Of a DNA stretch of 64,000 nt, positions 1 to 64,000 are shown piece by piece. Source of the DNA: Heterotrichella gracilis (taxonomy: Eukaryota > Sar > Xanthophyceae > Tribonematales > Xanthonemataceae); contig JAULBX010003444.1 of assembly GCA_032358255.1 (NCBI GenBank), positions 62,001 through 126,000 on the forward strand, given 5' to 3'. Numbering within the stretch: position 1 is the stretch's first letter; every line of letters begins with the position of its first letter. Both the position numbers and the translations under genes were made by a program. The notes beneath the pieces were generated by a model. The model did not search any database and was not told where the DNA came from. It saw only the letters and a program-made list of their open reading frames with translations.

Positions 1-297
1 GACCATGCGCATCACCATGCAAGGTGTGTGTGGGGTGCACAGGCAACCTGCTGCCCTTTGGCCATGGTCCGCAGCCGCCCCTAGCACAGGCGTGACCGCA
101 GCATTGGCCGCACGCCCACGCCATGCAAAACATACATTGCCTGCCCCGCTGCATTTCACATTCATCACCCGCACTCCACAACCCTCCCCCGTCCTCGCCA
201 GTATACACACGAGACCGCAACACCATGGCAACCACGTTATACCCATAAACCACCCATCCACCTCGCCAGGACCCCCACCCACCCACCCGCCCCTCAC

Positions 298-3177
298 CTC
301 GTCCACCAGCGCCCATTTGTGCGCCTGGCGCTCCACCACCGTGCGCCCCCTCTCCTCAAAACGTATCGCCTCCACCCAGCTCTCCCGCCACGCGCTGCCA
401 TCCGCACCCGCGCCGCTCTTCTCAGCGCCCATCTCCTTCATGCCAGCCCAGTCGCTCTTCTCCCACCACTTCTCCTCCCACGCAATGCCGGCAGCCGTGG
501 TGCCTGGGGGGGGAGGGGGCGGGGGAGTGATTGGTGCAAGTTGGTGCCACGAGGCACAGACAGGAGGCGGTGTGTAACCAAAGCAAAATTGATCTGAAAC
601 CATGTGCAATGGCAGCGGCAGAGCCTGTGTTGAGGGGTACTTCTGATTTGGCCAAAAACGTTAACTCAACTTGTACCTACAGGCAGCAGCCAGTGCCATG
701 CACAGTGCTCGCCAGCAAAAGTGACCATCCCACCCACCCCGTGCCCACCCCCCTGCGCACCTCTCAGCATGATCCACTTGCACCAGTACCCATTTGGACC
801 CGTGTCCTCCCCGCTCAGCCGCTCAAAGGTGGTCCCGTCTTCCAGCGAACCCACTCCGTCCTCAAGCAGTCGCCCTGGAGGTGTGGAGGGAGTGAGGGGG
901 TTAGGCATGCAGAAAGGACGAGGGGCAGGTATAATGGGTTGCTTGCAATGGGTAATTTATGGTAGGCGCTACGCACAGGGCGGGCAATGCAGCCCATGTG
1001 CACGAGACCTGGCCAATGGACTTGCAGGCGCATTTGCTACTTGGCATATCCCCGTGGCATATCCTGACATTGTGGGGTGTCACCAGCCTGAGCCTTGCCC
1101 TTACGCATTTGCTACTTGACCAGCCACCCATGCATTGCCTCAGGACAGCGCCCATGGTCCATGCACAGAGCCACAGCCCTACCCCTGCCGACATGTGATT
1201 TATGACGGGGACCTGGGGCAGCGAGCGGACACTCACCCCACAGCCCACCTACAGCCGGCACCTCTACTGTGCCCTGTGGTAGTTCGCCCCTCCACATGCG
1301 CATCTCTGTGGCGAAGGCCAGCCTCCCCATGATCATCCCCTCACCCTACTTCAAAACCCTGAACCCTGCTCCAAAACCCTGAAACCTACACCAGAACCCT
1401 ACTAACTCCCCCCGCACCCCACCTGCCGCAGACACCTCCACCGTTTCCATCGTCATCGTGTTGCCCCGCGTGGGCATCTGCACCGCCGATGTCAGCTCCA
1501 CCACGCTTTGCAGGGGGGGCAGCACATCATCGTCCCCAGACTCAAATCGCAGGTTCAGGGAGGCAATGGTGGGCTCGGCAAAGGGGAGGACGCTGGGGGT
1601 GAGGGCGGGGAAGCTGAGGGAGGGGGTCTGGGTGGACAGAGGGGGAGGCCCGGAGGGGACTGCACCTGGGTTGGGGCGGAGAGGGGAGTTAGGGGTGGGG
1701 ACAGATGGGGGATTTGGGCATATCGCTTGGGTGCTGGCAGCCTTGGCAGCACCCGCTTGCACTACAAAGCGCAGCTCTGCACTTTCACAACAGCCAGGGG
1801 CATATGCACATCATGTCATGTAGCAAAAGCAACCCACAGTTCCCCTCCACGCCCCACCTGCACCCCCCTCTCCCACCCATGCGGGCCCGCTTGTCCACTC
1901 AGGACCTCCAGCAGGTACATCTTCTCCCTCGGCCCCTGGGGCTGAAGCAGCCCCCGGGGATGCCTTGAGTGCCTGCTCAAGTGTTGCCCGGGTGGAATCA
2001 AGGGCTTGTGGCTCAGACCTGCAAAAAAATGGGGGGGGCGTGTTGACGGGTGGGGGGATTCGGTTATGAATTAATGGGTGCGAGCCAAAATGGTGGGGCG
2101 GAGTGGGGTGGCAGCGCATCACGCGAACAATTGTTTCGCGCCTTGCATGTCTGCCACAGGCGTGCAGCGGTGCGGTGCAGGCATGTGTGGCTGCAAACAC
2201 GCTCGCCCAGGTATCGACAAGGACCTGCCAGTGCGCAGTCATGCGTGGTGCAGACACCCTTGCTAGTAAAAACACACCTGCCACTTGAGAATGTGAAGAA
2301 GCCCTGTGGCACCGGCGAGTCGCGTGTTGCTGGCTCCACACCGCTGCGCTTGGCAAGCAGCTGCTGGGCGGCGAGGAGGGCAGCAGACTGGGGGGAGGAG
2401 GGTGGCGGTGTCAGGTTAAGTGCAAAGAGGAGGGTTGGTTGACAGGCAGCGTGAACATTGTCATGCAGCCATTCTCCATAGACTGTGTCAAGGTTGTGGG
2501 TGGCAACGTGTGCGTGGTGTGCGTAGGTGCAGGGTGTGGGGGGGGGGGCACGTGTGTGCATGTGCCTCACCGCTCTGTCCACTAGTGGGTTGCCGGTGGG
2601 GTCCTCCAGTGGGGCATCCAGTAGGGCCTCCGGTGGGGTCTCAGGTGCGGCCACTGGTGGGGGGTTTGGTGGGGCCTCCGGTGGGGGCCGGGGGGGAGGC
2701 GCGGTCAACTCAGACTGTGTGCGAGTGGGGCAAGGGGACGTCAAAGACCGGGCTGGGGGTGACTTGTGGAGGGTTAGGGGTGCAAGGGACAAGGATGCAT
2801 TTTGTGCTTCCTGTGCTTCCAAAGTTATCAGGTCTCTCTCGGCCTTTCTGGCCAGTACTGGACAGCACGCCATGCAGGGCACAGGCAGGCACCCCCAATT
2901 CACCCTGGGTGCGTGCAACCCTAGCCGACTTGGACGCCACCTCTGCCCACTTCCCAACTACCAGCCATGGAGTATTGAGCCCTCCCATGCCCACCACACA
3001 ACACCACCCACACCCACCTCGAAGGCGATGATATCCGACAGCGATGTGGGGCGCCCGCTGTCTTTGGATGAGCCCCGGGGGGCGGCGCACACAGTGGTGG
3101 TGGGGTGGGGGGTGGGGCGGGGCCGAAGCACACCACGGCGCTTGGGGGGTAGGGGCCCGCAGGGCGGGCATGGCCGC
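298..3177 (-). CDS. ESV1/LESV-like starch-granule protein (partial, C-terminus beyond left edge)
   Basis: Probable member of the plant/algal EARLY STARVATION1 (ESV1/LESV) family, plastid proteins that bind starch glucans and organise the granule. Exons on the minus strand, with phases that agree: 3177-3014, 2857-2571, 2387-2278, 2018-1858, 1776-about 1423, about 1334-1249, 874-761 and 503-298. The diagnostic part is the last two exons: GYWCKWIML, then AWEEKWWEKSDWAG, MGAEKSG and AWRESWVEAIRFEE, which have the Trp/aromatic-rich W-EKWWE spacing of the family's glucan-binding domain. Upstream exons are Pro/Ala-rich, with a charged stretch (EVVLARKAERDLITLEA) suited to a helix. The first exon and start codon were not found (upstream phase 2 is required), and further W-repeats should lie left of base 298. 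Junctions near 1423 and 1334 are the least certain. ESV1 versus LESV cannot be decided here. Confidence 0.72.
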
Positions 3178-4378
3178 CTGGAGGATTTAGGAGGGTATTT
3201 TTTGGTGGTGGGTGGTGGGGTGGGTAAGGATCAAAGCGCATATCGTGCATAGGTGGGTTGGACGGCAGGTTCGTACATACCGCTGCGCATACACGTTGTG
3301 AGTAAGTGGCAGACAACAGTAATGCACACACACGAATGCACACCCAGGGACGCAGACTGGCGTTGTGTGCGTTTCTCCACTGCTTACCCCTAGGTGGTAG
3401 AAGGCATGCCACAAGGCTGGATGCTGCACCTGATCGCAGATAAAACGCTGGTATGGCCTGACCCGCACTATTGCATTCCCATAAATACAAGAGGGTTGAG
3501 CCGGTGCAGAGATCTGAATATTCCACATGCATGCACCTGCACCACCTTGACTTTTGCACAGTGCACTACCAGCCTTACCCCAGCTGTAGGCACCAGGGCC
3601 GCATTTGGCTGCAGATGATATCTCCACACGCCCTGTGAGATTGTGCTGGCGGGGGACTGTGGGGTCCGTGGATTGCTTGTTGTGTTGTGTGCACCTTCGC
3701 ACTGCAGCTGTAGCTAAGCACGGGTAGTGCAGACGGCCGAGGAGTGATGCCGTCCCTACTGGGTGGCTAGGACACGGTGCTAGTTGGGTTGTGTGTTGCT
3801 GCTGTGTTGAGGTGCTTTGAGCGTGAGTGTGCTGTTGGTCAAGGTGGGATCACTTGCAAGTTGTGGTGGCCATGCCGAGGGGGGTGTGGGGTACACACGG
3901 TGGCAGCGCCAAGGGTAGACCGATAAGGAAGGAACAGTGTGGGATTCCCTGGCTGCTTTAGCTGCACTCGCAAGTAAGAATAGGGCAGCGTCGTGACAAC
4001 ATTTTGCTTATGGTACGACTCGGCTCTGCTGACCGCAAGTTGCGAGGGCGAGAGCGATATCATAGCTCGTCAAATAGCGGGGAGGAAAAAGCCCCCACCA
4101 GCCTGCCACCAAGTAGAGAGCATGGGAGTTTCAGTTGCTCAGAAGCACCAAGAGTAGATCATTGGTGCACTGCCTTCTCATACCTTTACTTGCCAACATA
4201 TTCCCACGCCCCTACGTCGGGGTGTTCCAAAACAGCCGCCAAAAGGCCCCCAACAACACACCCATCATCACAATTCATCAAAGCTGAATACCTTACTTGC
4301 ACTATACACCTAACGCCAGTCACGGCAACAGCTCCCGGTCTGGCCCCGGGTTGCCTGTTCTTTCCCCCTGCCCCCACC
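3178..4378. other. Divergent intergenic region between ESV1-like gene and LysRS
   Basis: This interval separates two diverging genes, so it should hold both promoters, the 5' leader of the lysyl-tRNA synthetase gene and the unidentified first exon or exons of the ESV1-like gene. Small minus-strand reading frames occur at 3250-3700 but none has recognisable similarity. No TATA box or known motif stands out. Confidence 0.4.
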
Positions 4379-10512
<6,134 letters not shown>

Positions 10513-11515
10513 TGGCGTCACTTTGCAGGGATGACGGCAGGGTGCATCAACATGCACTGCCGCAAGGGCGGGGGGCAGGGGGCAGGAGGGACAGAGTGGG
10601 GCGCTGCCGAGACATCGGCAGCGTTTGGTGGGGGGCAGTGCACTTTGATGGAGGAGTTGGCGCAGGCTGGTGGCAGAGCACTGTGGGGGTGTAGCATGGC
10701 CATGCGGTCGCGGGGGTGAGATGCGTGCATGGGAAAGGGGAGATTGGCACATTGCTGGTGTGGTGATTGTGGCCAAACATGGCGCACGCATTGTGCACTG
10801 TGGCAAGGGTGTGACATGTGCACACAGGTGCCTGCTACTGCAACACAGCCTGTTGAGCCGCACAAAGGCATTCTAAGCTAGCACGTCTGTAAGAAAGTTA
10901 TACTTGTTCTGTTACCAGGTGCTGGGGTCCCATGATAATGCTGCAACAGCTTCTAACCCACCTGAGGTTTGCCAGGTTGAACGGAGGTCCTGGACCCTAG
11001 GCCTAACAGGCTGATACCTTTATTAACGCTCTGCAGTTGCCCGCCGGGGGCCCCATAATGGCTGCCAATTAAACGATTTGCGCAGTGTGCTGGAGTTAAA
11101 TGATGAATATTGCAAATTGCAGCCAAGTATTGTCGGTAAAACGATTTTAAAACATTGCTGTCAAACTTTGACTGAATCACCCAATAAGAAGTTCTTAGCA
11201 ATGCTAACTAGTTGAATTTCTAACTTACATCTAAGCATGCAACATGTTGCAACGCGTTCTAAAGCATGCCTCGTCAACTTGTATTTGAAAGAAAGTCTTG
11301 AAAAAGTTGTACAACGCTGACATCAACAAAACAGCTCTACTAGGACCCTGCCGGCATGCTATGCCATTGGCCAGATCCAGGCACGGGGAACACCGTAATA
11401 TTAATAGTATCCAATGTGAAGAGGCGCTTGCACCCATTTGCACCCACACTGTGGCTTTTGATGTGGCAACGTACCCTCTGCTGCGCCTGGGCCCTCTGCT
11501 GCGCCTGGGCATGCC
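10513..11515. other. Convergent 3' region between LysRS and BTB gene
   Basis: This holds the 3' UTR of the lysyl-tRNA synthetase gene and that of the convergent BTB gene. TGTAA, the usual green-algal polyadenylation signal, occurs at 10888-10892 on the plus strand, 376 nt after the LysRS stop, and could end that transcript. The 10.5-10.9 kb part resembles 13.6-14.0 kb (see the repeat entry). No coding similarity was seen. Confidence 0.4.
10660..10930. repeat. Diverged direct repeat, copy 1 (partner 13660-13985)
   Basis: Shared blocks in the same order and orientation are GGTGTAGCATGGC versus GGTGCAACATGGC, TGCCTGCTACTGCAACACAG versus TGCCTGCTCTGCAACACAG, and ACCAGGTGCTGGG versus ACCAGGTGCTAGG. 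The two copies flank the BTB gene. They are clearly diverged with indels, and the outer limits are approximate. Confidence 0.5.
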
Positions 11516-12718
11516 CTAGTTGTCGTCTTCCTCCCACAGCTTCTCCAGCCAGATGTAGGTGGCCGCCCAGTTGGCGAACTGGCCTGTGCGTCCTGACTGA
11601 CTCGAATACACTTTGATGCTGCCACATGTGCCACAAGCGGCTTTTGAAGGCAGCATGTGGTCCCCGGTGCACAACGTGACATGTGGTACGCCAGGATGTC
11701 TCCCAGGATGGCAGGATTAAGCTCCCTCAGCTTCTTGCCTGCTTGTTCTGCAGAGATGGCTTCGCCTACCCCTTTGCTGAACAGATGGTGTATGCAGTGC
11801 GCCATCAGCCGTTTTAGCTTGAGGCGATTGGCCAAGACTGCAAGGTCCAGCACGTTGTTGTTGTCTGGATCCAGCAGGCTGTTCATGCGGCACTCCTTGT
11901 CGTAGAACAGGTCAAGCTTGGTGAGTGGTCCCCTGGCGTCAAAGCAGCCTGCGACGGCAGCCAGGCGCTGTGCCTCCTCCAACTGCATAGAGTGGGAGAG
12001 GAGGGTGGTCAGCGGTGGACGCTGCACTTGTGCAGTACTAAGGTATCTCACAAGGTGGCCACAGGTTGTTCAATAGGTGGCAATGGGTGGCAATTGCACC
12101 AAGCGCTCTCGGGCCAGTACTGGCATTAGTGGCAAAAATTTCTGGAGCATCATGGGCTGGGATTCTGGAGTCTCCGGTTACAGCAGACTGCACATGTGTG
12201 TGCCTGCATGCATATGCCAGATGAAGGTGCATGGCCCTTCAAGACTAGAGCAGACAAGAAGGGAAGCTGTAACTCACATATTTTATGTCGGGCTTGCCCG
12301 GTCCCCCGTACAGGTGCTGCAACAGCAGCTCCACATCCTCGTAGCTTAGCTTCTTGTCGCTGACCTTGTACTTGTCAAGGTCTATGCGGATGATGCCGTC
12401 TGGGGAGCTGCTTTCGACGGAAGACAGCAGGGAGCACAGCACACCAGAGAAACACGACAGCACCTGGCTATGCGCAGGCAGAGTTTTGCCGTCTATGGTC
12501 AACTCGACGTCCACGCTGCTGGCGATGTTGCTTTGGATTGGTGTGCGCTCCAGCTTGGCCAATTTCTTGTTCAAGTACGAGGGCAGCTGCCCATCTTCAG
12601 ACGCTTGAGCGCGAAGTACTGACCGGCGATTGGGGCGTGCCACCGGTGCTGCTAGCCACGCACACCTGCTTGTACTCAACCGAGATGTTGCTGACGGCAT
12701 GTGACTCAGAGACACCAT
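11516..12718 (-). CDS. BTB/POZ-domain protein with a predicted plastid-type leader
   Basis: Exon 1 is 12718-12278 and encodes 147 residues. Its first 45 residues are Ser/Arg/Ala-rich with no acidic residue and lead to RRSVLRAQASEDG, which looks like a chloroplast transit peptide with a VRAQA-type cleavage site. A BTB fold follows: VDVELTIDGKTLPAHSQVLS, then YEDVELLLQHLYGGPGKPD. Exon 2 starts at 11982 (LEEAQRLAAVAGCF) and continues the helical half (LDLAVLANRLKLKRLMAHCI). BTB proteins usually dimerise or act as CUL3 adaptors in the cytosol or nucleus. The 3' end is ambiguous. The frame as sequenced runs to a stop at 11401 through basic, low-complexity sequence, whereas a neighbouring frame from about 11.67 kb gives a more protein-like helical end (FANWAATYIWLEKLWEEDDN) stopping at 11516. 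This suggests a one-base indel near 11.64-11.69 kb. The coordinates follow that alternative end. Confidence 0.82.
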
Positions 12719-14487
12719 CTTGGACGAGCTGACAAGCTCTCAGTCTATTGCAACTGGGCCCTTCACCTCTCTGAACAAGGTGACCCTATTCAAGCATGAT
12801 GAACACCTCTTATTTATCAAGCAAGCTGCAACCAGTGGCGTTTGAGTCGCCAAGTGGTTTTGCAAAAGCGTTATGTGCATGCATGCATGTTCGCAAACGC
12901 ACATGCCTGCTTCCATGCATGCAAAAGCCCGCAACCAGTGCCGCACCCAAAACGTCGATTGTCCAGCCTGTAAACCAACTGCCACCTAGCACGAATTATG
13001 TTGTTTGTAAAAATCCTATAGCTATAGCACAGGACCACTTCCCGTGTCTGGTCAACGTTCTGAAAAGCCTGCCAGCATTGGAGTTTCTGCATAAGTTCAA
13101 GCGCCGTTTGTAGGCTCTACAACCCACGCCAGTGGCATGGATATCGTTAAGAAAGATAACAATTTGTTGGGCTGTGCACCAGCTGCTTAGTAGTACCATA
13201 GGAGGTGCACTTTCTGACGCCAAAGAGCACCGTCCCAGCGCTCTGGCTGGGATGCGCTGCAGTGCTGCAGCTGCCATGGGCTACATGGGCGACTCTGTGA
13301 CTATATTGCAGGGATTGGGGCTGGCGTACCGCCTTAATTCTCACCCACCCACCGCCAGCATACAGACAGCACCACATGCATAGCTACCTACCACCCATGC
13401 GGTGCACACTCCCCCCCTTCAAACCCCCCTCACACACACCACCACATGACCCACCTTGCAGCCAAATTCCCCACACAGTGCCCCACAACACCGCTTAGCA
13501 AGACACCCCCATTGGCGGCGTTGTCATAGGTGTGCCTTACACATGTGCGCCATACCATTGACTCAGCGGGTGCCCGGGATAAGAGCGAGCTAGCGCTACA
13601 ATTTTAAGGTGGCGCTGAGGCAGCATTGGTGGGGTTTGAACGCAGTGCATGGTGACAGCAGGACTGGCGGTTGGCGGTGGCGGTGCACAGTTGGGGTGCA
13701 ACATGGCAGTGCGGGCATGGGAGGGCTGGACCTTGCCTGGGGAGGGGACTGACACGCGCAAGTGTTGTGTGGTGGCTGCGGCATGACATGCCATGACCCG
13801 TGTACCATTATGCGCTCTGGCATAGATGTGAGAAGTGCACAGGATCTGCTACCTGTGGGTGGCAGTGGCATGTGCAAGCATGCCTGCTCTGCAACACAGC
13901 TGCTGGCCAGCTATTGGCATCAAGAGAAGATTTTATCAATATAAAGCACTCTGCGCGTCTCTTGCAACCAGGTGCTAGGCGCAATTGCTGTCACTCTGTT
14001 GGCAGTCTGCGGAGGAGCACCCAAATTTGGAACCGTATTTCCCCGAATACATGAGAGGGTACCCTAGAACCTAGACGCAAATGGCTGCCTCATAATTACG
14101 CCCCTGAAATATGATGCATATTTGATGCTAGACCTGATTGTATCAGGTTTCGGCCCCCGACCCGCACTGCAGCTCCCTCTATATTGGCTCCGAGACCAGG
14201 CACTCGGCTGTTGTTGACACCCATCCCACCCTGATCCACCTTGAGTGACGATTACAACGTTCACTTACTTTCGGAACATGTCGCGGCAGCCGGATGTTAC
14301 GCCAGAGTGGTTTCGGGGATGTGTTATGGGGGCGAGGCAGCCCCCACGATGTGGTACCATGCCAGTTTGAATTTGCCCACAAACCATCCATCCAACCCAC
14401 TGCCCACTACGCATATGCTGGTGCTCTGACCGTCCGTTCCCGCGGCTATGACTGCGCCGCCCCTCCTCCCCCCCCGCTAGCCTGAGC
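12719..14487. other. Intergenic region between BTB gene and PP4R3
   Basis: This lies between the start of the minus-strand BTB gene and the start of the plus-strand PP4R3 gene, so it contains two divergent promoters. It holds the second copy of the diverged direct repeat (about 13660-13985). No reading frame resembles a known family. Confidence 0.4.
13660..13985. repeat. Diverged direct repeat, copy 2 (partner 10660-10930)
   Basis: This is the second copy of the non-coding sequence also seen in the LysRS 3' region; the shared blocks are listed at copy 1. It lies about 3 kb from its partner in the same orientation. The family is unknown, and no terminal repeats or target-site duplication were seen. 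Confidence 0.5.
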
Positions 14488-17400
14488 ATGGCCTTCCAGC
14501 AGCGAGTGAAAGTGTACGTGCTCAATGGGGAAGGCTACTGGGACGACAAGGGCACGGGGATGGTATCGATTGAAAGCCTGGAGCAGTCTGGAGGTGCACC
14601 AGGCCTGGTGGTAGTCGCGGAGGATAGCATGAAGCCCCTGCTCGTCCACTGCATCTACCCCGACGAGCTGTATCAAAGGCAGAATGGAGACACCATAATC
14701 ACATGGACCGACCACCAAAGTGGCCTGGACTTTGGGCTCAGTTTCCAGGAGGTCAGCGGCTGCGAAGTTATATGGGAGCGGTTACAGCAGGTGAGGGCGC
14801 ACGAGGTGACCTAGAGGGTGGGTGCTGGGCGGGAGCAACTGCCATGGGTGGCAAGCCCTGTTGGATGTTTCGCGTGCTGGCTGTGGTGTGAGGCCTAGAG
14901 CGGGTGTTTATGGTGCTGCTACCTATATTGATGCACGACAAGCGTACTGTCGCCCCGCTGCGCGTGTGGAACGGGTTGCTGGTGCATGCATGCAGGTGGG
15001 TCGCAGCAAAGGTGGTGTGCATGCTGTAGTTCAAAACAACAGTGCCCCAGCATAGCAGCGCGTGTGCCACCTTTTGCTTCCCTGCTTAGGAAGCTTGTAC
15101 CGGGTAGTGTTGCCGGGCTTCCCCCTGTGTGGGCATGGGTGCCCACTGTGCTGGCCATATGCATGCATTGCGTCCCTGCCTATGCCATGCACCGGTTGCA
15201 TGTCAATACTGTGAGTTTTCAATACGAGCTGCTGGTGTGTGCGACTCACTGGATTTCCTGCAGTCACGTTCTGCGGTCTCTGCTGTTGGCGTTGTGCCCC
15301 TGCGCCCTGCAGTGATTAAATTATCCGGCACCTATAATGCGCACTTCCTAGCCACTTGATGGCTTGGAGATGGGCAGAGGGTCACTGCTCTGCATGCTTA
15401 TCCCTGAAATCGTCGTATTGCCTGGTACTGCACGCACCTCCCTCACACCAACCCCACTGCAGTGCGCACCCTTCACCAAACCCTTCCTGTGAACCCTGTT
15501 CCTTCATACCCAATAACCCCCTCCCCACCCGCACCACAGATCCAGGATACAAATGGCAAGGGGACCAACGGGGCAGGCGGCGCCAAGCGGCGCATGGTGG
15601 ATGAGTTTGAGCACCTGCCCGCGTTGGGGGATGGGTACGAGGGCCCTGTGGGTGGCGGGCCTGTGGCGCCCCTCCCCCGCCCCACCCTGGCCAACCTGCC
15701 TCAAATAGCGCGGCTGCTGTCGGACGCGCAGCACTTTCAGAAGGACAGCTACGCAGGGCAGCTGCTGCAGGTGGGTGTGGGCGGAGGTGGGGTGGGGTTG
15801 GGGGGCGTCCTAGCACGACATAGGCCGGTAGTGAGGCGGAAGCGGGGCGGAAGAGTGGGGTGGGACCCATGCGTGCATGTGGCACAGGAAGGGCTCTGTG
15901 GCAGCCTACTTCTAGCCCCGTGCACAGCTGCACCGCCATGGCATTACTGGGCAGGCGGGCTGGGGTCCCAATATGCTACAGCCCACCCGCGGCTTGGTGC
16001 AGCAATTGGGCTGGCACTAATATAAGCTTGGAGCTGCGTGTGCAGTGTTAGACAGCCCCAAGCTGCTTTTCCTGCTTGGAAATGCCTGGACAATGGACGC
16101 AGGCATGCATCAGTCTTTAGAAAGCAGGGTACTAGATTATCGTCGCCCCGGAGGTTGGAACTATTATCGAATTGGGACAATGGTTTTTTCCTGATAGCAA
16201 TTTAAGGAAACAGCCATGCTCGCATTGCCCCCTTTGCCAGTCCCTTAGTTATGACTGGGGCTGCCTGTCATATCCAGGGCAGCGGGTGTGCGTCAAAGCA
16301 TGCAGCACATGGTTTTTGAGGGCGTACATGTAGAGTACCCACCGCCCTTTGCACCAATGGGAGCGGAACCAGCGGAATCCGACTCTTCCCCAACCTCCCC
16401 ATCCCCAGGACGGCTACCTGTCCCAGCTGCTATCCCTGTTCCGCCAGTGCGAGGACCTTGAGGACGCGGCGGGCCTGGCGCACTGCTACGCGGCCGTGCG
16501 GGGGGCTGTGCTGCTGAACGACACGCAGCTGCTGGAGGTGATGGTGGGGGAGGCGCACGTGATGGATGTGGTGGGGGCGCTGGAGTACGACCCCGAGGTG
16601 GCGGGGCATGTGCGGCACAGGGAGTTCCTCAGGGACAAGGTGGGAGGCGTGGGGTGGAGGGTGGGGGCGGGATGTGAGGGTTGTGGTATGGCTTAGATTT
16701 GGCAGGGCAGGTGAGGGTTTCTCGGGGACAATGGGGGTGGGTTGGTGTGTGGACAGGGGTATGATGGGTATTGGTTCACAAAATTGCTACAGGGGAACGG
16801 TCGTGAAATGGTAGTGGGAAAATTGCTACAGGGGAGGGGTCGTGAAATGGTAGTGGGGGAAATTGCTACAAGGATTGAAATGTGCAAATTGTGATGCAAG
16901 GAATTCCTGGTGGAAAGGAAAGGCGAGCACCTGCACGGCTATCCACACACACACTGCATGCCACGCCCTGGTGCATCTCTCGTGCATGTGGCAATGAGCA
17001 TGCATGATGGGAATGGCCAGTCGACGCCAGCACACCCCACGCACGACGCTTCATTTCCACATCAATCGCTCATATTCTGTCAATCACAAACCAACCCCTC
17101 CTCCCCAGGTTGTTTTCAAGGAGGTTGTCCCCCTGTCCAACCCCTCGCTGCGCGCCAAGGTGCACGCCACCTACCGCCTGGGCTACCTCAAGGACGTGGT
17201 GCTGCCGCGCGTGCTGGACGACGCCACCTTTGCCACGCTGTCCTCGCTCATGCTGTTCAACAGTGTGGAGGTGGTCATGGCGCTGCAGCAGGTGGGGTGG
17301 TGGGTGGGTGGGTGGTGTCATTATTTTGTTGTTCAATGGTTTAAAGGTGGTGGGTGGATGGCCGATAGGTGTTGCACATGCATGGCTTGGCATGTATTTG

Positions 17401-20400
17401 TGGGATTGGTGTGGGCGTTGGATGGTGGGTCATGGGCCATGGCCTTCACAAGCAGGATTGTGGCGGTTGGGGGTATCGTTGGTGCACTTGGGGGACACGC
17501 GTTCATGACCCGAGCACACACATGTATACTACCACCACTCAGTGGCGGCCACCACCTGTACCCATGTGACACCCCCCCCCCCCTCCTTCCGCCCCCCAAG
17601 GACCCATCCTTCTTCCCCTCCCTCATGTCCAAGGCCCGCTCCCTCTCCCCCTTGGACCCCGCCTGGCCCGACCTGCTGTCCTTCCTCCAGGAGCTGTGCA
17701 CTGCAGCCAAGCACCTGCAGCCGCAGGCAAGGCTGGCGCTCATGCAGGGGCTCATACAGCTGGACCTGTTCCAGGTGGGTGCAAGGGGGCAGCGGCAGTT
17801 GGGTGTGGGGCTGCTTGCACTGGCAAGTATGGCGTGTGACTGGAGTGGCGTGAGGCGGGTAGCAGCGCATGCATACTACAACGAAAGCGGTTTGGATTAT
17901 CAACAAGTATTGAGCTGCAGTGGACGAAAGCACCGCATTACCCAGATGGGAACGGATAATGTAAATGTTGGCGGTCTTGGCTAGCGCGCATCTGTCTAGG
18001 CGCAGCTAACCACACACTGGGGTGTTGGGCACACATACCCCGGCAAGACCACCTGACCCACCCCTCCTCCCTCCCAGGTCCTATCCACCGCCCTGCGCAG
18101 CGGCACCCCTCCCCTGCCTGCCCGCGCCCTGGACGTGCTCCTGCTGGCTATCCAGCACGACGCCTCGCCCCTGCGTGCGCACCTGATGGCCAAGGGGAAC
18201 AGGCAGCTGCTGGAGTGCATGGTGGACATGCTCACGGCTTCGGAGGACAGCGGGGTGCAGGTGGGTGTAATGGAATATAATTACAATTATTGTTTTAATA
18301 ATTTTACTTTTATTCGACAACTGTGGAAAAGGCTGGTGATTGCATGCCACAGAAGGCATATATCTTATGTATGTGTCTGAATATAAGTGGGTTACTGTGG
18401 GTGGGTGGGTGGCGGGCAAGCAGCTGCCAGTTGGTAGACGTGGGACTCAGGTGGTGCTGGCCTGGAGTGTGTGCAGGGGAGGGGTACATGCGGTGGGTGT
18501 ACGGGGCTGGGGGCATGCAGAATGTTTGATGGCGTTGAGTGTGTAGGGGGAGGGAGGGGAGAGGTGGGATGGCCATGTGGGAGCATCAAGCAGGTGTATG
18601 GGGGTGGAGCAGGTGTATGGAGTGGTTGCAGGATAGGCAGCAGTGCAGCCTAACCCGCGGGTAGGGCTAGGATGTTGGAGAACATCCCTCCCTCTTGTGT
18701 TGCCTATGCATGCTCCTGTTCACCCCTTCTTCCCCCTACACCCGCTCCTTTCCCTGCCATTGCACATATTCAGGGTTTTAGGGTTTCCTCCGTTGTGCAG
18801 GGCCAGGTCCTTGAGGTCCTGCGGCTGCTTTTTGACACCGACACCATGGACCAGTCGGTGGAGAAGAACGACTTCTTGCAGGAGTTTTACGACAAGCACA
18901 TGGGCAAGCTCATGGCCATCCTGCCGCAGGAGGTGGCGCCGGGGGCCCCCGCGAGTGGGGTGGGTGGGGGGGTGAGCGTAGCCACGCTGGGGCTGGTGCT
19001 GGAGCTGCTGTGCTTCTGTGTGCAGCACCACAAGTACATGTGAGTGGGGGGTGGGGGTGGGGGGTGGGGTGTGTGCCACGTGGAGGCCGGGCATTCGCGC
19101 ACCCATGCATGGCGCACCACTTACCACAACACGTGATCGGAGAGGAATGTCGCCCTGGAATCTACACCGTCAGCCCTAGATGTAGGGTCGTCGTTCTATT
19201 GGTAGCCCAGAGCTACTTGGGTTGACCTTGCTTTATGTAGGCTGCCTGCACACCTGGATGTACAGCTGGAGCGCATGTGAATAGCTTGTGGCTTTGTGCC
19301 TCCAACTTCCTTCCTGTAATTGGTTCAAGGTTTCTAGGTCGTTGCATGCTGAAAACGTTCAAATCCTTCAGTCAACACCAATCACCTGCCCCGCATTCAG
19401 CCCCCCACCACCACCCTGCCCCCACCTCACCCACCCCTTCACCCCGTGCGCCCATTCAGAATCAAGCACTACGTGCTGATGAACAACGTGGTGGGCAAGG
19501 TGCTCCGACTCATTGCGTGCCGCGAGGGCTGGCTGGCCGCAGCCGCGCTGCGCTTCCTGCGCACTGCACTGGGGCTCAAGGACGACTTCTACAACCGGCA
19601 CCTGGTCAAGAACAACCTGCTGGAGCCGGTGAGGAGGGGGGTGTTTGGGGTTGGTGGGGGAAAGGGGGGGGACGGGCAAGCAGTGTTCGAAATCCATAAA
19701 TGAGCGCGCACTTCATGAAACAGGAACTGCTGTTGTTGCTGCAAATGATGCCTGGAACCTGAGGTCGGGATGCCATCAACGGCTGGTATGCTGCTGCCGT
19801 ATGCTCAACCGACTGCATGCACACACTACTAGTGTGATGTTAAGGAAGCCATTCCCACCCTTACTGGGTAGCAGTTACCACCAAGGGGTTGTCATGTCAT
19901 GCTGGTACGGAGAGGAGCACATGCCGCATGGCCTCCTCACACCCCCCAGCTGGTGGCCACCGACCAGCACCACCACCACACGTCCCGTTAACTGGTATAT
20001 AGATCAACCCACATGCCTACACTCACCTCCACACCCACACCCACACCCACTCCAGGTTGTGTCCAAGCTGCTGTCCAACGGGCCCCGGCCCAACATGATC
20101 CAAAGCGCCATCCTGGAGCTGTTTGAGTTTATCCGGCGCGAGAACATCAAGGCGCTGCTGGAGCACATAGTGGACAAGCACTGGGCGCAGCTGGAGGGGG
20201 TGGAGTTCACAGACACGTTCAAGCAGCTGCTCATCAAGCACCAGCAGAACCAGGTGGGGTAAACTGGGAAATAACTTAAAGTCTGGCAATTGCATCAAGC
20301 TCCTCCAGAACCAGGTGGGGTAGTTGGGAAAAATTCCAATCCTATCAAGTGTAAGCGCATCAAGCTCCTTGTCAAGCACCAGCAGACCAGGTGGGGTGGG

Positions 20401-21271
20401 GCGGGATGGGGGTACGGTGGTGATCAGGCATTGGCAGAGCCCTGGTATGGTGAGCGAAGATGGAGCTCCCTGCATGCATAATACAAAAGAAGGACACTTT
20501 GTAACCAAACCCAAAAGTTACAGCGGTTTATTTTTGAGTTTGCAGATTTGACGAAATTGATGAAATTTGAGCACATTCACACTGCGAATGCACCTGCGCC
20601 ATCCCCATTACCCCTATTTCTGCAAAGCCCTGCCCCCTCTCCCTCTCACACATCGCACCCTTCCCCAGGAGTTGGCCACCGGTGTGTACAGCGGGGGTGG
20701 CGGGGGCGCAGAGGCTGCTGCCGCCGCTCGCGAGGCTGCTGTGCGGCGGCGGGGTGAGGATCGGGGGCTGGATCGGGATGAGGAGGACTATTTTAATGAA
20801 GACGGGGAGGAGGAGGAGGGGGGGCAAGGGGAGGCATCAGGGCAAAGAGGGGGAGTCAGCCTCATGCAGGTGGGGGCGCAGGGGAGGGGTGGGGGGTGCT
20901 CTCATTGCGATGCGTAGTGTATGAGCATTATTACAAGCCAATCATATGGAACACTTGCCCGAGCTGATTGTGTATGCGCTGTATCAACTGATGTACACGC
21001 AGAAAAGGCATCCGCATGTACCCCACGCTGGAGATTTTTCACCATCTTGCATGTGCTCCCCTTGCAGGGCTTGCTTGGCCAGACGCCCACCACGCTCACC
21101 ATTGGCCGACTGGTGGAGTACGACGACGATGACGAAGGGGAGGAAGAGGCGGCATTTCCCCCACAGCGCCGCTCGCCACCGCCGCAGGGGAACCGGCCTG
21201 GCAAGCAGCAGCGCACGGATTCCAAGGAGGGGGAGGGGGGTGGGGGGGGGTTCTGGCGGCGCAAACCGTAA
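14488..21271 (+). CDS. PPP4R3: Protein phosphatase 4 regulatory subunit 3 (SMEK/PP4R3; 11 exons)
   Basis: Substrate-recruiting subunit of the PP4 phosphatase, which in other eukaryotes acts in DNA repair, cell division and, in plants, miRNA processing. Exons: 14488-14790, 15540-15770, 16409-16639, 17109-17291, 17601-17774, 18078-18260, 18801-19039, 19460-19628, 20056-20253, 20669-20869 and 21068-21271. They total 2316 nt and encode 771 residues, all in phase. Residues 1-101 are the EVH1/PH-like domain (QRVKVYVLNGEGYWDDKGTG, then IYPDELYQRQNGDTIITW). Residues about 125-550 are the SMK-1 armadillo-like domain (LPQIARLLSDAQHFQKDSYA, EFLRDKVVFKEVVPLSNPSL, LRLLFDTDTMDQSVEKNDFL). The tail is Gly/Asp/Glu-rich with an acidic patch (EYDDDDEGEEE) and a basic end, as in homologues. 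At exon 7/8 the split codon gives YIIKHYVL. No breaks were seen. Confidence 0.95.
16781..16876. repeat. 39-40-bp tandem repeat, ~2.5 copies, in PP4R3 intron 3
   Basis: The unit begins AAATTGCTACAGGGG and continues CGGTCGTGAAATGGTAGTGG. Copies start near 16781, 16820 and 16860, the last one truncated. It is intronic. Confidence 0.85.
20232..20396 (+). repeat. Exon-9 end plus 5' splice site repeated three times in PP4R3
   Basis: The last coding bases of exon 9 and its donor (CATCAAG...AGAACCAG, then GTGGGG) recur at 20292-20320 and 20357-20396. Each copy keeps the CAG/GTGGGG junction, so the intron contains two decoy donors 67 and about 143 nt downstream of the true one. Using either would read through in-frame stops, beginning with the TAA just after the authentic donor. 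Confidence 0.85.
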
Positions 21272-23131
21272 CCACCCACACATGCATGCCATGAGGTTGG
21301 CGGGGGCCGGCCACAGCGCCAATGTACATTGTCCAGGCACGGTTGGTTGAAAGGGGATGTTTGGGGAAGGGGGGTGGGGGTTAGTGGCAGAATTGGTGAT
21401 GTTCTATTTCGTGGTTCAAAAGCTTGTGTTTCTTGACTTTCAGGCGCGCCTCAGCACGCACATTGGTTACCTCCTTACCGACACCGCATTGTGATATTAT
21501 ATCCGCATTTTTGGTGCACCCCCTGGGCTGCATTGTGTACCACCGCACACCCGCCACAGGGCTTGTGCCCTATCCATCAAATTGCTATTGCGTGGCGCCA
21601 GGCCTCAGGTTGGTCCAGCAGTAACGCATGTGATGCAGCACGCTTGGCAGTGCAGCAATTGACATTGATACTGCTCAAACTGTTGTTGGCTGGGGTGGTG
21701 ACTGTTGCAGCATTACGTCATGGTGACCGGGGTTAATTGCGCTAGCAGCGCGCTCTGGCCCAGAGTACAGGCTGCACCGAGGGACCCGGTGGAGGCCTGT
21801 CTCCATGGTGGCCAAAGGCCCAATGGCACAGACATGATGTTTCGGTCTGTTTTGGCTACTACCACCATAATTCAGCAGTGCATGCAGGGCGCCTGCAGAC
21901 GCTCTGCAGACCCTGACTAGTACGTTATAAAGATGTCAATCGTATCGACACCCCCTGTCCTGTGCGTTGGCAAATCTTCTTTTCAATGATGATTTTGTAC
22001 ACGACATGCCAAGTGGCACAAGCCATCATGGGAAAGCTTGTGACATTGTTAAGGGAAGACTCTTTCTTTGGAACATTCTTTTTGAAAAAGAAATTTCTGG
22101 ATTCCTCCTGGACCCGGACCCTCTAATCAAATTCGGACAGTCACTAATAGGCTCTGTTACATATATATGTACGTTTGGCATACCTGTCAGCAGTTGCTCA
22201 ATTTGGAAACATGTGCCGCATTATTGATCCGATCTGACATGAGCACAGTCAATGATGACGAACATGCAGGTGTTGCAAAGCCTCAAATGGGTCATTTAAG
22301 GATAGATAACAGGTCTGGATCGCAATTCAATTCACGATCCAAGCTGAGACCAAAACTCCCCGGAGACTCCCCCCCCGTGTCTTTCAAACCCACACTTCAT
22401 ATCACAGCGCATAGGTCACATAGCTAGGGCTTACTAAAGATGCCACAGAGACATCTGCTATCACATTGTGCGCTGGTAGTACTGCACATATGCATACTTG
22501 TGAAATGATCACTTCCCTATCAATGTGAAGCCACGGCGCCGATTGCGCAGATCACAAACTAATAATGATTGACAATTGCTATCAAAATGGCTTAAATGTG
22601 ACTCATTGGCACATGCCAAGGATAAAATGGCCTTGCAGCAGAAATGGTCTTGTAAGGAGATCATCATATATGCACTCATTTTGCATCACTATATGGTGGT
22701 CGATGATGTCTGGGTCACCAGGAGGCAAGTCTGCGCTGCAAGCTGAACATGTTGCTTTAGGCAACTCAATCTGACAATCTACGTGATAATACACCTGCAT
22801 ACATATGAATCTTTGGTACAATCAATACTGACCACCACCGCCGGTGGCATATTGGTTGCTGATATTGCATTTACATGCTCGACATCATCAGGCTGATCGC
22901 GGCTGCAGGACGCGCTGTGTGACCGACCGCTTGGCATGTAGTGTATGATATGGAAGTTATCATATGGATATACATACGCAACACCCCTTACCCATCACGC
23001 CGCTGACCCTGCACCTGCACCTGCTGCATGCGCTTCAGACCCTGTTGCATCTCCCCTTTGGACAGACTGAGTAAGTCTAGGTGGCACCAGGACCCAAATT
23101 ATGGCACTGCGGTGGCGGCCACGTCAGGGGT
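21272..23131. other. Intergenic region, no gene recognised
   Basis: This 1.9-kb stretch lies between the PP4R3 stop and the end of the minus-strand gene at 23.1 kb, that is, between two 3' ends. It is more AT-rich than the flanking exons. Short reading frames are present but none has family similarity or plausible splice partners. Confidence 0.4.
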
Positions 23132-24389
23132 TCAGAACGGCACCAGGCCTGCAAAAGGAGAGCTGACTGCCTGGTCCTTATCCGCATCGTCCCCACTGCG
23201 TGGGTTACCTGTGATGTGTGCACTGGGGGGGAAATCAGCGGCATCATTCCCGGTACTGGCAATGGCATTGGCTCCGTCAATCATGTTGCCATCAGTATCA
23301 TCATCAGCATTGTGGCCAAAAGGGGTGGCTGTGGCTGCAAAAGGTGACACTGCATCCAGCTGGAATGTCCCAAATGGGGAAGGGGCTGTGGGTTGGAAGG
23401 AGTACCCAGGGGTGTCATGGACGATGGGGGTGCCAAATGCGCTGCCAGAGTGCTGTCGAGGGGTGGCAGGGGGAGTGGATACCCCAGGATTCTCCCCTGC
23501 TCCACCCTTGTCACCTTCCATGGCATCGCCCCCCTCTTCAGCTTCTTCAAAAGCGGTGGGAAGGGTTGGCAGAATGGCATGTAGGGGGTGTGGTGTTGGG
23601 TCTGAAGGGGTGCGGATGCGGGTATGGGTGCGGGTGGGGATGGTCTGTGTGAATCCGCTGCTGTATTGCTCCAGCCTCCCACGGGCTGGTGCTGAGGGTG
23701 CCTTCTGTAATGCTGCAGGGGGCAGGATGGAGGAGCGGCCTGCAGGCGCGGGTGGAGAAGGGCTGCTAAGCCATACCATGCTTGCTGACAGTGTCAGTTG
23801 CATATGCTCATTTGCAATGGCGTGAACCTGGACATAGGCCTTGGCATGGGGCTGGATAGGTATAGGCAGGAATTGCCAAGATGCTTTCAAAGCAGCTTGT
23901 GCCAGGGATTGGCACGCGGGTGCACAACGTGTGCATGGCAGATGCGCGCAAAGAAACTATTTGAGCTATTGAGTGGATGCTACATGGCCTGCACTGGTCC
24001 CACAAAGTAATGTCCCGCCCTGCCCCTAGCCCCTTACCATTGTGCTCCGTTGCCTCCAGCAACAGGAGGTCGTCCAGATTCCCGCTGTGCGCAACCCCCT
24101 CAGCCAGGAGCGCCTCAAGGTCGCCGCTGCGCTGGGTGCGGGGCATGCCGCCGCTGCATGCGCGTACCAGGCCGCCCCTCCGCCTGCAGCCGCTGTCTAC
24201 ACGTGCCAGGTGGTGGTGCGGGCCTTCCACACCGCCATGCTGACGCTGCATGGTGGCCATGGTGGGTGGGTGAGGCAACGGGGGTGCCTGAGTAAGGCCC
24301 ACTTGGTGCGCTGCTGGATGGATGGGTGTGAGGGAGGTTGAGCTGGCTGGGCACAGGCCGGTGTCTGGTGAGTGGTTCGCCTGCGCCAC
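23132..24389 (-). CDS. Unidentified protein, Pro/Ser/Phe-rich C-terminal part (gene model incomplete)
   Basis: Two minus-strand segments look coding. The 3' one is an uninterrupted frame of about 250 codons ending at 23132. Its last 120 residues are convincing (FGTPIVHDTPGYSFQP, SPFGTFQLDAVSPFAATATP, an Asp-rich stretch, then VSSPFAGLVPF), with scattered SPF/PF motifs in a disordered context. The upstream segment, before 24032, ends SGNLDDLLLLEATEHN at a strong GTAAGG donor (phase 1). It could join an acceptor near 23.79 kb (CTGACACTGTCAG) in matching phase, giving ATEHN-ASMVWL. No domain is recognised and upstream exons were not found. The plus strand also has open frames here, so strand assignment rests on amino-acid composition and the donor. 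Nothing ties it to the neighbouring U-box gene, whose stop lies 1.7 kb away. Confidence 0.4.
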
Positions 24390-26060
24390 ATGTACTTGGT
24401 ATCAGTGCGCACGCATTCATGCAGGAGTGCACAGCCAAACTGCAATCCACTCATGTGATGCAGTCCAGTCAAATGGCATCCTGGGGCCAGGGCCGTGCTG
24501 TCCTGCTGAGCGTCCAAGAGGACACAATATGCCAGCCACTTGCTGCCCTTGGCAGTGAGCTACATGGCAGCGACTGGGCCAGCCTTGGGCCTATGAGTGC
24601 TTTGCAGGATCTGTTGTCACACAGTGTCATGTGGCATGGTTGGTGTCCGGGTGCACAGCCATATGATGCAGCACCCCAGTGTACTGGTAATCATAAACCA
24701 AGCCACAACACATTGTGCGTCCATGCCAATGGCAGTGTATGCTGCTGAGACCTATGCCACCTGCACACCCCCATGCACAGGCGTGCACTCCCTGAACAGT
24801 GCTGCAACGCCACAGCAGGAGGTGACCAATGGACGCCAGAAGACGCTTCGGAAGCTGGTATACCGGCCATGAGGTACACTGCGTGCCATGTGCAAACCTA
24901 GAGCTGCCTGTGATAGAGCAGTCTTAGACGTGGGTGAGGGCTGAGTGCTCAGCAAAGTTTTGCAGCCGCATGCATGGGCAGTCATCAGTGACTCTATGAT
25001 TAATGACTCATCACGTTGAGGTTACAGCAGTCCTGATCATCCCAGCAATACCCAGACTGGTGAAAGAGAGGCATATACATGCATGCATCATATCATTTTA
25101 CAATACCAATATGGCTGAGCTGGCTTTCCACAGTGGTGACTTAGATAAGGGTATAATACCTGATACGGCAAGCTTCAGCGAGTCCCGAATGGAGGGTCTT
25201 CAAGACGAAGAGCATCCGCAGAGGTATAGCATACCGTATGCTCCAAGAGTCTTGGAAGGTAGACAGGGTGCCCAGGCTTCGGGCATGGAGTGCAATAGCT
25301 ACTGAAGGTTATTGCTGCAGGTCAGCAAGCAAAACGAGGTGCCGGAACGGCAGTAGCGAGCTCGCCTGATTCCTGACTGAGTCACTGCAGCCAGCTGCAG
25401 CAATGCATAGCCTTAGAAAGTGATCACGTACGTTGGCCACTCAGTGAGTTTGTTTCCGAAACCTCCGGCGGAGCCTTGAGGTTTTTCTGGCAGCAGTTGG
25501 TTGCGACAGTTCCAACTTCAAAACCGTTTGGCAAACCGTGGACATGTTAAAAGGTGTTTTTTAAGCTTTCAGAAATTCTTTCAATCCTATCACGCGCTGC
25601 CGTGTTATACTCACCCTGCCAAAATTTTACCGATTTGGGTTGGCTGTACATGCTGCTAGTATGTAATGGCATTGCAGTCATGTGCTGCAGCAGCAAGACC
25701 TTTACCATGCACGTTGACCTTCAGCCTAAGGCCTAGGGTTGACCATGCATGGTCAATGACATTGGCAATTTTATACACTTATTCAAGCAACATGCAAAAA
25801 AATTCTTATATTCTGGTTGCAACCATTGCAACCAGCTACTGCATGCGTGAGCAGCATCCAATCTGGATGAATCACCATCCCGAGCTTCAGCGATGGATGG
25901 TGTGGCAGCAGGTGGGAGGAGAAACAGACGTAGGGGGAGTGGCTAGCTGCCAATGACCATGCCATGATGAGCTGTACGACTACATAGCTTGCTAGCCAAT
26001 CGGCCGAGGAGTACCACTCTACACCCAACCCTCTAGCTTCCACGCCGGGTAGGCTACCAT
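24390..26060. other. Intergenic region, no gene recognised
   Basis: This stretch lies between the unidentified minus-strand gene and the 3' end of the U-box/HUBL gene. A plus-strand segment ending at 24872 (a short basic C-terminus, RQKTLRKLVYRP) has an acceptor before it but no matching upstream exon. No third to fifth USP7-type ubiquitin-like domain is encoded here on the minus strand. Confidence 0.35.
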
Positions 26061-29000
26061 TCAGATCCCAAACCACAATCCCTCCGCCCAAAGGCGCCAA
26101 CTAGCGTTGGTAGCCTTGTCCTCAAAGTACAGCACTGCTGGCACTCCGCACATGGCCTCCGGAGTGTAGTTGGGCCCCAGCACATCCAGCAGGCTGGCGT
26201 GGGAACCGCGCTGGAACCAGACAGGGTTGGCCTCCTGGGCGTAGCACTTTTGCGTGAATCGCACAAGCAGGGGCTCTTTCAGGCCAAGGGCGATGGCCAA
26301 GCGCTCAGCCACTTGTGGGTAGGTCAAGGCCTTGGACAGTACTAGCTTGATGAAGTCATTCTGTGGGTGGGGAAGGGGTGGGTGGGTGACGGAGGAAACC
26401 TTGGGGGGTCATGTGCTGCATGGGCGCCAATTCCCTACCACCAGCCGCTTCAAGCTATGCCAACGCCACTTCTGGCTCAGGACACCTCGCGCCCCCTCCA
26501 CACACACCCCCAATCCAGCTCCAGAGACCCCCTCCCCCCCCCATGCCAGAACACCATCGGCACACACCACCACCACTGCACCCATACCTTTGGCGCCTCC
26601 ACCCAATTTGCATGAGCTTGATCAACACCCACCCAACCCCTATCTCCACCCTGCTCCCATCCAGCACAAACACCCAACAACAATCACAATTAGTCCCCGC
26701 CTGTGACATCTCCAACCATCAGGCTATACACAACTGGCACCCACCCCCACCACCAATTGCCCCCACCTGTGGGTCCTTTAGCCACCTGAATGCCACCTGC
26801 ACATTGCTGCCCACAGGTTCCAGGAAGTGCTTTACGGTTGGGTACTGTAGGTCCTCGGCCTCCTCCTGCAAGGGGTAAGAATTAGGAAGAGGGGTACTTT
26901 CGAGGTTGCGGGTGGCATATGCCATATGGTGGCTGGAAGATGCAGCAGCAGGGGACACGCTCACACGTGGTGCAGGGGGAAATAAGCTCCCTCCCATGGG
27001 CTGAAATTCCATTATTGTGCTTGTGTTCACTGGTACGCAGATGGCACCGAGCAGGCACCAACAACTTGCTTGAAGCACTCTCAACGGTTGCCGCCATGCA
27101 GGAATTGACTAAAAAACTAAACTTACCAAAACCCGCAATTGTAAAAAGAGCTGAAAATTTAATGCACTCCCAAAAATCCCTGATTGGTAACTTTAAATCC
27201 TGTTCTGAAAACCTTTTAGGATCTTGAGAGATTCCCACTACATCAATTTGAGAATGATCCCTGATTTCACCCCACCTGGTCCACCCACGAGCCAATTCTT
27301 ACCCCCCACCCCACCCCCACTCACCGGTGTCAGCGCCCGCTGCACGCACAATATGTCCCCATGCTCCATCCGCAGCTGGTCCTGGCAGAGGATGGGGGAG
27401 GTGTTGGCTGTGCGCTCGCACACCACAGATGGCTCAAATCTGATCTCCTCATAAACCAACAGCGGCACGTCGATTGCCAGCCCACATATTCTGCGCAGCC
27501 GCGGGTACAGGTCAACTATCCTGTAGGATTTGTGCACCCAGGTTGTCTTGCGGAAGGACAGCGTGGATGTGATGGGGTCATAGAGCTTGATGAACAGCAG
27601 GACCTCGGACGGGAATGGGAAAGGGTAGAACTCGGAGATCTGTTCACATGTCGTGCATTTGGGACTCCTTGGTGACATTGGCGGGGGCGGCCAGCTGCGA
27701 GAGGTGGTGGTGGTGGTGAGGGCAGGGGAACAAGGTCTGGCCCGGGTCACGGACATGGCATGGTGCAATGATGGGGCGGAGTTGCATGATCATGACAGGG
27801 ACAGTGCAGCACATGGGTGATTATCAGCAAGGGCTGCACCCATGGGCTGCACCCATGCCACTATCTACAGAAATAATGGTGGGAGGATTACACAACCCGC
27901 ACTGTCTCCCCTCACCCATCTCTAAGGTAACAATACATAACAATATACTATATAACAATTTAATACCAATATACCAATATACCAATAATAGTATACTATC
28001 ATTTGAAATGCTGGTAGTCAATACTAATATTATATCCCCGCTATAATTCATAATAATATTGGTATTATCCTGTCGACGTCATGCCAGAACGAATTTAAAA
28101 TAAGGAAAATAGCTATGGCCCCCTCTCCTACTTCCCCACCCATCTTGGCCACGTCCAGCACCCGCAGCCGCTCCTCCTCACGATCAAGTGTCCGCTTGGG
28201 GCGATGTGTCCCATTCTGGCGTCTGCCCCACACCCAGAAGCGCTGCTCCTCCACAGGCACACCCAGCTCCCTGGCCACTAGGGTCTTCACCTGGCTGAAA
28301 GGGTCTTGCTTCTTTACTCTGAAGGTCTTAACCTGCGCAGAGGATGAGGGGCATCATCTGAGTATAGTGTATTGTGTTTGGTGCGGGAAGGGTGTGTGCG
28401 CGAGGAGGGGTGTAACCGTGACCTTGGGGGCAATAATGAAACTTCAATGAAAGGAGTCGCCTCCCCTATGTTGTTGTTGCATTTATCTGCAGTGGCAGGG
28501 TCTGCTCTGCCACTTCTCATTGCATTTCATCTACACCTTCAAACACGTGTCTCCGAGGGCATTGCCGCTACCTCGCGACCACCTTTTCATGCTATATTAC
28601 CACCCCAGTTACAGCTTATACACCTTCTCTACACACCTGCCCACTCCTGTGAGAAAGAACAAAACCCTAGTACCTGATCATATTATTGTGCATTGTATAC
28701 AAGAAATGTTGTCAGCAGGCATATAACATTTTGCCTTCCACATCACCTCCACTACTTGACCAGTCTACTAGGGGCGCCCGTTATGGACTTAAGCACTGAA
28801 AGCCTGGAAAGTGGTTCCTTGACCCTCGGCTTAAGTCCGTAACGGCTTCCACACACTGCGACAACGTGCGCGATTCAGATCAGAGCTTCACACACCAGGC
28901 ATAGGGCTGGGAACCCACATCCTGACCAGGTCCTCTATAACGTCCATTGTCTCCTCTGTGTTTGTGTCCCACGCTGATATATTTTTTCAATGTGACAATC

Positions 29001-29864
29001 ACATGCCACCTCTGCCAACCTCACCTTTCCATGGTCCACCAGATCGAAGAACCTCGTGCTGCCCACCTGGTTCTGCATGTCCTGCATGGTGGCTACCCGC
29101 ACATTGATGTACAGCTGCGCCTCATGCGCCTCATTGGCATCCTGTTCAGTGCACTGAGTCGTCTTGGGCTTTCTCTGAGATTGTGGGGAGTAGGGATTGA
29201 ACCAAATTATCCACTGACGCGGGCAGAGGAGGAGGGAGGCAGGTGTACAGTAATGGGGTTGGGGTCAGGAGGCTATACAAATGGGCGAGGAGCAGCTGGT
29301 GTACAATTGCGCCTCTCAGAGTCTCCGTGCGCTTTCTACTCCATGGAATCCTGATTGAGTTAGAGTGGGAGTACAGGGTGGCACTCACAGTCCATATTGT
29401 TGGGAAAATCCTTCTACCACAGGTGCTGATGCTACGATCAAGGAACCAACTGGGGCGAGTAATAAGAAAACCTACAATCTTTTGGTGCGGACCCCAAAAG
29501 AGGGGGACGTGTGGGTTTGTCAAGTTAGGGCCGGGGTGAGGAGCAAAGGGAGGGAGGAAAATCCTAAGCAAGTGTACTCTACGTAGACAGAGTCTTTCAG
29601 GTCCCCCCGCATGCTACATGGCGGCCTCACCCAGGGGCGCACTATCCACTGCTCCACAGCAGACTTGGTGGCGTAGCTGGTGACCAGGTGCTTAGGGTTA
29701 ATGGGGGTGTTGGTGACGTGGCACGTAGGGGCTTGCCGCTGCTTACGCTGCTCAAGGTAGCGTTTGATGGCGCTGCGCTGGGATCTATGGCCTGGTGTGT
29801 GGACCACGGGGTCAGTCAACAGCTCACACGATGTGGGGCACAGCAGCCAAGGGTCGGGCTCCAT
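26061..29864 (-). CDS. U-box protein fused to USP7/UBP12-type ubiquitin-like (HUBL) domains, no protease domain
   Basis: Exon 1 (29864-29631, 78 codons) encodes a complete U-box: LLCPTSCELLTDPVVHTPGH, AIKRYLEQRKQ, then CHVTNTPI and SYATKSAVEQW. It ends in phase 0 at GTGAGG. Exon 2 (29174-29025) starts in phase 0 and matches the beginning of the HUBL region of USP7/UBP12/13 (AHEAQLYINVRVA, STRFFDLVDHGKV). Exon 3 runs from 28332 to about 28098 (QRFWVWGRRQNGTHRPKRTL), exon 4 is 27694-27325 (EVLLFIKLYDP, VYEEIRFEPSVVCE, MEHGDILCVQRA), exon 5 is 26865-26767, and exon 6 runs from 26360 to the stop at 26061 (LTYPQVAERLAIALGLKEPL). Known roles are E3 ligase activity for U-boxes and substrate or regulator binding for HUBL domains. 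The UCH catalytic domain and the last HUBL repeats are absent. A frame change inside exon 4 near 27.65 kb is not explained by splicing, so a decayed gene, a sequence error or an unusual splice remains possible. Confidence 0.7.
27963..27986. repeat. (ATACCAAT)3 in AT-rich intron
   Basis: Three exact copies of an 8-bp unit lie in a very AT-rich block (about 27930-28060), inside the intron between exons 3 and 4 of the U-box/HUBL gene. Confidence 0.9.
28778..28845. repeat. 17-bp inverted repeat with 34-nt loop
   Basis: The left arm CCGTTATGGACTTAAGC (28778-28794) and right arm GCTTAAGTCCGTAACGG (28829-28845) are complementary at 16 of 17 positions. The hairpin lies in intron 2 of the U-box/HUBL gene. 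No target-site duplication was seen beside it. Confidence 0.9.
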
Positions 29865-30680
29865 GTGGTCAACCTTGGGGTAGCCCAGTGGTGTAGGAAA
29901 CCCTGGTAAGGGTTAGGGGTTGGGTACAGCTATTGGCCAGGATGCTTTGTGGGCGATAGGCTACTTTAATAAATATATTGTGCAGACATTAGAGGCTGCA
30001 ACAGCTGCAACAGTATCCTGTGGTGGGTCTCTTCCCTCTAGGTAGGGTCACTAGAGTTGAAGCATGGCCCAGTGGAAGTACCAATAGCACACAGCACTGT
30101 ATTTACTTTCAACTGCACTAATGCTAAACATTTGTTGCTTCTGCCCACACTTGAGGCGCGGGGAGTGCTAGCTAAAACAATTCACTGGAGTTAGCCTAGG
30201 TGCCTGACCGTTATATGTGCACACGCTTGCTTTGCAGGGGGCGAGCTAAACCATGCACTTCGAACAACCTTGTACCTGTAGCCATCGACGGTTCAGCGGT
30301 GAACGATTCGGTGGGACCTAGTACTATGTACCAGGTGGTGAGTGTTACTGTCCCTCGGTTGCATGTGACACACGTTGCATGTGACGCACGTTGCATGTGA
30401 CACACTCTGACATATATGCATCCTTGCGATGCTATTCGTCAGCCAACTGCCCAGATACTACTCTGCCCATCCGGGTGATAGCTATCTGTTATCGTATATG
30501 TACCTCCACACAACCTCTAAAAGAAGAGAAACCAGGTCTCTGTATTCAGCTATATTATAAAGCAACTCACCTTGTATCAGCTGATCATGATATCCAGTAC
30601 CCTCCAGACAGTCTAGTACTAGCTAGTAGCGGTTTACTAAAGCTACACTTGCACAGCCTTTTTTTCGCATTCGGCGCGCC
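29865..30680. promoter_or_regulatory. Bidirectional promoter region between U-box/HUBL and alpha-kinase genes
   Basis: The start codons of the two diverging genes are 816 bp apart, so the interval must hold both promoters. Near its middle are three tandem copies of a 16-bp unit, TTGCATGTGACACACG (30359-30406, one substitution in copy 2), which could be binding sites. No TATA box could be assigned confidently. Confidence 0.45.
30359..30406. repeat. 16-bp tandem repeat, three copies
   Basis: The unit TTGCATGTGACACACG occurs three times head to tail. Copy 2 reads GACGCACG in place of GACACACG. The repeat sits in the shared upstream region of the U-box/HUBL and alpha-kinase genes. Confidence 0.9.
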
Positions 30681-31814
30681 ATGTGGCGCTGGTTTACTGG
30701 ACTAAAGGAAAGGGTCATCTGTGTGGAGCACGGGTCTGGTCATGGCCTGGGCTTCACAGCGGCAGCAGCAGTGGCAGAAGGCACCTGCCGCTACGTCGCC
30801 AAGTGGAGATATGCCGCAGGTCCCAGAAAAGACCAGTTCTGCGCATTCAAGTGGTTCAAGACAGGAATGGTATTCGAGGAAAGCTACTATAAGCACGATC
30901 TGGCAGCCATGGCGCTGGCTCGAGAGTCTGTAGCAGCGTTCAACGCGCTGAGGGTGGTGAACAAGACGATCAACGTCAGTGACAGCGATGTGCTCACGGT
31001 TATACGGTGCAGCCAGGCAGGCAACTTGGGTGGTAAAGTCCTGGTGGAGCCGTGGATCGAGGGTGCCGGCTTTGAGAAGTTCAACAGCAACAGCGGGTGG
31101 TGCCACGAAGCATACAAGACCATGCAAGCCCTGTCCCACTTCAGCTACCACAGAAGCGACAGGAAGTATCTGCTCTGTGACCTGCAGGTGAGCGAATGCA
31201 ATGCAGCTTGAATATTGTACGTGCATATCCCTACAGTTGCTTGGGCATCCCTCTGTGCAGTAATTGCAAGAAAGCATGCATGCATGCCGCTTGCATGCCA
31301 CCCCTGGCCAATGGCTACCCCCCCCCTCCCTCCTGTGCCTGGCTACCCTACTACCCTCTTCACTGATGTGCCACCAGCACCATCACCACCTACAAATTGA
31401 AGTGTTTCTACATCCAAATAATTGTAAGCTTTGCAAGCACTGCACCTGATTCACTTACCACTCGCCACATGTGTGCCACAGGGTGGACGCTTCCACGACA
31501 GCTACATGCTCACAGACCCAGTCATCATGAGCACAAACAGAGAGTTTGGGCCAACTGACCTGGGCGAGGAGGGCATCAGCAACTTCTTTGCCCACCACAC
31601 GTGCAATGAGCTGTGCCGCAACTGGAAGAGGCCACGCCGCGTGGCGCCGTCAAGGACCATCACACCCATGAGCAGCACCCTCTTCCTGCAAGCGCCTCAG
31701 GTCAGGACTGCTGCCGGGCGTTCAGCACTACTAGGCATCTCTGAGACACGCCTTCTTCCTGCGCCTGCTGCCCGTCCCCTCCTGAATTGGCACACTGTGG
31801 CACGGTTCACCTAG
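30681..31814 (+). CDS. Alpha-kinase (MHCK/eEF2K-type) domain protein
   Basis: Atypical protein kinase of the alpha-kinase family. Exons are 30681-31187 and 31482-31814 (279 residues), joined in phase 0. The N-lobe has the ATP-anchoring lysine in CAFKWFKTG (K57). The middle carries VEPWIEGAGFEKFNSNSGW and the HFSYHRSDRKYLLCDLQ strand. The C-lobe has the Gly-rich and catalytic stretch GGRFHDSYMLTDPVI, then FGPTDLGEEGISNFF, and the zinc-site HHTCNELC (residues 207-214). All hallmark residues appear intact. The protein is essentially only the catalytic domain. It lacks the calmodulin-binding and Sel1-repeat parts of eEF2 kinase, so its substrate is unknown. The 30 residues after LFLQAPQ are low in similarity, and a GTCAGG after GCGCCTCAG could be a donor to an unseen exon. 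It is divergently arranged with the U-box/HUBL gene. Confidence 0.92.
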
Positions 31815-32875
31815 ACAACCATGAGGATTTTCAATGCCAGAGCCTTGCAACCTTACTTTCAAAGTTTATTTTCTTGACACTATTATGGGTCAATACCTGC
31901 AAGGATAGAGAAAATATGGTATTGAGTCGAATATATTCATGCTGACGCTGCCGAGCAACCTACTGAATGATTGTGAACCACATCATTCTGGAGGCGAATA
32001 CTGTTGTGTGTGACAACTTTTCTTCATGCGGTGTGCTGTGGATGATGTGAATTGGATTTGTTGGGATGCACCCAGTTCGGCAACCAGTGCATTACTAACA
32101 TGGTTCCCAAGAGGACATATTGACTCAACTTGCAGTCCTTCTGCCAGACCAGTGGTCCTTGTATGGCACCAGCCCTGGCCCAGCCTCCGTTCAACCCACA
32201 CAGTGCTGCGGTAATCATTGGCGTGATACTCTTTGACATGTTTCAACCAAAAACATCAACTGTTTCTTTTATACCTCACTTACCCCGGTGGGCAACAGCG
32301 TACGCGGTACGACCAAAAAGGTGCCAGTGCCACAGCAACTACTGTAACACGACAAATGGCACTGCATCGGCTGACAACCCCTCCCCTGCTGGTACCCCAC
32401 TGCCAAGACGAGTATGGTACTCGTCTAAAAGTTGCCCGAGCACCACTTGGGGCCATCACCTGACAGGGTGTCACCACCTGCAAGCAGCTATCCCCGCGAG
32501 GGAGTGCGGTAATTGAATCCAGTGGCAGCGTCCGGTACCCAGCTGTCCCCCAAAGCCCCCCCTGCCGCCCACTGCCGCTGGCCCCGCACCACATGCCTGT
32601 GCCCAGCCACACCCCATGCGCAAGATTGGGCGAAACCGCCACGCGAGCGGAGAGCCTACATCCCAGCGGCTGACCTTGGGATGCCCCCATTCTGCCTAGC
32701 TGCTGTTGCCCGCTCCATCATGCTCACATGCAGGGTACCCCCAGAGCCCACACCCCACATGCCATTGTGCGCTTCCAGCGGCCACTGTCCACAGTGAGAC
32801 TCGTTTGGCGGTTGCACATGTGCATCAAAAACAAGCACAAAGTGCCGGAGGCTGTGCCAGTGCTCCCTACTCTGT
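31815..32875. other. Convergent 3' region between alpha-kinase and NUP58
   Basis: This interval holds the 3' ends of the plus-strand alpha-kinase gene and the minus-strand NUP58 gene. No further coding exon for either was recognised, and no other gene was seen. Confidence 0.4.
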
Positions 32876-35800
32876 TCACTTCTTAGACTTCCCCTTGCGC
32901 ACGCTGGCGGTGCGCGTGAGCGGGTTGGCTGGGGAGGCAAAGGGGGTGCCGAATGCGGTCGGGGCCCCGGGGGTGGCTGCTGGTGCGCCAAATGTGTTGG
33001 GCGCAGAGGACACAGAGAATAGGCTCCCTGATGGTGGCGTGAGGGCTGTTGATGCTGGTGCCCCGAATATGGAGGGGGTGCTGGTTGCGGGGCGCGCCAA
33101 GCTGAAAATAGCTGCGGGGTGGCAAGGGGAAGAAAAGATAAGACATGTACAGTTGGGACTAGGCACAAAACGGTGGTTTCAATTTTTGTAGTTTAGCTGT
33201 GCGCACTTGCGCCCAGGGGTGGTATGGTACTAATCAAACGAGGTTGAATGCATTTACCTTGCATTGAACAATTGCATTCTGAGCAAATGACATGTGGCAA
33301 TACTAGGGTGGTTAACAGCAACGCTTGTGACGAGACATGTTGCACATGACAGGCCATGCCATGTGACAGCACCACATGCGGCCGCACCTGACTGTGGCGA
33401 GGGGGCTAGGGAGGGGGTGGATGCCCCAGGGAAGGTCAGGGCAAGGGGGGCGGGGCCAGGGAGGGCGGGGGCAGGGGCGTGGGGCAGCGCCTGTGGTGTG
33501 CTTGACCCCATGTGTCCCCCTTGCCCCTCGCTCCTTGCCCGCTGCATCCGCGCCTGCTCCCTCCGGTCTGCCTCGTCAAAGGGGTTGCGGTAGTCGCCAG
33601 CCTGAGGGGAGGGCACGCCAGGCGTCATAGCTCAATTTAACAAACTCTGAACAGGGCAGCCCCCCCATCCCCATTTCATGTGTCGTGGTGCCATGAACTC
33701 CCAGCCAGTTGACTCTACTGACCTAGCATCACCCCCCAACAGCCCACGGTCCTCTTATAGTTATGCACGTCATTACCTTCACCATGAACCCCGCAACACC
33801 TCCAAAACCTGCACACAAAAGCAGCCTCCTGCAGGTATTGATCCCAAGCAGTGCTCGCCGCCCTCCCCTTGCCCCTCCCCACCCCTTTACTACCCACCTG
33901 CGCCCTGCGCCCGAGGAACGCTCGCCTCTCCCCCTCCACCCTTGCATGCAGCGCCTCCAGTCCAGCCGCAGTGTGCATGAACATGTCGTGCATGTTGGCC
34001 AGGGCAACCTCCAGGGAGTGCAGCGAGGGAGGGGGCGAGCCGGGCTGCCGGGGGGCTAGGTCGCTCAGGGGGAGGACCTGGGGGAAAGGAATCAGGGTGG
34101 GGATGGCAATTTTCCATGTATTTTTAAATGACTGTTCCAGTCTCCCCTGGGGATGGAAGGTAAGGAGCAGAGGGGGTGGTGTGGTTAGGAGGTACACCAG
34201 GGGTGTGTGTTTTGATATGGCAACAGGGACGGTTGCCTCTGCAGGGGGCTCATGTGTCCACCACCAAGCCACATGACAGATACATACAAGGCTGGTGCTT
34301 GACAACCACCTGTGAACCACTGCCTCTCGATGCACCCCCACATGGGGCACACTGCATGCAAGCTTTAGCCACGACCCCACATCCATCCCCCCCCTTGCAC
34401 CCCCCCACTCCCACCCACCTGCTCCAGCTCCCGCACCAGCCCCTGGTACTGCCCAGCCTCCTCAAGGAAGCGCCCCGCGCAGCTGGCCAGGTAGGGGGTG
34501 GGCAGCGTCACAGGGACGGACAGCGACTCGCGTAGGGCGGGGGGCAGCGGCTGGCCTGCGGGGGCCTGTAGAGTGGGGGGGAGTGGTAAGATGAGGGGTG
34601 GACAGGGGTGTGTGGAGCAGGCATGGCTAGTAATTTGCACTTGAACATTCAGTATGAGCAAATGCAATGAGGCAACGCACTGGAATCACCCTCAAGTCCA
34701 GCAGTTTTGCGACAAAACAAGTCCTTTCAAGCTCATGCTCTACCACAATGTTTGTGTCCCAAAATGTTTTTTGTTTTCTGACAAAGGATATATGAGGTGC
34801 CAAGTACAATGCGTGTGCGGCTGGCCCCAGCCTCTGCCCCACCAGCATGTGCGGAATATGGGCCATGTACATGACCAGCTCTTCTACAAGCTCATGAAAG
34901 AAGACCACCACTTTTTGGAGTCTCAAAAGCCACCATTTACTGAGTTACCACCCCACCTTTGCCGCCTCTCTCCATGCCTTTGCCCGGTTGAACAGGCGTA
35001 TGGCGGCCTCAGTGTCACGCAGCATGTGAAGCACACTCTGCAACCAAGCAAGAGGGCGAGGGGAGGGTGTCAGGGTGCGGCGCAGAGAGGGCGGAGCGAA
35101 GCACAAGCGTGCGCGCCACTGGTGCATGCGAAAGCCTTGCCATGGGGCTGAGGTGATGGCACTACACGAGCTGGCATATTTGAGCGCAGGTATGCATCGC
35201 TATGGCCTGCACAGTCACCACCAGTCACCACCAATCACCCACAGCCCTGGCCACTACAACCACGCCTGCACACATCGAGAGTCTTGATCCAAGAAATTGC
35301 TATCCCCAGGGCCCACTGCATGCAGATCCGGCCTGCACAATCCCCCACTCCCCCCCCACACCCCCATCCCTTCACCCACCTCCCTGAGCGCCTCCCCCTC
35401 CTCCCTGTGCGAGCCCACCCTTGATGACAGTGCATGCAGCGAGGAGCAAACGCAGCGGCACAGCTCCGCACTGGACTGCAGGGGTGGAGGGCGGAGGGTG
35501 AGTGGGTGGGATGCAAGGAAAGCTTAATGGCCGCAACGGTGGTTCGCAAGCCATTGTATGAGAGAGGGGATTAGCGGGGGTTGATTCATGGCAAGGGGAC
35601 TTAAATTTGCCTCTGGAGGACGTCGGTGTGGTCTGCAGGTGGTACAGCACCGCATGCCGGCCGGGGGGCATGTGGACAGGCAGTGCGGGTGGATAAGTGG
35701 GCACTGTGTGCAGGAACGTGGTGGGCCACAGGATCTCCCAAACCAATAGGGTTCGTGCCCAGTGAAAGCAATTAACATCGCCTTCCACTCCCCCTACCTC

Positions 35801-37051
35801 CTGATACGCGCGCGTGTCTGCCAGCTGCCGGTCCCCATCCAGTGCGGCGCTGTCCCTGCGGTGCTGCACCACCACCTTCCTGCAGGGGTGGGGAGTGGGG
35901 GGTCTAATAGAAAGTGTCCTCACACTAGGACAACATCAGGATCGGTGAAAAGCTTACTAAGGCAGATCGCAGTGGCGCGCACAATGCAAATGCGACTGCT
36001 GTAATGTACCTACCACATGCATGTGGTGGAACGGGAGGGTACGCACAGGCAAGTGGAACGCGAAGGGCCTGCAGCGCAGTCGCCGCGTTGGCACGCAATT
36101 GCACGGATGGATGCATGCATAGATGCACACACACTCATCCACACACACACATTGCAGGCACACAATCCATGGACATGTGCAAGACTCCACGTAGGGTTTG
36201 GCACAGGGTTTTGCCCCCACTCACTCCAGCTCCAGCAGGTAATTTTGCCCTTGTGGGCTGATCTCATCCCAGGGCGTGGCGTGCGCCAGCGGCTTGCCAT
36301 CGCGGGTTGCCAGCAGGGTGTTGTGCTGCGGCTGGGCGGCCAGGGCAGATCCAAAGGCGCCCTGCTGCTGCTGCTGCTGCTGCTGGAATGCCCCTAGGGT
36401 GAGCGGCGCTGCCTGGCCGCCAAACAGTGTGCGGGCGGGGGCCGCAGCTGAGGCCCCACCAAAGGTGAAGGAGGGGGTGGAGGTGGCGCCGAACAGGCTG
36501 GTGCCTGCAGGGGTTGGTGGGCTGTTTGTCAGGGTGTGCGGGGGTCATGCACCGGTGGCCAGTTGTGTAGTCGGGGTTGGCAAGGTGGAGGGCAGCTCGA
36601 GATGCTTGCGCAGGGCCAATAGCGGTGCAGCAGCCATGCAGCAGGACGCCCGCCTGCGTTTAAATTGCGCACCTCAGGTTGTGCCGCAAGTCACAGGAGC
36701 ACGTGTATGGAGCATGCATAGTCCTGGCCACCATGCCGTTCACATGCAGGTGGTGGGCGCACCTGTGGCAGGGGTGGCGGCTGGCGCAAAGGGCGACGCT
36801 GCCCCCGTCCCACCCCCAAACAGTGGCTGCGAGGTGGCCCCAAACGCTGCAGGCTTGGCGGCGCCACCGCCAAAGGAGAAGGGTGCGCCAGAGGCTGCTG
36901 GTTGGGAGGCGGCAGGCGCGGCACCAAAGGCACCGAAGGATGAGGTGGTAGCGGGTGCACCAAATGTCGGCGCGGGTGTTGCCCCAAATGTGGGGGCGGG
37001 CGTTGCGCCAAATGCAGTGGAGGCGCTCGCGCCACCAAAGCTGAATGCCAT
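32876..37051 (-). CDS. NUP58: Nucleoporin NUP58 (FG nucleoporin, 9 exons)
   Basis: Component of the central NUP62-NUP58-NUP54 channel complex of the nuclear pore. Exons on the minus strand: 37051-36763, 36504-36225, 35879-35798, 35475-35380, 35037-34957, 34565-34419, 34077-33898, 33601-33388 and 33111-32876. They total 1605 nt and encode 534 residues with every phase consistent. Residues 1-160 form an FG domain (MAFSFGG, repeated FGATPAPTFGA, LFGGG, TLFGGQ) with a Gln8 tract. The conserved coiled-coil core begins PWDEISPQGQNYLLELE and continues through VLHMLRDTEAAIRLFNRA, LPTPYLASCAGRFLEEAGQY and LHSLEVALANMHDMFMHTAA, the spacing of NUP58/p45. The C-terminus is a second FG segment (SIFGAPAST, TFGAPAATPG) with a basic end (RKGKSKK). 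The start is set by the first ATG, directly before the FG region. No breaks were seen. Confidence 0.92.
36362..36385. repeat. (CTG)8 trinucleotide tract encoding Gln8 in NUP58
   Basis: Eight perfect CTG units on the plus strand read as CAG/Gln on the minus strand within NUP58 exon 2. The tract lies between the FG domain and the coiled-coil core. Confidence 0.95.
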
Positions 37052-37366
37052 GACAACTGTCTGCTGAGCTGCAATGTGTTGGATGACCAACAGGCGCAAG
37101 TGGTACAGTGTGTGACGTCGGTGAACAGCGGGTATGGCTGTTGACTGTCAACTGACTGCCGCGGCTGGGTCAACTGGTGTAGGAAGTGGGTAGTGGCAGC
37201 TGGCTGAGGCGCAGGTTAGGCCAGGAAATGCTAGTCTAGCACTGATGGTCGCCCATCTGGCATATTTGGCCTGGTCTGCAGGTTTCAAGCGCGGTGTGAG
37301 CATCCCCCACTTGGGTCAAAGGGCTGAAAGGTGTGCATATGCATGCATATGTCCCAGGCACACCCA

Positions 37367-39456
37367 TCAACTTGTGAGAAATGTCACAACACAAATATTG
37401 CAACTTCTGCAGTGTGCGGTTGCACATGCAGAACTGAGACGGTAGCGCCTTTCGCAAGGTCCCGGTCCAACTGGACAGGCATGGGCGATGATGTTGGATG
37501 GACTAAGCCAATAACCAGTTAAAGTAAGGCATAGTCTGCACACGTCAACAAGGCAACGGCAAGGAGTGTGCGTACGGAGACGAAGCCAGCGGAGGCGAGC
37601 AGTTGGTCGCGACAGGTTGATGAGTTGCGGCAGGTTGAGCCCGTCAATAGTCAGTTTCATGTTGTCACCCACTGTGGGTGCAGGTAGAAACGTACCTTCT
37701 CGAGCAAGGACCTTGAAACAAAAGGCTTGTGGCTGCGGACTTGAAGCTACTGTTGGCGTGTAACCGACGCGCAACCGTGGGCTCTCATGGCCCTGCTGCT
37801 AGACATTAGTCACTAGGGCCTTGCGGCAATAGCAGAGGCCTGAACTTTTGAAGGGCTTGGCCCCCTACAGTAGTGCTCAGGCGACACTAAACAAGTTTGT
37901 TCCCATAAATCCATCAGCTGCATACACATACCGTTACTAAGGGGCCATTATACAGTTGAATCCACTGCCTCACCAAAATAGGGTTTTAGGGTTCAGTGAA
38001 GGACACTAGTGTTCCGGCTGGAGGTGCAAATCTGAAGTCAAGCACGTTGTCTCGTAGAGGACAGTGGCCGCAAAGCCACCCCTGGGCTGGTCAATTTAAG
38101 CCCACGGAGGTCAGTCTATATTTCAGCACCAGCGCAGGGTTGGTTAAGGGTCAACATGCCCTTGTTTCCCACTCCATGGCCCATGGCATGTTCCCCTCAG
38201 CCTGGCTGCCAGCGGCTGCCCGGCCTGTCTGAGTATTTCATTGCTGGCTTGTTGTGTGGTGCCGCTGTGTGCGGGGCATTTTTTTCTTTGATAGAAAATG
38301 TTGAAAAGCAGGCGGGCGGTTGGAATAATCCATGGTTTTAACAGACAAACAGACTGAGTGGTTACAAGTCTGCTATGACAACATTGGCCACTGTGGAGTT
38401 AGGAGGGTTTGACATATGTGCCACAACACTACTCCCTTTCAACCCCACAACAGATCAGTGTTAAGACACCCTTGCCCACGCCAGCCAACAGTGCCAGTGC
38501 ACCGTTGATGTTGTTCACAAACTGGACCAACATTGTTGCCCATAAAAACGCAAAACAGTCGACAAACGCCGTAAATAAGCCACCCATAAACCCACAGCAG
38601 TCCCAAAAATGGACTGGAAATTGCATAGCAATGAAGGTATCAGTCTGAGCCACTCTGAAGGGTTCTGCATACAACACGCTCAAGTCAGCTGCCGACACAA
38701 GGGTTAATCGCCCCCTCAAACAATTGGTATATCAAAGCACACAGCGCCGCAGCTATTGCAAACAACAGGGTGGCTACCATGTACGACGAAGGCAGTCGCC
38801 GATTGGGTAATATACAGAACAAAGAATCTAGCCATAAAAAAATCAGCGTGGCACAGACTGGAGTTTATACCGCTGCCGACTATTGACCCACTGGAATGTA
38901 CCTTGTATCAGTGCTGGGCTTTTGGACTCTTGGAGTGCAAAATAAAAGCAAGCAAACAGCCGAGTAAAAAACCCTAGTATCAAAAACTCGAAAGTGCTGA
39001 AGCGATAAACTCTTTAGACCTCATTTGTTCGTCGTAACCCACGCCAAGCGCCGTGGTACACAAAAGCAGGGTGCACTTGTATGGCAGCCCGTGTTGGGTG
39101 CTTACCGCTTGTCATGCGCAAGAAACAGCAAATACAATACCGGTGGCACATTGGCAAAAAAGCGAGCCCAACACAGAGCTGCTACAGCCCCTCTCTCAAC
39201 TCTATTGTCAGCACATAATATTGCAGACTACACAGCCAGCAAAACAAGGTATATACCAGGTGAGATAGTCTTGCACCTGTTGAATAGCAGGTTGGGAAAG
39301 GAAGAAAAACACCGCGCGTACAAAGCGCAAACCCTCAAAAAACAGCTGAAAGCCTAGTCCCCAGAAGATGATTGCAGCAAGCACACATGCTCCAATCGTC
39401 ACAACAGCGGGGCTTGTGGAGGATGAGCCTGAAACCTCATTGAAAACTGGCAAGTC
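37367..39456 (-). CDS. Putative multi-exon membrane protein (exon structure unresolved)
   Basis: Several minus-strand segments look coding but could not be joined confidently. (a) About 39456-39272 encodes PVFNEVSGSS, then a membrane helix (VVTIGACVLAAIIFWGLGF) and FEGLRFVRAVFFFLSQPAIQQ, ending at a CAG/GTGCAA donor. (b) Around 38790-38715 is a second hydrophobic segment, MVATLLFAIAAALCALIYQL. (c) About 38660-38440 encodes HFWDCCGFMGGLFTAFVDCF followed by a third hydrophobic helix and LALLAGVGKG. (d) 37770-37550 encodes LAREGTFLPAPTVGDNMKLT and LNLPQLINLSR after a TTTCAAG acceptor. The family is not recognised, and membership of segment d is a guess. The segments occupy the space between the NUP58 start and the CCT gene end. 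Confidence 0.3.
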
Positions 39457-39650
39457 TCCAAGGCGGATATCAACTCTTAATAATTAACCTTGCAGACAAC
39501 TGTATATCGATCATATCTCCAAGCCTCATTGCTTGCACGTACCGCGGCAAGCTAGGCAGTGTGCAACGTCACTTGCTCTGCCTCTCTCTGCCGCAGCCCT
39601 CATGCCTGTACACCAGCTAGGCAGTTCTGCACTGCTGAAAGCAGCTAGCT

Positions 39651-41376
39651 TCACTCCACCACCACCACATCGTCGGGGCCAGTCTCCAGCTGGACCTTGG
39701 TCACAAAGCGGCCCTTGATCCTGGGCCTGTTCTCCGCACACACCTTGCGCAGCTGGTAGCGCACCATGTTGAGGGCAAACAGGCGGCGCTGCTTCTTCTT
39801 GCGGTACCTGTCGATACGCTGCTGCCTTGTCATGGGCATTTCGATGCACACTGCAAAAGAGGCAAAGGAGCCGTTAGAAAACTCCAAACACCAAAAATTG
39901 CGCGGCAAAGAGGATTCTGCAAAATAAAGGCAAGGAACTATGGATGCTCTTTATGAACAAAAAGCAAGCAACAAGGTACACTCACTTTTCACAGCGTCGT
40001 GGCCCTCCATAGACGGCACCTCCAGAGCCGTGTTGGCAGAGTCCTCCTTCTCATCCTCAAAGCACTCCGTGTCGCAGGGCCCGCAGGTTGGCACGATGGA
40101 ATAGTTGGAGGGGTGAGGCTGCTGGAACTTCTGCAGGTGCTCAAGGATGCTGGACGTCAGGGTCTGCCCATAGTGCTCTGGCACAAAGTTCTTCATACCA
40201 AGCGCCTTTGCTTGGATGTCAGCAATTGCTGTCTGGGGGAGCTTCAAGGCGGGCATGCCGTCGGGGGTGAAGGTGAATGCCTGGGCCAGCAAGGCTGGTG
40301 GGGCAAAGGGCATCATGAACACCGCTGGGCCCTGGGCCACAAACTCCTCCTGCTTGATGTGCACGGTACTCCTTGGTGAGCCACCAGCGGACATGGACGG
40401 CACCACAGCCTTGGCATCCACCTCAGCCTGGTCTGGAGACACAGCCTGATGTGGAACCTCGGTGCCCTGGTTGTCACTGTCTTGCCCTCCGCACATCAGC
40501 TCGCCCCCAGAACTTGCTGAGGTATCCAGGCCACCCCCGCTGTTGCTGCCGTTCAGCTCCTCCTCAGAAGTGCTGGGTTTCGAGTCGCTGCTGGTTGCAA
40601 AAAACAGCTCAGCCAGAACCGCGTCGGAGTCTTGCGGGGCAGACATCCTGCTGTCATATGACTCAGCACCACAGTCCAGCAGGCCGTCAGCATACAAGAA
40701 GTCCCTGCTCTCTGAAGACTCAGAGCAGTTGACCAGTGTGGCCTGGAACGCCCCCGAGAAGCTGGCATTGGGGTAGCACTCCCTGCCACTGGTACCAGCA
40801 CCAGCCAGGCCAAGGCGGTGACAGGGCGTGGAGTCAAGGTCCTCAGAACTGGTTGGCAAACGACCCCTTTCGTAGCTGGGCAGGGAGAGGTTCACTGGCT
40901 GGCAGCTGGTGCGAGGCAGCATGGTGTCTGCGAACCCTTGAAACCCGTAGGTGGGGTTGTTGCCGAAAGAGAAGCTGAAGTCTCCGAAGACACACTCAGA
41001 AACTCTGCACAGCGCGAACAACGCGTTAATGCTGTCGAACAGTGATGGGCAACCCCTAATTCGCCCATGTCTGCACAGATACCTGGCACAACCCGAAACC
41101 GTTACAACTCGCAGCATCAACCAAAGCCGGAGCGTGAGACCAGACGCAGTGTATGAACAGTGTGCACGAAAAGTTCTACTTGGGTGGCTGCGCCAACACG
41201 CGGAGGGGAGCAAAGGGGTCGCGTGGAGGCATGTGGGCGAGGCAGAGTCAAGCAGCACAGCGTTTCGGTGGCTGGCAGAGCGAGATATGCAGCAGCAACG
41301 CAGGCAAACAGGGCCAGGAAAGAAGAACATACCTGTCCTGTTGGTTGTACTGCGAGAACTCGAAGGCAGGCAACAT
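39651..41376 (-). CDS. CCT-motif transcriptional regulator (CONSTANS/CMF-like)
   Basis: Nuclear regulator with the CCT motif shared by CONSTANS, TOC1 and related flowering or circadian proteins. Exons: 41376-41333 (MLPAFEFSQYNQQD), 41004-39986 and 39850-39651, giving 420 residues with all phases matching. The C-terminal exon carries the whole CCT motif (RQQRIDRYRKKKQRRLFALN, then VRYQLRKVCAENRPRIKGRF, about residues 363-406), which includes the basic nuclear-localisation part and the NF-Y-binding helix. The rest is Ser/Asp/Glu-rich and probably disordered, with a Pro/Ala/Phe-rich segment (FMMPFAPPALLAQAFTFTP). No B-box or receiver domain is present, so it is a CCT-only (CMF) type. The tiny first exon was chosen because its ATG, its GTATGT donor and its phase all fit the acceptor at 41005. 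Two G-boxes lie about 0.7 kb upstream. Confidence 0.92.
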
Positions 41377-42553
41377 TGGAGCAGGACTCCCAGGCGGCAA
41401 CTGCTTTGGGTGCTACTTGTTTGTGCCACCTACGCAACAGGACAGCACACGGTTAGTTCTCAGTGCACTCACTTCCCCCAAAAGGCCACATCATCGAGCC
41501 CATTCAACCCAATTGGTGACAAGCGTCACGGACAAGGCAGATCAGCGTGGAAAGGCTCTGGCAGACGACAGCGCTGGGTCACTTGGGTGACAAGGTGAAG
41601 CAGGGGCACCTGGTACAAAACTTGCAAATGCCCAGCCGCCTAATCCGGTTCAAGCACACACGTCACGTTCTATGTCGAGAAAGTTACCTGTTACAGGACG
41701 ATGAAGTGCACACCCGGCTTGTGTTGCACGGCAGGTTGGGTTGTTGGGCGTTTTTCCGCGTTCCGAGAAGACGCCAGGGCAGCGAGGGTTTGATGGGTTG
41801 CTGCCTGCGGCAACAAGCCGAAAACAAAGATCACGCTTGCCCGGAAGTATCGGAGACCAAACAAAGGTTGGACCTTCAATGTTGCTTGATGATGCGAGCC
41901 AATACTGTAAACGAGGTCTGTGCGACAGCGTTGCACTCTTTTTTGCGCGCTTTCGCTTTTGGGCAACTGCCCCTAATCCGCCCCCTCTTGTGATTAGTGG
42001 TTATCAGCTGTGATCAGCCAGTTCGATGATCGTACCAGATACGCTTTTCTGGCATGCCTCGCTGGCAAGCGTGCTTTTAAAAGCCACAAAGGTTATCACG
42101 TGGTCAGGCACGTGGCCAGGCAGACTCTGACTCAGCTCTGCGTCAGCTCGCGAGTCGGAAGACCAAAGCCACACCTTTGCTTGGCTGCTTTTGCTTGGCT
42201 GCTTTTGCAACTTGTTTTGAAAAGTTTGGGGGACCTTTAAAGTGGTGTAAAGAGGGCAAAGGCCACATATCATAAGATGATGTAAAAGGTGCCAGGCCAG
42301 AGCTGCTTGGGCGCTTGACTGACGCTGTATTTCTGAATTGTAATGCATTGATGGTGCCCAAACAGCATTTAAATGCAGAATCGATGTCAGCAGCTAACGC
42401 AACTTACTGACGCCCTGGTTGGCTCCCTGAATATGACTGTCAAATAATCTTGTAATAATCTTGATGCGTACCAGCACAGGGTAAAAAATGTTCTACATAT
42501 GCATGCGTCAAGAGTATTGTCCTTTAAATTAGCCTTCTACTATTGCACACGTG
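41377..42553. other. Upstream region of CCT gene and 3' flank of dolichol kinase
   Basis: Both flanking genes are on the minus strand, so this holds the CCT gene promoter and 5' leader and the dolichol kinase 3' flank. The only clear motifs are the paired CACGTG elements. No coding similarity was seen. Confidence 0.4.
42097..42114. promoter_or_regulatory. Paired G-boxes (CACGTG x2, 12 bp apart) upstream of CCT gene
   Basis: CACGTG occurs at 42097-42102 and again at 42109-42114. These palindromic sites are classical targets of bHLH and bZIP factors in light- and clock-controlled plant promoters. They lie about 720 bp upstream of the CCT-gene start codon. Function is inferred only from position and sequence. 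Confidence 0.45.
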
Positions 42554-44980
42554 TTACATCAGTGCCAGGTAATGCAGCGGCACAAACACATTGTCCAGCT
42601 GCGTTGTGACCGCCTCTAAAAGGCTTGAAACGCCTGTCTGCCAAGCCAGCACTGCCCACTGCAATGCGGGCATGGCCTGGAGGTCAGCGTCACCACACAG
42701 GCGCAACACAGTCACCCAGCCCACCATGGTGAGCGCCATGCACGCCAGCGTGCCCTCCCAGGTCTTCTTCGCTTTCCAATGCATTGGGATCCGGCCCCAT
42801 CGCTTGCCCACCACTGACGCGGCAGTATCTCCCAGACCAAGGATCAATACACCAGCTAGGCCAGGCACTTGGTCATGTGACAAGTGCCCCTTGCCCGCCT
42901 GCCCCTTGCTGTCTACTGTCAGCTTCAGCCAAATTGGAGCTGCCATACCCACCAGCAGGGTGAAGTGCGTGAGCAGCAACAACCCCGAGTCCCGTGAGTC
43001 GATGAAAGCACGCATGAAAGTATCCAACGCGCTGCTAATGCGCCCCAGCGGTGTGAGCCGTACCACCTCCAGTGCCACAAGGAGCGCAAACGCAATAGCC
43101 AGCGACATGGCCAGAAGGGAAGGCTCGTGCACTGCAAGGCAGGGAGCATATATATCTGAAGCTGACTTGGCGTTCACAAGCAGGGATCAGCAGGCGCAGT
43201 AACTAAGCAATTATCTACAGATGGTGACTGCAGCGGGCAGTGCAGGACAGGAATGCAAGGCCGCTGCGGTGCACTGTTAATGGTTGCATTTAGGGGCACG
43301 AATGTCACGGTAAATGCAGTTGGGGTGATGATCGCGGGATGATGCCGTGCCACACTGAGATAGAGTCCAATCTGGCACGCACCATACACTGGCAGGAACA
43401 GCGCTAATGCGAGCAGGTGGTAGCCCTTGCGCAGCACGATATTGGGCACCAGGCCAGCCCGTGACAGCAGCGCCATGACGGGCAGGCTGCCCACCAGCAG
43501 GGCCAGCCAGTAGGCCAGCACTGCACGGCGCCGCCATGTGGCCGCTGCATAGTGCAGCACCCACAGCGCTGCAGGCAGCGCGGCCACACAAGCAGCTGTT
43601 GCTAGGGTAGCCAGGGTGGCCAAAGATCTGGAGCGTTGCTGGCCAGGCTGCCTCGTGCGGCGCACCATTGGTGCCGCAGCTATGGCAAACACCACAGACC
43701 CAAGCACTAGACCCTGCAGATGACAGGTGAGCAACATTGTTGTCAGTAGTGTTCGTGGGAATAATAATAATAATAACAATAATATTAATAATAATGATAT
43801 TAATTAAAATCGACCGACTTCGAGAAATTGAGTTTGAGGTAATCAGAACTTATATAATTTTTGGCAGTCGCCGAATAGTTCGGTATAATTAGAAATTAGG
43901 CCAAAATCGCCTGAAAATAACAATCTATGTACGAGGATCCTTGGTCACAGCGGCTGTAGATGGTTGTTGCAAGGTTTAGTAGGCTCACCCAGGTGCAGTG
44001 GATGTGCACAACGAGCATGTGGGGAACCTTGTTGACAGCATCGGTAGCATATCAAGATGTAGAGGGGTCAACAAGGGCAATACAGCCTAAGGCATGCTGG
44101 CATTTATCACTCCCCCATTGACTTTTGCACAGTCACGAGCACTGCACGCACCTCCACAAACATGGTTGGCGACCCCAGTGGTACCACTGGTTGATCTGCC
44201 AGCAGCTGCCAGCCCGTCACCAGCCACACCACGTTCATGAGCACTCGGCACAGCAGCAGCGTCACCGCCTGGCACACAACCATGGCCTCGCCTGCATAAA
44301 CAGGAGACAAACAGCACTTTCTCAGGGACACCATTCAACAACAATGAGTCAACAATGGGCAACGATGCATGTGCAAGCCTCAGCAGTCCTAAAGTCCAAT
44401 TCCTGGTGGCGTGCGGCATCCCCAAGCACCCCCCACTCCTATGCGCCATACCTGTTGTGAAGCTGTGAGGGAGGTGGGTCAGCGCAGCGTGCATGGCTGC
44501 GGTGGACAAAGTTGCTGCAGCAGCCACACCAACCAATTCCAAGGCCCCCATCTGGCTGGAGGTAGGGTTGTTAGCTGTCCCAGCCGACCTGAGCAGCCAG
44601 ATCAACAGCAGCAGCACACCCACCCACACAGCTCGGCTGCGCCCAGCTGATTGTGTGCCCCTGGGTGCTTGTTTGATGCTGCTACTGTGCGCCTGTTGTT
44701 GAGCTGTGGCTTTGGCAGTGGCAGGCAGATAGGAATCCCACCAGCCCAGAATCGATTGCACCCTGCTGCTGCTGACACCGCCACTCCTTGTGGGCTTTCC
44801 ACTCTGTCCCCGGTGCTTGCTCGTACTTTGCACACCATTTCCAGTATCAGGCGGTGTTCGTCCAGCTCGATTGAGTGGTGCCAAGCGTATGAATATGCCT
44901 GAACCTTCCCAGCAGCTAGTTTCCAGGAAGCACAGCATTACGCATCCTGAGGCGATACTGCTCCGCAACGCAAACCGCAT
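42554..44980 (-). CDS. DOLK: Dolichol kinase (CTP-dependent; ER membrane)
   Basis: Phosphorylates dolichol with CTP to make dolichyl phosphate, the lipid carrier for N-glycosylation and GPI anchors. Exons: 44980-44452, 44291-44152, 43713-43356 and 43131-42554, totalling 1605 nt and 534 residues, with all phases consistent. The first exon encodes a Ser/Arg-rich, soluble-looking N-terminus and then a membrane helix (AVWVGVLLLLIWLL). HSFTTGEAMVVCQAV spans junction 1 and matches the family's FT-GEA motif. The C-terminal half is diagnostic: RKGYHLLALALFLPVY, SSALDTFMRAFIDSRDSGLL, LLTHFTLLVGMAAPIWL, GVLILGLGDTAASVVGKRWG and KAKKTWEGTLA (CTP-binding site). About 12 hydrophobic segments suggest an integral ER protein. 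Donor 3 is GTGTGG, slightly off consensus, but the phase and the resulting protein fit. Confidence 0.95.
43757..43806. repeat. AAT-rich microsatellite in dolichol kinase intron 2
   Basis: An interrupted run of ATA/AAT triplets (AATAATAATAATAATAACAA, then ATTAATAATAATGA) begins an AT-rich intron segment that extends to about 43920. Confidence 0.9.
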
Positions 44981-46267
44981 GAACCCTGCAGAGGGACGCT
45001 AGGTTGTCAGCGGCTCAATAGGAGTTTCTGCAAGCAAACAGCAGGTTGGGCGTTACCTGACGGTTGCTGACTTGCCACTGCCTGTACGAGAAGTGAGCCA
45101 CACAACCATGGCAGGGAGAGAGCACCCAGTGCAAGCCCGTGGGACTCTGTTTCGCGAGTCACGTACAGCTTCCCTGCAGCACAAGCAGGATATCACACCA
45201 GGTACTATTGCAGTCTTAACTGCTCTAAACCCAAGCAAACAGTGCCCTTACTGTGTTTCAGACTGGAATATCGCTCCAGCAGCAGTGCCAGGCACGACAG
45301 AGTGGAGAGCCCAGCTGCGGTAATTGGAAACCCTGCAGAAGTTCAGAATAATTGGAACTTTTGCTTGCACGCAACTAAAGGACAGGAGGTAGCAGAGCAC
45401 AGAATATACAGACGGGTGCAGGTGGCCCCACCCACAAAAGGCTGGAGCCTGTGATCTGACTTGCTATCCTGGTGCACCGGTGAATGAGCAAACCCTTTAA
45501 AGTGCCACTGGAGGACAGCATACCTTCTCTGCTCGCGAACAGCAGCTGGAGGCTAATTTTGGCAGTGGTATACCACACCACTGCCCCTTCTAAGACCTCC
45601 CTTGGCACACGCATCGTATCTTCCGCTATAAGAGGAGCGTATCACTGCCAAGTTGACCAAGGTCTTTTATGGAACGTTCCATCGCACCCCACGCAGTCAC
45701 TGAAAACCACCCGTCCAAGGGAATATGCGGTGTAGTCAGCAGCAACGGCATATGAGTTGGAGACAAAAGCCACTGCATGCCGGCGTGATGCGGTTCCTAC
45801 TGCAGCAGAAACGCCCAATGAGTCTGGGCTGTTGGAGAAGCATGTGTCCTCAACTTCAAACATGCTTCTCGTTGGTACACTACCCGGTATTGCCAATGCT
45901 ATTGGTCTTCACCCAGCCTAGTCGCCCACCAGGCGCCCCAACAAGCATAAATTTTGAAATGAAAATGTTTTGTAATTTCAAGTCCCAGCGTGTCAGCTGG
46001 CAGGTGAGGGAGGGTCTTGCTGCAGACCAGTTCAGAGCAGCACCGACACTCGGCCCAAACCTGGCTGTGAGCCCTCGAGGTCTTTTAAACGTGAACCCTG
46101 GGGCCTGGGCACCGGTACAGAGCATAGCGACAGCAGCGCCGCTGCTACCTAGGCCTGACATCAACCATAAGCTCTCCAAGACACTGAACCTGTGTCCTGC
46201 TTGAACTTGCAATATCGTTGATTCCTCTGTGAGTTACATCAGTTGCACAAGCACCAACCAAACAAAG
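44981..46267. other. Upstream region between dolichol kinase and DIL-domain gene
   Basis: This lies between two divergent start codons and should contain both promoters. A minus-strand frame at 46212-45880 (about 110 codons) begins only 56 bp from the DIL gene start and is followed by another frame at 45896-45642. Neither resembles a known family, so they are not called as genes. An acceptor-like CTCTGCAG just before the dolichol kinase ATG may mark a 5'-UTR intron. Confidence 0.35.
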
Positions 46268-49200
46268 ATGTCGCAGGTGCCTTTGCCTTTGTTAGAGTTG
46301 CTAGGGACTCCGCTTGCACCTGCAGTGGATCGTGAGGACTGGCAATTGCAATGGGGCGCGGTAGAAGCAGCAGCAGTGCTGGCTGCAGCAGTTGCTACTC
46401 TAGTGGCTGCTTCTGTGCTTCGCGGATCCACACTGCTTCGGGTCCAGCAAGGATTGCAGCCGTCAAAACCAACCGCTGAGGAAAGCCTGGACAGCGACAC
46501 TACCAGTAACGTGCCGATTCACCAGCCTCGCCACCAGGCCCAGTTGCCACACGACCTAGGTCATGTGGCTGACCCTATCGAGATATCAGTGAAATCTTCT
46601 AAACTCCTGTACGATGGCACAGATGAGAGACAGCTGACTGGAGTTCTTCACGACCAGGTGTGCAGCTTCACTAATATGTTTTTACCTTACTGACCTAAAG
46701 TTGATGCCAATTCATTGTCCTGACTGCTAGTTACCACTCGAGTTGAAGCGCACTGGTGGGTCCACTGAAATTATCTACCCACTTAACCAGATGTGGGCAG
46801 TTGCCATTCTCGCCTTGCCACTTCGCACAGTACGGCCCCATAGCAACCCACTACAGGATAATAATACTTTTATAAATGCGTTCTATTTACAACGCATCGC
46901 AAACCTGGTGATGGCCTGCCAAAACCATCACCTGTCTCCTTAGTCGTGCGCACATGTGTTCAATGGGGTCCCATTTGCATTTGTACGCAGGAGGAGACAT
47001 CTGGCTGTGAGCTGCTGGAGTCCAAGGTCCAGGCGCTGCCTATGGAACAAATTCAAGTCAATGGGGTGGAGCGCGTGACCTCGAGGAGCTCCGAGGCAAC
47101 GCCCCAACTTGAGGGGGTCCGGGCGCCATGTGAGGTGTCCAAGGCGCCGCAGGCACAGCTGAAAGTCCTGGGCCTGCAGGCAGCACTTGATCTGTTGTCA
47201 GACCAGGCCGCTGTGGAGCGTGCCACCCTGATGCATCATGCCGAGGTCAAGAGCGGTGAGGAGCAGGCTGCCAGTACTAGTGAGCAGAAAATTGCGAAGA
47301 GGGAGATGGAGGTACGTATATTTCCCCCTCTTTATAATGTTGTGTGGAATATGGATGTTCTGGTGGCATGCGCATCAGCATGTTATTAACAGGCGATGTC
47401 AACGTAGCATGGTGCAGATTGTATGTACATGAGCTTTGATTGGTTTTTGCTCACCTCCGCTCCCTCCAAGAATTGTGAATACTAACATCTCCTCCTCCCC
47501 CCTGGCTGCAGACCAAAGCTGAGATCCAGGTCAAGGACTTGATAGACCTGTACAACTCCGGGAGCCAGCGCAACGCCGAGCAAGAGGAGGTATTGCTGGT
47601 CACTGAGAAGACCAAGAAGATGGAGGAAGACCTGGCGGGCGGGCAAGTGATGCCGGGAGCCTCAGGGTGGAGTCTGCTGTGGCCACAGCAATAGCCATGG
47701 CCAACACGCCTGACACAACTGACACAGGTATGCGAGTAAACTAATTGTCAAGGAAACTAAAGATAGATCTAGATGTACATTGCACTGTATGCTGTGTGGG
47801 TGTCGTTGAACTGCGTATTGTTTATGGCATACTATTCATGCGCATGAACCACTGGGTCTCTGGTTATGCAGGTGGCTTGGGAGGCAACCCTCTGTAGTTC
47901 CTATACGGTAGTATACTTGCATGCTAAATCAGGTGTACCCACACGAGGTTGCACAGGCACTACATGCAGTTTTAATTGTGTGGCTTTGCCATCAACGCGT
48001 GCTGTACTGTCATGTTGCATGTACCTAACCCACTTTACTTTGCCTTTGGTGCAGGGGTGCTTGCCAGCATGTCAGCAGTGGGCAGCAACCTGCACCCCCA
48101 GCTCCAACCTATGCTGCAAAGCATGCCCCAGCAGCTACCCCCCACAGGCACCCCCATTTGCGCACCCCACGATGACGATGCCACCACACCTGGCGCGCCC
48201 ATGACCACCACCCCGAGCCACAACCCCATCAATCCCATCGCCTCCGATCTCCCACATCCAATGGAGACCAGCGAGACGGCCATGCCTGCAGATGACGTGA
48301 CGGACCCTGACCGCAAGCAGCAGGAGCTCATCCTGCGCCAGCTGCAGCTTCTGCAAGAGCAGCCCTCCCAGGACCGGTCATGGTGGTACCAGGAGAAGCT
48401 AATTAACACAATCAAGGGTGCGTTCAGGTTGACCATTTCATGGTTGCCATTGATGATGCCAGCCTGGCAAAACATATGTACTTATATACCAGAACTACCA
48501 GGATACAGTAGTAATAATTTACGCAGTGGTCCATGCAGCCAGCGACAGCTGGTATACCATGGTGTGAGCATGCATGGACCACTATGGTATTAGGTCATGC
48601 GCATCTGTGACGGATTGCTGCAGCCCACCATGCTTGTGACTCCCATGTCCTGCTAGCGCTAGCTCAGCTGCATGAACATTCACGATTTGCGTATGCGCAT
48701 GTGTGGATACACATGATTTCTGACTAAATGCTGTGGCCATTGCAGACAACCTTGGTTTCCACAAGGGCCGGCCTGTGGCCGCGGTGGTGGTGTTCCGCAG
48801 TTGCTTGCAGTGGAGGGCATTTCAGGCTGTTCATGCCACATGGGCGTGCAAGCTGTTTGGCAAGATCATCAACACCATGAGCAGCCAACTGGAAATGCAG
48901 CAGGACAACAACGACCGCTTGTCCTACTGCCTTTCCAATACATTTGCCCTGCTTTACCTGGTGCAGAAGAACATCAAGTCTGCTGGACGGTAGGCGCCTG
49001 CCACTTTACCCACGGTTAATGTTCATCTGCTTTGATGTGATGCTGACCACCATGGTCCTCGTCTGCTGGTCACTGCAGCACAATCTCTGTGCGGCATGTT
49101 GCATGCTCATGCGCCAGCACAGCATAGCCTGTGCTAATCCTTACTGAGATCAGCCCCAACCTTTGCAGGCGCACCTTCTTTGGTAGCTTTGCCAGATCCT

Positions 49201-50881
49201 TCTTGCCATTCTGGCGGGAGGAAGCAAAGTACCCTGCGCTGCTGTTGAAGCACCAGCTGGATGCATTGGTGCAGAAGAATTTCACCATGCTGCGTGACAA
49301 TGTGAGGAAAGAGATTGCACCACTGCTGAAGGCATGCATACTCCCACGCAAGGCGGCCAGCATGCGCATAGGTCGGCCGACTTCCTTGCCAACCTGTCAG
49401 CGGCCTGGTGAGTGGCAGCTGGCCAATGGCAGCACCGCAAACCCGCGCATGTCTTTCTTACTTGGCTGGCAATGGGTAGCCACACGAGGGCAACCCAATG
49501 CATGCGCCAAGGAAGCTGTGCTTGATCTGTTGGTGCTTGCATGGCTTATGAGTGCATGACACTGGCTACAGCTACCGTTACAATGGTGAACAGCAGCGCG
49601 TCTGTCCTTGCAGGCAATATGCAGCAGCAAATGCTGACCATCCTCAACGTGTTTGACCAGCTTTTGACCACATTCAAGGCCAACCACGTGCCCTCCTTTC
49701 TGGTCAAGGAGCTGTTCCAGGACATCTTCTCTCTTGTCAACGTGGTGCTGTTCAACCAGGTAGGGGGAGTAAATTCTTGTAATATATTGTATGACTAAAT
49801 AATACAAAAATATAAACAAAACAATTCGCCCCCATACAATTTATAATCAACAGGAGGGCCTTTATCTTTGTTAGATCCCCTTACCAATGTACCTGACAGG
49901 CTGCGTAGTCAACTATTTATTTCCAAAAACAAAGAAAGTTTTCTACTTTGTTCAACCAGGTGCTGCTGCGCCGTGAGTGCCTCAGCCCCGGCAATGGCCT
50001 ATACATCAAGAATTGCTTGTCAGAGATGGAGAAGTGGATCCAGGGGGCAGGCAAAGAGTGGGTGGGCGCTTCATGGGAGGAGCTCAAGCACATCCGCCAG
50101 GTGAGGCCTTGTAACAGAGCAAGCGCTGACACCTGTCATGCAATGAGGTGGATACTGGCCATGGTGTTTGCATGGGTGCCAACGGCAGACCTGGCACTGC
50201 ACAGCTGACTTTGCACAAGTACACATCCCATGCATGCATCACTGTATGCCGGTGGCATGCGGCCTTTGCGTGTGCATCACTGCATGCTATCGTGCGCCAT
50301 GCACAATGCTACCAACACTGTGCTACCGCCTGCATGTCCCTCACTTGGCCTCCCACTACCCCTGCCGCAGGCCGTGACCTTCCTAATTACCCCCCAAAAA
50401 GACTGCATGAGCCTGGAGGAGATCAGCAATGACCTGTGCCCCATGCTGAGCATCAGGCAGCTGTACATGATCAGCTACCAGTACTGGGATGACCGCTACG
50501 GCACAGAGACAGTGTCGCCTGATGTCCTTTCGCGCATGAGGCAGGTGTTATTGGCGGACAACGGCTCGGCGGCCAGCCGCTCCTACCTTTGTTACGACTC
50601 CACCATACCCTTCTCACTGGATGACATATTTTTGCTCATGGATGGCAAGGTGTGTGTTGCCTTAGTGTTGCCAGCTGACATGCCATATCCACCCTTCTTA
50701 TGTGCCCATTCATATGAATATTTATTACACTCCTTTTAGCCATTCAAACCCTGCCTGTATAGATATACAGTGTATTGCACCTGTAATGTGCTAGCCCTGG
50801 CCATGCGCATCTATCAAGGTATGCCGCAAGGGCTTCCCCTTGCTGTCTGACCCGCCTCCATGCAACAGGGCACCAGCATGA
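46268..50881 (+). CDS. Motorless DIL-domain protein (class XI myosin tail-like) with N-terminal membrane helix
   Basis: Exons: 46268-46657, 46991-47311, 47512-47727, 48055-48417, 48746-48989, 49169-49407, 49614-49759, 49960-50100, 50371-50649 and 50819-50881 (the last less certain), about 800 residues. Residues 30-51 form one hydrophobic helix (GAVEAAAVLAAAVATLVAAS). Residues about 130-310 are Gln/Glu/Lys-rich and suited to coiled coil. From about residue 432 the protein matches the globular tail of plant class XI myosins: LGFHKGRPVAA, LFGKIINTMSSQLEMQQDNN, LSNTFALLYLVQKNIKSAG, FLVKELFQDIFSLVNVVLFN, LLRRECLSPGNGLYIKNCLS and LCPMLSIRQLYMISYQYWDD. No motor, neck or IQ motifs lie upstream before the divergent dolichol kinase gene. 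The DIL domain normally binds cargo adaptors, so a membrane-anchored, non-motile role is inferred. Exon 3 is one base short of the needed phase (see findings). Confidence 0.88.
49749..49961 (+). repeat. 13-bp direct repeat flanking the 200-bp intron 7 of the DIL gene
   Basis: TGTTCAACCAGGT occurs at 49749-49761 across the donor and again at 49949-49961 across the acceptor, exactly 200 bp apart. The intron (49760-49959) therefore starts and ends inside identical CAG/GT sequences, and its interior is much more AT-rich than the exons. Confidence 0.95.
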
Positions 50882-52094
50882 ACCGCGCTTGCCGTTGTGT
50901 GCATTGGGCTGATACTCATGGTGGCAAAAAGCTGACTTCCTGCACAAGGACCTGAATATCCACGCTACATAACACTGGGGTGTCGTGACTGCATCGTTGT
51001 GCGCATGCTGCATATCGACAGGCTATCAGAAGTCTCCAGCAGACTCAGTGGCAAGTATCGGCAATTATGTTGCATGCAGCACCTTGAGGTTTAAACATCT
51101 TTTGGCATAAATGAGGCTAGGGTCTATTTTAGGGCTTAGGGTTTGGGTTCCAATGCATGTGATAGGTCATCGTTTGTTTGTGATACCCCGACGCTTTACC
51201 CTAAATATTTGTGTCAGCCTGAGGTATTGTACACAGTTGCCAACGCTTGGCTGGGGCAGACTGTGTGCTAGGGATTCACTGTTGACAGGGCAGTGGCACT
51301 GTCCCTGTGCTGAAAGCGCACTGCAAATGGTGATGGTGGCCAGCTGGATTGGATGCATTCAGTACATCCACGTATCCTGTGTAACCTCTTGGCTGTACTA
51401 AAGCTTCAGGAGACACAAGGCAATAAGCCCATGGCTGGGACGGCTGGGTTTACTTTGTTCTACTGTAATACAATTCTGTTCACTCTGGGGAATGATCCAA
51501 GCAATTCTGGCCCTTCAAGCGCTGGGCAGACAGAAATAACCGTAACATTCTCAAATTACGGCTTCTCACCTTACCCACGCCCGATCCTATCTCCAACTCG
51601 CAACTTGGCACATGCATGCATGCATAATACAACCGAATGCCTGGAGACTTGATAGGTACTACGATGTAATAGTGTTAACCTAGCTCAAGTCGCTACTTGC
51701 AATTATGAGGTTCGTGAGGAAGGTCTGCGTGGGTATATATGTGCTTTGTGGCCAAAAAATAAACCAACGTTTTTTACCATGCTCCACTGCCCCCTTCACT
51801 GAAGGCTTCACGACACAAAAGTTGCAACTCCACGGAACACACAACTCTACAAGTGTTACTTGTTGGGGTTGTATCTCCGGTGCATAGAGTGGTGCGTTCT
51901 GGGCTTGACACAGTTTCTATGGCAGTGGCCGTTCTCAGATGCTTCCATGCTAGCGGACCAAACTGACGGCAGTAGCCTGCCCCTAGTAGAGAATGTCTTG
52001 TAGTTATAAGAGTCTCAGTTACATACTTCGTGGAAGCAGTCAGTAGTATGGGCTAGGCAGGCACAGGGGGTCAGGGCAGCAAGTGAAGGCGGCC
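50882..52094. other. Intergenic region upstream of METTL5
   Basis: This contains the DIL gene 3' flank and the METTL5 promoter. TTTAGGG-like words (TTTTAGGGCTTAGGGTTTGGG) occur at about 51127-51148. No reading frame with family similarity was seen. Confidence 0.4.
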
Positions 52095-54138
52095 ATGAAG
52101 CTGAAGGAGCTGCAGTCGTTGATGCAGGTATGCTGGCGCCAGGAAGTGGTGCTTGAAAGACAACAACCTATCATGGTACTACTGGCATTTGTCTGCAGTC
52201 CACTTATTGCATGCATATGGCTCCACGCTCAAAGACCACGAACACATTATCTTGAACAGGCGAGTCCACTTGCAGGACATTCGACCGTTTGACAACCCTA
52301 AGGTCGACCTTGAGCAATACCCTACTGGGCCACACCTTGCCTCCCGTCTCCTATTCACGGTAGCTACGACAACCTGGCCAAACACACAATCACAAGCAGC
52401 TTCAACCGCCAACACTGCCCAACCCACCCTCCCATCTACATTTCATGCAATGGTTGCATTTCGTTTATGTAGTCTCCCATATGCTGCTGCCTCTGCCCAT
52501 CAGTCATAATACATCATCACTAGCTCCGCAGTGACCGTGTCATTGCGGTGGCCTTGCCCCAGGTTGCCAACAGCTTTGATGAGTTTGATGGCCAAACTGT
52601 GCTGGACCTGGGCTGTGGAACGGTATGCAGCCACACTATGCAACAGCCACGCTGCACATTTTTTGCCATGGAGAGCCCGGGAACACAATGCCGAATACAA
52701 CCTATAAATACGCACCACCACACAACAAAGTAAACTATATTTCTGATATTGTGCATAGTGTCTTCCTGCATTCAGCTCTAGCTGAAAATGTACCGGCGTG
52801 TGCATGGCATGTGACGCCCCACCCCTTCCTCCTGCAGGCCATGTTGAGCATTGGCGCCGCCATGCTGGGTGCCGCGCATGTGATCGGTGTGGACGTGGAT
52901 GCAGACGCGCTGGAGGTGGCGCGGGAAAACTGCGAGCAGTTTGAGGAGCACCTGCCGGTGAGTGGCTGTGGTGCTATTACCTGGAGGTTGCACTCCCTAT
53001 GTTGTGCATGGGTACTAGTGTGGTGGGGCTGCCCACGTCAGCCGCTGGGAGGGTGTGTACTGGAATTGGCGAAGTTGTACCGCCTGCCACATGCTGCTTG
53101 GATGACATGTTGGCTACGCACCCAGTTCCTATTTGACAACCACCTTTATGACTCGTGCCTGCGCTACCACTCCGTCGCGCACCGCCACTGAAATTTAACC
53201 ACGAATATTGTTTAAAATAACTAATAGTTGTAGTTAAAGAAAGAGTAGATTAAAAAAACATTAGACATCATGACACTATGCAGTTAAAAAATCCACACAC
53301 ACCCGCCCCCAGATCGACCTCATCCAGCTGCCCATCTCCCTCCTCCACCTGCTCCCCCGCTTCACCGCCGACACAGTCATCATGAACCCGCCCTTTGGCA
53401 CGCGGCGCAAGGGCGCCGACATGGAGTTCCTGCGCGCAGCCTTTGCCGCCTCCCGCCACACAATCTACTCGCTGCACAAGTCCTCCACCCGCGCACACAT
53501 CCTCAAGGTTGGTTCCACACACTCCAGCTGTACAGCAGTCAGCCTGACACAAACTTGTGCCACACAGATCTGTTCTGTCATTTCTTTATGTTTTTTGTAC
53601 TTAATTGTCTCCATTTTCTAGGTGGCCACGCGGGATTTGGGGGCGGCCTCTGCCCAGGTGCTTGCTGAGATGAGATACGACCTGCCGTCCAGCTACCAGT
53701 TCCACAAGTAAGGGTGGTGGGGAGGATGCTAGTGCAGCAAGTGGGGGTTTTGGGTATGGGCGGGTTCCAACAGGTCAGACAGTAAGGGCATGGGGAGAAG
53801 GTCGCCGGCCCATGTGTAAAGGGATCAGGGTGGAAGGAGATGGTTCATGGAAGTACCAAGTCACGTGGACTGCATTCATGTGTACTGTGGTCACATGCAT
53901 TGCTGCAAAAGCTGCTTGCCTATGTCTACATTTGCCCATGAGTCAACCCTTTCCCTCTGCTATTGCTGGGATCCTACCCAACAGTGCACTGATGACTGCA
54001 ATTACCGTGTCACAACCGAATATGCATTATCACGTGACCTCCCCCTTCACCTCCCATCCACCCCCATCCCCAATCCCCAGGCTCAAGTCCAAGGACATCG
54101 AGGTGGACCTGTGGCGATTCGAGGTGGGGCGGACGTGA
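52095..54138 (+). CDS. METTL5: METTL5 18S rRNA N6-adenosine methyltransferase (7 exons)
   Basis: In other eukaryotes METTL5, with TRMT112, makes a single m6A in 18S rRNA. Exons: 52095-52127, 52276-52359, 52563-52622, 52838-52957, 53313-53507, 53622-53707 and 54081-54138, totalling 636 nt and 211 residues, nearly the length of human METTL5 (209). Landmarks are MKLKELQSLMQ (start), FDNPKVDLEQYPTGPHLASR, the SAM-binding VLDLGCGTAMLSIGAAMLGA, the acidic motif VIGVDVDADALEVARENC, the catalytic NPPFGT (N124-P125-P126-F127), the YSLHKSSTRAHILK loop, RYDLPSSYQFHK and the terminal SKDIEVDLWRF. The 11-codon first exon was fixed by the ATG nearest the family start and by phase. All junctions are GT-AG and no breaks were seen. 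Confidence 0.96.
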
Positions 54139-55707
54139 GAGCTGGCCAGCGTATCCTCAAGGCAGATGCGCTTTCCCCGCTTGCCATGCCATGGACAAGC
54201 CAGTGGCAAGGGCACACACAAGCATGTGACATCGGTGGTAGTGGAGGTCTGCCCCAGGTGTTTTGGCAATAAAACTTCCTTCTTTCAAATTGCCAAGGCC
54301 CGCCGCCACGTCGTGCTGGGGTATTGAGGGTGAGCGTGTTGCCCCAGCCCGCACTGGGCGCTTACGTCAACACCAAGCGCCACCACACGCCACTCAGACA
54401 CAGCAACGCCCTCGCCAGCTTATCTGCAGGACTAGATATCCCGTTCCCTCCCCGGGAGTGTCCCAGCCCCAAGCACCAGCCTAAACCACCCTGCTCAGCA
54501 GCTAAGGGAAGTTAATACACCCTGTCATTTGACATTCCCTGCCATTGCCCATTCTCCTGCAGCCACCTTCCCTTAGCGGCACATAGTGGCACTCCTCAGG
54601 CAGAGTGCCTCTGCTCCTGTTTCCTTCCCTTTGGGATCCTTGCAGGTTCCTTGACTGGCTTATCCTCAAGGCGGTAAAAAGTCGCCACTGCCGCCTTGCT
54701 ACTGTAAGACAACAACAATTTTCTTTCCTGACAGACCTAGTAATGAGGTCTTGGACGTGGCGCCATGCACGTCTGGACGTCGAGTGCAAGCCTTGCAAAA
54801 GACATGGGCAGCGTGTGTCTGAGAAATTTACAGGATTGAACGGTGGCTGCTTATTGACAGCAGTTGATCTGCCTGTTGAACACCTCACCCCCCCATACCT
54901 TACCCCCCATTTTCCCCGGGAAACATAAACCCATACTTCCAGCCACACTTGGCCTGTTAAGTAATCGCACAGTGCTCCTAACCCTTGTGGTTGATGCCTT
55001 GACAAGCCCATACCTCCACTGGATCCAGCCACACTCGTCCTCGTCACTTGTAAACTGGTGCTGCACTTTATTACATAGCTACGGCCTAGCTCTCCTAAAT
55101 TTACCCCACGACCCGGCCGTGAACAAAGGCAACATATATATCACAGCCCATAGTACGAACCATATAAGCCTTCATCAAAGGCAACACCCTCTCGCAGAAG
55201 CTTTTCCAACGCCAGTACGTGGAACCAAGTACCAAGTGGATGTTATCCGGTGCACAACTGCAAACCCTCAGCGGACTGGTCTCGAGCGAAACAAGTAAGG
55301 GCACGTCACCTCCCCGCCGCGCGTTGTTCTATCTGGTTGTCACTTCATCTGGGTGACTCCCTTTGCACCGTTGCCGTTGCCCTGGTTCGATTCACTTTGG
55401 ACCACATATGCATGCATGCATGCATCAAGCACGGTGCGGCAGTGCGCACAGTGCAGCTTCAGAACCTGTAGTCCTTGAGTTCGACTTCATCTATAAAGCT
55501 CGTGGTCAATATTCGTGGTGTAATCTGAAATACGCCACCATGCTCCTCACCCATCACCCCCACGCCCTACACCCTCACTGGTTTTATCCGCACTAAGTCG
55601 CTTCTGCTCCTCTGTGCAGCTCATAAACAGGCTGGGAGTTCACCTGACCGCCAGTGGTTACAGACCACGCATTCTGCCAACCCATCCTTGGAGACGCCTC
55701 GACAACC
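54139..55707. other. Intergenic region between METTL5 and F-box gene
   Basis: METTL5 3' flank and F-box gene promoter. TGTAA, a possible green-algal poly(A) signal, is at 54703-54707. A GCAT microsatellite (ATGCATGCATGCATGCAT) is at about 55408-55425. No coding similarity was recognised on either strand. Confidence 0.4.
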
Positions 55708-57162
55708 ATGGCCAACCCCACCACCAACCCTGTGACCCCCGCACCCCCTCCCACCCACCTCCACGACCTGCCTGATGACCTGGTGCTGCGCGTGCTGTAC
55801 CTGGCCCAACCCAGCGTCCCTGGAAAGGCGCGGCTGCAGGCGGTGTGCAAGCGCTGGCACACCCTGCTGGACGGGCCCAGCCCCGCATGGCACCGAATAG
55901 ACCTCCACCAGGATATGTTCACAACGTCCGACGTGGCAACACGGGCCGACGGCACCGTCTGCAACCTCCTGCGCTGGTTGTGCCGCAAGCTGCCGGCAGC
56001 ACAGCACGTCGACCTGCGGGTGCAGTTGCCCGGGAGGGCAATCCGGTGGGATATGGACAGCGGACGCGCGGTGCCATACCTGTCCCCGGCGCACCTCACA
56101 CACCTGGATGGGCTGATGGTGGCGGGGCAGGAAGCTGGCCCGGCGCTGGCTTGCGTGTGCCGGCTGACTGGCCTCACCCACTTGGGCCTACAGCTGGGGT
56201 GCGCACCTGCGCACGTGGCGTCATCCCTCCCGCACCTCACGGCGCTCAGCCGCCTCGCCTCGCTGGCGCTGTCGGCGCACACCACCAGCCCGTGGAGGGA
56301 CGCGTGGTGGCCGGCGCTGCCCCTGCTGCCGGGGGTGGTGTCGCTGGCGGTGACGCAGCTCCCGGGGAACATGCGCCAGCTGATGGCCACCTTACCCGCC
56401 CTGGAGCGGCTGACGTACACCGTGAACCAGTACATCACCCCCTTGTTCGAGGAGTACATCACCCTTGGCAGCGGTTTGCGCCACATGACCCAGCTGACGC
56501 AGCTGGACATTGAGGTGCACTCCGACTTCCCGCTCTACATCGCCCCGGGCTACCTCCCCTGCTCGCTGTGCGCCCTCACCCTCACCCACCACCGCGCGCA
56601 CCTGCTCCTCACAGCAGCAACCACCCACGAGGCCTTCAGCCACCTCACCCGCCTCACCTCACTCACCATCAAGGGGGAGAAGGTTGAGGGGCTGACTGAG
56701 GCCTTGCTCAGCCTGCGATGCCTTCAGCGCCTGGTGATCAGCCCAGGGAGCATGGGGGAGGAGTTTGTCCTACGCATCGGGCCACACAACCCCGATCTCA
56801 CCTACATACATGCCTACTATGGCCTGTTTGTGGAGTTCGCCTGGCCCTTCAACCCGTTGGTGCACCTCAATTTCAGCTGGGAAGGAGACCCCTTCTGGCG
56901 CCCCACCACACCCCAACCTTCTGACCTCAAGATGTGTATGTCGATTGAGGGGCGCCATGGCCACTACTGGCTGATGGTGGATGCGGATGGGGGCGTCACG
57001 CGGACGGTGCGCTCAACAGACGTGTCGAGTGGCGCAGATGAGGAGAAGGCTTGGTGCATTGAGTGGCTGGACAGCCAGCTACCCAGCGAGGTGTGCCCAG
57101 GGGTGTGCGGCAGTGAGGTGGAAGTGCATGGCGCCATCAGCACAGTACATGCAATAGGCTAG
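55708..57162 (+). CDS. F-box protein with leucine-rich repeat-like body (intronless)
   Basis: Probable substrate receptor of an SCF (SKP1-CUL1-F-box) ubiquitin ligase. It is a single exon of 484 residues. The start MANPTTNPVTPA was chosen because it is the first ATG in frame; the frame itself opens further upstream at a GTG. The F-box is at about residues 18-66 (LHDLPDDLVLRVLYLAQPSV, ARLQAVCKRWHTLLDG, AWHRIDL). The remainder has irregular leucine-rich repeats of about 24-30 residues (LTGLTHLGLQL, LPHLTALSRLASLALS, LTRLTSLTIKGEKVEGLTEA), a pattern common in large algal F-box/LRR families. It is GC-rich within AT-rich flanks and is the only well-supported gene in the window without introns. TGTAA occurs at 57507-57511, about 345 nt after the stop. 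The target is unknown. Confidence 0.8.
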   Translation: MANPTTNPVTPAPPPTHLHDLPDDLVLRVLYLAQPSVPGKARLQAVCKRWHTLLDGPSPAWHRIDLHQDMFTTSDVATRADGTVCNLLRWLCRKLPAAQHVDLRVQLPGRAIRWDMDSGRAVPYLSPAHLTHLDGLMVAGQEAGPALACVCRLTGLTHLGLQLGCAPAHVASSLPHLTALSRLASLALSAHTTSPWRDAWWPALPLLPGVVSLAVTQLPGNMRQLMATLPALERLTYTVNQYITPLFEEYITLGSGLRHMTQLTQLDIEVHSDFPLYIAPGYLPCSLCALTLTHHRAHLLLTAATTHEAFSHLTRLTSLTIKGEKVEGLTEALLSLRCLQRLVISPGSMGEEFVLRIGPHNPDLTYIHAYYGLFVEFAWPFNPLVHLNFSWEGDPFWRPTTPQPSDLKMCMSIEGRHGHYWLMVDADGGVTRTVRSTDVSSGADEEKAWCIEWLDSQLPSEVCPGVCGSEVEVHGAISTVHAIG

Positions 57163-58373
57163 GAGGGTCGTGTGTGGTGGAAATGAACAGGTCACTGTCC
57201 ACTGTTTATATTTTTAAGTGAATGGAGTATTTATGCAGCTTTTTACAGTGGCTGCAGATTTTATGCCCCGTATGTGGCGTTTGTGCACAATTTACCTGTT
57301 CGGCCACCGATTGCATTGATGAAACTGCTAGAGCGGACACCACCCACCCTTGGTTGTGCTACATCAGGTTCTGGAGCATTACCTGGAATTTAATCTTGGG
57401 ACGCAACTGGCATTTGCTGGCCGGAAAATGTGGATTTATTGACAGAATATATCATGAATAATTTATTGTGAACAATGTTTAGAATAATTCATTTCTGTGA
57501 CACGTGTGTAATTTAACAAGGTAGCTGACATCACATGATGACAACAATAATCAAGATGTGTCTATATGACACAGAAGTGCTCAGTCTGTTCAGTTTATCA
57601 CTGTCGCAACAACACATGGATCGTGACAATTGCCCGCAAGCTTGATTACAAGGCTTGGGCTGCCAGCCAGTGGGGCCCTTGCCCTCCAAGGCGCCTTGCG
57701 CAACATTTCATATGCTGGCATCACTCAAGTTTTTCACAGTAAAATTTTATGCCGTCATAGATCATACCATATTACGATAACATAGCAAAATCATTAGGCC
57801 AAGGCGTACCGTTACGGTAATGTAAATTTTAAAGGCGTGAATGAATTCATACTGGCAGGCTGTAAAAAATTCAATTTGCACTGCGCGCCAACAGACGACA
57901 AGTTCCGAATAAACTTCAATAAATCGGAGCTTACCAGTGAGTTCTGAATCAGTGTACACTATACAACATCATTCACTCACTGAGTGACTTAAAGTCTTGC
58001 TATGAGCATACCGTTTGATATAATACCCTGCATGTAATGGAATTTCCAATCATACGGCGTAGTTTAAAAGATAGCTAGTGTAGCTGAACCCACACAACTT
58101 GTGAGAACCAAAGAATGTAAGTATACTAATAAAGATGTATACGTCATTCCACTCGTGACATTTCCGTACTAAGATTTTGTCCTTCATCTTTTCCTTCATG
58201 GCGACCAGCAATAAGCATCGTAGCAATGTATTGTGACACTACATGGCCATACGATAATATCAGTTCATAGAAAACACTATACAAAAAGTGCGCAGTCAGT
58301 GTCACAATACAGGCACGCATGCATGCGCGCTGCAGCTTAGGTGACACGCAATAATGGAAAATGCTGCAACAGC
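57163..58373. other. AT-rich intergenic region, no gene recognised
   Basis: This lies between the F-box stop and the 3' end of the reductase-like exon. It is strongly AT-rich, with no frame above about 80 codons and no recognised motif beyond the TGTAA noted for the F-box gene. Confidence 0.4.
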
Positions 58374-58680
58374 TCAGAATTTGAAGGATTCCTGCAACAC
58401 CCTCCCAGGGGCAACACCCAGTCCCTCAAGTATCCCCACAACGCCATCCATGAAGCCCCCAGGACCGCACAAGAACATGCTCCTGGAAGCAACGTCGGGC
58501 ACCACCGCCTCCAACAGAGCAGCGCTCACCCGCCCACTACGCAACACCACCGCCCCCTGCCCACCCAGGCCCGCACCATCCTCCCCCTGGCTGCGCGCAC
58601 CTCCCAAGGTCGCGCCGCCACTTGTGGTTGTCACTATGACGCGGATCAACGGCCGTGACACAGTGAAAGAACCCTAGCGC
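58374..58680 (-). CDS. C-terminal exon of a ferredoxin reductase-type (FAD/NAD-binding) oxidoreductase, orphan
   Basis: This minus-strand frame ends at 58374 and reads RVSAALLEAVVPDVASRSMF, LCGPGGFMDGVVGILEGLG and VAPGRVLQESFKF. It matches the NAD-binding C-terminus of FNR-type reductases (the family has a CGP--FM motif and ends ESF), as in vanillate-demethylase-like or hybrid-cluster reductases. Only this last part is present. No exon for the FAD-binding barrel or the rest of the NAD domain was recognised in the 1.1 kb upstream before the GT77-like gene ends. CAG and TAG acceptor-like sites lie at 58680-58710. It is either the 3' exon of a gene with a long intron overlapping neighbours, or a truncated copy. 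The tRNA-like sequence just upstream may be part of the same rearrangement. Confidence 0.55.
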
Positions 58681-58734
58681 TGACCGGATAGTGCTGACCT
58701 GAAAATTGCTGACCATGAAGTGCTGAATCCATGG

Positions 58735-58815
58735 CGCTCAGGACGGTCCGACCGTGGGCCACCTGGGACTACACGCCATACCAGCTGAGCTACTAGCTGC
58801 GAGCGTGATCCTCAC
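58735..58815 (-). repeat. tRNA-like sequence (possible tRNA-derived SINE or tRNA pseudogene)
   Basis: On the minus strand TAGTAGCTCAGCTGGTATGG matches a tRNA D-arm/A-box (TAGCTCAGCTGG). It is followed about 30 nt later by ACGGTCGGACCGTCC at the position of the T-arm, though this is a poor B-box. Arms CGCTC-GCAG and CTGAGCG could form a weak acceptor stem. No intact cloverleaf could be drawn, so it is not called a functional tRNA. Confidence 0.3.
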
Positions 58816-59782
58816 CTCCAGCCACTGTTTGCGCCCCTGATTCAGCCATCTAGCGACACGCGCTGGCCGTCATGAGTGGTAAAGCCTTTGTATCTTCGGA
58901 GGATATAAGAACACGAACAAACACTACCTTCAACCCTATAGGTGCCAGTCAAAACCCTAGGTCTGAAAGCCAAGCAAGCCTGACCAATATCTAACATCAC
59001 TTAGTAACGGTGACAGCCTGGAACATTCTCAAGAAAATATTTGATGGTCGATGTCTGAGATTGCACCACGTAGGTGTTTAAATACAGCAAAATTTTCTTT
59101 CAAAGTTGCACATGCCCTAAATGAAGTGTTTTGGGAGGTTGAACTACTGATAGCTGAGCTTCAAGGGCAAAAGTAATCCACCGTTGCGGGCAAGTAAATT
59201 CCAGCTGATGACTACCGAAACAGTAGTTGTATACCTGACAGAAAGAGGGAGAACAAAACTTTGAAGTACAAAAGATAATACCCCTACACACAGCACACCA
59301 CAAGCCAACAATGTGTCAATGATTTGGCAATTGTGCTACCGTTGCGGAAAAGGCAACTTGCTTGCATGAAGCAATGTCCATAAATTTCACCACTACGAAT
59401 AAGCTGATCCTAGGTGACACTAGGTCCTAGGTGCAAATTGAACAACTGCATACTCTGGAAAAATATACCCCAGAATTATAGTTCAATATATAAAAGGTAT
59501 GTTGGTTGTCACAACCATAGTCCCATATTGCTGCTGTAAAATAATAACAAGACGAGCGCTTAAAATGCATTGTAAGATTCGAGCCCTGCCGTTAACATGC
59601 TGCGGTAAATTTCCCAATAGATTTTTAAGGGATTCTGCCTGGCATAAGGCAAGTGATGGTTTGACCCTTTACCCAAAACCTTAGCAAACCCACACAGGTA
59701 CCATGCGAGCAGCCGACCTGCACATCCCACTTGACCTGCCAATGCTCCCGCAGATGGGGGCTGTGACCCGATCAGATGCAGC
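58816..59782. other. Intergenic region, no gene recognised
   Basis: This AT-rich stretch lies downstream of the GT77-like gene's stop (minus strand) and upstream of the reductase-like exon. No coding similarity or clear motif was found. Confidence 0.35.
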
Positions 59783-62700
59783 TTACACCCTTAGCTGGGT
59801 TGGCGCACTTTGCGTAGAGGCCACACAATTTGTCAAGCTTCGCAACACCTCTTGGCCGTGCTCTGCTCTCCAGTCATTCTCAAACCACAGTCCAAGCCGT
59901 TTGAGTGTTGCTGTCTTATTGGAAGGCCCCCGCACCCAGCCACAGTGGACGACTGTGGCTTGGCTGATGTCCAGTCCAATTTCCTTGCGAGCAATGTATA
60001 CGCCTGGGCAAAAAAAGCACTTTAATTTTCCTTTTGTATCTCACAATTGTTTAAATACCCTTTGGATGACAGCACCGCTGCTAACGCACAGCCCAAGTGA
60101 TCCGGTGTGCCCTCTAAAGAAAGCAAGCTACTATGTCCCTTAGAATCCGGGCAAGATCATACCATGTGACATGCCCAAGCAATTGCTATCGAGTTGTGGT
60201 TTTGAGGTCCTCCCACCACCCCACCCCACCCTCATAGATAACCATTTCTACAGTTGAAAATAATAAATAAAAAAATACATTGCAGGACAAGAGGACTCTT
60301 GCTGCATGCCTGCAGACCTGCATGCTGGAGGAAATATATATGTTACGCTGTACAACAGGCGCATGTCACGTACCATATCTTCTGAAAAGACAGTTTTTAG
60401 TATAACGTTTTGTACCCACCTACATTACAGAAGGCGCTGTGCGGGAGGAGCCTGTAGAGGAGCGGAGGTGCCTGGCCCAGGCCAAATGTGTGCTCCAGGA
60501 GGGCCTGCATGAGCAATATTCACATGCAAATAAATAATAGTATACTACATATAATACAGGTTGCTTACTGGGCTGCAGGATCCAAAATTTGAGGACAAGC
60601 ACAAAGGAGCCGTAAACTCAGCATCCATAATGCACACATCCTCCGCACCCATAGTGTGGTAACTGACTTGAACAACAGCATGCAGCAGTTGCCTGCCTTT
60701 TTACTGCTTTGTGCCAGCGTGCAACACATTTACATCAATGCCTGCTCAATGGGGGGATCCTTGAGACATAAATGCTACAGCAACTGCAATATTATGTATT
60801 GTGTACATGCACACAATGCTCAATGGTCTACCCAGGATTTGTACTCGCTCGATTTGTGCAAAAGGTCATCCGTTTGATTTGCAATGGAGGCATTTCTTTT
60901 GCTTTATTCCATGAACCTTTGTCAAATGCATGGGTAGGACGTAATTGCGGTAATCGGCACGAGTACCTAGCCACCATGTGCCACGTTGGAATGGGAAGCT
61001 TAGCCCATGGACTGGGGTGAGGCATACCCAGCAGCTAATTTGGCTTCAGAAGCTGAAATGCAGATGTTTAATTACTTCCTTATACCAGTAGCGCAACGTG
61101 ATATTGCCACGAAGCCAGGCCACACATGGCTGGACCTGTGAGAGCCACAAATGCTGAACCACAAGTTCGTAAACCTGACTAGATTTTTCCCCGGTTTATG
61201 TAGACATTTGTGCACAACACCCTGACCCCCTGACCCCTCTTGCCCACCATTGCCCTCACCCTATTCACTATGGCTTGCTCCCACACGCCCCGGGAGGCCT
61301 CCAATATGTGCCAAAGCACAGTGTCCGCAAACGCCTTGGCAGCTGAAGTGGGGCTGCACACACACAGACTGTCACATACCAAGCGGATGTGCCGTGAGAA
61401 ATCTTAGCCCGTTGATACACATATGTCACAGAGGCTCACAACAGTTGGACCCGTTTGACATTGGCACTTCACTTTACAAATTGCAAAATACCATATGTTA
61501 TGCAATTGTCTATGCTTGCCCAAAGCTGTGCAGAATTGGCTGCTAATCTGGCTGTACTGCAGTAACACATGCAGTCGATATACCACACATAAAGCATTGA
61601 CGTTAAATGCACATGTTGTTTTTTGGCAATTGCTTTACAGCTCCTATGCATGTTATGCTTGCAAACACTCGTCATTGACTTGTCATTATCTCAATGTTGC
61701 TTATCCCAAATGCAGGTCAATTCTTTACCCTACCGAAGAAACACAAGACCGGTGCTTTGCCGGTAGACCACACCACGCACCCCTTTCTCCCCCGGTGCCA
61801 GCTTTACCAGTTCCCACCCTGCATCGCCACCACACCTGCTTAATGCAAACAATTGAAAGCACAAAATTACGAGGATAAAACACATATAACCATTTGAAAT
61901 TACTGCTTACACATGAATACATGCAGTTGCACTGCACTGATACACACAGTCAGTGCTTTCAACCTTCAGCAAAAAAGACCACTGCACCATTTCTCAAATT
62001 TAGGATTTTACTTATGTGGCAGGAGATCCATATTAAATGCATTTCACCCACAAGTGCCAGTCAACAAGTACCAGAGACAGTGCCAGGATAGAGCGCAGGA
62101 CTGTGCATGCAAGGCTGGCTGCTCATCTCATGTGGCTGTACCGCTGGCATGCACATACCCAACTGCAGGAACTAACCATCCCATTCAATCAGGCTCTGGG
62201 GTTTGAAATTTGGTACATTGATTACCCTTGCACCAATCTGCGCAATAGATATCGAAGTTGCCTTGCACAACAGGTTAGGGTGCGTGTTTTGCCTTGCATC
62301 CTGCGCACCTCCTCTGCTGGCGTTACGCTGCACGTGGTGGTACAGGCCTTGCCTGTGCTCGGTGAAGTTCCACAGCGTGATGTCCTGCAACCACATGCAT
62401 CTGCTCGGTGCAATTTTTGACAAGAAACACAGATGTGCACCTCCTTTATGTGTTGGTGTCCGTGTGCCGCTATACCGACTGTAGCAGGGCACAACAACCT
62501 AATGTGACACATTGTACTACAACGGTTTCCCACTATAATCTGAGTCACAAAGAAATTCCAAGTAGTAAAGACACAGCAACACAGGTACCTTTTTTAGAAA
62601 TGTATGCTTGGCTTTTTGGATATTTTAATTTCTGTATGTGTCGTCAATTAAATTTGCCCACTGGTTTTGGAACGATTTTAATTGGTTTTCCAACTGCTGA

Positions 62701-64000
62701 TTTGTAACGAAATATCAGGAGGATTTCAATATATCACTGTGATATATTCAAATCCTCCTGGAAAGATGACTATTTCTGCTGACCAATTCAGCTGACCATT
62801 TTGAAATAATTTACATATCGGAATGTGAAAGCTGTTTTCGAGTCTGTTTTTCTAAATGATTTCCACCGTTACGACAACATGGCACATTTTATATATAGCT
62901 ATTGGGCTGGTGTGAGACTGTAAATAATATTGTAGAACTAGTGGGCGACCCGCGACTAACGCTGCGGGCAAATTATAATGTTATTGCCTTTGGCAGAATT
63001 TGTATTTGTTCCATAAATTAACTGTTTAAATTGGTTGAAATAGCAATTACATTCGGTTACACAGTCCCACTTTCGTCTCACAGGCAACCCGTACTGAGTG
63101 TATTGAACTTGAAATATACAGGGCCCCGCATGTGACAGCAGCGCACCTTTCTGGAGGGTAGTTCAGGCGAGAGATAGTCGCTCAGTCCCTCAACATCATA
63201 CCAGTCCTGCACAGCGCCCCACGGGTCCCGCAGAAACACCAGGTCGATATCCACATAAAGCACACTCACGTTGTAGTCCAGCAGCTTCCGAGACCACCAG
63301 TGTTTTGCAAACAAGGTGGTGTCGTTCACCCCTGCCCTGCATAATATCTCTTACTTTTAACTGGTTGCTTTGTGAACAGCAAGGTGGCTGGCATGCTCCA
63401 CTGCCCAGCGCAGATACCATGTTTTGTTCATTCTCTTTTACAAAAACTCTTGTGAGTGTGCTGGGCGAACAGGTTGTCAGCCACCACAGCCCAGCACTTT
63501 ATTTCTGTGACATGTTCTCAAGTATAATACAGTCCTGTAACCACCAGTCCCTTTGCTGCTCTAGTTCTGGCAAAAATGGAATGGTGAGCGTATGCATTGC
63601 TTGCCCATCGCTTGTGCAAGGCCTGTTACAGCACCATATGACCTGGCAAGCGACTCATATGGCGTGGGCTATATGCATGCATATATGTAGCGCCGGTGCT
63701 TCTCACCTGGCAAACGCTGCGGTGTGGTGTGGCGCAAGCTTGTCCGCAAAACAGGGGTCCAGGGCGTGCCTCGCCCTCAGCTGCTGGCAGCTGGCAGGGC
63801 TGCTTATCAGCATGAAGTTCCGCAGTCGCCCCACTGCCCTGAGGCTCGCCAACGTGTGGCGCAGCATGGGCACATGGACGTCGTACCGGTGCGCTGGCGG
63901 GGCGCCGTGCGCGCCAGGTTCGAACTCTACCACCGTGAAGATCACCTTGGATGTGTTGCCAGCGACAGCACGGACCAGCGCCTCCACGTTGGCTGCGTCC
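59783..64000 (-). CDS. GT77-like nucleotide-diphospho-sugar transferase (partial, N-terminus beyond right edge)
   Basis: Golgi-type glycosyltransferase related to the plant/algal GT77 group (arabinosyl- and xylosyltransferases of cell-wall glycoproteins). Exons on the minus strand, all phases agreeing: 64000-63707 (open at the edge), 63336-63147, 62384-62353, 61835-61734, 61353-61260, 60504-60420 and 60003-59783. Landmarks are VIFTVVEFEPG and LRNFMLISSP, then FAKHWWSRKLLDYNVSVLYV leading into the DID metal-binding motif (DIDLVFLRDPW). Next come STGLVFLRPTSAAKAF, LEASRGVWEQAIVNRALLEH (equivalent of the family's WDQ-xFN motif), LLPHSAFCNVGGVYIARKE and the end ATVVHCGWVRGPSNKTATLK, RLGLWFENDW. 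The 32-nt exon uses an AG/GCAAGG (GC-AG) donor, the only choice that fits the phase of the next exon. Signal anchor and first exons lie outside the window. Confidence 0.86.
62716..62760. repeat. 22-bp near-perfect palindrome (1-nt centre)
   Basis: The left arm CAGGAGGATTTCAATATATC (continuing AC, 62716-62737) and the right arm 62739-62760 are complementary at 21 of 22 positions around a single T. The element lies in an AT-rich intron of the GT77-like gene. Confidence 0.95.

Follow-up and report, generated by a model that had tools for sequence, protein, structure and literature searches.

The closest described systems are the deubiquitinases UBP12 and UBP13 of plants and USP7 of animals, which are built from a MATH domain, a UCH protease domain and five HUBL domains (HUBL1-5). 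A ubiquitin ligase that is given a substrate-binding domain common to UBP12 is already familiar from the MATH-BTB (BPM) adaptors, although there the common domain is MATH rather than HUBL and the adaptors act via cullin 3. Among the MATH-bearing orthologues, an ordinary UBP12-like sequence is recorded for Chlamydomonas (PMC11511944). Ligases and HUBL1-3 are also brought together in trans, as ICP0 and UHRF1 both bind HUBL2 of USP7 while remaining separate proteins (PMC4457826). On the side of the U-box, the plant ligases of the PUB12/13/14 type offer the nearest comparison. Based on SMART and PROSITE, the 30 PUBs of Chlamydomonas reinhardtii have partner domains of 13 kinds, and HUBL or UBP is not named among these in the excerpts of that survey (PMC4378952). 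Likewise, a fusion of U-box and HUBL is not named in the titles and abstract openings of the open-access literature, covered by searches that were not all aimed at this architecture.

Here, we describe a predicted gene on the minus strand of a 64-kb stretch of DNA (the window, meaning the whole stretch analyzed) in which these elements meet. It has the U-box in common with the PUB12/13/14 type, by profile and by structure-sequence match, and its HUBL1-3 are homologous to and colinear with those of UBP12/UBP13 and USP7. It departs from the PUB ligases in having HUBL1-3 as the partner domain, in replacing I by T and P by H at E2 contacts, and in a four-residue insert in the U-box. From UBP12 and USP7 it differs in possessing a U-box, in showing no MATH, protease or HUBL4-5 within the 64 kb, and in having H at the position of D762. 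This is also unlike the pairing of ICP0 or UHRF1 with USP7, in that the ligase-type domain and HUBL1-3 would share one chain. The gene is a new combination of known domains, and neither a deubiquitinase nor a proven U-box ligase.

A stop-free, phase-compatible model of the six exons (Table 1) predicts a product of about 450 aa, ranging from 432 to 464 residues across four splice models, and in all four the U-box and the USP7_ICP0_bdg profile (PF12436) share a single open frame. The U-box exon and the five HUBL exons are likely to form one gene. The coordinates 29864, 29631, 29174 and 26061 given in the preliminary description were correct on re-check, as was its splice of exon 1 to exon 2, which joins a GTGAGG donor to a CTCAG acceptor in phase 0. 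Its further claim of four or five HUBL exons holds in that five were matched, but these carry HUBL1-3 only, and where intron 3 begins and ends is uncertain. Profile matches to the predicted protein bear out both of the domains it named, the U-box (PF04564) and USP7_ICP0_bdg (PF12436).

Table 1. Predicted exons of the U-box/HUBL gene and the intron at the domain join (window coordinates).
Feature	Coordinates	Strand	Content and boundaries
Exon 1	29631..29864	-	Start ATG and complete U-box, 78 codons; 3' end TGG/GTGAGG, phase 0
Intron 1 (U-box/HUBL join)	29175..29630	-	456 bases; GTGAGG ... CTCAG
Exon 2	29025..29174	-	Linker helix, then start of HUBL1; phase 0 at 5' and 3' ends
Exon 3	28078..28332 (preferred)	-	Remainder of HUBL1; other possible ends 28091, 28132
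Exon 4	27325..27639	-	HUBL2 including pocket residues; other possible starts 27664, 27694
Exon 5	26767..26865	-	HUBL2/HUBL3 link, then first part of HUBL3
Exon 6	26061..26360	-	Remaining HUBL3 and short homology-free tail, stop TGA

By homology, the HUBL part is a plant-type UBP12/USP7 HUBL1-3 that includes the HUBL2 substrate pocket. PF12436 matches these exons with E-values down to 6.7e-40 (cut-off 27 bits), scoring 110.2 bits from exons 4-6 and 128.7-137.4 bits in the four spliced models; the match covers exon 5 and ends in exon 6 at profile position 231 of 241. Among solved structures the matches were to USP7 chains, with a best E of 7.1e-21 for a query whose rough exon 3/4 join differs from the final models, and the phmmer alignment with USP7 6p5l_A starts within exon 2. 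For tblastn against the 64-kb window, the queries were presumed sequences of Arabidopsis UBP12, human USP7 and the UBP12 MATH domain. The presumed UBP12 matched all five HUBL exons once each, in colinear order and at E <=0.12, with the next match at 1.5. The E-values were 4e-05 for exon 2, 7.5e-17 for exon 3, 4e-14 for exon 4 and 3.9e-06 for exon 6; exon 5 reached only 0.12, yet is colinear with the exons that flank it. The presumed USP7 gave two matches (E 1.9e-06 and 0.007; next 2.8). When the longer exon 3/4 join is used, the HUBL part is 39% identical to the presumed Arabidopsis UBP12 and 26% to the presumed human USP7, a difference that suggests a host from the green lineage. In extent, the retained part is closely equivalent to USP7 residues 535-889, the Ubl123 construct (PMC4457826).

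At the positions of N630, D684, E736, E744, D758, E759, D762 and D764 of USP7, the window has N, E, E, V, C, Q, H and D, respectively. For UBP12 we take the residues at these eight sites to be N, D, E, V, C, Q, D and D. Thus N630, E736 and D764 are retained in the window, and D758, E759 and D762 are replaced by C, Q and H. In USP7, binding to DNMT1 is abolished by mutation at 736 or 764 and lowered by N630A, whereas E744A and D762A have no such effect (PMC4432644). Binding to the ICP0 peptide is abolished by E759A, D762A and D764A individually (PMC4457826). Read against these mutants, the residues kept at 630, 736 and 764 and those lost at 758, 759 and 762 indicate, at the level of sequence, that the HUBL2 pocket is half kept: it is changed and not erased.

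The remainder of UBP12 was searched for across the window. With presumed UBP12, USP7 and UBP12-MATH as queries, only HUBL1-3 was matched below an E of 0.3 in the 64 kb. The presumed catalytic domains gave no tblastn match to a UCH protease under E 5 in the 64 kb, and profiles of 10 selected upstream ORFs found no UCH, only four weak matches to other families below the cut-off. The absence of protease exons noted in the preliminary description is consistent with these results, and a UCH exon upstream of exon 2 was likewise found neither among the 10 ORFs nor by tblastn. For the MATH/TRAF-like domain, the presumed UBP12 MATH reached a best tblastn E of 0.38 in the 64 kb, at scattered places, and HUBL4-5 (USP7_C2) had no match under E 1.5 in the window, those obtained being on the opposite strand. 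Profile scans of nine downstream ORFs, of which one overlaps exon 6 at its end, and of one ORF in intron 4 matched no family. The idea that a UCH or MATH exon lies in another part of the window was rejected on tblastn and on profile scans of 20 ORFs near or in the gene and 20 others across the window. A second copy of the U-box or HUBL was also rejected, there being no further tblastn match in the window under E 0.066. The same applies to capture by a mobile element, as direct or inverted repeats of at least 22 bases are absent from 25000-30800, which is not a proof. NCBIfam returned nothing above cut-off and a single chance-level match (E 0.16), and no tRNA, nor any Rfam family at gathering score, was found in the window. 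Relatives of the same architecture were absent from the viral and prokaryote collections, which are not eukaryote collections.

Exon 1 matches the U-box profile PF04564 with an E of 2.3e-10 and 40.9 bits (cut-off 21.4), and its sequence resembles plant-type U-box structures, with 'U-box domain-containing protein 12' as the top match (E 1.8e-07). In the alignment with CHIP, the window has T, C, Y, H and N at the E2-contact positions I235, F237, H260, P269 and R272, the CHIP letters being those that we presume, and lacks the CHIP set. As PUB12 has I, L, W, P and Q at the equivalent sites, the heaviest departures from plant U-boxes are T and H, which sit where four aligned U-boxes and the presumed CHIP have I and P. 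The invariant Gly, Arg and Leu columns of the four-sequence alignment are retained. AlphaFold2 on the U-box exon as a single sequence gave a mean pLDDT of 44.9, a model too poor for use. Of the CHIP mutants tested, I235A alone was inactive with each of the two E2s, and the residues F237 and R272 are important for UbcH5 as well (PMC2396629). The U-box appears partly worn, and T and H at the equivalents of I235 and P269 make the ligase activity of the predicted protein doubtful.

We favor, with a probability of roughly 0.45, a six-exon gene of about 450 residues whose N-terminal U-box and UBP12/USP7 HUBL1-3 would together bring an E2 to the partners of UBP12. Such a gene probably arose when a copied central part of a UBP12 gene, lacking MATH, protease and the HUBL4-5 activator, was placed behind a U-box exon. 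The HUBL2 pocket in HUBL1-3 would then capture the partners of UBP12, the U-box would recruit an E2 to these HUBL-bound partners, and proteins protected by UBP12 would become ubiquitinated. Delivery of an E2 to HUBL partners appears to be the likeliest role of the fusion. That HUBL1-3, freed from protease and activator and placed on a U-box, would amount to a ligase for UBP12 clients and a built-in antagonist of UBP12 is more tentative, and we hold it to be rather unlikely. Of the earlier proposal that a substrate-binding module of a deubiquitinase has been put on a ubiquitin ligase, the joining of the domains without a protease stands, as seen from profiles, frames, codon bias and the missing pieces of UBP12. 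The rest of it is weakened by the half-kept pocket, the restriction to HUBL1-3, and T and H at the E2 contacts.

A fair rival to the ligase reading, though in our estimate an unlikely one, is a fused gene without an active ligase, in which the U-box would not bind an E2 and the protein would act as a decoy, competing with full UBP12 via HUBL1-3. It would agree with the replacement of I and P by T and H, with the inactivity of CHIP-I235A (PMC2396629) and with the retention of N630, E736 and D764 in the pocket. However, the U-box score is well over the cut-off and its invariant columns are intact, and an unusual E2 might fit. A single fused gene is more probable than either separate neighbours or a decayed copy. 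That the two parts are unrelated neighbours, with a U-box gene of one exon followed by a headless UBP12 fragment, is very unlikely. The U-box frame does stay open for 114 residues, counted from the ATG, before it stops at 29520, but a good donor in agreeing phase adjoins the domain, with GTGAGG 12 bases past the end of the Pfam U-box match. Since the two strands together hold 90 copies of GTGAG[GT] in 128,000 positions (7e-4 per base), one is unlikely to fall only a few bases from the U-box end by chance. A by-eye check of the three-frame translations of intron 1 revealed no domain-like extension. In addition, the HUBL part has no ATG of its own upstream of the homology in the open frame of exon 2, yet its open frames and codon bias have been kept. 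None of the six exons has a stop inside it in the stated frame, whereas 11 of the 12 other same-strand frames carry at least one stop and one is open. Codons were scored with tables from other genes of the window (pieces of the alpha-kinase, PP4R3 and F-box ORFs), with exon 3 ending at 28132, exon 4 starting at 27639 and stops skipped in the other frames. The stated frame scored above zero and both alternatives below zero in six of six exons, as in exon 1 with +18.1 against -21.6 and -13.9; the third-position GC of the exons is 0.66-0.77.

The weak point of the fused-gene model is intron 3. The gene may have decayed here, or the sequence may be in error, given that the in-frame splice pairs are weak and the frame from 27694 soon meets a stop. 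A search of GT or GC donors at 28150-28031 and AG acceptors at 27800-27601 found 22 frame-keeping, stop-free joins. The in-frame pairs are all weak, with the donors GTCGAC or GTTCTG, or GTAGGA, the last costing 18 residues relative to the preferred model. The preferred join, 28077/27639, aligns gaplessly with the presumed UBP12 across the junction. Its score is 300, compared with an average of 282 when the 24 residues were shuffled 500 times, and only one shuffle reached it; against USP7 there is no gain (406/500 as high). Its donor, GTCGAC, is weak, and most of the stretch that it adds to exon 3 scores negative by codons. The best-looking acceptor, 27694, runs into a TGA at 27646. A pseudogene (either a fusion that has decayed or a truncated copy of UBP) or an erroneous sequence in exon 4, with a frame shift just before 27645 and then the stop, would draw on 27694-27647, which scores +8.8 in the TGA-meeting frame and -8.5 in the frame of the remaining exon 4, when 99% of 2063 noncoding 16-codon open windows lie below 4.6. 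With an X bridging the break, this reading reaches 135.6 bits on PF12436, not much below the in-frame models, and Pfam bits do not discriminate among the models of intron 3 (128.7 to 137.4). Nevertheless, the coding-like signal extends upstream past the acceptor and may reflect composition, a gain in homology to UBP12 is absent (283/500 shuffles as high, compared to 1/500 for the in-frame model), and the other exons hold no in-frame stops. We regard decay or error as quite unlikely.

Should the fused gene be expressed, it would provide a natural example of a ligase using the specificity module of a deubiquitinase, in which a cut at domain borders leaves the substrate-binding part alone, and HUBL1-3 would prove a free-standing recognition module. 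It would also permit a direct test of whether pairs of ligases and deubiquitinases share targets via shared modules. If the ligase reading is true, the cell could tag exactly those proteins that are normally protected by UBP12/USP7.

Other genes lie elsewhere in the window. The divergent alpha-kinase gene reported in the preliminary description was recovered upstream of the U-box gene (PF02816, E 1.7e-26, 30630-31208 on the plus strand). The same strand carries two pieces of PP4R3, the phosphatase 4 regulatory subunit 3, at 16998-20259 (E 5.5e-31 and 6.5e-17), a match to a PrmA-like methyltransferase at 52589-53188 (E 4.2e-06), and a weak, sub-cut-off match to a DIL domain at 50209-50736 (E 1.7e-04). 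A BTB/POZ match lies on the minus strand at 12248-12739 (E 9.2e-07). Finally, a 504-codon open frame at 55648-57159 on the plus strand, with an F-box-like match (E 7.2e-06) and a third-position GC of 0.82, is another possible ubiquitin-ligase adaptor in the window.
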